Shown here in pieces: positions 1 to 43,596 of a stretch of 43,596 nt of DNA (position 1 is its first letter; each line of letters begins with the position of its first letter). This stretch comes from Thermaurantimonas aggregans (GTDB lineage Bacteria > Bacteroidota > Bacteroidia > Flavobacteriales > Schleiferiaceae): positions 1 to 43,596 of the forward strand of contig NZ_BHZE01000024.1 in NCBI RefSeq assembly GCF_003851885.1, given 5' to 3'. Position numbers and translations under genes: made by a program. A model generated the notes under the pieces. The model ran no database searches. It saw nothing but the letters and a program-made list of their open reading frames with translations, and was not told the DNA's origin.

Positions 1-2
1 TT

Positions 3-110
3 TATCAAATCGAAATCACTACACCCAAGACGAAAGAAACCATTAGCAAAGTAATCCTTTTAACAGAGGAGCAAAAAAAAGTAGCTTCAATCTTCAATTT
101 TGGGTGTTAA
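3..110 (+). CDS. C-terminal end of an unidentified protein (partial)
   Basis: One frame is open from the left edge of the window to a TAA at 108-110, giving about 35 residues that end in FNFGC. The other two plus frames stop within about the first 55 bases. The peptide is a normal mix of charged and hydrophobic residues. The next gene is on the opposite strand, so a plus-strand gene ending here would make a convergent pair. The stretch is too short to identify a family. Sequence to the left of the window would settle it. Confidence 0.4.
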   Translation, partial: YQIEITTPKTKETISKVILLTEEQKKVASIFNFGC

Positions 111-250
111 AATGCGGAAGTCAGGAGATACGATGCTGATGGCGAGCAAGTTTAATTTGTTTTTCATGGCGCCCTAAAAGTTTGTAAAAAATGTAATTGT
201 ATTTTCTTAGTGTTAAGGCCTCTGCATCAGGAGCGCATTACAAAGTCTAA
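111..250. other. intergenic region between convergent genes
   Basis: These 140 bases separate the partial plus-strand gene from the minus-strand lipoprotein gene. I see no convincing terminator hairpin. A 21-codon ATG frame at 112 is too short to support as a gene. Confidence 0.4.
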
Positions 251-1075
251 TCAATCTCTCACATACTTTTTTGCAGCTTGGACTACGTAGTAGGTATCTG
301 CATCATATACAAAAGCGATGATTTCGCAATTTTCAGCCACCCATTCGGCAGGAAGGGTTAAAGTATATTCGTATGATTCCTCTTTGTTTAGGGCTATTCC
401 TCCCGTCATTACTTGAGTGCCAAAAGTGCCGTTAAAGGATGTGCGTAAAACATTATTGTGTGTATAATTCTCAATGCGTTGACTGCCGTTTTTCTGAGGT
501 GAAATAATACCGCTCTCTGTTAGATATACCGAAAGTTTGAAATTTCCGGGAACATTTCTCAGGCCTTTAAGGTCAGTTTTTACGGTAAGCGAGCGCGAAG
601 AGGAGTTGAAGGTTTTTGTGATTCGAATATCGAGATCCGGATCTTTGGCTGCTTCTTCGGCTACATGAGTGTTCCAAGAGGTGTGATTTTTTAAATGGGT
701 AAGAGAGGTAGAATATTCTTTGCGATTGACCATTCCATTTGGAACGGCAGCGCCATTGAAAAAAGCAAAGAGTTCGTTGCCTACCTGTGATCGAAAATCA
801 TATGGATAATCCGTCGAAACATTAGCGAAGCTGCCAGCGTGAATAGCTACCAAAGCTAATTGGGCGCCATATTGATCTTTTAGTACGCGAGCCACTGCAT
901 GTGCATCCGGGCAATTTTGGCATTGATGACCAGTGAATTCCTCCAGCAATACTACACGTTTTATTTCTTGATTGCCTGGTTGCCCACTCAAGCCATCTTT
1001 TATGGGATCAGAGATGTAATCACAACCTACCCCAAGTGCAAACAGGCTGAGCAGCAGTCCTAATTTTTTGAGCAT
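251..1075 (-). CDS. Omp28-related lipoprotein with thioredoxin-like fold
   Basis: This is a 274-residue predicted lipoprotein of the Omp28-related family, an outer-membrane or periplasmic group typical of Bacteroidota. I chose the ATG at 1075 because it starts a clean lipoprotein signal: two lysines, a leucine-rich stretch, and a lipobox ending at Cys18. An in-frame extension to 1177 would bury this signal. The sequence EEFTGHQCQNCP (Cys52 and Cys55) is a thioredoxin-type CxxC in the position usual for the family. The C-terminal half is beta-rich. It lies 46 bases downstream of the secreted subtilisin gene on the same strand and could be cotranscribed with it. The substrate is unknown; a thiol-redox or redox-sensing role is inferred from CxxC only. 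Confidence 0.8.
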   Translation of the reverse strand: MLKKLGLLLSLFALGVGCDYISDPIKDGLSGQPGNQEIKRVVLLEEFTGHQCQNCPDAHAVARVLKDQYGAQLALVAIHAGSFANVSTDYPYDFRSQVGNELFAFFNGAAVPNGMVNRKEYSTSLTHLKNHTSWNTHVAEEAAKDPDLDIRITKTFNSSSRSLTVKTDLKGLRNVPGNFKLSVYLTESGIISPQKNGSQRIENYTHNNVLRTSFNGTFGTQVMTGGIALNKEESYEYTLTLPAEWVAENCEIIAFVYDADTYYVVQAAKKYVRD

Positions 1076-1121
1076 TAAAATTAATTTAGTGCGTAAAGAT
1101 AAGATTTTGTGCCCATTGGAA

Positions 1122-4100
1122 TTAAAAAAGCAGTTTAAATGCTTTGTCGAATTCAATCGACTTAAGGTGTAAGACAAAAACTCCTCTACGAGCTATTATA
1201 CGCTTTTCTGTAGAAGAAGGTGCTACATAAAGCTTATCAACAACCTGCCCTTGGAGGCTGTACAATGTGGCTGTGAGAGGGTGCGAGGAAGGATTAGTAA
1301 CAATAAAAAACTCAGAAAACTTTGCTACTGTCGGAGTAGTACAAAGACTTTCGGCAAGATTCACTATTGGTATGTGTTCCAGAACAAAGCGCTGTGTGTG
1401 AACGCCCTGAGAGACAGGCATGCATTGCTTAGTATTTTTTGTAAGAGTAAAACTTTTATTTTCCAGTAAATCAAAAAGTTGTAACGGTTCCTCGGCTGAA
1501 GTTTCAAAACAGTAAACACCTTCTTGATGAATATGCAAAGTCAAAGGCACATTCAATATTGCATTATGTGTGCGGTAGATGCTATACAAAGTATCGGTAC
1601 CTACGGAGATCGAAGGATTGGGCGAGCGATTGGAGAATTTCAACGCATCCCACTGACCATCGAAGTAGGGGGTAGCCTCAGGTCGATTACCTATAATAAC
1701 GAAATCAGATAACTGAGGCATGGATTGATGGCTCACGCGCAGGTAGAATTCAATAAGGGTGGATTGAGGCTTAAAAAAGTGTTTTGCCGTAGTTTTTTCT
1801 ATTCGAGAAGTATCAAAGCTCAAATGGGTAGCAGAACCACTGGCATTTCGCACCCAAAATGCCTGATGGGGAGCGATGTATCGCAGCGAGTCAGGGCCAT
1901 TGTTGTAACTCAGCCATTGGCCGGTTAGGTCGTTGAAGTGATATATGGCCGTCGCATTGCCTGGCACCGGTTGTTGGTACCAATCATACCAAGCCGGATA
2001 GGGATTAGCTATGAGATTCCAACCATCACTGACCTGATTGATGTTTTGATTCAGCGGGCTGGACGTATAATCTATGGGAATTTGTAAGCTATAAAGTGAA
2101 TCTGCCTCATATTCAATTAAAAGTGTATCAGGCAAAGCCATATGAAAAGTGCCTAGTGAGTTGCTTCCAAAGAAGGCGAGTATGCCCGTGCCCTGAGAAG
2201 GAATATGATTTAAACTATTAAAACCTTGATATTGACCAATAGATGCGTTCCAATGAAGCAGTGAACCTCCCGGAAAATTCAAATTTACAAGGGTATTTTG
2301 CTGAGGAACAAGTTTTTGTAAAGAAACACCTGGCGGAAGGCCCATATACACCCAGCGTCCTGAGTAGGGGCCGGCCTTTGCTTGAATATATAGCTGACGA
2401 ATGAATTTGGTATTTGATAACTTTGAGTAGCTGATACCAGCTAAATTCTGGGCACTTGCCTTCAGGGTAATGTATCCTTTTCCACCAACAGCTTGCGCTT
2501 GCAATGTAGCTGGATCAGCTATTGCGATGTGATTGCTGTCAGCTCTGTCGATTGCCCAAACTTTAGCGTTAGAATCAATGAATAGTGTGTTAATGGAAGC
2601 GGGTAAGAAAACTAATGCATTGCTATCGGGCAGATTGTTTGATGTCCAGTTTTGCGAGTTAAACCATAGGGTATTTTGGGTGGCTTTAAAAACTTTTGGC
2701 TCTTCGACTCCACTGATTACAAGGGAAAATTTTTGAAGCCCCTGGCTTAATGTTCCTTTATGGGTGATTTGTAAAAGGAAGTTACCTTGTTGGTTCAAAG
2801 GTAATTCAATCATTTCCACATTGTCCACTACATTATCGCCTGTAGTAGCTGGCAAATGCGGTTGATTAGGATCACCTTTGTATGGGTGGAATACATTAGA
2901 CTGGTCTTCGGAATAGAGGCGTATATCCAGGTCGTTTACAAGCCTTGAGGTACGGTTATTAAGTACTTGAGCGTTAATGGGTAAAGCTGAAATATGAGGG
3001 TCAGTCCAGGCAATCGTAATGCGAATAGAGTCGTTTAGCTTGCTTTTTATCGGGACTAATATTCGCTGACCTTGATACAACGTGTATTCGCGTATGTAGT
3101 AACCACCGTTGCACAGCAAACTATCGTCGCGGATGATTTCGGCAGCTTTGTAAGCATTGAGCACTCCGAATCCCGTTTTGTAATTAGGCGCCTGTCCGAA
3201 ACGGTCTGCTGAATGAACGATGAGGGCACGGAGTGTTGATGATAATGGATTTCGACCGTAAACCCGATTGAAGTAAGTTTTAAGAAGTAAGGCGGTACCG
3301 GATGCAACGGCTGTGGCAGCAGATGTGCGAGAAATGGTCGTATAAGAATTGTCGGCAGACGAAGAGGGCGTATAAAGGGCATCAGACGGGGCAACTACTT
3401 CGGGTTTGATACGTCCGTCGTCAGTAGGGCCAAAGGCCGAATTTGAATCGAGTATGATGTCTTGAGGGGTTTGATAACCGCTGGTATTTTTAGATACTGC
3501 ACCTACGGTTAAAACGTTTTTGGCGACAGCCTCAGGGCCAAGACAGTCAAAGCCCAAAAGACCACCGTCAGGCTGAGGATGGATGGTGGGATGATTGGTT
3601 ATGTCAACCCACTGCTGAGCTTGATTGTCATAATAATATTGAGTATCGCCAGGTGAAGGGCCATTACCGCGCTCATTGCCAGCGGCAAATACAGCCAGGT
3701 GATAGGGGTTTTGCCAAAGTACGGAGTCAAGTGCTCTGCTTCGCTGGTGATCGTAGTAGCCAAACCGCCAGTCTTCTATCAGGCTAATGCTGTCAGACCC
3801 ATACCAATACCATGCCCCTGATAGGTAATTCCAACCTGGTTTGGTGGCATATGAATGATTGCTAATTTCTACCCCGTTTTGAGCGCATGTGTAGAGATCG
3901 GGAATGTTTATAGGTGAAAATTGATTCCATTTGTACACATGTAAGATAACTGCTGGAGCATAACCAATAGCTCCGGATTGCACACCTGCAGAGCCAATCA
4001 AGCCCGCAATTCCAGTAGCATGACTCGCAATGGTGGTGCTTTGAAGGTTATTAAAGTGTATGACTCGACCTACTAATTCCTGATGTGTTTCTCTCACGCG

Positions 4101-4304
4101 GCCATCGTCGAAAATGGCAATGGTATCGCCAGCACCGTCCAGATTCAGTCCAAGAGAACCGCCAGGCAAAAGGTGATGAAGCCCTATGCTCTGTATACCT
4201 TCTAAGTCGGGACTTGGAAGGTGGAGTGATAGTAAAATGACTGTGGCGAAGGGGTGTAGGGCACTACCTAAGATCGCTGCCCACCTCGCCCGACTCCATG
4301 ACAT
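1122..4304 (-). CDS. secreted subtilisin-like S8 serine protease with C-terminal type IX secretion tail
   Basis: This 1060-residue protein has an N-terminal S8 peptidase domain (about residues 50-395). The likely catalytic residues are Asp66 in FDDG, His95 in ASHATG and Ser328 in RTSAAT, with Asn210 in AAGN as the oxyanion residue. The catalytic motifs differ from textbook DTG, HGTHVAG and GTSMA, but the order and spacing fit the KP-43-like group. A beta-sandwich region follows (about 400-530), then a long unassigned stretch. The last 70 residues (FSEFFIVTNPS to KAFKLLF) resemble a type IX sorting domain, so surface display or secretion is inferred. Residues 1-30 look like a signal peptide. 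The only usable ATG lies inside the upstream gene, giving a 41-base overlap. Confidence 0.85.
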   Translation of the reverse strand: MSWSRARWAAILGSALHPFATVILLSLHLPSPDLEGIQSIGLHHLLPGGSLGLNLDGAGDTIAIFDDGRVRETHQELVGRVIHFNNLQSTTIASHATGIAGLIGSAGVQSGAIGYAPAVILHVYKWNQFSPINIPDLYTCAQNGVEISNHSYATKPGWNYLSGAWYWYGSDSISLIEDWRFGYYDHQRSRALDSVLWQNPYHLAVFAAGNERGNGPSPGDTQYYYDNQAQQWVDITNHPTIHPQPDGGLLGFDCLGPEAVAKNVLTVGAVSKNTSGYQTPQDIILDSNSAFGPTDDGRIKPEVVAPSDALYTPSSSADNSYTTISRTSAATAVASGTALLLKTYFNRVYGRNPLSSTLRALIVHSADRFGQAPNYKTGFGVLNAYKAAEIIRDDSLLCNGGYYIREYTLYQGQRILVPIKSKLNDSIRITIAWTDPHISALPINAQVLNNRTSRLVNDLDIRLYSEDQSNVFHPYKGDPNQPHLPATTGDNVVDNVEMIELPLNQQGNFLLQITHKGTLSQGLQKFSLVISGVEEPKVFKATQNTLWFNSQNWTSNNLPDSNALVFLPASINTLFIDSNAKVWAIDRADSNHIAIADPATLQAQAVGGKGYITLKASAQNLAGISYSKLSNTKFIRQLYIQAKAGPYSGRWVYMGLPPGVSLQKLVPQQNTLVNLNFPGGSLLHWNASIGQYQGFNSLNHIPSQGTGILAFFGSNSLGTFHMALPDTLLIEYEADSLYSLQIPIDYTSSPLNQNINQVSDGWNLIANPYPAWYDWYQQPVPGNATAIYHFNDLTGQWLSYNNGPDSLRYIAPHQAFWVRNASGSATHLSFDTSRIEKTTAKHFFKPQSTLIEFYLRVSHQSMPQLSDFVIIGNRPEATPYFDGQWDALKFSNRSPNPSISVGTDTLYSIYRTHNAILNVPLTLHIHQEGVYCFETSAEEPLQLFDLLENKSFTLTKNTKQCMPVSQGVHTQRFVLEHIPIVNLAESLCTTPTVAKFSEFFIVTNPSSHPLTATLYSLQGQVVDKLYVAPSSTEKRIIARRGVFVLHLKSIEFDKAFKLLF

Positions 4305-5493
4305 AGTCTGTCAGATATTCGTACCTCTGCGAAAGTACACCTGACTCACGGGTGATGGTAGCACGGTCTATCACGGGCGAGAAGTCTTTCATAAGTTCAG
4401 GGAAAATCTTGTTGATTAACTCCTCTCCAAAACCTTCGCTTGCATCGCGTGGCAGCTCACAAGGTAGGTTATCCACAGCCATAACGGTGATCGAATCTGG
4501 AGTATAAAGCGGAACTTCGCTTTTGCTGTTCGGATCGTAAGCGTAGAGGGGATTTTCGATGGTGGAGGGTCGAATAGTGCACGCAATGGGACCCCCTACG
4601 TCGCAACTAATATCGGCAACTACCTTCAGTTGACAGAAGGGGTCGAGGAGCATATCGTTTGTAAGAATGTGAGGAGCTCGATTGTCCCAAAAATGGGCGG
4701 TGATATACATATCAGCTACTCGTACAAAGTGGATGAAATCGCTCTCGTAGCCAATGGGATTTTCGTAGATTTCTTTTTTATTGGCCACTTTTCCGTCTTT
4801 TCTCTTGTAATACTGAGTGGGTTTCAATACGGCATAAACCGGCTGAGTGTGTTCTCGGAAGACGAATTCATAAGGCGATACTTCAGCGATTTCAGCAGCT
4901 TTGAGTATTTCATGTACACCTTCTCCTACACGGCCATGACCGGTGACGATGATTTTAAAATCTTCGGGTAGGGATATTTTGGTGAGCTCGTCGAGCATTT
5001 CGGTCATGTCGAAGCACTTGTGGGCTGGTTTTAAATGGTAACGACCTGTGGTAAAACCATAAGCAAGTAGCCCATTATAAGCTCCTACAATGCCGGCATA
5101 TTTGCCAAAACCAATGAGACGACGCCCTCTGTCATCGACCATGGTTTCGTAGTCGATCAGCCGGATGCGCTTTTCCAGAATACTGCGGAGCATCTGGCGG
5201 TTGTGGGGTTGTTTTTTAATGGTATGGCTGAAGAAGATATAGGTTTTGTCGGGTAGAAGCATTTCTATGGGTACCTCTTTTACTCCGAAAATGACATCGC
5301 ACATGCTGAGGTCGTCTACTACCGGAATGCCTCGCTCTCGGTATTCATCATCAGAAAATGCCCGATGTGGACTCGACTGTACGTAGAATTCGACTTTGAA
5401 TTTGTCCATCAGTAGGCGTACCTGACCAGGTGTAAGGGGTACGCGCTTGTCAACGGGTATTTTTCCTTCTCTGATGATTCCGAATTTCGTCAT
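4264..5493 (-). CDS. AlaDh/PNT-family NAD(P)-dependent dehydrogenase (saccharopine or alanine dehydrogenase-like)
   Basis: This 409-residue cytoplasmic oxidoreductase starts with the AlaDh/PNT N-terminal signature (REGKIPVDKRVPLTP). A Rossmann segment follows near residues 180-195 with GHGRVGEG, close to the usual GxGxxG. Bacteroidota homologues are often labelled alanine dehydrogenase or lysine-forming saccharopine dehydrogenase. The sequence alone does not tell me which, so I leave the substrate open. A TAnnTTTG promoter motif lies 19 bases upstream of the ATG. The 3' end overlaps the start of the subtilisin gene by 41 bases in another frame, so the two may be transcribed together although their functions appear unrelated. 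Confidence 0.8.
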   Translation of the reverse strand: MTKFGIIREGKIPVDKRVPLTPGQVRLLMDKFKVEFYVQSSPHRAFSDDEYRERGIPVVDDLSMCDVIFGVKEVPIEMLLPDKTYIFFSHTIKKQPHNRQMLRSILEKRIRLIDYETMVDDRGRRLIGFGKYAGIVGAYNGLLAYGFTTGRYHLKPAHKCFDMTEMLDELTKISLPEDFKIIVTGHGRVGEGVHEILKAAEIAEVSPYEFVFREHTQPVYAVLKPTQYYKRKDGKVANKKEIYENPIGYESDFIHFVRVADMYITAHFWDNRAPHILTNDMLLDPFCQLKVVADISCDVGGPIACTIRPSTIENPLYAYDPNSKSEVPLYTPDSITVMAVDNLPCELPRDASEGFGEELINKIFPELMKDFSPVIDRATITRESGVLSQRYEYLTDYVMESGEVGSDLR

Positions 5494-5511
5494 GTTAAAT
5501 GCCTTTTTTTA

Positions 5512-5519
5512 CAAAAGTA
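5512..5519 (-). promoter_or_regulatory. Bacteroidota -7 promoter motif for the AlaDh/PNT-family gene
   Basis: The minus strand reads TACTTTTG, a full match to TAnnTTTG, 19 bases before the ATG at 5493. I see no TTG at the usual -33 spacing, so only the -7 element is supported. Confidence 0.5.
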
Positions 5520-5643
5520 ACTGGTAGCTTTTCATTAAAGTGTGCTTCAAGTGGCATCCTAAGTCGAAACGACTTGCAATTTTTTGTTAAGTGGGCAATA
5601 GATTTAATTAACGGAGACAAACTTCTAGCAGCTATTTAGGACT

Positions 5644-6330
5644 TCACACACCAAATTGGGTATTAAGACCGATAAGCTCAAGAAATTCACGTTTTACGTT
5701 TTCTTGTTGGAATCGGCCGCCATACTCGGCAGTGACAGTAGAGGACTCTATGTCGCGTATGCCTCGGGAGTTGACACATAAATGTTTTGCGTCGATTACA
5801 CAGGCTACGTCTTCGGTGCCGAGAGCTTTTTGCATGGCGTGCACGATTTGTTTTGTCATGCGCTCTTGAACCTGTGGACGACGGGCAAAGTAGTCGACTA
5901 TTCGGTTCATCTTGCTAAGGCCAATGACTCGACCTGCACTGATGTAGGCAATATGAGCCCGACCAACTATTGGCAGAAAGTGATGCTCACAGGTGCTGTA
6001 AACGACAATATTTTTTTCTACGAGCATTTCTCCGTATTTGTACTTGTTTTCGAAGGTGCTCATGGAGGGCATGTTGGCTGGATCAAGGCCGCTGAAGAGT
6101 TCATTGACCATCATTTCAGCTACGCGCTTTGGGGTGCCTCTGAGGCTATCGTCGGTGAGGTCAAGGCCAAGCGTCTCCATGATAGCTCGAAAGTGATGCT
6201 GTATGCGTTGAATTTTTTCTTCGCTGGAGATGTCAAAAGCGTCGGGGCGCAGGGGATTTTCGGGATTATTGCTGGAATGAGTGTCGCCGTAGTAATCGTC
6301 AGTGTTGTCTTTCAGTGGGGTAAGCTCCAT
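5644..6330 (-). CDS. folE: GTP cyclohydrolase I
   Basis: This 228-residue enzyme converts GTP to 7,8-dihydroneopterin triphosphate, the first step toward tetrahydrofolate and, in many bacteria, queuosine precursors. The zinc ligands are visible as Cys114 and His117 (TCEHHF) and Cys185 (HLCVNSRG). Residues 1-35 form a variable acidic leader, usual for Bacteroidota versions. I start it at the ATG at 6330. The frame stays open to 6513, but that extension has no family resemblance, and a TAnnTTTG motif at 6354-6361 lies inside it, placing the transcript start close to this ATG. The queuosine enzyme QueG is encoded separately at 23706-24653. Confidence 0.93.
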   Translation of the reverse strand: MELTPLKDNTDDYYGDTHSSNNPENPLRPDAFDISSEEKIQRIQHHFRAIMETLGLDLTDDSLRGTPKRVAEMMVNELFSGLDPANMPSMSTFENKYKYGEMLVEKNIVVYSTCEHHFLPIVGRAHIAYISAGRVIGLSKMNRIVDYFARRPQVQERMTKQIVHAMQKALGTEDVACVIDAKHLCVNSRGIRDIESSTVTAEYGGRFQQENVKREFLELIGLNTQFGV

Positions 6331-6353
6331 TTTATGATTTTCAAAAAAGTACG

Positions 6354-6361
6354 CAAAGGTA
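6354..6361 (-). promoter_or_regulatory. Bacteroidota -7 promoter motif for folE
   Basis: The minus strand reads TACCTTTG, a full match to TAnnTTTG, 24 bases upstream of the folE ATG. It decides the start codon, because the longer open frame would need a transcript beginning further upstream. A -33 TTG is not evident. Confidence 0.5.
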
Positions 6362-6636
6362 TGCGGAATGTTTGTAAAGCATATTTTAATAGAGGCGGAA
6401 TAGAAGCAGTAATGTCTGTCGACACATGATTTGTGTAGTTTTGATGGTGCTAATTGATGTTTTGCGATAAAAAGGCTATTAACATTTTGCCTTGATGGGT
6501 CTAGGGCGTGCAATCTGCAGCTAAATGCAGCGCAAATCTGTGTGTGAGAAAGATTTTTGTTTTAGATAAAGTTTCCCGCGGAACCTGCAGACGGGCGGAG
6601 AAGAGGTTTTATTTTTTTGTTGAATTTAAGTTTTTA
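6362..6636. other. intergenic region upstream of folE
   Basis: I see no gene here. The stretch contains, at 6559-6574 on the minus strand, the 16 bases AAACTTTATCTAAAAC, which recur at 37787-37802 just after another copy of the same repeat family. A short GC-rich patch around 6572-6600 is unexplained. Confidence 0.4.
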
Positions 6637-6838
6637 AGCGGCCTGAGGCCGCTGCTGCGTGAGGGATAGAAGCGGATATGAGCCGCAGTGGGTGGGCAGC
6701 AGCACAATGGGAGCGGATGGCTGGCCCGAAGGGCAGACAACGCACCCATGTCGTGCTGCGCCCACGCGCAAGGCGAATATGAGCGGATAGCCCGACCCGA
6801 GCAGCTGCCCGAGAGGGCAAGCTGCGAGGGGCACGCCC
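6637..6838 (-). repeat. copy A of a dispersed GC-rich structured element
   Basis: Read on the minus strand, it begins GGGCGTGCCCC. A stem follows (6801-6806 and 6807-6810 pairing with 6820-6825 and 6815-6818, one bulged base), then GGGTCGGGCTATCCGCTC and a core ending CTCACGC. The core has a long-range stem: 6753-6765 pairs with 6692-6705 with one bulge. It also has a UUCG-capped hairpin at 6721-6736. A 7-bp hairpin (6637-6643 with 6647-6653) closes it. The 135-base core matches copy D with about eight substitutions and no length change by eye. It starts 29 bases after the ugd stop, on the same strand. Open frames across it change between copies, so I do not call a protein. Confidence 0.8.
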
Positions 6839-6867
6839 AGATGAAAAAATTAAAGAAAAGGGATTAG

Positions 6868-8187
6868 TTACACAACGCCCACGCCGTAGTAGGTGAAGCC
6901 CATGGCACGCAGCTCACGACGGTCGTAAATGTTGCGCCCGTCGAAAATAACGGGTTCTTTGAGAAGTTTTTTAATGACCTTGAAGCTGGGTGCGCGAAAG
7001 ACTGTCCACTCTGTAACTAGGATGAGTGCGTCGGCATCGGCCAGGGCGTCGTATTCGTCTTTTGCGTATTCGATGGTGTCGCCAAGGTAGTGTTTTTTGG
7101 CTTCGTTCATTGCCACAGGGTCATAAGCGATTACTTGAGCGCCTTGTTTCAGAAGCTTATCGATGATGACCAGTGAGGGTGCCTCGCGCATGTCGTCGGT
7201 ATTGGGCTTGAACGAGAGGCCCCAAATAGCGAAGCGACGGCCTTTGATGTCGCCTTTGAAGTGGCGCATGATTTTTTCGAACATGCGCTCTTTTTGGATT
7301 TCATTTACCTCTTCTACGGCTTCTAGTATGCGAAGTTCGTAGCCGAGTTCTTTGCCGGTTTTGATGAGTGCTTTTACGTCTTTTGGGAAGCATGAGCCAC
7401 CATAGCCGATACCGCTGTAGAGGAATTTAGAGCCTATTCTTGGGTCAGAACCAATGCCTTTGCGCACCATGTTGACGTCAGCCCCGGCCAGTTCGCAGAG
7501 GTTGGCAATGTCGTTCATAAAGCTAATGCGTGTGGCCAGCATAGCGTTAGCGGCATATTTGGTCATCTCGGCTGATGGGATGTCCATGAAGATGACGGGA
7601 TGGCCGTTGAGGGTGAAGGGTTTGTAAAGGCGTGCGAGCATTTCCTGGGCGCGGTCGCTTTCGGTGCCCACTACAATTCGATCGGGGCGCATAAAGTCGT
7701 CGATGGCAGCTCCTTCTTTGAGAAATTCGGGGTTAGAAGCTACGTCGAAGGGGATATCAACTCCACGGGCGGCAAGGGCGTCAGCTACGGTCTTTTTTAC
7801 TTTTTTAGCCGTGCCAACGGGTACGGTACTTTTGGTGACGACTACAAGGTAGTTTTTCATAGTACGGCCAATTTCGTCGGCTACGGCGAGTACGTATTTC
7901 AGGTCAGCGCTGCCGTCTTCGCCCGGAGGTGTGCCTACGGCTATAAAGACGACTTCTGCTCCGTCGATTGATTCGGCTAAGTTCGTAGTGAACATGAGGC
8001 GCTCACGGCGATAGTTTCGAATGACCATTTCTTCGAGGCCTGGCTCATAGATGGGCATGATGCCTTTTTTGAGGCCTTCTATTTTTTCTTTATTAACGTC
8101 TACACAGGTTACTTCCATACCTACCTCGGCCAGACAGGTGCCAGTGACCAGGCCTACATAGCCTGTACCTACTACGGAAATTTTCAT
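6868..8187 (-). CDS. ugd: UDP-glucose 6-dehydrogenase
   Basis: This 439-residue protein oxidises UDP-glucose to UDP-glucuronate with two NAD+. The N-terminal Rossmann motif is GTGYVGL (residues 7-13), a GTPP segment lies near residue 95, and the catalytic cysteine is Cys266 in GGSCFPKD. The C-terminal UDP-binding domain is complete and the length is normal. The closely related UDP-N-acetyl-sugar dehydrogenases share this layout, so some uncertainty about the substrate remains. The start overlaps the upstream aminotransferase stop by four bases (ATGA), which implies translational coupling in a sugar-nucleotide operon for surface polysaccharide. Repeat copy A follows 29 bases after the stop. 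Confidence 0.92.
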   Translation of the reverse strand: MKISVVGTGYVGLVTGTCLAEVGMEVTCVDVNKEKIEGLKKGIMPIYEPGLEEMVIRNYRRERLMFTTNLAESIDGAEVVFIAVGTPPGEDGSADLKYVLAVADEIGRTMKNYLVVVTKSTVPVGTAKKVKKTVADALAARGVDIPFDVASNPEFLKEGAAIDDFMRPDRIVVGTESDRAQEMLARLYKPFTLNGHPVIFMDIPSAEMTKYAANAMLATRISFMNDIANLCELAGADVNMVRKGIGSDPRIGSKFLYSGIGYGGSCFPKDVKALIKTGKELGYELRILEAVEEVNEIQKERMFEKIMRHFKGDIKGRRFAIWGLSFKPNTDDMREAPSLVIIDKLLKQGAQVIAYDPVAMNEAKKHYLGDTIEYAKDEYDALADADALILVTEWTVFRAPSFKVIKKLLKEPVIFDGRNIYDRRELRAMGFTYYGVGVV

Positions 8188-9326
8188 GGGTTGTATTGTT
8201 TTAAAAAGTTGAATATGTGCGTGATGATGTGGTCTTGCTGCTCGGTTGTGAGCTCTGTATGCATAGGCAACGAAATGACTGATTTACACAGTCGTTCGGC
8301 TACCGGAAAGTCTCCATCTTTGTATCGATCGCTGCGATAAGCTTTCTGCTGGTGCAGCGGCACCGGATAATAAATCATGGCAGGAATCTGATGCTCAGCT
8401 AGATATTTTTTGAGTGCGTCTCGATCGACTTTGGGGTGTAAGGTGAGGGTGTATTGATGAAACACATGGGTGGAATTAGCCACTCGGAAAGGTGTTTTTA
8501 TCAATGGATGGTCGGCAAACGCTCTGTCGTAATAGGCAGCGGCCTTTTGGCGTGCGCGTGTATAGTCGTCAAGACGCCTAAGCTTCACATCGAGTATGGC
8601 AGCTTGAATGGTGTCCAGGCGGCTGTTTACGCCGATGATATCGTGGTAGTACTGCACGCTTTGACCGTGATTTGCGATCATGCGCAGTTTTTCTGCCAAG
8701 GCATCATCGTTGGTAAACATGGCTCCACCATCGCCATAGCAGCCGAGATTTTTTGATGGGAAAAAGGAAGTACATCCGATATGTCCGATAGTGCCGGCTT
8801 TCATTACACGCCCGTCGCTGAAGGTATAATCTGCATTGATGGCCTGGGCGGTGTCCTCGATTACAGACAGATTGTGCCGGCGTGCTATGTCCATGATGCG
8901 CTCCATATCGGCGCATTGGCCAAATAGATGCACTGGTACTATGGCCTTGGTGCGCGGGGTGATAGCTTTTTCGATTTTCTCAGGGTCGATCAGAAATGAA
9001 TCTTCCTCCACATCTACCAATATAGGCGTGAGCTTCAGCAATGCAATCACTTCAGCAGTCGCCACATATGTAAATGTAGCTGTGATAACTTCATCTCCTG
9101 GTTGCAGGTCGAGTGCCATCATGGCGAGCTGGAGTGCGTCTGTGCCGTTAGCACACGGTATTACGTGTTTTACATTCAGGTGTTTTTGAAGATTTTCTTT
9201 AAATCGCTTGACAGCCGGCCCGTTAATGAAGGCTGTACTTTCGATTACTTCTTGAATGGCTGTGTCTATTTCTTCTTTTATGTGCTGGTATTGGGTGGCC
9301 AGGTCCACCATTCGTATTTCTTTCAT
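8184..9326 (-). CDS. DegT/DnrJ/EryC1/StrS-family sugar aminotransferase
   Basis: This 380-residue PLP enzyme belongs to the family that transaminates keto-sugar nucleotides during polysaccharide and glycan synthesis. The PLP lysine is probably Lys192 in FFPSKNLGCYGDGG, and the segment IEDTAQA near residue 157 is also typical. It sits directly upstream of ugd with a four-base overlap, so the pair probably acts on UDP-sugars. The precise sugar product cannot be told from sequence. A TAnnTTTG motif lies 30 bases upstream of the ATG and gives the operon its promoter. Confidence 0.9.
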   Translation of the reverse strand: MKEIRMVDLATQYQHIKEEIDTAIQEVIESTAFINGPAVKRFKENLQKHLNVKHVIPCANGTDALQLAMMALDLQPGDEVITATFTYVATAEVIALLKLTPILVDVEEDSFLIDPEKIEKAITPRTKAIVPVHLFGQCADMERIMDIARRHNLSVIEDTAQAINADYTFSDGRVMKAGTIGHIGCTSFFPSKNLGCYGDGGAMFTNDDALAEKLRMIANHGQSVQYYHDIIGVNSRLDTIQAAILDVKLRRLDDYTRARQKAAAYYDRAFADHPLIKTPFRVANSTHVFHQYTLTLHPKVDRDALKKYLAEHQIPAMIYYPVPLHQQKAYRSDRYKDGDFPVAERLCKSVISLPMHTELTTEQQDHIITHIFNFLKQYNP

Positions 9327-9355
9327 TCAGCTCCTATCACTTGATCTAAAGGCGA

Positions 9356-9363
9356 CAAATGTA
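9356..9363 (-). promoter_or_regulatory. Bacteroidota -7 promoter motif for the aminotransferase-ugd operon
   Basis: The minus strand reads TACATTTG, a full match to TAnnTTTG, 30 bases before the aminotransferase ATG. It is back to back with the plus-strand promoter at 9378-9407. Confidence 0.5.
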
Positions 9364-9377
9364 AGGGGTGTAGTTAG

Positions 9378-9407
9378 TTGCATTCCTGATAAAGTTCAAT
9401 ATATTTG
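9378..9407 (+). promoter_or_regulatory. full Bacteroidota promoter (-33 TTG and -7 TATATTTG)
   Basis: TTG at 9378-9380 is followed after exactly 19 bases by TATATTTG at 9400-9407. This matches both boxes and the spacing of the Bacteroidota primary-sigma promoter. Transcription would begin near 9414, which favours the ATG at 9440 over the in-frame TTG at 9419 as the start of the next gene. Confidence 0.65.
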
Positions 9408-9439
9408 CTTTTGATTCTTTGAAAAGTGCGGATTTTTTG

Positions 9440-10216
9440 ATGAAAAATCGATTTTTTTTCTTTTTGTTCTCCGGATTTTTTTTGTTTGAACAGTCTTACA
9501 GTCAGTTTCGGGTCAAGGATGACACTCTCGGAGGCTTTTTTATACCGATCAATTTTTCAGCATCAGTTCCTTCGCAGCAGCTGGCCGAACGATTTGGTCA
9601 CAGCTACCGCACTGGTACAGGTTGTTTTTACCGCACTTTTTCAGGATGGACGTTTGGTGTAGAGGCCGATTTTTGGTTTGGCGATCGGGTGCTTACGCGC
9701 GACCAGATTCTCAAATCTGTTTCAAATGAACAGGGTCTGGTATTAGATCACATGGGTCTTGACGCCAATTTAATGACCTTTCAGCGCGGGTGGATTGCCT
9801 CTTTCTATACAGGTAATCTTATCCGCGTGCTCAATCATAATCCCAACTCAGGAATACTCATCACAGCAGGGGGTGGATTTTTACAGCACCGTATCCGGTT
9901 GGAGAGTGGGCATCAGCAGTCGATTATTTACCAGATTGAAAACGAATACCAACGCGGTTACGATCGCCTCAATGTAGGCTGGCAGGGACGAGTGTTCATA
10001 GGATATTTACATGCCGGTAATTATCAGACCTATAATTTCATCGTAGGTATTGAACACCTCTACGGCCGCACTTCGAGTGTACGAGGCTTCGACTATGCCA
10101 CAGGTTTGCCCGACGAAGGAGTGATGACCAATGGCCTCACATCGCTGAAGGTCAGTTGGTTTTTCAGTATGTACAGGGAACGAGTGACAAAAGAAAAAAA
10201 GTATTTCTATTATTAG
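9440..10216 (+). CDS. predicted outer-membrane beta-barrel protein, uncharacterised
   Basis: This 258-residue protein has a signal peptide (Lys-Asn-Arg, then a phenylalanine-rich core, ending SYSQ) and alternating aromatic and hydrophobic strands, as expected for a small outer-membrane barrel. I do not recognise a specific family. The ATG at 9440 is chosen over the TTG at 9419 because it sits at the start of the signal peptide and fits the promoter just upstream. It ends in a basic tail with KEKKYFYY, not the usual terminal phenylalanine. Repeat copy B begins 41 bases after its stop on the same strand. Confidence 0.6.
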   Translation: MKNRFFFFLFSGFFLFEQSYSQFRVKDDTLGGFFIPINFSASVPSQQLAERFGHSYRTGTGCFYRTFSGWTFGVEADFWFGDRVLTRDQILKSVSNEQGLVLDHMGLDANLMTFQRGWIASFYTGNLIRVLNHNPNSGILITAGGGFLQHRIRLESGHQQSIIYQIENEYQRGYDRLNVGWQGRVFIGYLHAGNYQTYNFIVGIEHLYGRTSSVRGFDYATGLPDEGVMTNGLTSLKVSWFFSMYRERVTKEKKYFYY

Positions 10217-10257
10217 GCATCTCCTTCTCACTACACTACTATCAATTTTTATTATTT

Positions 10258-10396
10258 GGGCGTGCCCCAGGCTAAGCGCAGATTGCGCTGTCGCCTGGGT
10301 CGGCGTGCTACGGGGTACGCTTCGCTTCCGTGCTTTGGCAGCTCTGCGAGCTTGCCTTCGCACCGCGCTTACGCGCGCCCTTCGCATGCCTCACGC
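10258..10396 (+). repeat. copy B of the dispersed structured element (divergent subtype)
   Basis: It begins GGGCGTGCCCC and ends CTCACGC like the other copies. The first stem is CCCAGGC (10266-10272) with GCCTGGG (10293-10299), enclosing AGCGCA (10275-10280) with TGCGCT (10284-10289). GGGTCGG follows. The core is shorter and different from copies A, C and D, with its own hairpins, for example GGCAGCTC with GAGCTTGCC. It lies 41 bases after the stop of the outer-membrane protein gene, same strand, with a T-rich run before it. Confidence 0.65.
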
Positions 10397-10516
10397 AAAA
10401 GCAATTCAAAGGCGTAAGATCATAAACTTAACTCCTACTTTTACTATTTGCAGAACTCAACTCATGAAATTCTTTCGATTCAAATCATCATTTACAGTAA
10501 GCTCCTATACTCTCGC

Positions 10517-10903
10517 ATGACTTACGAAGTGAAAATGCGCATCGACAAATTTCTTTGGTGTGTACGGTTGTTTAAAACGCGATCACTGGCTACAGAGGCC
10601 TGTAATGCCGGCAAAATCACAATTGACGGACAGGCAGTAAAACCCTCGCGAGAGGTGAAGCCTGGCATAACCTTCACCTATCGTAATGCAGGAATCAACT
10701 ACGTGTATGAAGTGAAAGACTTGCCCAAGTCGCGTGTAGGTGCCCCCTTAGTTAAAAATTATCTCGAAAATAAAACCCCACAAGAAGAACTTGAAAAACT
10801 CGAAATGATCCGTTTGGCCAAGGCATTTGCCCGGCCAAAAGGCATGGGCCGCCCTACAAAAAAAGAACGTCGCGACATCGAATCATTTCTCGACGAAGAC
10901 TGA
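10517..10903 (+). CDS. S4-domain RNA-binding protein (Hsp15/HslR-like)
   Basis: This 128-residue protein carries an S4 RNA-binding domain at its N-terminus (MRIDKFLWCVRLFKTRSLA, then a GKITIDGQAVKPS turn) and a basic C-terminal tail. It resembles Hsp15, which in E. coli binds stalled 50S subunits carrying peptidyl-tRNA; the same role here is an inference. ATG codons at 10517 and 10535 are both possible; the S4 domain itself starts at the second. The frame is open back to 10448 without family support. Its 3' end overlaps the end of convergent hemH by 21 bases. Confidence 0.85.
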   Translation: MTYEVKMRIDKFLWCVRLFKTRSLATEACNAGKITIDGQAVKPSREVKPGITFTYRNAGINYVYEVKDLPKSRVGAPLVKNYLENKTPQEELEKLEMIRLAKAFARPKGMGRPTKKERRDIESFLDED

Positions 10904-11920
10904 ACGCATCGTCTCTTCGGCTAATTGTACCACTGTATCCACCCAAAGCTCATTTACATTCAAACAAGGAATTCTTGTAAAGTGCTCTCCGCCATTTGAT
11001 TCAAAGATTTCTTTGCCTTCGTCGTCGAGTTCTTCGATGGTTTCAAGGCAATCGGCCACGAAGGCAGGGCTTACCACAACGAGTTTTTTCACCCCCTCTT
11101 TTGGCAGATTTTTTAATCGCTCAGCTGTGTAAGGTTGTAGCCATTTGTCAGAACCAAGCCTTGATTGAAATGAAAAGCTGTATTTATCCTTAGGAATATT
11201 GAGCAATTCAGCCACGCGGTCGGTTGTCACTTTTACCTGATGACGGTAGCAAAACTGATGCGCTGGTGAAGGTACTTCGCAACAGTTGTCTACCTTCATA
11301 CAGTGGCAGCCGGTGATGTCCGATTTCAGAATGTGGCGCACAGGCACACCATGATAGGTAAATAAGATGTGGTCGTAGGGCTCTGAAAGAAATGGCCGAA
11401 TGGACTCGGCGAGAGCTCTTAAATACGACGGATGGTTGTAAAAAGGCGGAACTGTAAGTAGCTGAAAGGAATATTTACCGGCATTAAAGGCTGCTTTCAC
11501 GTGCTCTACTGCGGTTTCATAGCTGCTCATGGCGTAGTGTGGGTAAAGAGGCACCATTATTACAGCATCGAGATCTGGATGCTCTTTAGCGATCTGCTCA
11601 AGAACTGCAGAAGGTGTCGGATTGGCATACCGCATACAGTAGTAGGCCGGTATACCTGATTTTGCAGCTACGAGTTTGGTAAGATTTTCAGTGATGGCAA
11701 TAAGAGGTGCCCCCTCTTTTGTCCAGATTCTACGGTATTTTGCTGCGCTTTTCGGGGCGCGAAAGGGAGAGATAATTCCTTTGACCAGCAATGTTCTCCA
11801 GAATTTTGGAATGTCAATCACCCGCTCATCCATCAGAAATTCATTGAGATACACTCGAACATCACGTGTTTCGGGGGAATCGGGAGAGCCAAGGTTTACG
11901 AGTATTAAAGCCGTTTTCAA
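10883..11920 (-). CDS. hemH: ferrochelatase
   Basis: This 345-residue enzyme inserts ferrous iron into protoporphyrin IX, the last step of haem synthesis. The N-terminus LVNLGSPDSPE is characteristic, the active-site histidine is His190 in FTYHGVP, and the later segment FQSRLGSDKWLQPYT is also typical. Several cysteines lie around residues 206-222 (TGCHCMKVDNCCE), in a region that carries metal-binding cysteines in some ferrochelatases, but the C-terminal Fe-S cluster motif is not evident. It lies 26 bases downstream of tyrS on the same strand and has no promoter motif of its own, so cotranscription is likely. Confidence 0.94.
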   Translation of the reverse strand: MKTALILVNLGSPDSPETRDVRVYLNEFLMDERVIDIPKFWRTLLVKGIISPFRAPKSAAKYRRIWTKEGAPLIAITENLTKLVAAKSGIPAYYCMRYANPTPSAVLEQIAKEHPDLDAVIMVPLYPHYAMSSYETAVEHVKAAFNAGKYSFQLLTVPPFYNHPSYLRALAESIRPFLSEPYDHILFTYHGVPVRHILKSDITGCHCMKVDNCCEVPSPAHQFCYRHQVKVTTDRVAELLNIPKDKYSFSFQSRLGSDKWLQPYTAERLKNLPKEGVKKLVVVSPAFVADCLETIEELDDEGKEIFESNGGEHFTRIPCLNVNELWVDTVVQLAEETMRSVFVEK

Positions 11921-11946
11921 TTGTTGTGATCGTTTCAGATTGAGAT

Positions 11947-13233
11947 TTATACGAATTTCACCAGAAAATAGTTTTTCTTCCCTTTTTGAATCACCATATA
12001 GCGGCCGTTGAGGATTTGAGAGGATGTTATCGGCTGATTTTCACTCCATTTTTCTTTATTGATGTGTACAGCTCCTTGTTGCAGCATACGACGGGCTTCA
12101 CCTCTTGAGGGAAATGCGCCTGAAACGTCGGCTAAAAAGACAGCCGCCTCACTTGGCGTGTCGAGCGTTGATTTGCTGAGCTCAGCCATGGGTACTCCCT
12201 CAAATACTTGCAAGAAGGTGCGCTCGTCGAGCGAGGCGAGATCTTCGGTCGATGATTTACCAAAGAGTATTTCTGAGGCTTTGAGAGCAGTCTGGTATTC
12301 TTTTTCTCCATGCACCATAGTGGTTACGGATTTGCCCAGAGCTTTTTGTAGAGTGCGCGTATGGGGCGCTGCTCTGTGTTGCTCAATGAGCGCTTCAGTT
12401 TCTTCTTTCGTAAAAGTGGTAAATATCTTAATGTATTTCTCAGCGTCTTCGTCAGATACATTAAGCCAGAATTGATAAAAGGCATAAGGCGAAGTTTTAT
12501 GAGGGTCGAGCCACACACTGCCACTTTCGGTTTTTCCGAATTTAGTGCCGTCGGCTTTGGTAATCAGTGGAACGGTGAGTGCATACGCTGTGCCACCTTC
12601 CATCCTTCGGATCAGTTCCGTACCTGTCACAATGTTGCCCCATTGATCGGAGCCGCCGAGCTGTATGGTCACATTGTTGTGTTTCCAGAGATGATAAAAG
12701 TCGTACCCTTGGATCAGTTGATATGAAAATTCGGTAAACGACAAACCACTGCCTTCTTCTAGCCTTTTTTTTACGGAGTCTTTGGCCATCATGTAATTGA
12801 CCGTGATGTGCTTACCTACATCGCGAATGAAGTCGAGGAAGCTAAATTGTGACATCCAGTCATAGTTGTTTACTAATTCAGCTTTATTGCTGATAGAATC
12901 GGAAAAGTCAAGGAACTGAGACAATTGCTTCTTGATACATTCTACATTGTGAGCTAAGGTTTCTTTATCGAGTAGATTTCTCTCAGCCGATTTAAAGCTT
13001 GGGTCGCCTATCATTCCTGTAGCTCCACCTACCAGGGCGTAGGGTTTGTGACCTGCTCTTTGAAAGTGAAGCAAGGTCATCACACCTACCAAATGACCAA
13101 TGTGTAATGAGTCTGCTGTGGGATCAAAACCAAGATATGCCGAGCACATGCCGGTTTTTACGTGGTTCTCTAGTCCTGGCGTCATATCGTGCAACATGCC
13201 GCGCCAGGTTAGCTCATGTAGTATGTCAATCAT
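11947..13233 (-). CDS. tyrS: tyrosyl-tRNA synthetase
   Basis: This 428-residue class I synthetase charges tRNA-Tyr. The HIGH-like motif SLHIGHLVG lies at about residues 42-50 and the KMSKS equivalent KFGKT at about residues 230-235. An S4-type RNA-binding domain occupies the C-terminal 70 residues. Length and layout match bacterial TyrS. A TAnnTTTG motif lies 28 bases upstream of the ATG, and hemH follows in the same direction. Confidence 0.95.
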
Positions 13234-13540
13234 CGTAACTTTTTAAAGTTTTTAGGTCGACAAAGTTAGGCGCAGGAAATTCAAAAAGTTTGCTAAGATA
13301 GATTGCTATTAATTATGATATATTGATTATCAGGCAAATAAAAAAGTAAGTGCTTTGATTTGATGCATATTTTTCGGATGGATGAGCATTCTGTAGGATA
13401 ATAAACATTTTTCGATTTATACTTTGAAAAACAGCTGTTTAAAAAAGTTATAAGCGAATTTGGTATTTTTTTAAAAATAAAAAATTTTTATACTATCATA
13501 TTTGTCCCTGCTTTTAGAATAAAGGTAAAGCCGCTACCCT
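13234..13540. other. AT-rich divergent intergenic region
   Basis: This 307-base gap separates divergent tyrS and a membrane protein gene. It holds the tyrS promoter motif at 13261-13268 and a near-match CATATTTG at 13497-13504 that could serve the plus-strand gene. I see no gene or strong hairpin. Confidence 0.4.
13261..13268 (-). promoter_or_regulatory. Bacteroidota -7 promoter motif for tyrS
   Basis: The minus strand reads TAACTTTG, a full match to TAnnTTTG, 28 bases before the tyrS ATG. Confidence 0.5.
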
Positions 13541-14023
13541 ATGAGTATTAACAATAGAGAATTAATCACGCTACTCCGCATTGTATTGTTTATTTTGGTG
13601 CTTTTAATTCCTTTAGATTTTGCTCTGTCGCTCATTCCGGGTAAGGTTGGTAATTACTTTGAAGATCACATTATGGCCATAGTTTCCGGAATTTTAATTT
13701 TCATTATTTTCTTACTGAGAATCAAGTATTTCTATTTCGAGGCTGAGTATGAAATCATTCATTTGCGACAGAGGCCATTGATGTTTGACTACATGACGCT
13801 ACTGAATTCGTATGGATATAGCAGATATGAGTTTCCCAAAAAGCTTTTGAAAGACGTTTATGTAGAAAACTTTCTTTGGTTTAAAACGCTTGTATTCGTT
13901 GTAGAAACTTCGACCGGTAAGCTCAGGGAGCGCACCATTGATGTTACATATCTCTCAAATCGAAAGCTCGACGAGGTGCTGCGCACCATGAGATCGATTG
14001 TTGAGCAAAATAAGTTGAAATAA
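13541..14023 (+). CDS. uncharacterised membrane protein with two N-terminal helices
   Basis: This 160-residue protein has two predicted membrane helices (about residues 9-32 and 42-62). A soluble domain of about 95 residues follows, mixing basic and aromatic residues, which could be a small beta-rich cytoplasmic domain. I do not recognise a family. It lies 36 bases before another small membrane protein on the same strand, but a promoter motif between them suggests the next gene can be transcribed separately. Confidence 0.7.
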   Translation: MSINNRELITLLRIVLFILVLLIPLDFALSLIPGKVGNYFEDHIMAIVSGILIFIIFLLRIKYFYFEAEYEIIHLRQRPLMFDYMTLLNSYGYSRYEFPKKLLKDVYVENFLWFKTLVFVVETSTGKLRERTIDVTYLSNRKLDEVLRTMRSIVEQNKLK

Positions 14024-14029
14024 TTCTTC

Positions 14030-14037
14030 TATTTTTG
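14030..14037 (+). promoter_or_regulatory. Bacteroidota -7 promoter motif before the cytochrome-B-like gene
   Basis: TATTTTTG matches TAnnTTTG and lies 22 bases before the ATG at 14060. It would drive the downstream hflX group from within the gap. Confidence 0.45.
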
Positions 14038-14059
14038 CGTGTGTTAACGCATTAGAATC

Positions 14060-14500
14060 ATGTATATAGGTTTTAAGCATCTTCATTCTTTTTTGCCTTA
14101 CATCTTTTTTATACTTGGATTATACCTTGTCGTTGTATCGCTGATTCGTTGGAAATCGAGAAACTCCTACAACAAAACCGACGGATTGCTAAGAACTATT
14201 GTGCTCTCATTAGCGCATATACAGCTGCTTGTTGGACTTGTTTTATATTTCATTTCGCCCATTACACAAAGCGCATTTGCTGACTTTGGCGCGGCCATGA
14301 AGGATTCCACACTTCGCTTATATGCTGTGGAGCACATTTCAATTAATATTCTTGCGATTGTACTCATGACGATAGGTAGCTCAAAAGCCAAAAAAGAAAT
14401 CATCGAATTCAAAAAGCACAAGTTGGTTTTCATCTATTTTGGAATGGGTATTGTCTTGATTTTAAGCCGTATACCCTGGCATGTGTGGCCTAACCTATGA
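14060..14500 (+). CDS. four-helix membrane protein of the Bacteroidota cytochrome-B-like family
   Basis: This 146-residue protein has four predicted membrane helices and conserved-looking histidines in or near them: His8 and His10 near the start, one in AHIQLLVG, one in VEHISINI and one in the final PWHVWPNL. Similar flavobacterial proteins are commonly labelled cytochrome B, and some are mislabelled as a ribosomal protein. Haem binding is an inference from the histidines. It overlaps hflX by four bases (ATGA), so the two are translationally coupled although no functional link is obvious. Confidence 0.7.
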   Translation: MYIGFKHLHSFLPYIFFILGLYLVVVSLIRWKSRNSYNKTDGLLRTIVLSLAHIQLLVGLVLYFISPITQSAFADFGAAMKDSTLRLYAVEHISINILAIVLMTIGSSKAKKEIIEFKKHKLVFIYFGMGIVLILSRIPWHVWPNL

Positions 14501-15717
14501 TTGAACAAAAAATACGACCAGGGCTAAGTCGAGAAAAGGCCATCTTAGTAGGTGTAAGTGTAGCTGGTCAGTCAGACGAAAAGACAAAAGAGTACTTAGA
14601 AGAGCTTCGTTTTTTAGCAGATACTGCTGGAGCCGCTGTAGTGGATGTTTTAACTCAAAAACTACCGCATCCTAATCCAGCTACATACATAGGTACGGGT
14701 AAACTCGAAGAATTGGCTGAAAAAGTAAAAGCTCACGAGTGTAACCTTGTAATTTTCGATGACGAACTGAGTGCCACGCAAATTCGGAACTTAGAGAGGG
14801 CCTTAAATGTAAAAATTCTCGACCGCACGAGTTTAATTCTAGACATTTTTGCCACTCGTGCGCGTACAGCACATGCCCGTACACAAGTAGAACTAGCGCA
14901 GTACGAGTATCTTCTGCCACGCCTTACACGTATGTGGACGCACTTGGAACGCCAAAAAGGAGGTATTGGTCTGAGGGGTCCTGGTGAAACACAGATTGAA
15001 ACCGACCGAAGAATCATCCAGCAAAAAATTGCTCTGCTCAAGGAAAAGCTCCAAAAGATCGATCGCCAAATGGCAACCCAGCGAAAACATCGAGTAGAAA
15101 TGGTGCGCGTGGCACTGGTCGGTTACACTAATGTAGGCAAATCAACCCTTATGAATTTGCTGGCCAAAGCCAACGTTTTCGCTGAGAACAAACTATTTGC
15201 TACTTTAGATACAACTGTCCGCAAGGTTGTACTACAAGACGTAAGTTTCTTGCTGAGCGACACCGTTGGATTTATCCGCAAATTGCCGACTCAGCTGGTT
15301 GAATCCTTTAAATCGACCCTCGATGAAGTGCGCGAGTCTGACATCTTGCTGCATGTAGTAGATATTTCGCATCCGGCATTCGAAGACCACATCATCACGG
15401 TAAACAACACAATTAAGGAAATCCTTGGCGGTGAGGAGAAAAAAGTAATCATGGTCTTCAACAAAATAGACCTGTACAAGCCCTCAGAACGCGATCCATA
15501 CGACCTTACTCCGCTCAGGCCCGATCAATTCACCATAGACGAGTGGCAACAAACTTGGATGGCAAAAACACATGGCGACTGTGTCTTCATCTCCGCTCAA
15601 AACAAACTTAATATTGATGCCCTTCGAGAACTTTTGTATCGGGAGGTGCGTAAAATCAGAGATGAACGCTATCCGTATTCGCATTTGAATTTGTCTGAAA
15701 ATTTTTCTGAAGAATGA
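14497..15717 (+). CDS. hflX: ribosome-associated GTPase HflX
   Basis: This 406-residue protein has the HflX N-terminal domain (residues 1-185, with the glycine-rich linker GGIGLRGPGETQIETDRR at about 155-172). The GTPase domain has a P-loop GYTNVGKS at residues 209-216, DTVGF as G3 and NKID as G4. HflX splits stalled or hibernating ribosomes in studied bacteria. It overlaps its upstream and downstream neighbours by four bases each, making a coupled three-gene run. Confidence 0.94.
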   Translation: MIEQKIRPGLSREKAILVGVSVAGQSDEKTKEYLEELRFLADTAGAAVVDVLTQKLPHPNPATYIGTGKLEELAEKVKAHECNLVIFDDELSATQIRNLERALNVKILDRTSLILDIFATRARTAHARTQVELAQYEYLLPRLTRMWTHLERQKGGIGLRGPGETQIETDRRIIQQKIALLKEKLQKIDRQMATQRKHRVEMVRVALVGYTNVGKSTLMNLLAKANVFAENKLFATLDTTVRKVVLQDVSFLLSDTVGFIRKLPTQLVESFKSTLDEVRESDILLHVVDISHPAFEDHIITVNNTIKEILGGEEKKVIMVFNKIDLYKPSERDPYDLTPLRPDQFTIDEWQQTWMAKTHGDCVFISAQNKLNIDALRELLYREVRKIRDERYPYSHLNLSENFSEE

Positions 15718-16775
15718 AGTACGTCACATTAGGTCGTTCAGGTCTCAAAGTTTCTGAGCTTTGCTTTGGCGCAATGGGTTTAGGCCAAGACTGGAACTGG
15801 GGTGCTGACCGACAAACATCTTTTGAGCTGCTTGAAACTTTCGCAAACGCTGGCGGCAATTTTATCGATACAGCCAATCTCTACACCGATGGTACCAGCG
15901 AGAAACTCATTGGTGAATTTATACAATCGCATCGCGATTCTTTTGTCATTGCCACAAAATATACTTTGGCCGATACCAGACCGGGCATTAAAGCCGTGCT
16001 CGATGGGCAAAAGGGCAATGTAAACGGCACAGGAAATAACCGCAAGAATCTGTTAAGGAGCCTTACTGAAAGCTTCAAAAGGCTTAAAACGGATTACATC
16101 GATATTCTGTACTTACACATTTGGGATCACCTTACGCCTATCGATGAAGTAATGCGGGCTTTTGACGATGTAGTTTCTCGAGGTTTGGTACATTACATAG
16201 CCATAAGTGATACGCCGGCTTGGGTGGTAAGCCGCGCTCAAACCATTGCAGAGCTGAGGGGTTGGGCACAGTTTGTAGCACTGCAAGTCGAATACAGCCT
16301 GCAACAGCGCACACCCGAGCGCGAGTTAATTCCAATGGCGCAAGAGCTCGGTCTGACCGTTACTGCCTGGGCACCCTTAGCCGGTGGAGCGCTGACGGGC
16401 AAGTATTTAAAGGGTGAAAAGGGGAGGTTGCCTGAAAACAGCAAGCGACTCAGTGCTCAGGCCGAAGCCATCACTCGTGAGGTAATCGGCATCGCCGATC
16501 GCTACAAGGTGCCACCTGGTGTAGTCGCACTGCGCTGGACAATGCAACAACCATTTAAATCTATCCCAATTGTGGGGGCTACAAAGGTTTCTCAGCTGAA
16601 GGAAAATTTAATGGCACTTGACTTTAAACTCGAGCCGGAAGACTTTCAACACTTAAATGTTGTATCAGCCATTGATCTGGGTTTCCCGGGAGCATTTTAT
16701 CGCGAGGAAGGCGTCCGTCAATCAGTATATGGAGGATATTTTGACAAAATCGACCATCCCAATTTACCAAAATAG
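15714..16775 (+). CDS. aldo/keto reductase
   Basis: This 353-residue NADPH-dependent oxidoreductase of the aldo/keto reductase superfamily has the expected tetrad: Asp and Tyr in FIDTANLYTDG, Lys in ATKYT and His in LYLHIWDH. The cofactor segment near the C-terminus reads SIPIVGATK. The substrate cannot be inferred. The ATG overlaps the hflX stop by four bases. The stop lies 10 bases from the end of the convergent DUF2007 gene. Confidence 0.9.
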   Translation: MKYVTLGRSGLKVSELCFGAMGLGQDWNWGADRQTSFELLETFANAGGNFIDTANLYTDGTSEKLIGEFIQSHRDSFVIATKYTLADTRPGIKAVLDGQKGNVNGTGNNRKNLLRSLTESFKRLKTDYIDILYLHIWDHLTPIDEVMRAFDDVVSRGLVHYIAISDTPAWVVSRAQTIAELRGWAQFVALQVEYSLQQRTPERELIPMAQELGLTVTAWAPLAGGALTGKYLKGEKGRLPENSKRLSAQAEAITREVIGIADRYKVPPGVVALRWTMQQPFKSIPIVGATKVSQLKENLMALDFKLEPEDFQHLNVVSAIDLGFPGAFYREEGVRQSVYGGYFDKIDHPNLPK

Positions 16776-16785
16776 AGCTAGAATA

Positions 16786-17019
16786 CTACCTCACTTCGTC
16801 GTAGTAAATGTCGAGGGCTTTTTCATAGTCTTGCAGCATTACGTAAATATCTATATTAAAGCCACTTACTCCAGGGCCTAACAACGTGCTTACATGTTGG
16901 TCTTTGATATAGGTTTTAATGCCGGCACTTTCCAGCTTTGAACAGATCACCAGGGCTTCGGAATGTGAGCCGACACTGGCTAAATGTATCCATTGATTTT
17001 CAATGTCTTTTACTTCCAT
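16786..17019 (-). CDS. DUF2007-like small protein
   Basis: This 77-residue protein fits the DUF2007 pattern: a beta strand, then SHSEALVICSKLESAGIKTYIKD and a final segment with YEKALDIYYDE. These small ferredoxin-fold proteins have been suggested to act in signalling, but no activity is established. It overlaps the end of gldD by 10 bases and is the last gene of the mutY-ssb-gldE-gldD run. Confidence 0.75.
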   Translation of the reverse strand: MEVKDIENQWIHLASVGSHSEALVICSKLESAGIKTYIKDQHVSTLLGPGVSGFNIDIYVMLQDYEKALDIYYDEVR

Positions 17020-17570
17020 CGCAAGGTTTCGACGATGTGACGTATTTCCTGCCCTAAAAAGTGTGTAACCGGACCAGTGCTATCTATATTCGGCTGAGAG
17101 TGCACATAAGCTGTGCCTCGTAAAAAATGCTTAGTACTGTCGGTAACAAAAAATTGATAGTTTGTAGCTGTATTTCCATAAATCTCGTACAAAATCCCAA
17201 AAACGCGCCTTGTCGTATCAACATAAATCGTTTCAGCAATTCCGTCTGCCTTTACTCCGTGTTTAAAGGCAAATTCCTTCGCATCTCGCAGAAGTGTATC
17301 GAGATTTGACTTTACAGGTTTGTACGTGAGCTGAATAACCCCGTGAATGCTCTTGAATTCGATATCCTCCCAGCAGGGTTGACTTTGTTTAGCCGTAATG
17401 GTGGCCGATTGATTGTATTCAAAGGTGTACGGGCACGGCTGATTGTTGTATTCTTGGTAAATCGTATCTGGTAGAGAAATTCTGAAGTATCCCGTCGGTT
17501 TAGGCGTATAAGCTTCATTACACCCAAATAAAATCAAAATAATACCATAAAACTTAAGTGATTTTTTCAT
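17010..17570 (-). CDS. gldD: gliding motility lipoprotein GldD
   Basis: This 186-residue predicted lipoprotein has a signal with a lipobox ending at Cys17 (ILFGC). The PTGYFRISLPD opening after it, and its position directly after gldE, identify GldD. In Flavobacterium johnsoniae GldD is needed for gliding, and gld lipoproteins support the gliding and type IX secretion apparatus. The ATG overlaps the gldE stop by four bases, so the two are translationally coupled. Confidence 0.88.
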   Translation of the reverse strand: MKKSLKFYGIILILFGCNEAYTPKPTGYFRISLPDTIYQEYNNQPCPYTFEYNQSATITAKQSQPCWEDIEFKSIHGVIQLTYKPVKSNLDTLLRDAKEFAFKHGVKADGIAETIYVDTTRRVFGILYEIYGNTATNYQFFVTDSTKHFLRGTAYVHSQPNIDSTGPVTHFLGQEIRHIVETLRWK

Positions 17571-18883
17571 TCTGCGTGTTTTGTGACCTTCACCCTTCGA
17601 ATACGCCTTTTTTCAAAACTTTCCACTTTAAAAGTAAACGGCGGAAATTCAATTTCTTGATTAATGGAAGGGGTGTTTCCGACAATTTCAAGTATTAATC
17701 CACCCAGTGTCTCTGCATCGCCTTTTACATCGTCAAACATTTCGTCGTCCACATTCATGATTTTACAGAATTCACCGATTCCAGTTTTTCCTTCGAAAAT
17801 GTAATTATTTTCATCGATTTGAGTATAAACAGGCGATTCCATGTCGAATTCGTCATTGATTTCGCCCACCACTTCCTCAATTACATCTTCTAAAGTTACC
17901 AAGCCAGAGGTACCTCCATATTCGTCGATCACAATAGCTATGTGGATTTTCTTTTGTCGAAATTCCTGAAGTAGATCATCGATCTTTTTCGATTCTGGCA
18001 CAAAGTACGCAGGTCGTATTTTCGACTTCCAGTCGAAATCCACTTTGTCGATGTGCATCAAAATATCTTTGATATAGAGGATACCCGTGATGTGGTCGAG
18101 GTCAATTTCGTACACTGGCAGGCGAGAGTAGCCGGTGTTGCGTATTTCTTTGAGTACATCGGCAAATGAAGAAGTACATGAAACTCCGCAAATGTCCATA
18201 CGCGGGGTCATCACCTGCTTTACGGTAATGGTACCAAATCGCACAATTTCTTGATAAAGTGAGGTTTCTGACGAATCGTCATCAGCTGTAGTGATTTCAA
18301 GAGCCTGTGAAAGATCATCTACAGATATTTTTTCCGTGTATTTGCGCTTGAAATAGTTATCGAAAAAATCTGAAATTTTCAACAAAATATAAATTATTGG
18401 TTTGAAGACAAGTGTGAAAAATTGGATAGGTCCAATGAGATTTCGGCTGAGCTGAATTTTGAACTTTGTAGCTAAAATTTTTGGGACGATTTCCCCAAAA
18501 ATCAGAATCACTGACGTGATAGCAAACAACTCAAAGAGCAATTTGACATTTTCATTGCCCTGAAAATCAAACAATTGATCTGATAAGTAGGTGCTGAGAA
18601 TTACAATGCTAACGTTTACGAGATTATTACCAATTAAGATAGTTGCGAGAGTTTTCTTCTTATCGTCATAAATTTTGTAGAGCTTATTAGCAAGAGTCTT
18701 GTTGTAGACTTTTAAACTCTCTAAATCACTGATTTTCAAAGAAAAAATAGCAACCTCTGCCGATGAAAACAAAGCCGAAATTGCAAGCAGTAGCCACAAT
18801 ATGATTAGAGGAATCAACAGAGCAGGGGTGATTCCTTTGAAAAGTACAATTGCCTGAAGGTACGGGTCCGGATCTGCGTCCAA
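17567..18883 (-). CDS. gldE: gliding motility-associated protein GldE (CNNM/CBS/CorC-type membrane protein)
   Basis: This 438-residue protein has an N-terminal CNNM membrane domain of about four helices (residues 15-190), a pair of CBS domains (about 205-335, with VMTPRMDI and [15 protein letters not shown]), and a C-terminal CorC/HlyC domain (about 350-430). The domain order is that of the CorC or hemolysin-C family, but the position between ssb and gldD identifies GldE. It is thought to support GldD function; transport of divalent cations is possible from the family but not shown. Confidence 0.9.
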
Positions 18884-18928
18884 ACGGTTTGAATTTTGGT
18901 TAGAATAAAGCCGAATACTTGACCGCCT

Positions 18929-19384
18929 TTAAAAAGGCAAATCATCGTTTTCCGGCTCTGAGGCAAAAGTAGTACTATCGTGTTTAATTTCTGTTACCTC
19001 TGGCGCCTCTTGCTGAATTGATGGGGCAGTAGGTGATGATTGAGCCGTACCTGATCTCGACGAGCCGAGCATTACCATGCTCAATCCCTCGATCTCAGTT
19101 GAGTATCTTTTTTGTCCATTCTCTTCCCAAGAGCGGGTTTTGAGTTTGCCTTCTATATAGACTTTATCGCCTTTCTTTAGGTATTTGTGAGCTGTGTCAG
19201 CGAGATTTCTCCAAAGGTTTACGGTGTGCCATTCGGTATTTTCAACTTTTTGTCCGTCTTTCATATAGCTTTCTGTGGTTGCAATGCGTAGTTTGGCTAC
19301 AGTGGCGTTATTCTCGAGCGTTTTATACTCAGGGTCAGCCCCCAAGTTGCCGATGATCATCACTTTGTTAAGAGAACCTGACAT
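18929..19384 (-). CDS. ssb: single-stranded DNA-binding protein
   Basis: This 151-residue protein has a complete OB-fold (residues 1-105: MSGSLNKVMIIGNLGADPE, then EWHTVNLW and YIEGKLKTRSW). A proline- and serine-rich linker and the acidic tip DDLPF, which recruits partner proteins, follow. It lies between mutY and gldE, the order often seen in flavobacteria. Confidence 0.95.
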   Translation of the reverse strand: MSGSLNKVMIIGNLGADPEYKTLENNATVAKLRIATTESYMKDGQKVENTEWHTVNLWRNLADTAHKYLKKGDKVYIEGKLKTRSWEENGQKRYSTEIEGLSMVMLGSSRSGTAQSSPTAPSIQQEAPEVTEIKHDSTTFASEPENDDLPF

Positions 19385-19431
19385 ATTTCTAAAAAATTTT
19401 TGTTACTTCTGCGAATATAGTTAAAACTTTT

Positions 19432-20475
19432 TTATTCGGATATTTTTGAAAAAAATTTTTGAAACGGAACGGGAAATCCCAAATCGTTGAGTTGATCTCT
19501 GTGCACAAATATGAGGGTATCTGGATTCTGTATCAAAGGTAATTTTTTTAAGGTAAAAATTCGAATATACAAGACTTGATGAGACAATATGTGTTTGATA
19601 TTGAATAGATTGAGATTATTTAGGTGTGTGTTTTCAAAATCCAAAGCGACTTTTTCGTCAAACGTGTCGATCAGTAGCGGCAGCTGATACAGATTTTTCC
19701 AGATGTCGCGAGTTCCTCTTTTCTGAACGGCTATTTTTCCATTATTGTCATAAAAGCCGTACAGCATGTATCGGTTTGTTTTTTTAGGTGCCGATTTTCT
19801 TACGGGCAAAACATTCCACTTTTGACCGGTGAATGCAAAACACTTTGACATAAGTGGGCATTCTGCACATTTTGGGTTTGAAGGTTTGCAGATAAGCGAG
19901 CCCAAATCCATTAACCCTTGATTAAAATGCGATGGGTTTTCACAGATTTTAACGAGTTGATCCGCAAGACTATAAAAGTGCGCTATACTTTTCGAATCGT
20001 TTACAGGGACATCAATTCCGAAAAATCTCGATAGAACTCTTTGTACATTCCCATCGACCAAAGGGGTGCGCTTTCCGAAGGCTATGGAAGCAATGGCGCC
20101 GGCCGTATATGGGCCTATGCCGGGCAGTTTCATTAATTCTTCTACGGTGTTTGGAAATTGACCCCCTCTGTTGGCTATGATTTTAGCCGTTTTATGCAGG
20201 TTGAGTGCACGTGAGTAGTAGCCAAGCCCCTGCCACATGCGCAGAATTTCATCTTCGGGTGCTGAAGCAAGCAATTGAACCTCAGGATATTTTTCAACAA
20301 ACCGGGCATAGTACCTCATGCCTTGTTCGATGCGCGTCTGCTGAAAGATGATTTCAGCCAACCAAACGTGATATGGACTAGGGTCTTTGCGCCAGGGCAA
20401 GGGTCTGTAGTGCTTTTTATACCAATTTTCAACCTGATATACAAAGAAGCGATAGGTTTCGAACAAAGGGGTCAT
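19432..20475 (-). CDS. mutY: A/G-specific adenine glycosylase
   Basis: This 347-residue DNA repair enzyme removes adenine mispaired with 8-oxoguanine. The helix-hairpin-helix region reads LPGIGPYTAGAIASIAFG, with the catalytic Asp in PLVDGNVQRVLSR and the general acid Glu41 in LAEIIFQQTR. The 4Fe-4S ligands follow as C-x6-C-x2-C-x5-C around residues 190-207. The C-terminal NUDIX-like domain that recognises 8-oxoG is present. It is divergent from the HU gene. Confidence 0.95.
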   Translation of the reverse strand: MTPLFETYRFFVYQVENWYKKHYRPLPWRKDPSPYHVWLAEIIFQQTRIEQGMRYYARFVEKYPEVQLLASAPEDEILRMWQGLGYYSRALNLHKTAKIIANRGGQFPNTVEELMKLPGIGPYTAGAIASIAFGKRTPLVDGNVQRVLSRFFGIDVPVNDSKSIAHFYSLADQLVKICENPSHFNQGLMDLGSLICKPSNPKCAECPLMSKCFAFTGQKWNVLPVRKSAPKKTNRYMLYGFYDNNGKIAVQKRGTRDIWKNLYQLPLLIDTFDEKVALDFENTHLNNLNLFNIKHILSHQVLYIRIFTLKKLPLIQNPDTLIFVHRDQLNDLGFPVPFQKFFSKISE

Positions 20476-20533
20476 TTTATTGTAATGCGGTGAATTAAAA
20501 TAAATTAATCATTTTTTAAATCATAGACTGCCA

Positions 20534-20541
20534 TATATTTG
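20534..20541 (+). promoter_or_regulatory. Bacteroidota -7 promoter motif for the HU gene
   Basis: TATATTTG matches TAnnTTTG and lies 45 bases before the HU ATG. No TTG is visible at the -33 spacing. Confidence 0.5.
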
Positions 20542-20586
20542 CAGCCCTTTAATCAAAAAACGCAACCAAATTAAAATCAACGCAAT

Positions 20587-20877
20587 ATGACAAAAGCAGA
20601 CCTTGTTAACAAAATTTCTGAGAAAACAGGAATGGAGAAAAATGATGTGCAAGCTGTGATTGAGCTTTTTATGAAAGAGATAAAAGAGGCTATGGAGCAA
20701 GGCAATGAAGTTTTCCTTCGCGGCTTTGGTAGCTTCATCATCAAGAGAAGAGCCCAAAAGACTGGCAGAAATATTTCTCAAAACACCACCATTACCATTC
20801 CTGCACACAATATTCCGGCTTTTAAGCCTGCCAAAGTATTTGTAGAAGCTATCAAGGAAAAAGTACCCGCTAAGTAA
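20587..20877 (+). CDS. HU-family DNA-binding protein
   Basis: This 96-residue histone-like protein has the standard HU/IHF fold. It opens MTKADLVNKISEKTGM; the DNA-binding arm segment FGSFIIKRRAQKTGRN leads to IPAHNIPAFKPAK at the end. It bends and compacts DNA. It faces mutY across a 111-base divergent gap and is followed 12 bases later by the TPR gene, so it probably leads the HU-TPR-COX24-like-RNase G run. Confidence 0.94.
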   Translation: MTKADLVNKISEKTGMEKNDVQAVIELFMKEIKEAMEQGNEVFLRGFGSFIIKRRAQKTGRNISQNTTITIPAHNIPAFKPAKVFVEAIKEKVPAK

Positions 20878-20889
20878 TAAAGCTGTACT

Positions 20890-21369
20890 GTGGCTAAAAA
20901 GAATCTGCTTATTTCCTTTACGGTAGTTTTACTGGCATCGGCTCTTCTTTACTTGGCACCAAGATATCCGGCGACGGAGAAAACATCTTCTGATAATCAA
21001 AATCAGGCTTCTACAAAAACAGATTCGCTTGATGCGATAGTCGATCAAGCCCTCGTAAATCTTCAAAAAGGGGAGGGCAGTCCGATGGAAAGCATCATGG
21101 CCATCAGAAGAGTGCTGGAAACTGACCCCAACCATCTGAAAGCCAATTTTACCCTCGGAGCGCTTTCGTTTAGCACTGGGCAGTACGATCGCGCTGTAGA
21201 ACGAATGAACAAAGTGCTCGAAATAGCGCCTGATACCGAAGAAGCCTATAAAATACTTGCCGATGCCCTACATAAGTCAGGAAAAAGCGATTCGGCCGAG
21301 ACAGTGATAAAAACATACTTAGCTAAATTCCCTGAAGGACAATTTGTCCAAGATTTCAAAAATTTTTAA
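20890..21369 (+). CDS. membrane-anchored TPR protein
   Basis: This 159-residue protein begins with a GTG at 20890. One N-terminal membrane helix (residues 5-23) is followed by a low-complexity linker and two to three TPR repeats (about residues 63-150, for example ANFTLGALSFSTGQYDRAVERMNKVLEIAP). TPRs bind other proteins; the partner is unknown. Only 12 bases separate it from HU, and a TPR protein between HU and RNase G is a familiar Bacteroidota arrangement. Confidence 0.8.
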   Translation: MAKKNLLISFTVVLLASALLYLAPRYPATEKTSSDNQNQASTKTDSLDAIVDQALVNLQKGEGSPMESIMAIRRVLETDPNHLKANFTLGALSFSTGQYDRAVERMNKVLEIAPDTEEAYKILADALHKSGKSDSAETVIKTYLAKFPEGQFVQDFKNF

Positions 21370-21389
21370 AAACCTTTAAAAACATTACT

Positions 21390-21482
21390 ATGCCCTGCGG
21401 AAAAAAGAGAAAAAGACACAAAATGGCGACTCACAAGCGCAAGAAAAGACTCAGAAAGAATCGCCACAAGAAGAAGAAGTAA
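21390..21482 (+). CDS. 30-residue basic protein, COX24/mS38-like candidate ribosomal protein
   Basis: This very short gene encodes 30 residues, starting MPCGKKRKRHKM and ending RKNRHKKKK, almost entirely Lys, Arg and His. The pattern KRKKRLRKNRHKK resembles the C-terminal COX24 domain found in mitochondrial mS38 and in the mycobacterial small ribosomal protein bS22. I therefore suggest a small ribosome-associated protein. The ATG is 20 bases after the TPR stop, and a 9-bp hairpin follows 32 bases after the TAA. The position between the TPR gene and RNase G fits a translation or RNA context. Confidence 0.7.
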   Translation: MPCGKKRKRHKMATHKRKKRLRKNRHKKKK

Positions 21483-21514
21483 TACAGAGCTAATCAACAA
21501 GCTAACACTGAGAA

Positions 21515-21535
21515 ATGCCTGAATTCGTTCAGGCA
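21515..21535 (+). terminator. hairpin with TTCG loop, probable terminator
   Basis: ATGCCTGAA (21515-21523) pairs with TTCAGGCAT (21528-21535) around the loop TTCG. It is followed by a weak T-rich stretch. It lies between the 30-residue protein gene and RNase G, so it would end or attenuate the HU operon transcript. Confidence 0.55.
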
Positions 21536-21603
21536 TCTTCTGTTTCTATCGAATGCATTACAGCATTGGGAGAAAAATCAATTAATCTCAAATCATTATT
21601 AAA

Positions 21604-23157
21604 GTGAGTACTGATCTATATATACACTCCCGTGCCGATGGAAGCCTGTCTATAGCTCTGATGCGTGACGGAAAACTCATAGAGCTTCACAACGAAAAGG
21701 ACGATACAGAGTTTAACGTAGGTGACATATATCTGGGCAAGGTAATGAGGCTAGTGCCCGGCCTGAATGCAGCCTTTGTAGAGGTAGGATACGAAAAGGA
21801 CGCCTTCTTGCACTATCACGACCTTGGACCACAGTTTCAGTCACTTAATAAATTTTTAAAGAGAACTCTTACCGGACGCCAACTATGGAACCTGGCAGAC
21901 TTCGAACGGGAAGAAGACATAAACAAAGACGGGAATATAGAAGACGTTCTGAAGCCAGGGCAACTTGTGCTCGTTCAGATTGCTAAAGAACCGATCTCGA
22001 CCAAAGGCCCTAGACTTAGCTCTGAGTTATCGATTGCTGGCCGCTTTTTGGTGCTAGTGCCGTTTACAGATAAAGTATCTGTTTCACAGAAAATTAAAGA
22101 TAAAGCCGAAAAGCAACGTCTTGTGGAGGAGGCTTCGGCAATACGCCCTCCGGGCTTTGGCATCATTGTTCGCACCGTAGCTGAAGGTAAAACCAAAGAA
22201 GAACTGAAGGCTGACCTCGACAACTTGATACGTCGATGGAGGCAGATGCACAAAAGAATCCCAAGCGTAAAACCGCCGGGTAGAGTGCTCAGGGAGCTTA
22301 ACATTGTATCTTCGGTGCTTCGCGATGTGCTCAACGACTCTTTTGAAAACATCATTGTAGATGACGAAAACTTCTACAATGAAATCATCAATTACCTTCA
22401 AGATATTGAGCCTGAAAAAAAAGAGCTTATAAAGCTCTACAAGGGCAAAATTCCAATGTTCGATCACTTCGGTATCGAACGGCAGATAAAGACTTCTTTT
22501 GGGCGATCAGTACCAGCTGGAAAAGGGGCTTACTTAATTATTGAGCACACAGAGGCCATGCACGTGATCGATGTCAATAGCGGCAATCGCACCAACAATG
22601 AAGAAGACCAAGAAGCCAATGCTCTTGCAGTCAATATGGTGGCTGCTGAAGAAGTAGCCCGTCAGCTACGCTTACGCGATATGGGCGGAATTATTGTAGT
22701 CGATTTTATCGACATGCACCGCAGCGAAAACAAAAAAGCCTTGTATGAAAAGCTGAAAGAAGAAATGGCTAAGGACAGGGCAAAACACAAGATCCTGCCA
22801 CCAAGCAAATTCGGACTCATCGAAATTACTCGCCAACGCGTGCGCCCAGAACTAAATATCAATACTAAAGAAGAAAATCCAGAAGCCTCTCCCGAAATTG
22901 AAGCCCCAATCGCGATAATTGACAAAATTGAGAAAAATCTAGAAGGTCTTGTTTCTACCAAAAACTTCAAGAAAGTAGAACTGCATGTTCACCCTTTTGT
23001 AGCAGCTTACATCAATCAAGGTTTTTGGCCTTGGCAGAAATTGTCATACAAGTGGAAAAAGAGCAATAAACTCAAGTCATTCACAGTGTTGCCTCGCGAT
23101 AGTTTTAAATTTTTGGAATTTCACTTCTATGACGAAAATGGCACATTGATCGAATAA
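21604..23157 (+). CDS. rng: ribonuclease E/G family protein
   Basis: This 517-residue RNA-processing nuclease starts with GTG at 21604. An S1-like RNA-binding region occupies residues 35-130 (GDIYLGKVMRLVPGLNAAFVEVG). The catalytic aspartates are in DVNSGNR and VVDFIDMHR, with EITRQRVRPEL closing the catalytic part. A C-terminal domain follows. The long RNase E scaffold tail is absent, so RNase G is the better label. The protein has no cysteine at all, so the CPxC zinc link described for E. coli RNase E cannot form. It is followed by a strong terminator. Confidence 0.9.
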   Translation: MSTDLYIHSRADGSLSIALMRDGKLIELHNEKDDTEFNVGDIYLGKVMRLVPGLNAAFVEVGYEKDAFLHYHDLGPQFQSLNKFLKRTLTGRQLWNLADFEREEDINKDGNIEDVLKPGQLVLVQIAKEPISTKGPRLSSELSIAGRFLVLVPFTDKVSVSQKIKDKAEKQRLVEEASAIRPPGFGIIVRTVAEGKTKEELKADLDNLIRRWRQMHKRIPSVKPPGRVLRELNIVSSVLRDVLNDSFENIIVDDENFYNEIINYLQDIEPEKKELIKLYKGKIPMFDHFGIERQIKTSFGRSVPAGKGAYLIIEHTEAMHVIDVNSGNRTNNEEDQEANALAVNMVAAEEVARQLRLRDMGGIIVVDFIDMHRSENKKALYEKLKEEMAKDRAKHKILPPSKFGLIEITRQRVRPELNINTKEENPEASPEIEAPIAIIDKIEKNLEGLVSTKNFKKVELHVHPFVAAYINQGFWPWQKLSYKWKKSNKLKSFTVLPRDSFKFLEFHFYDENGTLIE

Positions 23158-23161
23158 AGTA

Positions 23162-23193
23162 AAAAGCCGGCTAAATATTTAGCCGGCTTTTTT
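23162..23193 (+). terminator. strong Rho-independent terminator after RNase G
   Basis: AAAAGCCGGCTAAA pairs with TTTAGCCGGCTTTT with almost no loop, followed by more T residues. It begins four bases after the RNase G stop. Being nearly palindromic, it would work in either direction. Confidence 0.85.
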
Positions 23194-23218
23194 AGTTTCG
23201 TAAAAAAAGATCAACTGA

Positions 23219-23698
23219 ATGGATACAGAAGAGCTAAAAAAAATAAAAAAAAGCATAAATGCTTACTGCAGTTATCGAGAGCGTAGTTTGAATGAGGTTA
23301 AAAATTACATTAAAAAATTTCGCCTTGAACCTATTGATGAGGATAAAATAATCTGCGAATTGATTGAAAACGACATAGTAAATGACTATCGATATGCACA
23401 GATGTTTGTAAGCGGAAAATTTCGCATCAATGGATGGGGAAGAGAAAAAATCGCGTACAATCTTCAGCAGCAAGGAATACCTCAACATATCATCGAAATA
23501 GCTCTACAAGCGATAGACGAAGAAGACTATGAAAATGTAGCCCTAAAGCTCCTGAAGAAAAAACAAAAAGAATCAAAAAAAACTTCTTCTCCTTTCGAAA
23601 TCAGGAAGAAAATGTTTGCCTTTTTAAAATCCAGAGGCTTTGAATCTGAATTGATCAATGACTTATTAAACACACACTTTCGATTATTTGATATGTAG
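23219..23698 (+). CDS. recX: regulatory protein RecX
   Basis: This 159-residue helical protein fits RecX: CSYRERSLNEVKNYIKKF at about residues 17-35, then RYAQMFVSGKFRINGWGREKIAYNLQQQGI, then three-helix repeats to the end. RecX inhibits RecA filament growth. Its ATG is 25 bases after the RNase G terminator. The stop lies seven bases from the end of convergent queG. Confidence 0.85.
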   Translation: MDTEELKKIKKSINAYCSYRERSLNEVKNYIKKFRLEPIDEDKIICELIENDIVNDYRYAQMFVSGKFRINGWGREKIAYNLQQQGIPQHIIEIALQAIDEEDYENVALKLLKKKQKESKKTSSPFEIRKKMFAFLKSRGFESELINDLLNTHFRLFDM

Positions 23699-23705
23699 GG
23701 TATTT

Positions 23706-24653
23706 TCAAAGTGATTGAGTGTTCTCTTCACCTTTTACAGCAAAGTCAATATTTCTCTTAAGTCCCTGAAATTTTGTGCGCTTTACAGCCGATTTAGAAA
23801 ACAACTGGTCAAACAGCTCTTTTTCCATTTGCTCTATCACTTCATCTTTTGTCTGCTTTATAGCGCTTGATGGGTGGAATCGAGGTTCGCTGTGGGGCGT
23901 GGCGAAACGGTTCCATGGGCAGACATCCTGACATATGTCGCACCCAAAGATCCAGCCGTTCATTTTGTCTTGATATTCCTGCGGGAGCTCCTTTCTGTAT
24001 TCGATGGTAAGGTAGGAAATGCAGCGGTTGCTATCGATTATGTAAGGTTTTACGATGGCCTGAGTCGGACATGCATCAATACAGCGCGTGCAAGTACCGC
24101 AGTGGTCAGTTACTGGGTCATCAGCTTCGAGCGCAACATCGAGCAGAAGTGTGGCTAAAAAATAGAATGATCCCAATCCTTTGGTGAGCATGAGTGAGTG
24201 CTTACCTACCCAGCCGATGCCTGCTCTGCTTGCCCATGCCCTTTCAAGAACAGGGGCTGAGTCAACAAAAGTCTTAAAACCAATACTTCCAAATTTTTCT
24301 TGAACCTCTGCCATCAGCTGATGTAGCTTATCTTTTAATACCCGATGATAGTCTTCGCCGTAAGCGTATTTTGAAATTTTGTATTTCTCCAAAGAAAGAT
24401 TTTGGCTTGGGAAGTAGTTGTGCGAAAGCACGGCTATGGTTTTACACCCATCAAGCAATTTTCTTGGATCTAAACGTTTATCGAAGTGATTTTCCATCCA
24501 GAGCATTTCACCATGATAGCCTGCTTTAAGCCAGCGTTCTAGTCGAGGAGCTTCTTCAGTTAAAAACTCAGCTTTTGAAAAACGTACGTCGTTGAATCCG
24601 AGTTCAACTGCTCTTTTCTTCAAATAATTTTTGATATCTGAATTATAATACAC
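23706..24653 (-). CDS. queG: epoxyqueuosine reductase QueG
   Basis: This 315-residue enzyme reduces epoxyqueuosine to queuosine in tRNA, using cobalamin and two 4Fe-4S clusters. The cluster ligands are in CGTCTRCIDACP and CDICQDVCPWN (about residues 190-250). The N-terminal cobalamin-binding part has GYHGEMLWME and a SHNY segment. It is somewhat shorter than the E. coli protein because the C-terminal HEAT-like repeats are missing, as usual in Bacteroidota. folE at 5644-6330 could supply an early step of the same pathway. Confidence 0.93.
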   Translation of the reverse strand: MYYNSDIKNYLKKRAVELGFNDVRFSKAEFLTEEAPRLERWLKAGYHGEMLWMENHFDKRLDPRKLLDGCKTIAVLSHNYFPSQNLSLEKYKISKYAYGEDYHRVLKDKLHQLMAEVQEKFGSIGFKTFVDSAPVLERAWASRAGIGWVGKHSLMLTKGLGSFYFLATLLLDVALEADDPVTDHCGTCTRCIDACPTQAIVKPYIIDSNRCISYLTIEYRKELPQEYQDKMNGWIFGCDICQDVCPWNRFATPHSEPRFHPSSAIKQTKDEVIEQMEKELFDQLFSKSAVKRTKFQGLKRNIDFAVKGEENTQSL

Positions 24654-24780
24654 TGAAGTACAATATTAGAAAGATTTAAAAATTAAAAATAAAGTTTAAA
24701 AAGCAATCAAAAAAATACCGAAATATGGGTATTTACGTATTTGATTCAAAAAACTTCTTTTGATGTGTAGAAATAGTTGA

Positions 24781-25032
24781 ATGTTCATGGATTTCTCTCT
24801 GTTGCGAAGGTTTTCTCTAAGTACAGTATTTGGTTTCTGCTACTTACTGCTTTCATGCAATTCAGCCAACAGCAAGCAGACGAAGGCAGATAAAGATATT
24901 GAAAAATTAGAGGATTCAATTGCATACTCTATAAATCAGAACAACAAATTAAAAACTTATAAAATAGAAGGAAATCGAATAATCGTCCTAGATCCACAGG
25001 ATAAAATTCATATACATAATCAAAAAAACTAA
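24781..25032 (+). CDS. small predicted lipoprotein, uncharacterised
   Basis: This 83-residue protein has a signal peptide with a lipobox ending LLLSC near residue 26. A lysine- and asparagine-rich tail of about 57 residues contains a short beta segment (YKIEGNRIIVLDP). A second ATG at 24787 is also possible. I do not recognise a family. It is alone on its transcript: a hairpin and terminator follow at 25056-25116. Low complexity and small size leave some doubt, but the lipobox is good. Confidence 0.55.
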   Translation: MFMDFSLLRRFSLSTVFGFCYLLLSCNSANSKQTKADKDIEKLEDSIAYSINQNNKLKTYKIEGNRIIVLDPQDKIHIHNQKN

Positions 25033-25055
25033 AAATTAGGTTGTGGTTTGTTGAC

Positions 25056-25079
25056 GTGTCAGGCTTACACATCTGACAC
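25056..25079 (+). other. 7-bp hairpin upstream of the terminator
   Basis: GTGTCAG (25056-25062) pairs perfectly with CTGACAC (25073-25079), and GTT and AAC on either side could extend it after a three-base interruption. It lies five bases before the terminator stem, so the two hairpins form a tandem structure of about 60 bases. Confidence 0.5.
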
Positions 25080-25083
25080 AACG

Positions 25084-25116
25084 GCCCCGAAACGTGATGT
25101 GGAGGGGCTTTTTTTT
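25084..25116 (+). terminator. Rho-independent terminator after the small lipoprotein gene
   Basis: GCCCC (25084-25088) pairs with GGGGC (25104-25108), followed by eight T residues. The loop is 15 bases. It separates the lipoprotein gene from the helicase promoter. Confidence 0.65.
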
Positions 25117-25161
25117 CGAAGTTTAATAGCTCATTGATAATTACTACGATGCAGAAATAAC

Positions 25162-25169
25162 TACTTTTG
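25162..25169 (+). promoter_or_regulatory. Bacteroidota -7 promoter motif for the DEAD-box helicase
   Basis: TACTTTTG matches TAnnTTTG, 121 bases before the helicase ATG. That implies a 5' leader of about 110 bases, long for this window. A TTG lies 25 bases further upstream, slightly beyond the usual spacing. Confidence 0.45.
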
Positions 25170-25290
25170 CATCGCTGAGCAAGTTGCCTTTCCGACATCA
25201 AAGTTTTTTCAGATCACAGTTTTTGGGGTTTAAACAGCAGGGGTTGGCGGGTGATTTGCCCGAATATAACCCTAACTTATTATTGCATAC

Positions 25291-26964
25291 ATGAACACAT
25301 TTGAATCATTAGGCCTTAACAGCGCCCTGCTCAGGGCTATTATTGAAATTGGCTACAAAGAGCCCACCCCGGTACAAGCTGAGGCAATACCGCTTTTAAT
25401 CCAAGAAAATATCGATGTAATCTCGCTGGCACAGACTGGCACCGGCAAGACAGCTGCTTTTGGCCTACCCATGCTCGAGAAGATAACACCGACTGCCAAT
25501 GGGCGACCACAGGCACTTGTACTTTCGCCTACTCGGGAGCTCTGCATTCAAATTGCAGGTGAATTAGAAAAATTTTCAAAATATCTCAAAGTAGAAATTG
25601 TTCCTGTTTACGGTGGGGCAAGTATAAACACCCAAATTCGACGGCTCAAACAAGGCGTTGATATTATCGTAGCTACTCCCGGTAGGCTTATGGACTTGAT
25701 GGAGAGAGATGTAGTATCGCTCGATGAGATTAAAATCGTAGTACTCGACGAGGCTGATGAAATGCTATCAATGGGTTTTAAAGAAGACATAGATGCTATT
25801 TTAAGCCAAACCCCATCGAACAGACTTACATGGCTTTTCTCAGCTACGATGCCCGAAGAAATACGTCGAATTACGAAGACGTACATGAAGAATCCACGTC
25901 AGATCTCTGTGGCAGGTGGTGGCCAGGTAAATGAAAACATCGAACACATTTATCACCTCATTGATGGTCGAGATCGTATAAAAGTTCTTACACGTGTACT
26001 GGACTACTATCCTGATATTTATGCCATAGTCTTTTGTCAGACAAAAATTGAAACTCAACAAGTGGCTGACCGATTGATTGACCACGGATATCCAGCTGGT
26101 TCGCTACACGGCGATATGAGCCAGGCACAGCGCGAGCAGACGATGAATGCCTTTCGCAAACGTGCTATCACAATACTAGTAGCAACCGATGTGGCAGCTC
26201 GCGGTATAGATGTAGAAGATGTAACACATGTGATACACTACCATTTGCCCGACGATTTGGAGTCTTTTACCCACCGAAGTGGTCGTACAGCACGTGCAGG
26301 AAAAAAAGGCACATCAATAGCTTTGGTTAGCAAAAACGAATTGCATCGACTTCGCACGCTCGAAAAAATCATAAAGCGCAAAATTCAGTATGCCAAGGTA
26401 CCCTCGGGTATGGAAGTATGTACCCATCAGATGCAATACTTAATCAATCGCATCACTTCAGAAGAGGTGAATCCATTGGCAGTGGAAGAATTTAGACCTA
26501 TGTTAGATGAACTGCTCGAAAAATATCATCCTCGAGATTTGGTAGAGCGCATCTTCAGTATGGAGTTTAACCGACTGCTAGAAATGTATCGCAATGCGCC
26601 TGATCTGAATGTAAACCCCGAAAAAAATGGAAAAGCCTATGACGATACTGTACCAAGCACCGGAGGCCTGCGCAGATGGTATATCAACGTTGGGATAAAA
26701 GATGGAATGTATTGGCAAGATGTAAAAGATTTTCTCAAGGAAAAAGGCAATCTCGGTCGGAACGATGTAACCGGAGTTGAAACACTGTCTTCTTTTTCCA
26801 CATTTAAATGTACAGAGGAAGTAGCCCGTAGAATTCAAAAGGGTCTTCAAGGATTTACCCTTCAAGGGCGTAAAATCTTTATAAAAGAAGACACAAAAAA
26901 AGATTTCTCACCCCGTAAACCGGAAAGAGACAGTAGAGATAAGCGAAGAAGCCAAATGCTATAA
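25291..26964 (+). CDS. DEAD-box RNA helicase (DeaD/CsdA-like)
   Basis: This 557-residue ATP-dependent RNA helicase has a Q motif near residue 25, AQTGTGKTAA (motif I), VLDEADEML (motif II), SAT (motif III) and HRSGRTARAG (motif VI). Residues 375-460 form a dimerisation-like helical part. About 470-540 is a DbpA-type RNA-binding fold (RRWYINVGIKDGMYWQDVKDFL), which places it near DeaD/CsdA. Such helicases assist ribosome assembly and growth in the cold. The leader of about 110 bases is long enough for post-transcriptional control, but I see no specific element in it. Confidence 0.92.
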   Translation: MNTFESLGLNSALLRAIIEIGYKEPTPVQAEAIPLLIQENIDVISLAQTGTGKTAAFGLPMLEKITPTANGRPQALVLSPTRELCIQIAGELEKFSKYLKVEIVPVYGGASINTQIRRLKQGVDIIVATPGRLMDLMERDVVSLDEIKIVVLDEADEMLSMGFKEDIDAILSQTPSNRLTWLFSATMPEEIRRITKTYMKNPRQISVAGGGQVNENIEHIYHLIDGRDRIKVLTRVLDYYPDIYAIVFCQTKIETQQVADRLIDHGYPAGSLHGDMSQAQREQTMNAFRKRAITILVATDVAARGIDVEDVTHVIHYHLPDDLESFTHRSGRTARAGKKGTSIALVSKNELHRLRTLEKIIKRKIQYAKVPSGMEVCTHQMQYLINRITSEEVNPLAVEEFRPMLDELLEKYHPRDLVERIFSMEFNRLLEMYRNAPDLNVNPEKNGKAYDDTVPSTGGLRRWYINVGIKDGMYWQDVKDFLKEKGNLGRNDVTGVETLSSFSTFKCTEEVARRIQKGLQGFTLQGRKIFIKEDTKKDFSPRKPERDSRDKRRSQML

Positions 26965-27077
26965 AGTTCGAAATTCTCTGTATTTGTAAAAAATAACTTC
27001 AGATTAAAAAATAGACACCCTCGAATCTTTGGCCTGCCCTTATCTTGCGGCCAATTCATAGCAACGAATTGGCCGCT

Positions 27078-27839
27078 TTGAAGACAAATATCTACAATTA
27101 CATTCAAAACAAAGTGCAGCAGGGCACCAAAATGATCGCTGCACTGATTGATCCAGACAAAAACGATGAAAGGTCGCTTTCGAGGATTTTGCCTTATTGT
27201 GAAGAAGCCAAGATTGACTTTTTATTTATAGGTGGCTCACTGTTGGTGCGCGATAGATTAGAATTCACCCTTGACTTTATCAAAAATCACTCAAACCTTC
27301 CTTGCATACTCTTTCCTGGAAGCGTCATGCAGATTTCATCTAAGGCTGATGCTATTCTCTTTCTTTCGCTTATTTCAGGTCGTAATCCTGAATTGCTTAT
27401 AGGCAATCACGTAATAGCTGCACCATACATTTATGAAGCCGGTTTGGAGACGATATCTACAGGTTACATGCTCATACACTGTGGCAACTACACCACAGCA
27501 CACTATATGTCGGGCTGTATGCCCATCCCATCCAACAAGTACGAAATAGCCGCAATGACTGCCTTGGCGGGTCAAATGCTGGGTATGAAGTTAATTTACA
27601 TGGATGGGGGCTCAGGAGCTGCACATCCCATTGAGCCAGGGATGATCGCAACTGTGCGAAAGATTATACAAATTCCGATTGTAGTAGGGGGTGGCATCAG
27701 AACCGAAACGCAAGCCAAACAGGCTTTTGAGGCTGGAGCTGATGTGATTGTTGTAGGAAACGCTTTGGAATCTTCTCCGGAATTATTAATCGACCTGGGA
27801 AAATTAAAAAGAAGCTACTCCTCTAATCCTGTTAATTGA
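27078..27839 (+). CDS. geranylgeranylglyceryl/heptaprenylglyceryl phosphate synthase-like enzyme
   Basis: This enzyme of about 253 residues belongs to the PcrB/GGGP synthase family, which attaches a polyprenyl chain to sn-glycerol-1-phosphate. The TIM-barrel landmarks are ALIDPDK, then FIGGSLL, STGYMLIHCGN, YMDGGSGA, VVGGGIR and the final DVIVVGNALE. The start is uncertain. There is no ATG before 27132, and that one would cut the first strand, so I use the TTG at 27078; a TTG at 27045 is also open. A near-match to the -7 motif (AATCTTTG, 27023-27030) supports a start after about 27040. The product in Bacteroidota is not settled. Confidence 0.82.
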   Translation: MKTNIYNYIQNKVQQGTKMIAALIDPDKNDERSLSRILPYCEEAKIDFLFIGGSLLVRDRLEFTLDFIKNHSNLPCILFPGSVMQISSKADAILFLSLISGRNPELLIGNHVIAAPYIYEAGLETISTGYMLIHCGNYTTAHYMSGCMPIPSNKYEIAAMTALAGQMLGMKLIYMDGGSGAAHPIEPGMIATVRKIIQIPIVVGGGIRTETQAKQAFEAGADVIVVGNALESSPELLIDLGKLKRSYSSNPVN

Positions 27840-27868
27840 AGTAACTTCTCAAGAAGAATTACTGATAA

Positions 27869-28927
27869 TTAAAATCCTATTTTATAACCCAGGCTTAAAC
27901 CAAAGTTTTGAAATCTTCCAAACATCAGTTGACCATTCAAAAAGAGACTGTTCCAAGACAAAATTGCTCCTACACCTGCGTTTACAAATGAATGCGTAGC
28001 ACGAAAATCAACCGGATCCTTTACATTAAACTGAACTCCTTGTATAACAGTACTTGGAACTCCGATATAGTCCGAAAATGTGTAATTAAACGTTCCGCGA
28101 AGCGCAGCATCAGAGGTCGAATTGATAATATTTACCGATAAATAGGGCTTTATTATTCCGAAACTCTTTGCTACCGTAACATCCAAAGCCATTGACCGCG
28201 AATCAATCTCAAAGCGGTTTGGATTTGCATCTTCAACAAAATTTTCGCCAATAAAATTCATTTGATTGTAATTGACTCCGATCAAAAGATCTACCGGCAG
28301 ATTAAACCATCCGAGTGGATTATGCATAACTGATATGCCGAATGATCCGAATCGGATATCTTCACCTATTACAGTGGGGATGTAACGTAGACCTATTCCA
28401 GTATGTATAGGGAACCAGCCTCCCACTTGTATGCTTGCAGTTGGAATAATTGGGGTTTGAAAATCAAATCCATCGGCCACATCTATTTCAGCGCGTACAT
28501 GGTGTCCTTTGATAGGGTCAAAAATTCTGTTACCATTGTTGTCTGTAACATAAAAAAACAATTCATTATCACTATCTCTACCCACGATGGTCGGCAATAT
28601 GTTATTTGTCGGGTTGCTCAGTTCAAAATTGGTAGTGCGATTTATCCCAAAAAAGTCAAAATCTTTCATGGAAGCCGGTAAAAAGGATGCACCAGCTGTA
28701 ATGTTTACAGAAAAGTTGTAAGATTTAGTCGATTCATAAGGCAACTGCCATAATAGGGGATTCACATTTGCAGAACCTTCAAATGCTGGAGACAAATATG
28801 CCTCCAGATAGGCGTTCATATTTTGTCTGAATTCATTTGCTATTCGTTCGTTATTAAATTGGGCGGATATCTTTTGAAAAGCATGTAACATAAATACTAC
28901 CATCAAAAATGTGAGCGTTTTTTTCAT
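27869..28927 (-). CDS. DUF6588-like outer-membrane beta-barrel protein
   Basis: This 352-residue protein has a signal peptide ending around ISAQ, then a helical N-terminal segment (ERIANEFRQNMNAYLEAYLSPAFEG). Repeated beta strands follow, with the last residues LSLGYKIGF ending in phenylalanine as outer-membrane barrels do. It resembles the DUF6588 group of Bacteroidota. The start at 28927 is chosen because the signal peptide begins there; the longer open frame to 29104 adds 59 residues with no signal features. The function is unknown. It is convergent with the GGGP-synthase-like gene. Confidence 0.75.
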   Translation of the reverse strand: MKKTLTFLMVVFMLHAFQKISAQFNNERIANEFRQNMNAYLEAYLSPAFEGSANVNPLLWQLPYESTKSYNFSVNITAGASFLPASMKDFDFFGINRTTNFELSNPTNNILPTIVGRDSDNELFFYVTDNNGNRIFDPIKGHHVRAEIDVADGFDFQTPIIPTASIQVGGWFPIHTGIGLRYIPTVIGEDIRFGSFGISVMHNPLGWFNLPVDLLIGVNYNQMNFIGENFVEDANPNRFEIDSRSMALDVTVAKSFGIIKPYLSVNIINSTSDAALRGTFNYTFSDYIGVPSTVIQGVQFNVKDPVDFRATHSFVNAGVGAILSWNSLFLNGQLMFGRFQNFGLSLGYKIGF

Positions 28928-30793
<1,866 letters not shown>

Positions 30794-30808
30794 TTCAATT
30801 TAGACAAA

Positions 30809-31084
30809 ATGACCGTAGAAATCGTTTCACCCGAAGGCAAAATTTTTACAGGTACTGCTAAATCGATTCAGCTGCCTGGAACCAATGGCCTTTTTCAGGT
30901 GTTAGACAACCACGCACCCCTTATCTCTACCCTTACCGGTGGCAAGCTGAAGCTCGACATCACCGATAAGTCGGCTGAAGGTATCGAGCGCTTTGAAAAA
31001 CTGAGCAATGGTCAATACATATTCCCGATCAAAGGAGGTGTGGTGGAAGTGCTTTCAAATAAAGTAATCGTTTTGGTCGATTAA
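30809..31084 (+). CDS. atpC: F1 ATP synthase subunit epsilon, short form
   Basis: This 91-residue protein consists of the N-terminal beta-sandwich of epsilon only (MTVEIVSPEGKIFTG to GVVEVLSNKVIVLVD). The two C-terminal helices that in other bacteria inhibit ATP hydrolysis are missing. The stop is followed at once by a strong terminator, so this is not a frameshifted longer gene as far as I can see. It lies 15 bases after atpD and is cotranscribed with it. Confidence 0.93.
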   Translation: MTVEIVSPEGKIFTGTAKSIQLPGTNGLFQVLDNHAPLISTLTGGKLKLDITDKSAEGIERFEKLSNGQYIFPIKGGVVEVLSNKVIVLVD

Positions 31085-31114
31085 ACTGCCTTTTCAATTC
31101 TGAAAGTATATTAG

Positions 31115-31137
31115 ACCCCGTCATGAGACGGGGTTTT
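31115..31137 (+). terminator. strong Rho-independent terminator after atpC
   Basis: ACCCCGTC (31115-31122) pairs with GACGGGGT (31127-31134) around the loop ATGA, followed by TTT. It begins 31 bases after the atpC stop. Confidence 0.85.
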
Positions 31138-31185
31138 CTATTCTAAAACAAACCCAAGCATTTTCTTCTAAAACGATTCATTGAA

Positions 31186-31830
31186 ATGGATTTCCTCCCA
31201 ACGCACATCGGCCAGTATGCTGAAGAGCATACGCGATACGAAGGCGATGTACTCGCAGCCCTAGAAAAGGAAACTTATCTGAAAGTGCTAATGCCAAGGA
31301 TGTGCAGCGGACATCTGCAAGGACAAATCCTGCGGATGTTTACCGCAATGATTCGGCCTACCAGAGTACTGGAGATTGGCACGTATACCGGATACTCCGC
31401 CATAGCTATGGCGCAGGCGATGCCCGAAGGTGGACTGCTGCACACCATCGACATCAATCAAGAACTAAAACCCCTTGTTCAAACGTTTATTAAACAAGCT
31501 GGATTAGAATCCAGAATCTATCTTCACTTCGGCAACGCTATGCAAATTGTCCCCTCTCTTCATGAACAATGGGATTTGGTCTTTATCGATGCTGATAAAG
31601 AGAATTATTTGAATTACTATCAAATGGTGTTGCCCAAAGTGAAGATGGGTGGTTTCATCATTGCTGACAATGTGTTGTGGAGTGGTAAAGTGTGTGATCC
31701 CGAGATCAACGATCCAGAAACACAGGCACTTAAAGAATTCAATCACTATGTTCATAAAGATATAAGGGTTGAAAACGTACTGCTGCCCGTGCGCGACGGA
31801 TTAATGATTCTTCGAAAAGTTTCGAATTAA
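31186..31830 (+). CDS. SAM-dependent O-methyltransferase (COMT-like)
   Basis: This 214-residue class I methyltransferase has motif I as VLEIGTYTGYSA, the acidic segment LVFIDADKENY and the metal-site region FIIADNVLWSGKV. These identify the caffeoyl-CoA O-methyltransferase-like family, which uses a divalent metal. The physiological acceptor is unknown. It starts 49 bases after the atpC terminator and 13 bases before the AlbA_2 gene. Confidence 0.9.
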   Translation: MDFLPTHIGQYAEEHTRYEGDVLAALEKETYLKVLMPRMCSGHLQGQILRMFTAMIRPTRVLEIGTYTGYSAIAMAQAMPEGGLLHTIDINQELKPLVQTFIKQAGLESRIYLHFGNAMQIVPSLHEQWDLVFIDADKENYLNYYQMVLPKVKMGGFIIADNVLWSGKVCDPEINDPETQALKEFNHYVHKDIRVENVLLPVRDGLMILRKVSN

Positions 31831-31843
31831 AAAACTACTGCAA

Positions 31844-32494
31844 ATGCAGCTTCAGGCACCCTCCTATCTGATGGAACTCATCGGCCAAGGCGAAGGCCTA
31901 CAGCTCGATTTCAAATTTGCCATTAACGACAGCCGAAAAATTGCCATCAGTTTATCAGCCTTTGCCAATACTAAAGGAGGGCGCCTGCTCATCGGCGTAA
32001 AAGACAACGGCCGAATAGCCGGCGTGCGCAGCGATGAAGAATTTTACATGATTGAGGCTGCTAATGAAATGTATCTTAACAGACCCTTGCCCCTCACTGT
32101 AATTGAGCACGAACAAGAGGGACGCATAGTGCTTGAAGTAATCGTGCCCGAAGACCAAAAGAAAGGCATTAAAGCCATCGATGCACACAACAAAGGTTGG
32201 GCCTACATTCGCCATTTTGACCAAAACATTCTCGCCTCACCTGTACACCTTGAGTATTGGCGCTATGCCGCTGATACAGAGCCTAAAAAGCGATTAAATC
32301 AACAGCAGATCATCCAATCGCTGCGAATCATTAGCAGTTTCGAAGAGGGTATTTCGCTCGAAAACTTTCAGCGAAGGTCAAACATCCAACGAAAGCAAGC
32401 CACAGAGCTGCTTGCTCGATTTCTCTATTGGAATCTGATCAAGACGCACATTGTCAATGGCAGAATCTTGTTCATCGGCACAGAATGCGATTAG
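31844..32494 (+). CDS. AlbA_2 (Schlafen-type) domain protein
   Basis: This 216-residue protein has an AlbA_2 putative nucleic-acid-binding domain over residues 10-135. Its signature is EGLQLDFKFAI, then SAFANTKGGRLLIGVKDNG. A C-terminal segment (about 145-210) looks like a winged helix. Such proteins are often called ATP-binding or transcriptional regulators, but function is rarely shown. The gene ends inside the next one, overlapping it by about 38 bases. Confidence 0.8.
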   Translation: MQLQAPSYLMELIGQGEGLQLDFKFAINDSRKIAISLSAFANTKGGRLLIGVKDNGRIAGVRSDEEFYMIEAANEMYLNRPLPLTVIEHEQEGRIVLEVIVPEDQKKGIKAIDAHNKGWAYIRHFDQNILASPVHLEYWRYAADTEPKKRLNQQQIIQSLRIISSFEEGISLENFQRRSNIQRKQATELLARFLYWNLIKTHIVNGRILFIGTECD

Positions 32495-33170
32495 CCTCTA
32501 TGCCCTTTCTGGGATGGCTACTGATCACAGAGCATTTGAAGTGTTTAAAAAACATTTCTCACATCCCTACACATACATCCCTTGGGTAGAGCCTGAGCGC
32601 ACGGAGTCATTAAGTGACTATACCCAAAGGATGATATCGCCACATTTGAAAGACTCGGGTGCGGTACGCGTAGCCATCGGGCTCTCATTTGGTGGAGTTG
32701 TAGCCTTACATGGTCTCGACCAAGGGTTTTTTACCCATGTTATATTGGTCTCTTCAGTTAAAGGCCGCGACGAATTTTCGCCCTTTTTTCGATTTTTAAG
32801 AATTGTTCCCATTTATCGAATGCTGCCTGATAGTTGGCTTAAGTCAATCTTAGTGGGCAGCGGATTGATTCCTGCTGGCTTAAGGCACGAGCATCAACTA
32901 ATGTTTCGGCAGATGTTTGACCAGTTTTCACCCTCTTACTTCAAGTGGTGTGTCGATCGGCTCATACATATCCCTAAATCCAAACAGCAAAAAAATGTAT
33001 ATCATATTCATGGCACGCACGACGAAGTATTTGCCTATCGATATATTTGCAGTGCTGAGGCAGTGCCGGGCGGCTCACATCTGATGATCGTTACCAGAGC
33101 CAAGGAAATCAGCCGAATGGTCGAGCAAATACTGCAACAAATTAAGCAAACGAATACCATCCAAGTTTGA
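32457..33170 (+). CDS. alpha/beta hydrolase
   Basis: This 237-residue hydrolase has the nucleophile Ser in GLSFGG, an acid Asp in HGTHDEVF and the His in GGSHLMIV. The oxyanion loop LSGMATDHRAF near residue 20 shows that the true start is upstream of it. I use the ATG at 32457, with TTG at 32451 as an alternative. It overlaps the AlbA_2 gene by 38 bases and the helicase gene by four, so it is part of a tightly packed run. The substrate is unknown. Confidence 0.82.
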   Translation: MAESCSSAQNAISLYALSGMATDHRAFEVFKKHFSHPYTYIPWVEPERTESLSDYTQRMISPHLKDSGAVRVAIGLSFGGVVALHGLDQGFFTHVILVSSVKGRDEFSPFFRFLRIVPIYRMLPDSWLKSILVGSGLIPAGLRHEHQLMFRQMFDQFSPSYFKWCVDRLIHIPKSKQQKNVYHIHGTHDEVFAYRYICSAEAVPGGSHLMIVTRAKEISRMVEQILQQIKQTNTIQV

Positions 33171-35521
33171 ATCCAGAAAAATTACTCAACGAGCTGAACG
33201 AGGTACAACGCCAGGCTGTGGTACATACCGAGGGGCCTCTAATGATTATAGCTGGTGCAGGCTCAGGTAAGACGCGTGTTCTTACCTACCGCATAGCCTG
33301 GCTGATGCTTCATAATATCGACCCCTTCAATATTCTCGCGCTTACATTTACCAACAAAGCGGCTCGCGAAATGAAAGAGCGCATCGCTCAAGTGGTGGGC
33401 GCTTCTGAAGCAAAAAACCTTTGGATGGGCACCTTCCATTCCATCTTCGCTCGACTGCTGCGCGTTGATGGACACTTGCTGGGCTATCCCTCCAATTTTA
33501 CCATTTACGATACCGACGACTCCGAAAAACTCATTGCTCAGATCGTAAAAGAGCGAAACCTCGACAAAGACATTTACAAGCCCAAAAAAATTCTCAATCG
33601 AATATCTAATCTAAAAAACAACCTGATCATCCCCCAATACTACGACCGCTTCCCGGAGCTGTTCGAATACGATGAAGCTGCTAAGATTCCAGAATTTAAA
33701 AACGTTTATTCTGCCTATGTAGAGCGCTGCTTTAAGGCCGGCGCTATGGATTTCGACGATATTCTGCTTAAAACCAACGAATTACTCGGAACCTTCCCCG
33801 AAATCTTGGCCAAATACCAAGACCGTTTTCGCTACATTCTGGTCGATGAGTATCAAGACACCAATCACAGTCAATACATCATCGTAAAGGCACTGGCCAA
33901 TAAATTTGAAAACATCTGTGTAGTAGGCGACGATGCGCAGTCGATCTATGCCTTCAGAGGGGCAAACATTCGAAATATTTTAAGCTTTCAAAAAGATTAC
34001 CCCGACTGCAAAATATTCAAACTCGAGCAAAACTACCGCTCAACCCAGAACATCGTAAAAGCTGCAAACTCCCTGATTGCCAAAAATCGCGATCAACTCA
34101 AAAAGGAAGTTTGGACAGCCAACGAACCTGGCGAAAAAATCACGATCTACAAGGCGCTGGACGAGGCTGAAGAAGCGCAATACATCGCAGAGCGCATTAT
34201 GGAGTGGCATCTATCGCGGCAGATGGACTTCAGCAATTTTGCCATCCTCTATCGTACCAATGCGCAGAGCCGCGCCCTCGAAGAAGTGCTGCGCCGAAAA
34301 AACATCCCCTATCGCATCTTTGGAGGTACGAGCTTCTACCAGCGCAAAGAGGTAAAAGACATGCTTGCCTACTTGCGTTTGGCCGTGAATCCTAATGACG
34401 AAGAGGCCCTTCGGCGGGTCATCAACTACCCAGCCCGCGGAATCGGCCAGACTACCCTCGATAAACTGACCATTTTAGCCGATAGATACAATACTACCTT
34501 GTGGTCTATTTGCGAAAACGCCTTACTCTACTCCCGCGACCTTGGCTCGGCAATAGCCCAAAAAGTAAGTGATTTTGCCACCATGATCAAAGGCTTTGGG
34601 GTAATGGCCAAAAAAGAAAGCGCCTGGGATGTAGCGGAACATATTTTTAAAACCTCCGGCCTACTCCGCGCCTTAAAAGAGGATAGCACTGAAGAAGGCA
34701 TCTCAAGGCTTGGCAACGTACAAGAGTTGCTCAACAGCATTAAAGCCTTTAACGACAAACAACTTGAGCTCGAAGCCGATAACGACATTTCGCTCGACTA
34801 TTTCCTGCAGGAAATCGCCCTGCTGACCTCAGCCGATCAAGACGACAAAACCGATCCAAACCGAGTGTCGCTTATGACCCTTCACTTGGCCAAAGGTTTG
34901 GAATTTCCCGTTGTCTTTATTCCGGGAATGGAAGAAGAACTCTTTCCTTCAGCTATGATGATGAACAGCAGAGCCGATCTCGAAGAGGAGCGTCGCTTGT
35001 TTTACGTCGGAATCACTCGAGCCAAAAAAAAGTTGTACCTCACCTTCACGCACATGCGCACGCGCTATGGTCGCACAGCAGATTGCGAGCCAAGCCGCTT
35101 CCTCGAAGAGATTGACGATGAATACACCGAGTTGATCGTTCCTGGCATTCGAACTACTGGACCCACCTTCCTCGGTGGGGTTCCCAATTTAGATGGTCTG
35201 GGTATTTCAAGGCCATATAAAAGCAATTTTATTTCATCAAAACAAACGTTGCCCCCGAATTTTCCGCCTGGCATTAGGCCTCTCCAGCCATCAGAAACTC
35301 CTGCTCAAAAATTAAATAGTCCGTCAGAGCCCCCACCTCAAGGTGAATTTACTACAGATGCCCACCCGGGGGATCGCGTCTATCACCAAAAATTTGGCTA
35401 TGGAAAAGTGCTCTCTGTCGAAGGCACTGGCGTCAATAAAAAAGCTTCTGTAGCCTTCGATCAAGTTGGTGAAAAGAAACTTCTGCTCCAATACGCCAAA
35501 CTCATTAAAGTAACTTCTTGA
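33167..35521 (+). CDS. UvrD/PcrA-type DNA helicase
   Basis: This 784-residue superfamily 1A helicase unwinds DNA 3' to 5'. Motif I reads AGAGSGKTRVL, motif II LVDEYQDT, motif III GDDAQSIYAFRGA and motif VI VGITRAKKKLYL. The last 60 residues (HPGDRVYHQKFGYGKVLSVEG) form the Tudor-like module that in PcrA/UvrD contacts RNA polymerase. Translation starts at a TTG overlapping the previous stop (TTGA), because no ATG precedes the essential motifs. It is followed by DUF4290 and murA. Confidence 0.92.
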   Translation: MNPEKLLNELNEVQRQAVVHTEGPLMIIAGAGSGKTRVLTYRIAWLMLHNIDPFNILALTFTNKAAREMKERIAQVVGASEAKNLWMGTFHSIFARLLRVDGHLLGYPSNFTIYDTDDSEKLIAQIVKERNLDKDIYKPKKILNRISNLKNNLIIPQYYDRFPELFEYDEAAKIPEFKNVYSAYVERCFKAGAMDFDDILLKTNELLGTFPEILAKYQDRFRYILVDEYQDTNHSQYIIVKALANKFENICVVGDDAQSIYAFRGANIRNILSFQKDYPDCKIFKLEQNYRSTQNIVKAANSLIAKNRDQLKKEVWTANEPGEKITIYKALDEAEEAQYIAERIMEWHLSRQMDFSNFAILYRTNAQSRALEEVLRRKNIPYRIFGGTSFYQRKEVKDMLAYLRLAVNPNDEEALRRVINYPARGIGQTTLDKLTILADRYNTTLWSICENALLYSRDLGSAIAQKVSDFATMIKGFGVMAKKESAWDVAEHIFKTSGLLRALKEDSTEEGISRLGNVQELLNSIKAFNDKQLELEADNDISLDYFLQEIALLTSADQDDKTDPNRVSLMTLHLAKGLEFPVVFIPGMEEELFPSAMMMNSRADLEEERRLFYVGITRAKKKLYLTFTHMRTRYGRTADCEPSRFLEEIDDEYTELIVPGIRTTGPTFLGGVPNLDGLGISRPYKSNFISSKQTLPPNFPPGIRPLQPSETPAQKLNSPSEPPPQGEFTTDAHPGDRVYHQKFGYGKVLSVEGTGVNKKASVAFDQVGEKKLLLQYAKLIKVTS

Positions 35522-35532
35522 TTCTATAAAAA

Positions 35533-36198
35533 ATGTCAAACGAACAACACCACCTCACCTATAACACATCGCTCGAGCCTCTCATCATACCAGAATACGG
35601 ACGCATCGTGCACAAGATGATTCAATACACCATCAACCTGCCCACCAAAGAAGAACGCAACCGAGCCGCTCGAGCTATCATTGAAGTAATTGGCAACCTC
35701 AACCCGCAGCTGCGCGATCATCAAGACTTCCGCCACAAGCTCTGGGATCACCTCTTTCTGATGAGCGATTTCAAGCTCGATGTCGATAGTCCTTACCCCA
35801 TTCCTACACGTGAACAGCTCTCCGAACCACCCCGCAGGCTTAGCTACCCTCAGAAGTCAGCGCATTACCGATACTACGGCACCATCATCCGCCAGATGAT
35901 CAAAAAAGCCATCGAAATGCCTGAAGGCGAAGAAAAGTACAACTACATTCGCCTCATTGCCAATCAGATGAAAAAAACCTATCTGCAGTGGAACAAAGAA
36001 ACCGTAGAAGACGAAGTCATACTCAACGACATCCGCGAGCTCTCCAATGGCGCACTAAACCTTAGCGAACTCACCCTCACCTCAAGTCAGGCCCTGCGCA
36101 AAATGACCAGCCAAACCAACCAACACGCCAAAAAGAAAAACGGCTTCAAAAAGAACCAGAAAAACTACGGCAAACACAAAAAAAATTTTAAAAAATAA
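35533..36198 (+). CDS. DUF4290 protein
   Basis: This 221-residue protein matches the DUF4290 family, typical of Bacteroidota and usually located upstream of murA. It has an alpha-helical body (about 1-190) with repeated YGRIVHKMIQY and YYGTIIRQMIKKA segments, suggesting two related halves. A very basic C-terminal tail is rich in Lys and Asn. The tail could bind RNA or DNA, but function is unknown. It is 12 bases before murA. Confidence 0.85.
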   Translation: MSNEQHHLTYNTSLEPLIIPEYGRIVHKMIQYTINLPTKEERNRAARAIIEVIGNLNPQLRDHQDFRHKLWDHLFLMSDFKLDVDSPYPIPTREQLSEPPRRLSYPQKSAHYRYYGTIIRQMIKKAIEMPEGEEKYNYIRLIANQMKKTYLQWNKETVEDEVILNDIRELSNGALNLSELTLTSSQALRKMTSQTNQHAKKKNGFKKNQKNYGKHKKNFKK

Positions 36199-36210
36199 CA
36201 TCGCCCTTAC

Positions 36211-37521
36211 ATGAGTCAGTTTAAAATCTACGGCGGAAAAAAACTACAAGGAACCATTGAACCTCAAGGTGCGAAAAACGAAGCCTTACAAGTGCTCTGC
36301 GCTGTACTGCTCACATCAGAGCCGGTCACTATTCACAATCTGCCCGACATCGTAGATGTAAACCGACTTATCGACCTACTCGCCAGCCTTGGCGTCAAGG
36401 TTACCCGGCACTCACCTCATTCCTACACTTTTCAGGCTGACGCTGTCGATATAGACTACCTTTATAGCGACGACTTCCGCCGAAAAGGTGCAGCCCTCCG
36501 CGGCTCCGTCATGATCGTAGGCCCCCTGCTTACCCGTTTTGGCAAGGGCTACATCCCTAAGCCCGGTGGCGACAAGATTGGCCGCCGTCGTCTCGATACC
36601 CACTTTGATGGCTTCCTCAAGCTCGGCGCCACCCTCCGTGGCAATCCGGGTGAAAATTTCTACGGCGTAGAGTCTAATGGCCGTCTGCGCGGCACCTACA
36701 TGCTCCTCGACGAAGCTTCCGTCACCGGCACGGCCAACATCATCATGGCTGCTGTTTTGGCCGAAGGTACCACCACCATCTACCATGCAGCCTGTGAACC
36801 TTACATACAGCAGCTCTGCCGCATGCTCAATTCTATGGGCGCCCGCATCGAAGGCATAGGCTCCAATCTGCTTACCATTCATGGTGTAGAGGCCCTTCAA
36901 GGCACCACACACACCTGCTTGCCCGATATGATCGAGGTGGGCTCTTTCATCGGTCTGGCCGCCATCACCGGCTCTGAAATCACCATTGCCAATGCCGGTG
37001 TAGAGCACCTGGGCCAGATACCCACCGTCTTCCGGCGCCTGGGCATTCAGCTCCAAATAAATGGTGACGACATCCACGTACCTGCCCACGAGCAGTACGA
37101 GATCGACACTTTTATGGACGGCTCTATCATGACCATTTCCGATGCGCCTTGGCCTGGCTTCACACCCGACTTGCTCTCTATTGTACTCGTCACTGCCACC
37201 CAAGCCCGCGGCAGCGTACTCATCCACCAGAAGATGTTCGAATCGCGCCTCTTCTTCGTCGATAAACTTATCGATATGGGCGCCCAGATCATTCTGTGCG
37301 ATCCCCATCGCGCCACCGTCATCGGCCTCGATCGCCGTCAACCCCTGCGCCCTGCCACCATGAGCTCTCCCGACATTCGCGCTGGTGTTTCACTCCTCAT
37401 CGCAGCCCTCAGCGCCGACGGAGTCTCCACCATTCACAACATCGAACAGATAGACCGCGGCTACCAAAACATCGAACACCGCCTCCGCCAGCTCGGCGCC
37501 GAAATCGAGCGCATCGGTTAA
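36211..37521 (+). CDS. murA: UDP-N-acetylglucosamine 1-carboxyvinyltransferase
   Basis: This 436-residue enzyme transfers enolpyruvate from PEP to UDP-GlcNAc, the first committed step of peptidoglycan synthesis. Lys22 and Asn23 (GAKNEA) and the EPSP-synthase fold are clear. At the active-site loop, where fosfomycin-sensitive enzymes have GGCxIGxRP, this protein reads PGGDKIGRRRLD, so the residue is Asp121. Asp at this position is known to keep activity and give fosfomycin resistance. Codon use here is C-rich. Repeat copy C starts 53 bases after the stop. Confidence 0.95.
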   Translation: MSQFKIYGGKKLQGTIEPQGAKNEALQVLCAVLLTSEPVTIHNLPDIVDVNRLIDLLASLGVKVTRHSPHSYTFQADAVDIDYLYSDDFRRKGAALRGSVMIVGPLLTRFGKGYIPKPGGDKIGRRRLDTHFDGFLKLGATLRGNPGENFYGVESNGRLRGTYMLLDEASVTGTANIIMAAVLAEGTTTIYHAACEPYIQQLCRMLNSMGARIEGIGSNLLTIHGVEALQGTTHTCLPDMIEVGSFIGLAAITGSEITIANAGVEHLGQIPTVFRRLGIQLQINGDDIHVPAHEQYEIDTFMDGSIMTISDAPWPGFTPDLLSIVLVTATQARGSVLIHQKMFESRLFFVDKLIDMGAQIILCDPHRATVIGLDRRQPLRPATMSSPDIRAGVSLLIAALSADGVSTIHNIEQIDRGYQNIEHRLRQLGAEIERIG

Positions 37522-37574
37522 AAAAACCGTTACCGCCCACATTCTTAATCTTTCCAAAGTATTTTTTGGTATTT

Positions 37575-37778
37575 GGGCGTGCCCCTCGCCGACTGCCCTA
37601 TAGGGCAGCTGCTCGGGTCGGGCTAGTGGCTCTTATTCGCCTTGCAGCTGTGGGCGGCACATCGCGCTGCGTTGTCTGCCCTTCGGGTCAGCCAGCCTCG
37701 CGCTGTGTGCCGCAAAACCTCACCTGCTGCGGCTCATATCCGCCACTATCCCTCACGCGTTGCGCGGCAAGGCCGCGC
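37575..37778 (+). repeat. copy C of the dispersed structured element
   Basis: It begins GGGCGTGCCCC. Its first stem is CTGCCC (37593-37598) with GGGCAG (37603-37608), plus CCC with GGG outside. GGGTCGGGCTA follows. The core keeps the UUCG hairpin (37676-37691) and a long-range stem, here GCGGCACA (37654-37661) with TGTGCCGC (37706-37713), where copy A has GCAGCAC with GTGCTGC. CTCACGC (37752-37758) is followed by a 7-bp hairpin, GCGCGGC (37762-37768) with GCCGCGC (37772-37778). It lies 53 bases after murA on the same strand. Confidence 0.78.
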
Positions 37779-37965
37779 TGAGCTTTAAACTTTATCTAAA
37801 ACGAAAACCTTTTTCCGCACCTTTTTGCGTGGGTTGTGGGCAAATCTCCCTCTCTTTAAATCTACCAGATTTAGAGGGGGGATCAGGGGGGGGTGAATAA
37901 AAAATTCTATCGAAATCGAGCCATACCTACCCTCTTTTCAGTACATTTATTCAAAAGCTTCTCAA
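37779..37965. other. intergenic region before the RecB/AddA-like gene
   Basis: It contains the 16-base segment AAACTTTATCTAAAAC (37787-37802) shared with the flank of copy A, and the hairpin at 37848-37878. A near-match to the -7 motif (TACATTTA, 37942-37949) lies just before the next gene. Otherwise I see nothing. Confidence 0.4.
37848..37878 (+). repeat. hairpin in a C- and G-run palindrome, possible small repeat
   Basis: CCCTCT and AAATCT (37848-37853 and 37858-37863) pair with AGATTTAGAGGG (37867-37878), leaving four bases (CTTT) bulged and a three-base loop. G-runs follow. I see one copy only in this window; the form resembles short dispersed palindromes common in Bacteroidota intergenic DNA. 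There is no T-run, so a terminator is unlikely. Confidence 0.45.
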
Positions 37966-40900
37966 ATGGATTCTCGATTCAAAATCTACTCGGCTTCAGC
38001 CGGTTCAGGAAAGACCTTCAACCTCGCCCTTGAATATCTAACCCTCTGCCTAAAAGGCCACGAGTACACTTTCCGCGAAATTCTCGCCATCACCTTTACC
38101 AACAAGGCCGCCGACGAAATGAAGTCGAGAATCCTCAATTACCTCTACAAGCTCTCAATCAATGACTCGTCAAACTCTTTCCTGGCATTTCGCGACGCTC
38201 TTGTAAAAAATACACAACTTTCACCCGATCAACTCTCAGAAAAAGCCAGGAAAACCCTCTTCGCTATACTCCACGATTTCTCCGCCTTCTACGTAATCAC
38301 CATTGATTCCTTTTTTGTCCAAGTTTTTCGATCCTTTTCAGCGGATTTACTCATATCATCTTCCAGAAAGCCAAGTATTGACCAAGAGCTGCTCGAAGAC
38401 CTTGCCCTCGACGATGTATTGAGTGCTCTGGGTATCAACACAGACTTTACCAACTTTTTCCAGGATTACTTGAGAAAACAGTTTTCCGATCCTGAAGAAA
38501 ACGATATAAATCCACTTTATACATTAAGAAATCTGATACAAAAAGTTTCCAAAGATGCCTCTTATCAATTACTACTTGCGCTCAAAGACATTTCTTACGA
38601 AGATTTTAAGACAAAAATTGAGCAACTTAGGACTAAAAAAACTGAAATATTACTTTCTGTTTCAGAAATAAATCAACAAATCAAGAACATATTTCAAACC
38701 AGTGGAATACAACAAGAATACTGCTCCAGAGGCACACTTTACAAGCTCTATTTTGAAAAGTTATCTTCACAACCTTTAGATATTAATAAATGCATTCAAG
38801 ATATTGAAAGAATAATTGAAAGAGAATGGCGTGAGCACTTTAAAAAAGATGCACAAAAATTTTTATTTTCTATTGATAAAATACAGGAAGATGTCATCAA
38901 CTCAACTAAACAGATTCTCAACAACCTGTTTAAAATTCAATTCATCGACAATATTTTAAGTCTCTCATCCCTTCTTGTCATTCTTCGAGATGCTGAAAAT
39001 TCACTAAATAAACTCAGTGACGAAGAGAATCTCATCCTCTTGAGCGATATATCCCGTATAATAAACGAACATATACGTCAGGAATCCGGAGACTTCATTT
39101 ACGAAAAAATAGGAAATCGATTCAAACATATTTTCATCGATGAATTTCAGGATACATCAAAACGTCAATGGCAAAATATGTATCCATTGATTGTTAATGC
39201 TCTTTCAATCGATGGTTCGGTAAAATTAATTGGCGATCCCAAACAGAGCATTTACCGATTCCGCAATGCCGATAGCAAACAAATGCTTCAGCTTATTAAT
39301 AACCAATATTTAGAAAAATATCCAATCACACCACAAAAAATTTCGTTAAACAAAAACTTCAGAAGTGCGAAAAATATTGTAGAATTCAATAACAAAATAT
39401 TTACCTTCATCCGCGAAAATTACAGGAATTATAACACAATTCACCAATCCTTAGCAGATGTAGTTCAGCAAGCAAGCATTCAAAATGAAGGGTATGTTGA
39501 AATTAAAAAATTTGACCAAGATCAATACAATGAAAATACACTAGAATACGTAGCAAGTATTATTCAAAACAAGGTTCAACAGGGTTATCAGTTACGCGAT
39601 ATCGCCATCCTTGTAAGAAATAAACAAAATGGCAGATTGCTTGCTAATAGTCTGATTAATTATCACCTTAACAACGGCGAGCGCATAGAGGTCACTTCTT
39701 CTGAATCTTTCCTGCTAAAAGGGAACCCAAAGCTCAATATACTGATTAATACACTTCGCGTAATAGACAACACCGATAATAAAACCGCATCCATTGAGTT
39801 ACTTTATGATCTCATGAAATCGGGCATTTTATCATCGATCGATTCTGAACATTCTTTACTCTTTGATTTTGCTAATTTCGATACTCATATTTTCAAATTT
39901 TTTAAACAAAAGAAATTGTTTCCTCAATTAAGTGAAAATCCCGTTTTTGAAGACATTTATCATCTAAGAAAAATTAGTATTGATGAGTTAATAAATCTTC
40001 TCATAAAGTCTTACAATTTCGGTCAAGAATCTGACGCCTTTATTGCTGCTTTTGTTGACCTTGTTTATGATTATTGTAATAATACAAACAAAGTAGATAT
40101 TACAAGTTTTTTACACTATTGGGATAATGTATTAAATGAAGAATTTAGTATTAATACCTCATCCACAATAAATGCTGTACAAATTATGACCATTCACAAA
40201 GCCAAGGGCTTGGAATGGCCGGTAGTGATACTTCCTTTTTTTGATTTTAAGATGTTTAAAACAGAGCAGGAAATTATTGAACTCGAAGAAGATGAATATT
40301 TTTTAAAAAGTGCACTTGTAAAAGTACGAAAAAGCGATAAATGGCCAAAACCATATGAAATTCTAAGAAATGAATTTATCGAACATCAACTGGCCGACAA
40401 TCTAAACCTGATGTACGTCGCCATGACTCGTGCCAAAGAAGAAATGTTTATCAGCATACATAAAACGCCTTCAAATGATGAAATTTCAAACCTTTTGCAC
40501 AGTGCAGTTTCATATGTTTATGGATGCTCTGAAATAGAAGAAATCTTTGTTTTAGGTGATGTCGATGTAAATATCAATCAGCCTGAAGCACAATCAATTT
40601 CAGAACCTACATATATCGATACATCCGATTGGAGAAAAGTTTTAAAAATTGCTCCTGTATATAGTTCATCTATTAACCAAAAGGTCGCTGAAGGCAGCAA
40701 GATGCATGCATTACTATCTACTTGTTATTCCGTAAAAGATTTTGAACAAAAATTAGAAACCTTAGATCAAAATGATAGTACTTACCATGCTTTTAAAAAT
40801 TTAACAGAAACCATTCAAAATTCCGAAGAATTAAGAAGATTTTATTCTGCTGACCGAATTTTGAATGAGAGAAAAATACTCGTAAAAGGCCAATATTTTG

Positions 40901-41097
40901 TACCCGATTCAATGGCCATTAATGGAAATAAAATCAGCATTTTAGAATACAAAACTGGTGTAAAAAAATCAGAACACTTTCACCAGCTGAAAACCTACAT
41001 GCGCTTAGCCGCCGATGCAGGCTATTTGATCGACAGCGGATACCTTATTTATGTAAACCACGAAAGTGTCGAATTTGAAAAAGTTCTTCCCGATTAG
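37966..41097 (+). CDS. RecB/AddA-like UvrD-family helicase-nuclease
   Basis: This 1043-residue protein has a UvrD-type ATPase core: motif I SASAGSGKT with Lys16, motif II FIDEFQDT (Asp392, Glu393), motif III GDPKQSIYRFR near 422, and motif VI YVAMTRAKEEMF. The last 60 residues look like a PD-(D/E)xK nuclease end (Asp981, then EYK at 994-996 and HFHQLKTYM). This is the layout of AddA or RecB, which process double-strand breaks. A partner nuclease (AddB-like) is not adjacent. The middle of the gene is much more AT-rich than its ends. Confidence 0.85.
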   Translation: MDSRFKIYSASAGSGKTFNLALEYLTLCLKGHEYTFREILAITFTNKAADEMKSRILNYLYKLSINDSSNSFLAFRDALVKNTQLSPDQLSEKARKTLFAILHDFSAFYVITIDSFFVQVFRSFSADLLISSSRKPSIDQELLEDLALDDVLSALGINTDFTNFFQDYLRKQFSDPEENDINPLYTLRNLIQKVSKDASYQLLLALKDISYEDFKTKIEQLRTKKTEILLSVSEINQQIKNIFQTSGIQQEYCSRGTLYKLYFEKLSSQPLDINKCIQDIERIIEREWREHFKKDAQKFLFSIDKIQEDVINSTKQILNNLFKIQFIDNILSLSSLLVILRDAENSLNKLSDEENLILLSDISRIINEHIRQESGDFIYEKIGNRFKHIFIDEFQDTSKRQWQNMYPLIVNALSIDGSVKLIGDPKQSIYRFRNADSKQMLQLINNQYLEKYPITPQKISLNKNFRSAKNIVEFNNKIFTFIRENYRNYNTIHQSLADVVQQASIQNEGYVEIKKFDQDQYNENTLEYVASIIQNKVQQGYQLRDIAILVRNKQNGRLLANSLINYHLNNGERIEVTSSESFLLKGNPKLNILINTLRVIDNTDNKTASIELLYDLMKSGILSSIDSEHSLLFDFANFDTHIFKFFKQKKLFPQLSENPVFEDIYHLRKISIDELINLLIKSYNFGQESDAFIAAFVDLVYDYCNNTNKVDITSFLHYWDNVLNEEFSINTSSTINAVQIMTIHKAKGLEWPVVILPFFDFKMFKTEQEIIELEEDEYFLKSALVKVRKSDKWPKPYEILRNEFIEHQLADNLNLMYVAMTRAKEEMFISIHKTPSNDEISNLLHSAVSYVYGCSEIEEIFVLGDVDVNINQPEAQSISEPTYIDTSDWRKVLKIAPVYSSSINQKVAEGSKMHALLSTCYSVKDFEQKLETLDQNDSTYHAFKNLTETIQNSEELRRFYSADRILNERKILVKGQYFVPDSMAINGNKISILEYKTGVKKSEHFHQLKTYMRLAADAGYLIDSGYLIYVNHESVEFEKVLPD

Positions 41098-41192
41098 CCT
41101 TGTTAGCATTAGACTCCTTCTATCATTAAAATATTTTTTCACACGGCATACCCCCAATCTGTTGGATATTTGGCCACAAAAGCTCTACTTGC

Positions 41193-42191
41193 ATGACAAA
41201 TGCACAACCAGATGTTAGCGTCGTAGTGCCTCTATACAACGAAGAGGAATCTCTTCGCGAACTCTTTGAATGGATCAAGCGCGTGTGCGATGAACACAAG
41301 CTATCGTTTGAAGTCATAATGGTCGATGATGGAAGCACCGATGGCTCATGGCGGGTAATTGAAGAACTTGCTTCTCAGCATCCCGAAGTACGCGGCATAT
41401 CCTTTCGTCGCAATCAAGGCAAATCAGCCGGTCTGAACGCGGGCTTCAGAGCCGCTAAAGGCCGAGTAGTCATCACCATGGACGCCGATCTGCAGGACAG
41501 CCCCGACGAAATTCCTGCCCTCTATCAAATGATTTCTGGCGAAGGCTACGACCTCGTATCCGGCTGGAAGAAGAAGCGCTACGACCCACTCAGCAAGACC
41601 ATTCCTACCAAACTCTTCAACTGGGCTACTCGCCGAATGTCGGGCATTCACCTCAATGACTTCAATTGCGGCCTTAAGGCCTATAAGCTCGAGGTAGTGA
41701 AGCACATCGAAGTGTACGGCGAGCTGCATCGCTACATTCCTGTGCTGGCCAAGAGTGCAGGCTTCTCGCGCATCGGCGAAAAGGTCGTGGTACACCGTCC
41801 TCGCAAGTACGGGCACACCAAGTTTGGCTGGGAGCGGTTCGTTAACGGCTTTCTCGACCTCGTTACCCTCGCCTTTGTAAGCCGATTCAGCAAGCGCCCC
41901 ATGCACTTTTTTGGACTGCTAGGTACCCTCATGTTTGTCTTCGGATTTTCTGCCGCAGCATACATCGGCATCTCAAAACTCATTGCCCTCAAAAAGGGCA
42001 TCCCAGCCATCCTCGTCGCCGACAATCCCTGGTTTTACATCTCCCTCACTTCCATGATTCTCGGCACCCAGCTCTTCCTCGCCGGATTTTTGGCCGAACT
42101 CATCATCCGAAACAATCCCCGCAAATTCGACCCTGCCATCGTCGAACGCACAGCCAATCTAAACCGCGCTGACCTCTATGAGTCAAGGTAA
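41193..42191 (+). CDS. family 2 glycosyltransferase with two C-terminal membrane helices
   Basis: This 332-residue enzyme has the DPM1-like GT-A fold. The opening VVPLYNEEESL is followed by VDDGSTDGS and ITMDADLQDSPDEI, with the DAD carboxylates for nucleotide-sugar binding. Two membrane helices lie at about residues 235-260 and 280-305. It may transfer a sugar to a polyprenyl-phosphate or membrane glycan, by analogy only. It overlaps the next glycosyltransferase by 14 bases. Confidence 0.9.
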   Translation: MTNAQPDVSVVVPLYNEEESLRELFEWIKRVCDEHKLSFEVIMVDDGSTDGSWRVIEELASQHPEVRGISFRRNQGKSAGLNAGFRAAKGRVVITMDADLQDSPDEIPALYQMISGEGYDLVSGWKKKRYDPLSKTIPTKLFNWATRRMSGIHLNDFNCGLKAYKLEVVKHIEVYGELHRYIPVLAKSAGFSRIGEKVVVHRPRKYGHTKFGWERFVNGFLDLVTLAFVSRFSKRPMHFFGLLGTLMFVFGFSAAAYIGISKLIALKKGIPAILVADNPWFYISLTSMILGTQLFLAGFLAELIIRNNPRKFDPAIVERTANLNRADLYESR

Positions 42192-43176
42192 TCCCCTCTA
42201 TTTCAGCCTCATTACCCCCACCTTTGGCCGGCCTGATGAGGTGGTCGAATTTTTAGAGAGCCTGCTCGCGCAGCAATATCCCCATTTCGAAGTCATCGTG
42301 AGCGACGGCACACCCGGCGACACACTCCGGCCCCTCCTCCGTCGATTCGAAAACAACCCCACTTATCCCCTTACCATCCTCTTCACCGAATACATCGGCG
42401 TCAGTCCCGCCCGCAATGCAGCCGCAGCCGTAGCTAAAGGCGATTACCTCATCTTTCTCGACTCCGACTGCATCATCCCACCCGACTACCTCACCAAAGT
42501 AGCCGACTACCTCGTAAAAAATCCCGACATCGCCCTCTTTGGCGGGCCTGACCTTGCAGCATCCGGCTTTACACCCCTGCAGAAAGCCATCAACTTTTCC
42601 ATGACCTCCTTCCTCACCACCGGCGGCATCCGCGGAGGCAAGCGCACCATTGGCACCTACCTTCCCCGCGGCTTCAATATGGGCGTAAAACGCTCCGTAT
42701 TCCAAGCCGTCAAGGGCTATTCCGACTTCGTCTGTGCCGAAGACATTGAGCTCAGCATCCGAATCCTCAAGGCCGGCTACCGCTCCGCCTATATCCCTGA
42801 GGCCGGGGTATATCACAAGCGTCGCACTACGCTCAAAAAATTCTTCCGCCAGGTCTATCGCTTTGGAGCAGCACGTCTCCTGCTCAACGAGCGCCACCCC
42901 GGCAATCTCAAGCTTACCCATCTCTTTCCCCTTCTTTTCAGCCTCGGGCTTATACTCGCCCTTCTGCTTTTGCCCCTTACCGAATGGCCCTTTGTGCTCT
43001 ACGCCATCTACTTTAGCCTAATCATGATCTTTTCAACCCTCACCAACGAAAGCTCCAAAATAGGCCTGCTCACCGTAGTTACTACCCTCGTGATGATGGC
43101 CGGCTATGGCTACGGCATGGCCCGCAATGGCTGGGAGATGTACATCAAAGGGAATAAAAAAGGCATCAAACTGTAA
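42178..43176 (+). CDS. family 2 glycosyltransferase
   Basis: This 332-residue enzyme has a family 2 catalytic domain: LITPTFGRPDEV, then VIVSDGTPGD, then DYLIFLDSDCII, and CAEDIELSIR near residue 185. Hydrophobic segments follow near residues 245-285 and 300-320. It overlaps the upstream glycosyltransferase by 14 bases, so the two are coexpressed, probably for the same surface glycan. The DSD and ED-type motifs suggest a chain-extending enzyme, but the sugar is unknown. Repeat copy D begins 68 bases after the stop. Confidence 0.88.
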   Translation: MSQGNPLYFSLITPTFGRPDEVVEFLESLLAQQYPHFEVIVSDGTPGDTLRPLLRRFENNPTYPLTILFTEYIGVSPARNAAAAVAKGDYLIFLDSDCIIPPDYLTKVADYLVKNPDIALFGGPDLAASGFTPLQKAINFSMTSFLTTGGIRGGKRTIGTYLPRGFNMGVKRSVFQAVKGYSDFVCAEDIELSIRILKAGYRSAYIPEAGVYHKRRTTLKKFFRQVYRFGAARLLLNERHPGNLKLTHLFPLLFSLGLILALLLLPLTEWPFVLYAIYFSLIMIFSTLTNESSKIGLLTVVTTLVMMAGYGYGMARNGWEMYIKGNKKGIKL

Positions 43177-43244
43177 GCCGTAACCCACCGTTCAATACCC
43201 TAGTATTGGTTGTTTCTTTTATTGGGTCTTGGTTTTCTTTTTTT

Positions 43245-43505
43245 GGGCGTGCCCCAGGCGAAGGAGCCGACGGGTGCTTTCGCCTACGGGTATTCCCAGG
43301 CAAAGGGCAAACTATCTCCTTCGCCTGGGTCGGGCTATCCGCTCATATTCGCCTTGCGCGTGGGCGCATCACAGCCTGGGTGCGTTGTCTGCCCTTCGGT
43401 CCAGCCATCCGCTCCCAGTGTGCTGCAGCCCACCCGCTGCGGCTCATATCCGCTTCTATCCCTCACGCGAGAAGAAGCTGTCCTAAAAGAGGGCAGCTTT
43501 TTTTT
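43245..43505 (+). repeat. copy D of the dispersed structured element, with terminator
   Basis: It begins GGGCGTGCCCC. Its first stem is a perfect 14-bp match: CCCAGGCGAAGGAG (43253-43266) with 43316-43329. The loop is long, 49 bases. GGGTCGGGCTATCCGCTC and the core follow, matching copy A with about eight substitutions and no gap. The UUCG hairpin is at 43389-43404 and the core ends CTCACGC (43462-43468). A strong terminator closes it (43475-43505). It lies 68 bases after the glycosyltransferase stop on the same strand, after a T-rich run. Confidence 0.82.
43475..43505 (+). terminator. Rho-independent terminator at the end of copy D
   Basis: AAGCTGTCCT (43475-43484) pairs with AGGGCAGCTT (43490-43499) with one G-T pair, around the loop AAAAG, followed by a run of T to 43505. 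It would end a transcript running through copy D. Confidence 0.8.
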
Positions 43506-43596
43506 ATCAGTTTTTAAATGGTATTTAATGTTACAAAAAATGAATTAGACTTAAAGCAGGTTTTTGGTAGTGATATTTCAAAAAATTGATTTTTGA
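43506..43596. other. right end of the window, no gene seen
   Basis: These 91 AT-rich bases have only very short open frames. Any gene would lie beyond the window edge. Confidence 0.4.

Follow-up and report, generated by a model that had tools for sequence, protein, structure and literature searches.

The repeat at positions 43,245 to 43,468 of the window, by which we mean the whole 43,596-nucleotide stretch of Thermaurantimonas aggregans DNA analysed here, is a variant of the structured repeat Flavo-1 (Rfam RF01705), larger and with a three-way junction. The best reading of this element, which we hold with moderate confidence, is that it is a non-autonomous mobile repeat whose movement depends on its structure, and it looks more like a spreading element than a gene. 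The unit that can be read in the window copies is GGGCGTG...CACGC. These copies, together with the parts of copy D, are as follows.

43245..43468, + strand: copy D, a full element of subfamily I (long P4), from reading of the sequence, the edges of 35 copies in this genome and the fold, that of the reverse strand included.
6657..6838, - strand: copy A, a full element of subfamily I, from reading, alignment to copy D and folds.
37575..37758, + strand: copy C, a full but diverged element of subfamily I, from an end-to-end match to the family model R1 at 30.2 bits.
10258..10396, + strand: copy B, a full element of a short subtype, whose P3 (GGCGTGC:GCATGCC) is the same as in L065, L084, L087 and L088.
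43247..43251, + strand: 5' strand of P1 in copy D, GCGTG, pairing with CACGC at 43464-43468, from the fold and from end pairs that co-vary in relatives.
43464..43468, + strand: 3' strand of P1 in copy D, CACGC, which is the right end of the element, from reading and the fold.
43253..43329, + strand: P2 side hairpin of copy D, with a 14-bp base CCCAGGCGAAGGAG / CTCCTTCGCCTGGG, from the fold.
43332..43337, + strand: 5' strand of P3 in copy D, GGG-C-TA, pairing with TA-T-CCC at 43457-43462 with one mismatch, from folds and covariation within the genome.
43220..43244, + strand: T-rich tract adjoining copy D on the left, with T at 94% at -9, -3, -2 and -1 in 35 copies of this genome.
43471..43596, unstranded: insertion-sequence end abutting copy D, an assembly break outside the element, from sequence comparison.

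Copies A, C and D, which a sequence-only reading of the window had recognised, are all real, with the landmarks in the order and at the positions it gave, and copy B is a fourth full copy. The estimate of about eight substitutions between the non-coding copies A and D fits their identity of 94% over 142 bases of both, and copy C is, as had been described, more distant (79% over 143-145 bases). The extent proposed for copy D, 43,245-43,505, keeps its start but not its end. The element stops at 43,468 and is followed by GA at 43,469-43,470, and positions 43,471-43,505 are excluded because 43,471-43,596 is an insertion-sequence end that recurs at many contig ends. This insertion-sequence end (GAAGAAGCTGTCCTAAAAGAGGGCAGC) is also present in contigs C4, C8, C10, C13, C14, C17, C18, C21, C23, C28, C29, C30, C38, C39, C42, C43 and C44 of the same assembly. 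It is located at contig ends wherever the extent of the contig is known, and it breaks the draft assembly.

There are 43 occurrences of GGGCGTGCCCC in the 2.67 Mb genome versus none of the reversed pattern, and 34 of CTATCCCTCACGC with at most one mismatch versus one for the reversed control. For ten of these 34 ends, no exact GGGCGTGCCCC is found in the neighbouring 450 bases; eight of the ten have a recognisable variant start (GGCGTG or GGCGTA) and two a strongly diverged one. Thus, the exact starts and the ends with diverged starts together indicate about 53 sites in the genome, and one-sided truncation is not common because all ten ends still have a start. The further copies that the sequence-only reading had suggested looking for are therefore present in number, and its description of a dispersed, strongly structured family is borne out by these counts and by the paired changes in the fold described below. 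Both ends can be read in 35 copies, which are 111 to 377 bases long and fall into several subtypes. At two loci (L064 and L068; G000:C2:5134 and C3:76896), P2 is made up of a unit of about 40 bases repeated in tandem (GGCAAGGGGCCGAAAGGCACCTTCGCCGTAGGGCTTGCCCA, with variants), which suggests that repeat expansion lengthens the side hairpin. A second hairpin (GCAGCGGCC..GGCCGCTTTT) is common to the right side of many copies in this genome (for example L072, L074, L012 and L031), and another repeat (CCCTCTTTGTTGCC..GGCAACAG) is found farther to the right of some. L072 and L074 have more than 100 bases downstream in common.

The ends of the element are sharp, and similarity to the right is lost within a few bases. 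Beyond the fixed motifs, the four bases that follow on the right have mean pairwise identities of 0.64, 0.35, 0.28 and 0.31 for the 35 T. aggregans copies and 0.47, 0.35, 0.34 and 0.25 for copies from across the phylum. The first of these bases is a purine in 35 of 35 T. aggregans copies. To the left, identity among the phylum copies is near background past about nine bases, and the T. aggregans copies carry a T-tract of about 20 bases. Long terminal inverted repeats and a target duplication would be expected of an insertion sequence or MITE of a known kind; only five end bases (GCGTG and CACGC) are complementary here, and the earlier statement that there is no terminal inverted repeat thus holds only in part.

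The consensus fold comprises P1 as the closing stem, P2 as a side hairpin, P3, a stem interrupted by one fixed mismatch, and then a symmetric internal loop and the arm P4. Copy D is predicted to form P1 (GCGTG:CACGC), P2, P3 (GGG-C-TA:TA-T-CCC) and a long arm interrupted by internal loops, and its reverse strand gives the same fold. Copy C forms P1, P2 and the base of P3. All stems of copy A form on the reverse strand, and the best fold of its GGGCGT strand has P1 and P2 without P3.

Changes in P3 within the T. aggregans genome are compensatory. The seven bases before TCACGC were compared with the seven after P2, and 33 of 35 copies could be parsed in this way (L031 and L080 could not, and L012 is misparsed among the 33). 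There are ten versions of the 5' strand of P3, and pairing is kept by paired changes: the forms include GGGCTA(C/G):(G/C)TATCCC, GGGCTGC:GCATCCC, GGGCTC:GATCCC, GGTCCCT:AGG(C/T)ACC, GGTCCAT:ATGCACC, GGCGTGC:GCATGCC and GGTGTC(C/T):(G/A)GCCACC. Among the 33 copies, position 3 is G-C in 20, T-A in 8, C-G in 4 and A-C in 1, and position 6 is A-T in 19, C-G in 8, G-C in 5 and G-T in 1. At position 4, 30 of the 33 have a mismatch or G.T, the two GGTGTC copies have the mismatch at position 5 rather than 4, and position 7 is unpaired in ten subfamily I copies, D and A included.

The alignment A1 contains 63 compact copies, with 7 of 70 left out (L120, L136, L141, L143, L180, L192 and L218). Letters that were fixed by the collecting pattern (the second loop, ATCCCT and ACGC) or by the parse (GCGT and GGGCT) are invariant by design and prove nothing. 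RNAalifold recovers P3 and P4 from this alignment unaided, and the last P3 pair is A-U in 34 copies, U-A in 23, G-C in 4 and C-G in 2, with none broken. The covariation score is 0.254, versus 0.094 for shuffled and at most 0.073 for slid alignments, and the derived structure pairs 93.7% of cells versus 83.5% after shuffling. Two of five pair measures are not above the shuffles in A1 (7 versus 6.9 for pairs with both sides changed, and 17 versus 17.8 for further pair types).

Across the phylum, 96 of 132 pattern matches could be parsed, and their fifth P1 pair is G-C in 48, T-A in 42 and other in 6. The N:N' cell is paired in 80 of the 96. Among the 16 remaining cells, 11 arise where a second GGGCTN was taken and the first one pairs, L120 and L214 are truly without the P3 strand, and L162, L218 and L227 on reading also have A opposite T. 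Other states of P1 are found in copies outside the collecting pattern, namely GCGAG:CTCGC in 5 of 10 Flavobacterium loci and GCGTC:GACGC in a microvirus record. A pair inside the internal loop also co-varies (C-G 29, T-A 4, other 3). The structure is not evident from energy alone, because the mean fold z-scores of 83 compact phylum copies are weak on both strands (-0.84 and -0.78).

In a search of Rfam with relaxed settings, the compact relative L147 has one significant match, which is Flavo-1 on the opposite strand at 30.4 bits (gathering limit 42). Flavo-1 RNA is listed in Table 1 of Weinberg et al. 2010 (PMC2864571). Its consensus of P3, a 3x3 loop, two pairs, a 3x3 loop and P4 is the same as the core of our element, whose structure had been derived before this comparison, except for the two central pairs, which were noticed later when copies were compared. 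The architecture of 3 bp, a mismatch, 2 bp, a 3x3 loop, 2 bp, a 3x3 loop and a terminal arm is found in copy D on the Rfam strand and in the P3 table of the T. aggregans copies. Thus, the two have in common a P3 with an internal mismatch, two symmetric three-base mismatches separated by two paired bases, and P4, as well as the AGCGGA loop letters, an occurrence in Bacteroidota and many dispersed copies. In contrast, the Rfam model has unpaired flanks and is without P1 and P2, both of which are present in the element. Six canonical Flavobacterium copies of Flavo-1 are flanked by CTAGCCC and GGGAAATAGC, or close variants of these, and no P1 or P2 is visible in them. P4 is far longer in the window copies.

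Three-way-junction relatives above the Flavo-1 gathering score do exist (L207 at 58.0, L238 at 52.2 and L224 at 49.7 bits). They are among the 7 of 13 loci given that match Flavo-1, and the other four are below the limit (L244 at 36.0, L197 at 35.5, L209 at 31.2 and L304 at 31.1 bits); at E 0.01 there is no match in L288, L289, L293, L298, L301 or L204. Flavo-1 has up to 124 matches in one genome among the 23 searched, with 130 candidates scored per genome, and none in 14 control genomes. At the gathering limit, Rfam matches neither the window nor any of 11 loci with T. aggregans copies. Up to E 5, Rfam finds nothing for copy D and only two unrelated weak matches, neither of them to Flavo-1, for copy C, and at E 0.001 Flavo-1 has no match in the T. 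aggregans genome, its congener G001 or G014. Because the core is shared and only relatives exceed the limit, the window elements are related to Flavo-1 in their architecture and by way of intermediates, and are not members by score. The sequence-only reading knew no named family and held that an Rfam match would speak against its proposal; the core does have the architecture of a named family, on the opposite strand, but a match above the gathering score is confined to the three high-scoring relatives and the window copies remain without one. The Rfam strand of Flavo-1 is the complement of the GGGCGT strand, and we think that it is the strand that folds. On this strand, the conserved internal loop is rich in purines, with GNAGCGGA on each side, and could plausibly form tandem G.A pairs. 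As an indicator of strand, G.T versus A.C mismatches number 22 to 7 in the phylum and 6 to 7 in T. aggregans.

The distribution of the element is wide but patchy. Its right-end pattern is found in at least 118 stretches in named genomes, and all but four titles (L166, L180, L212 and L225) name Bacteroidota, in agreement with the breadth that had been supposed for the family. Related sequences may also occur as spurious Arg- and Pro-rich ORFs in many Bacteroidota genomes. Three of the four exceptions (L225, L180 and L166, from metagenome bins) are element-like and L212 looks like a chance match, as do at least L232, L237 and L239 among 12 viral contigs. The proposal that a start GGGCGTGCCCC and an end CTCACGC mark the family proved too narrow, given that other Bacteroidota have GGGCGTT..AACGC, GGGCGAG..CTCGC and GGGCGTC..GACGC, ends that are again complementary to each other.

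The covariance model R1, built from the 63 copies of A1, matches 30 of the 198 genomes sampled from the phylum when filters are strict and 22 candidates are scored per genome. This number is a lower bound, and absence from the other 168 is not proven, because the T. aggregans genome was itself missed at that setting. When searched directly on the window, R1 matches copy C from end to end and, for copies A and D, only the right part at the better score. Over 399 kb of the T. aggregans genome there are 12 matches to E 1, all within element copies (11 copies), and by eye 10 of 23 exact-start copies are found and 13 missed. BLAST with copy D finds 3 of 40 genomes, its own included.

One possibility is that the element is a structured RNA, either a small RNA or an untranslated-region element, that is transcribed, folded and bound by protein, and whose copies are kept by selection. 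The strong covariation, which includes a mismatch and an internal loop that are both fixed, is in its favour. So are the copies at the same place behind one gene in five Flavobacterium species (5 of 10 loci read; L288, L289, L293, L298 and L301), in which P2 remains paired though its sequence changes. Similarly, 25 of 31 T. aggregans copies are located behind a same-sense gene by a simple ORF rule, which could point to a 3'-end role, and 31 of 34 fold better on the Rfam strand; with RNA parameters, the two strands of the compact phylum copies are not told apart (39 of 83). However, the strand that is in sense with the upstream gene in T. aggregans is the non-Rfam strand, and no rule relates orientation to genes across the phylum (19, 19, 18 and 11 of 67). 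The copy number, as high as the 124 matches noted above, also counts against an RNA of this kind, as does the transcript map of F. psychrophilum, where Flavo-1 matches are sense or antisense to transcribed regions or, in many cases, outside them, and which in the parts consulted holds no rule for Flavo-1 (PMC9723704). We therefore consider a structured RNA unlikely, although it is the strongest of the rival explanations.

One of the Flavobacterium loci also contains a long, near-perfect intergenic palindrome (L298:2184-2281) that scores 49 bits to the plant family MIR6024 in Rfam and is probably another bacterial repeat family. There is no recurring neighbour gene: among 116 ORFs scanned (of 184 collected), which are 60-420 aa long and lie no more than 700 bases away, with open-ended frames excluded, 152 Pfam families are represented and none occurs in more than 2. 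No large internal reading frame was seen among 35 parse-failing pattern matches (of 132). A terminator-like hairpin is located directly before 9 of 35 T. aggregans copies versus 36 of 700 controls; this adjacency is moderate, and it is absent across the phylum (8 of 96 versus 115 of 1920 controls), and terminator targeting was rejected.

Copy D as a query finds no match in plasmid or phage collections. With L147 as the query, 84 of 72,556 plasmid records match, each of them from a Bacteroidales genus, and three phage records match as well. One of the phage records is a circular Microviridae sequence, marked as unverified by its depositor, whose capsid and replication proteins match PHROGs and whose copy is intergenic; the flanks of a second resemble a plasmid class of about 98 kb. 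Among three plasmid records that were read, pBF9343 and a relative carry the element directly after a recombinase gene and ahead of one that is ArdC-like, and the third, of the 98 kb class, carries it near a JAB-domain gene. The plasmid of L240 (NZ_CP072214.1), in which the element likewise separates a recombinase gene from an ArdC-like one, carries an IS1595-like transposase and tet(X2) a few kb away. Plasmid copies are fixed in place: 29 of 29 matching records align across the element, and for the other plasmid class 31 of 32 records cover at least 80% of the region, with all of it covered in the 20 matches listed.

The intergenic microvirus copy and the plasmid neighbourhoods might suggest a signal that works in single-stranded DNA, for example for priming or single-strand initiation, and that is present on plasmids, an ssDNA phage and chromosomes. 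Folding with DNA parameters, under which the Rfam strand is better in 58 of 83 compact copies, is consistent with this explanation. A preference for one replication strand at first appeared among the three-way-junction copies, 35 of 45 of which point one way (31 of 41 without four presumed rRNA-linked copies), but it was rejected because Flavo-1 points the opposite way (24 of 66 among the matches listed). The corresponding counts are 16 of 23 for T. aggregans copies, 13 of 22 for G163 and 44 of 74 for loci across the phylum. This inconsistent bias on chromosomes, together with the 168 of 198 sampled genomes without a match (in a search that missed the T. aggregans genome too), makes such a signal improbable. 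In G276:C1, four copies with the same right end (near 20602, 495248, 2356263 and 5290894) are each located about 6.0 kb from a canonical Flavo-1 match, a spacing that suggests that they flank rRNA operons.

The T. aggregans genome (G000, 99.93% complete) has no match to Y1_Tnp (PF01797) and none to RVT_1 (PF00078), and both a Y1/RAYT transposase and a reverse transcriptase were rejected as the mover on this ground. PF01797 is found in 18 of 23 genomes searched and PF00078 in 10 of 23. In the single-contig genome G140 (G140:C1), there are 19 RVT_1 matches, many with identical scores, which represents a burst of reverse-transcriptase genes. The element might instead be a REP-like repeat that depends on a Y1 (RAYT) transposase, or one that a host reverse transcriptase copies through RNA. 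This would fit the folded ends, the T-rich left side (an A-run after the element in reverse orientation, as for retrocopied RNA), the intergenic dispersal and the Y1 genes of the copy-rich Flavobacterium genomes tested, but it is the least probable explanation given the absence of both domains here, copies in G014, G163, G026 and G276 without RVT_1, Y1 genes in genomes without an element match (for example G002, G003, G004 and G008) and the rarity of one-sided truncation. Such a mover may have been lost from the T. aggregans genome or be foreign to it.

No clean pair of filled and empty sites was found, and hence no target duplication could be read, when the flanks of five Flavobacterium copies and five G001 loci were compared. 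In G001, the gene that is upstream of copy D adjoins the region that in T. aggregans is downstream of the copy at C1:210975, and an element is located between these two regions in the opposite orientation. This arrangement reflects either a rearrangement or a separate insertion. A comparison of L098/L100 (G001:C108) with positions 41,715-43,166 of the window and with L390 reveals that the gene order of the congeners differs at element copies, and thus the copies may act as points of rearrangement.

ERIC, BOX and similar intergenic repeats are dispersed, imperfectly palindromic and non-coding, with extra sequence at certain loops. Our element resembles these general descriptions in every one of these respects, but its loops are not palindromic and its stems have paired changes, and therefore it is the fold of a single strand that is conserved. 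REP elements with RAYT transposases are 20-40 bp palindromes, and CGTC-tagged REPs, which are without a known dedicated transposase, are reported to reach Bacteroidetes (PMC3733652, in the parts consulted). The likeness to REPs consists in short, folded, intergenic repeats of high copy number, and extends to the lack of a dedicated transposase in the CGTC class. Unlike REPs, the element is 64 to 377 bases long and has three arms and conserved unpaired loops, in a genome without a Y1 gene.

The absence of a recurring neighbour gene, the absence of Y1 and reverse transcriptase genes in T. aggregans and the similarity that stops at the right end cause us to favour a mobile repeat. Perhaps one strand folds such that P1 closes a P2/P3 junction, followed by the symmetric purine-rich internal loop and P4. 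This folded single strand, which could be DNA or RNA, might then be recognised by a putative enzyme and copied to new places, where it would land with precise ends, preferably just 3' of a T-rich stretch. In T. aggregans, this landing stretch would sometimes be the run of T residues in an intrinsic terminator that follows a gene. We infer that the element itself is what moves and that it is recognised in the form of its folded strand. The Flavobacterium copies at the same place with a re-paired P2, and the fixed plasmid copies, would also be expected of a functional inherited structure; selection may retain mobile elements as well.

The literature consulted, in part, contains no work tied to the element beyond papers that name Flavo-1, and the portions seen of the sources that include PMC2864571, PMC9723704, PMC9029176 and PMC5771137 do not describe the full fold, the ends or the presence in plasmids and a microvirus. 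Thus, as far as these sources go, the core family is already filed and these three features are the new part. Flavo-1 is filed in Rfam as a small RNA without function. Around its core there is a larger folded unit with two more stems and exact ends, which is found in chromosomes, plasmids and a microvirus record. A tentative and rather doubtful extension of the mobile-repeat reading is that these sequences form a phylum-wide mobile class, conserved in the fold of one strand and moved by neither a Y1 transposase nor a reverse transcriptase, that would occupy chromosomes, plasmids and an ssDNA phage and of which Flavo-1 would be the stripped core. The many copies of the larger unit behave as dispersed repeats, and this reading is useful for annotation.
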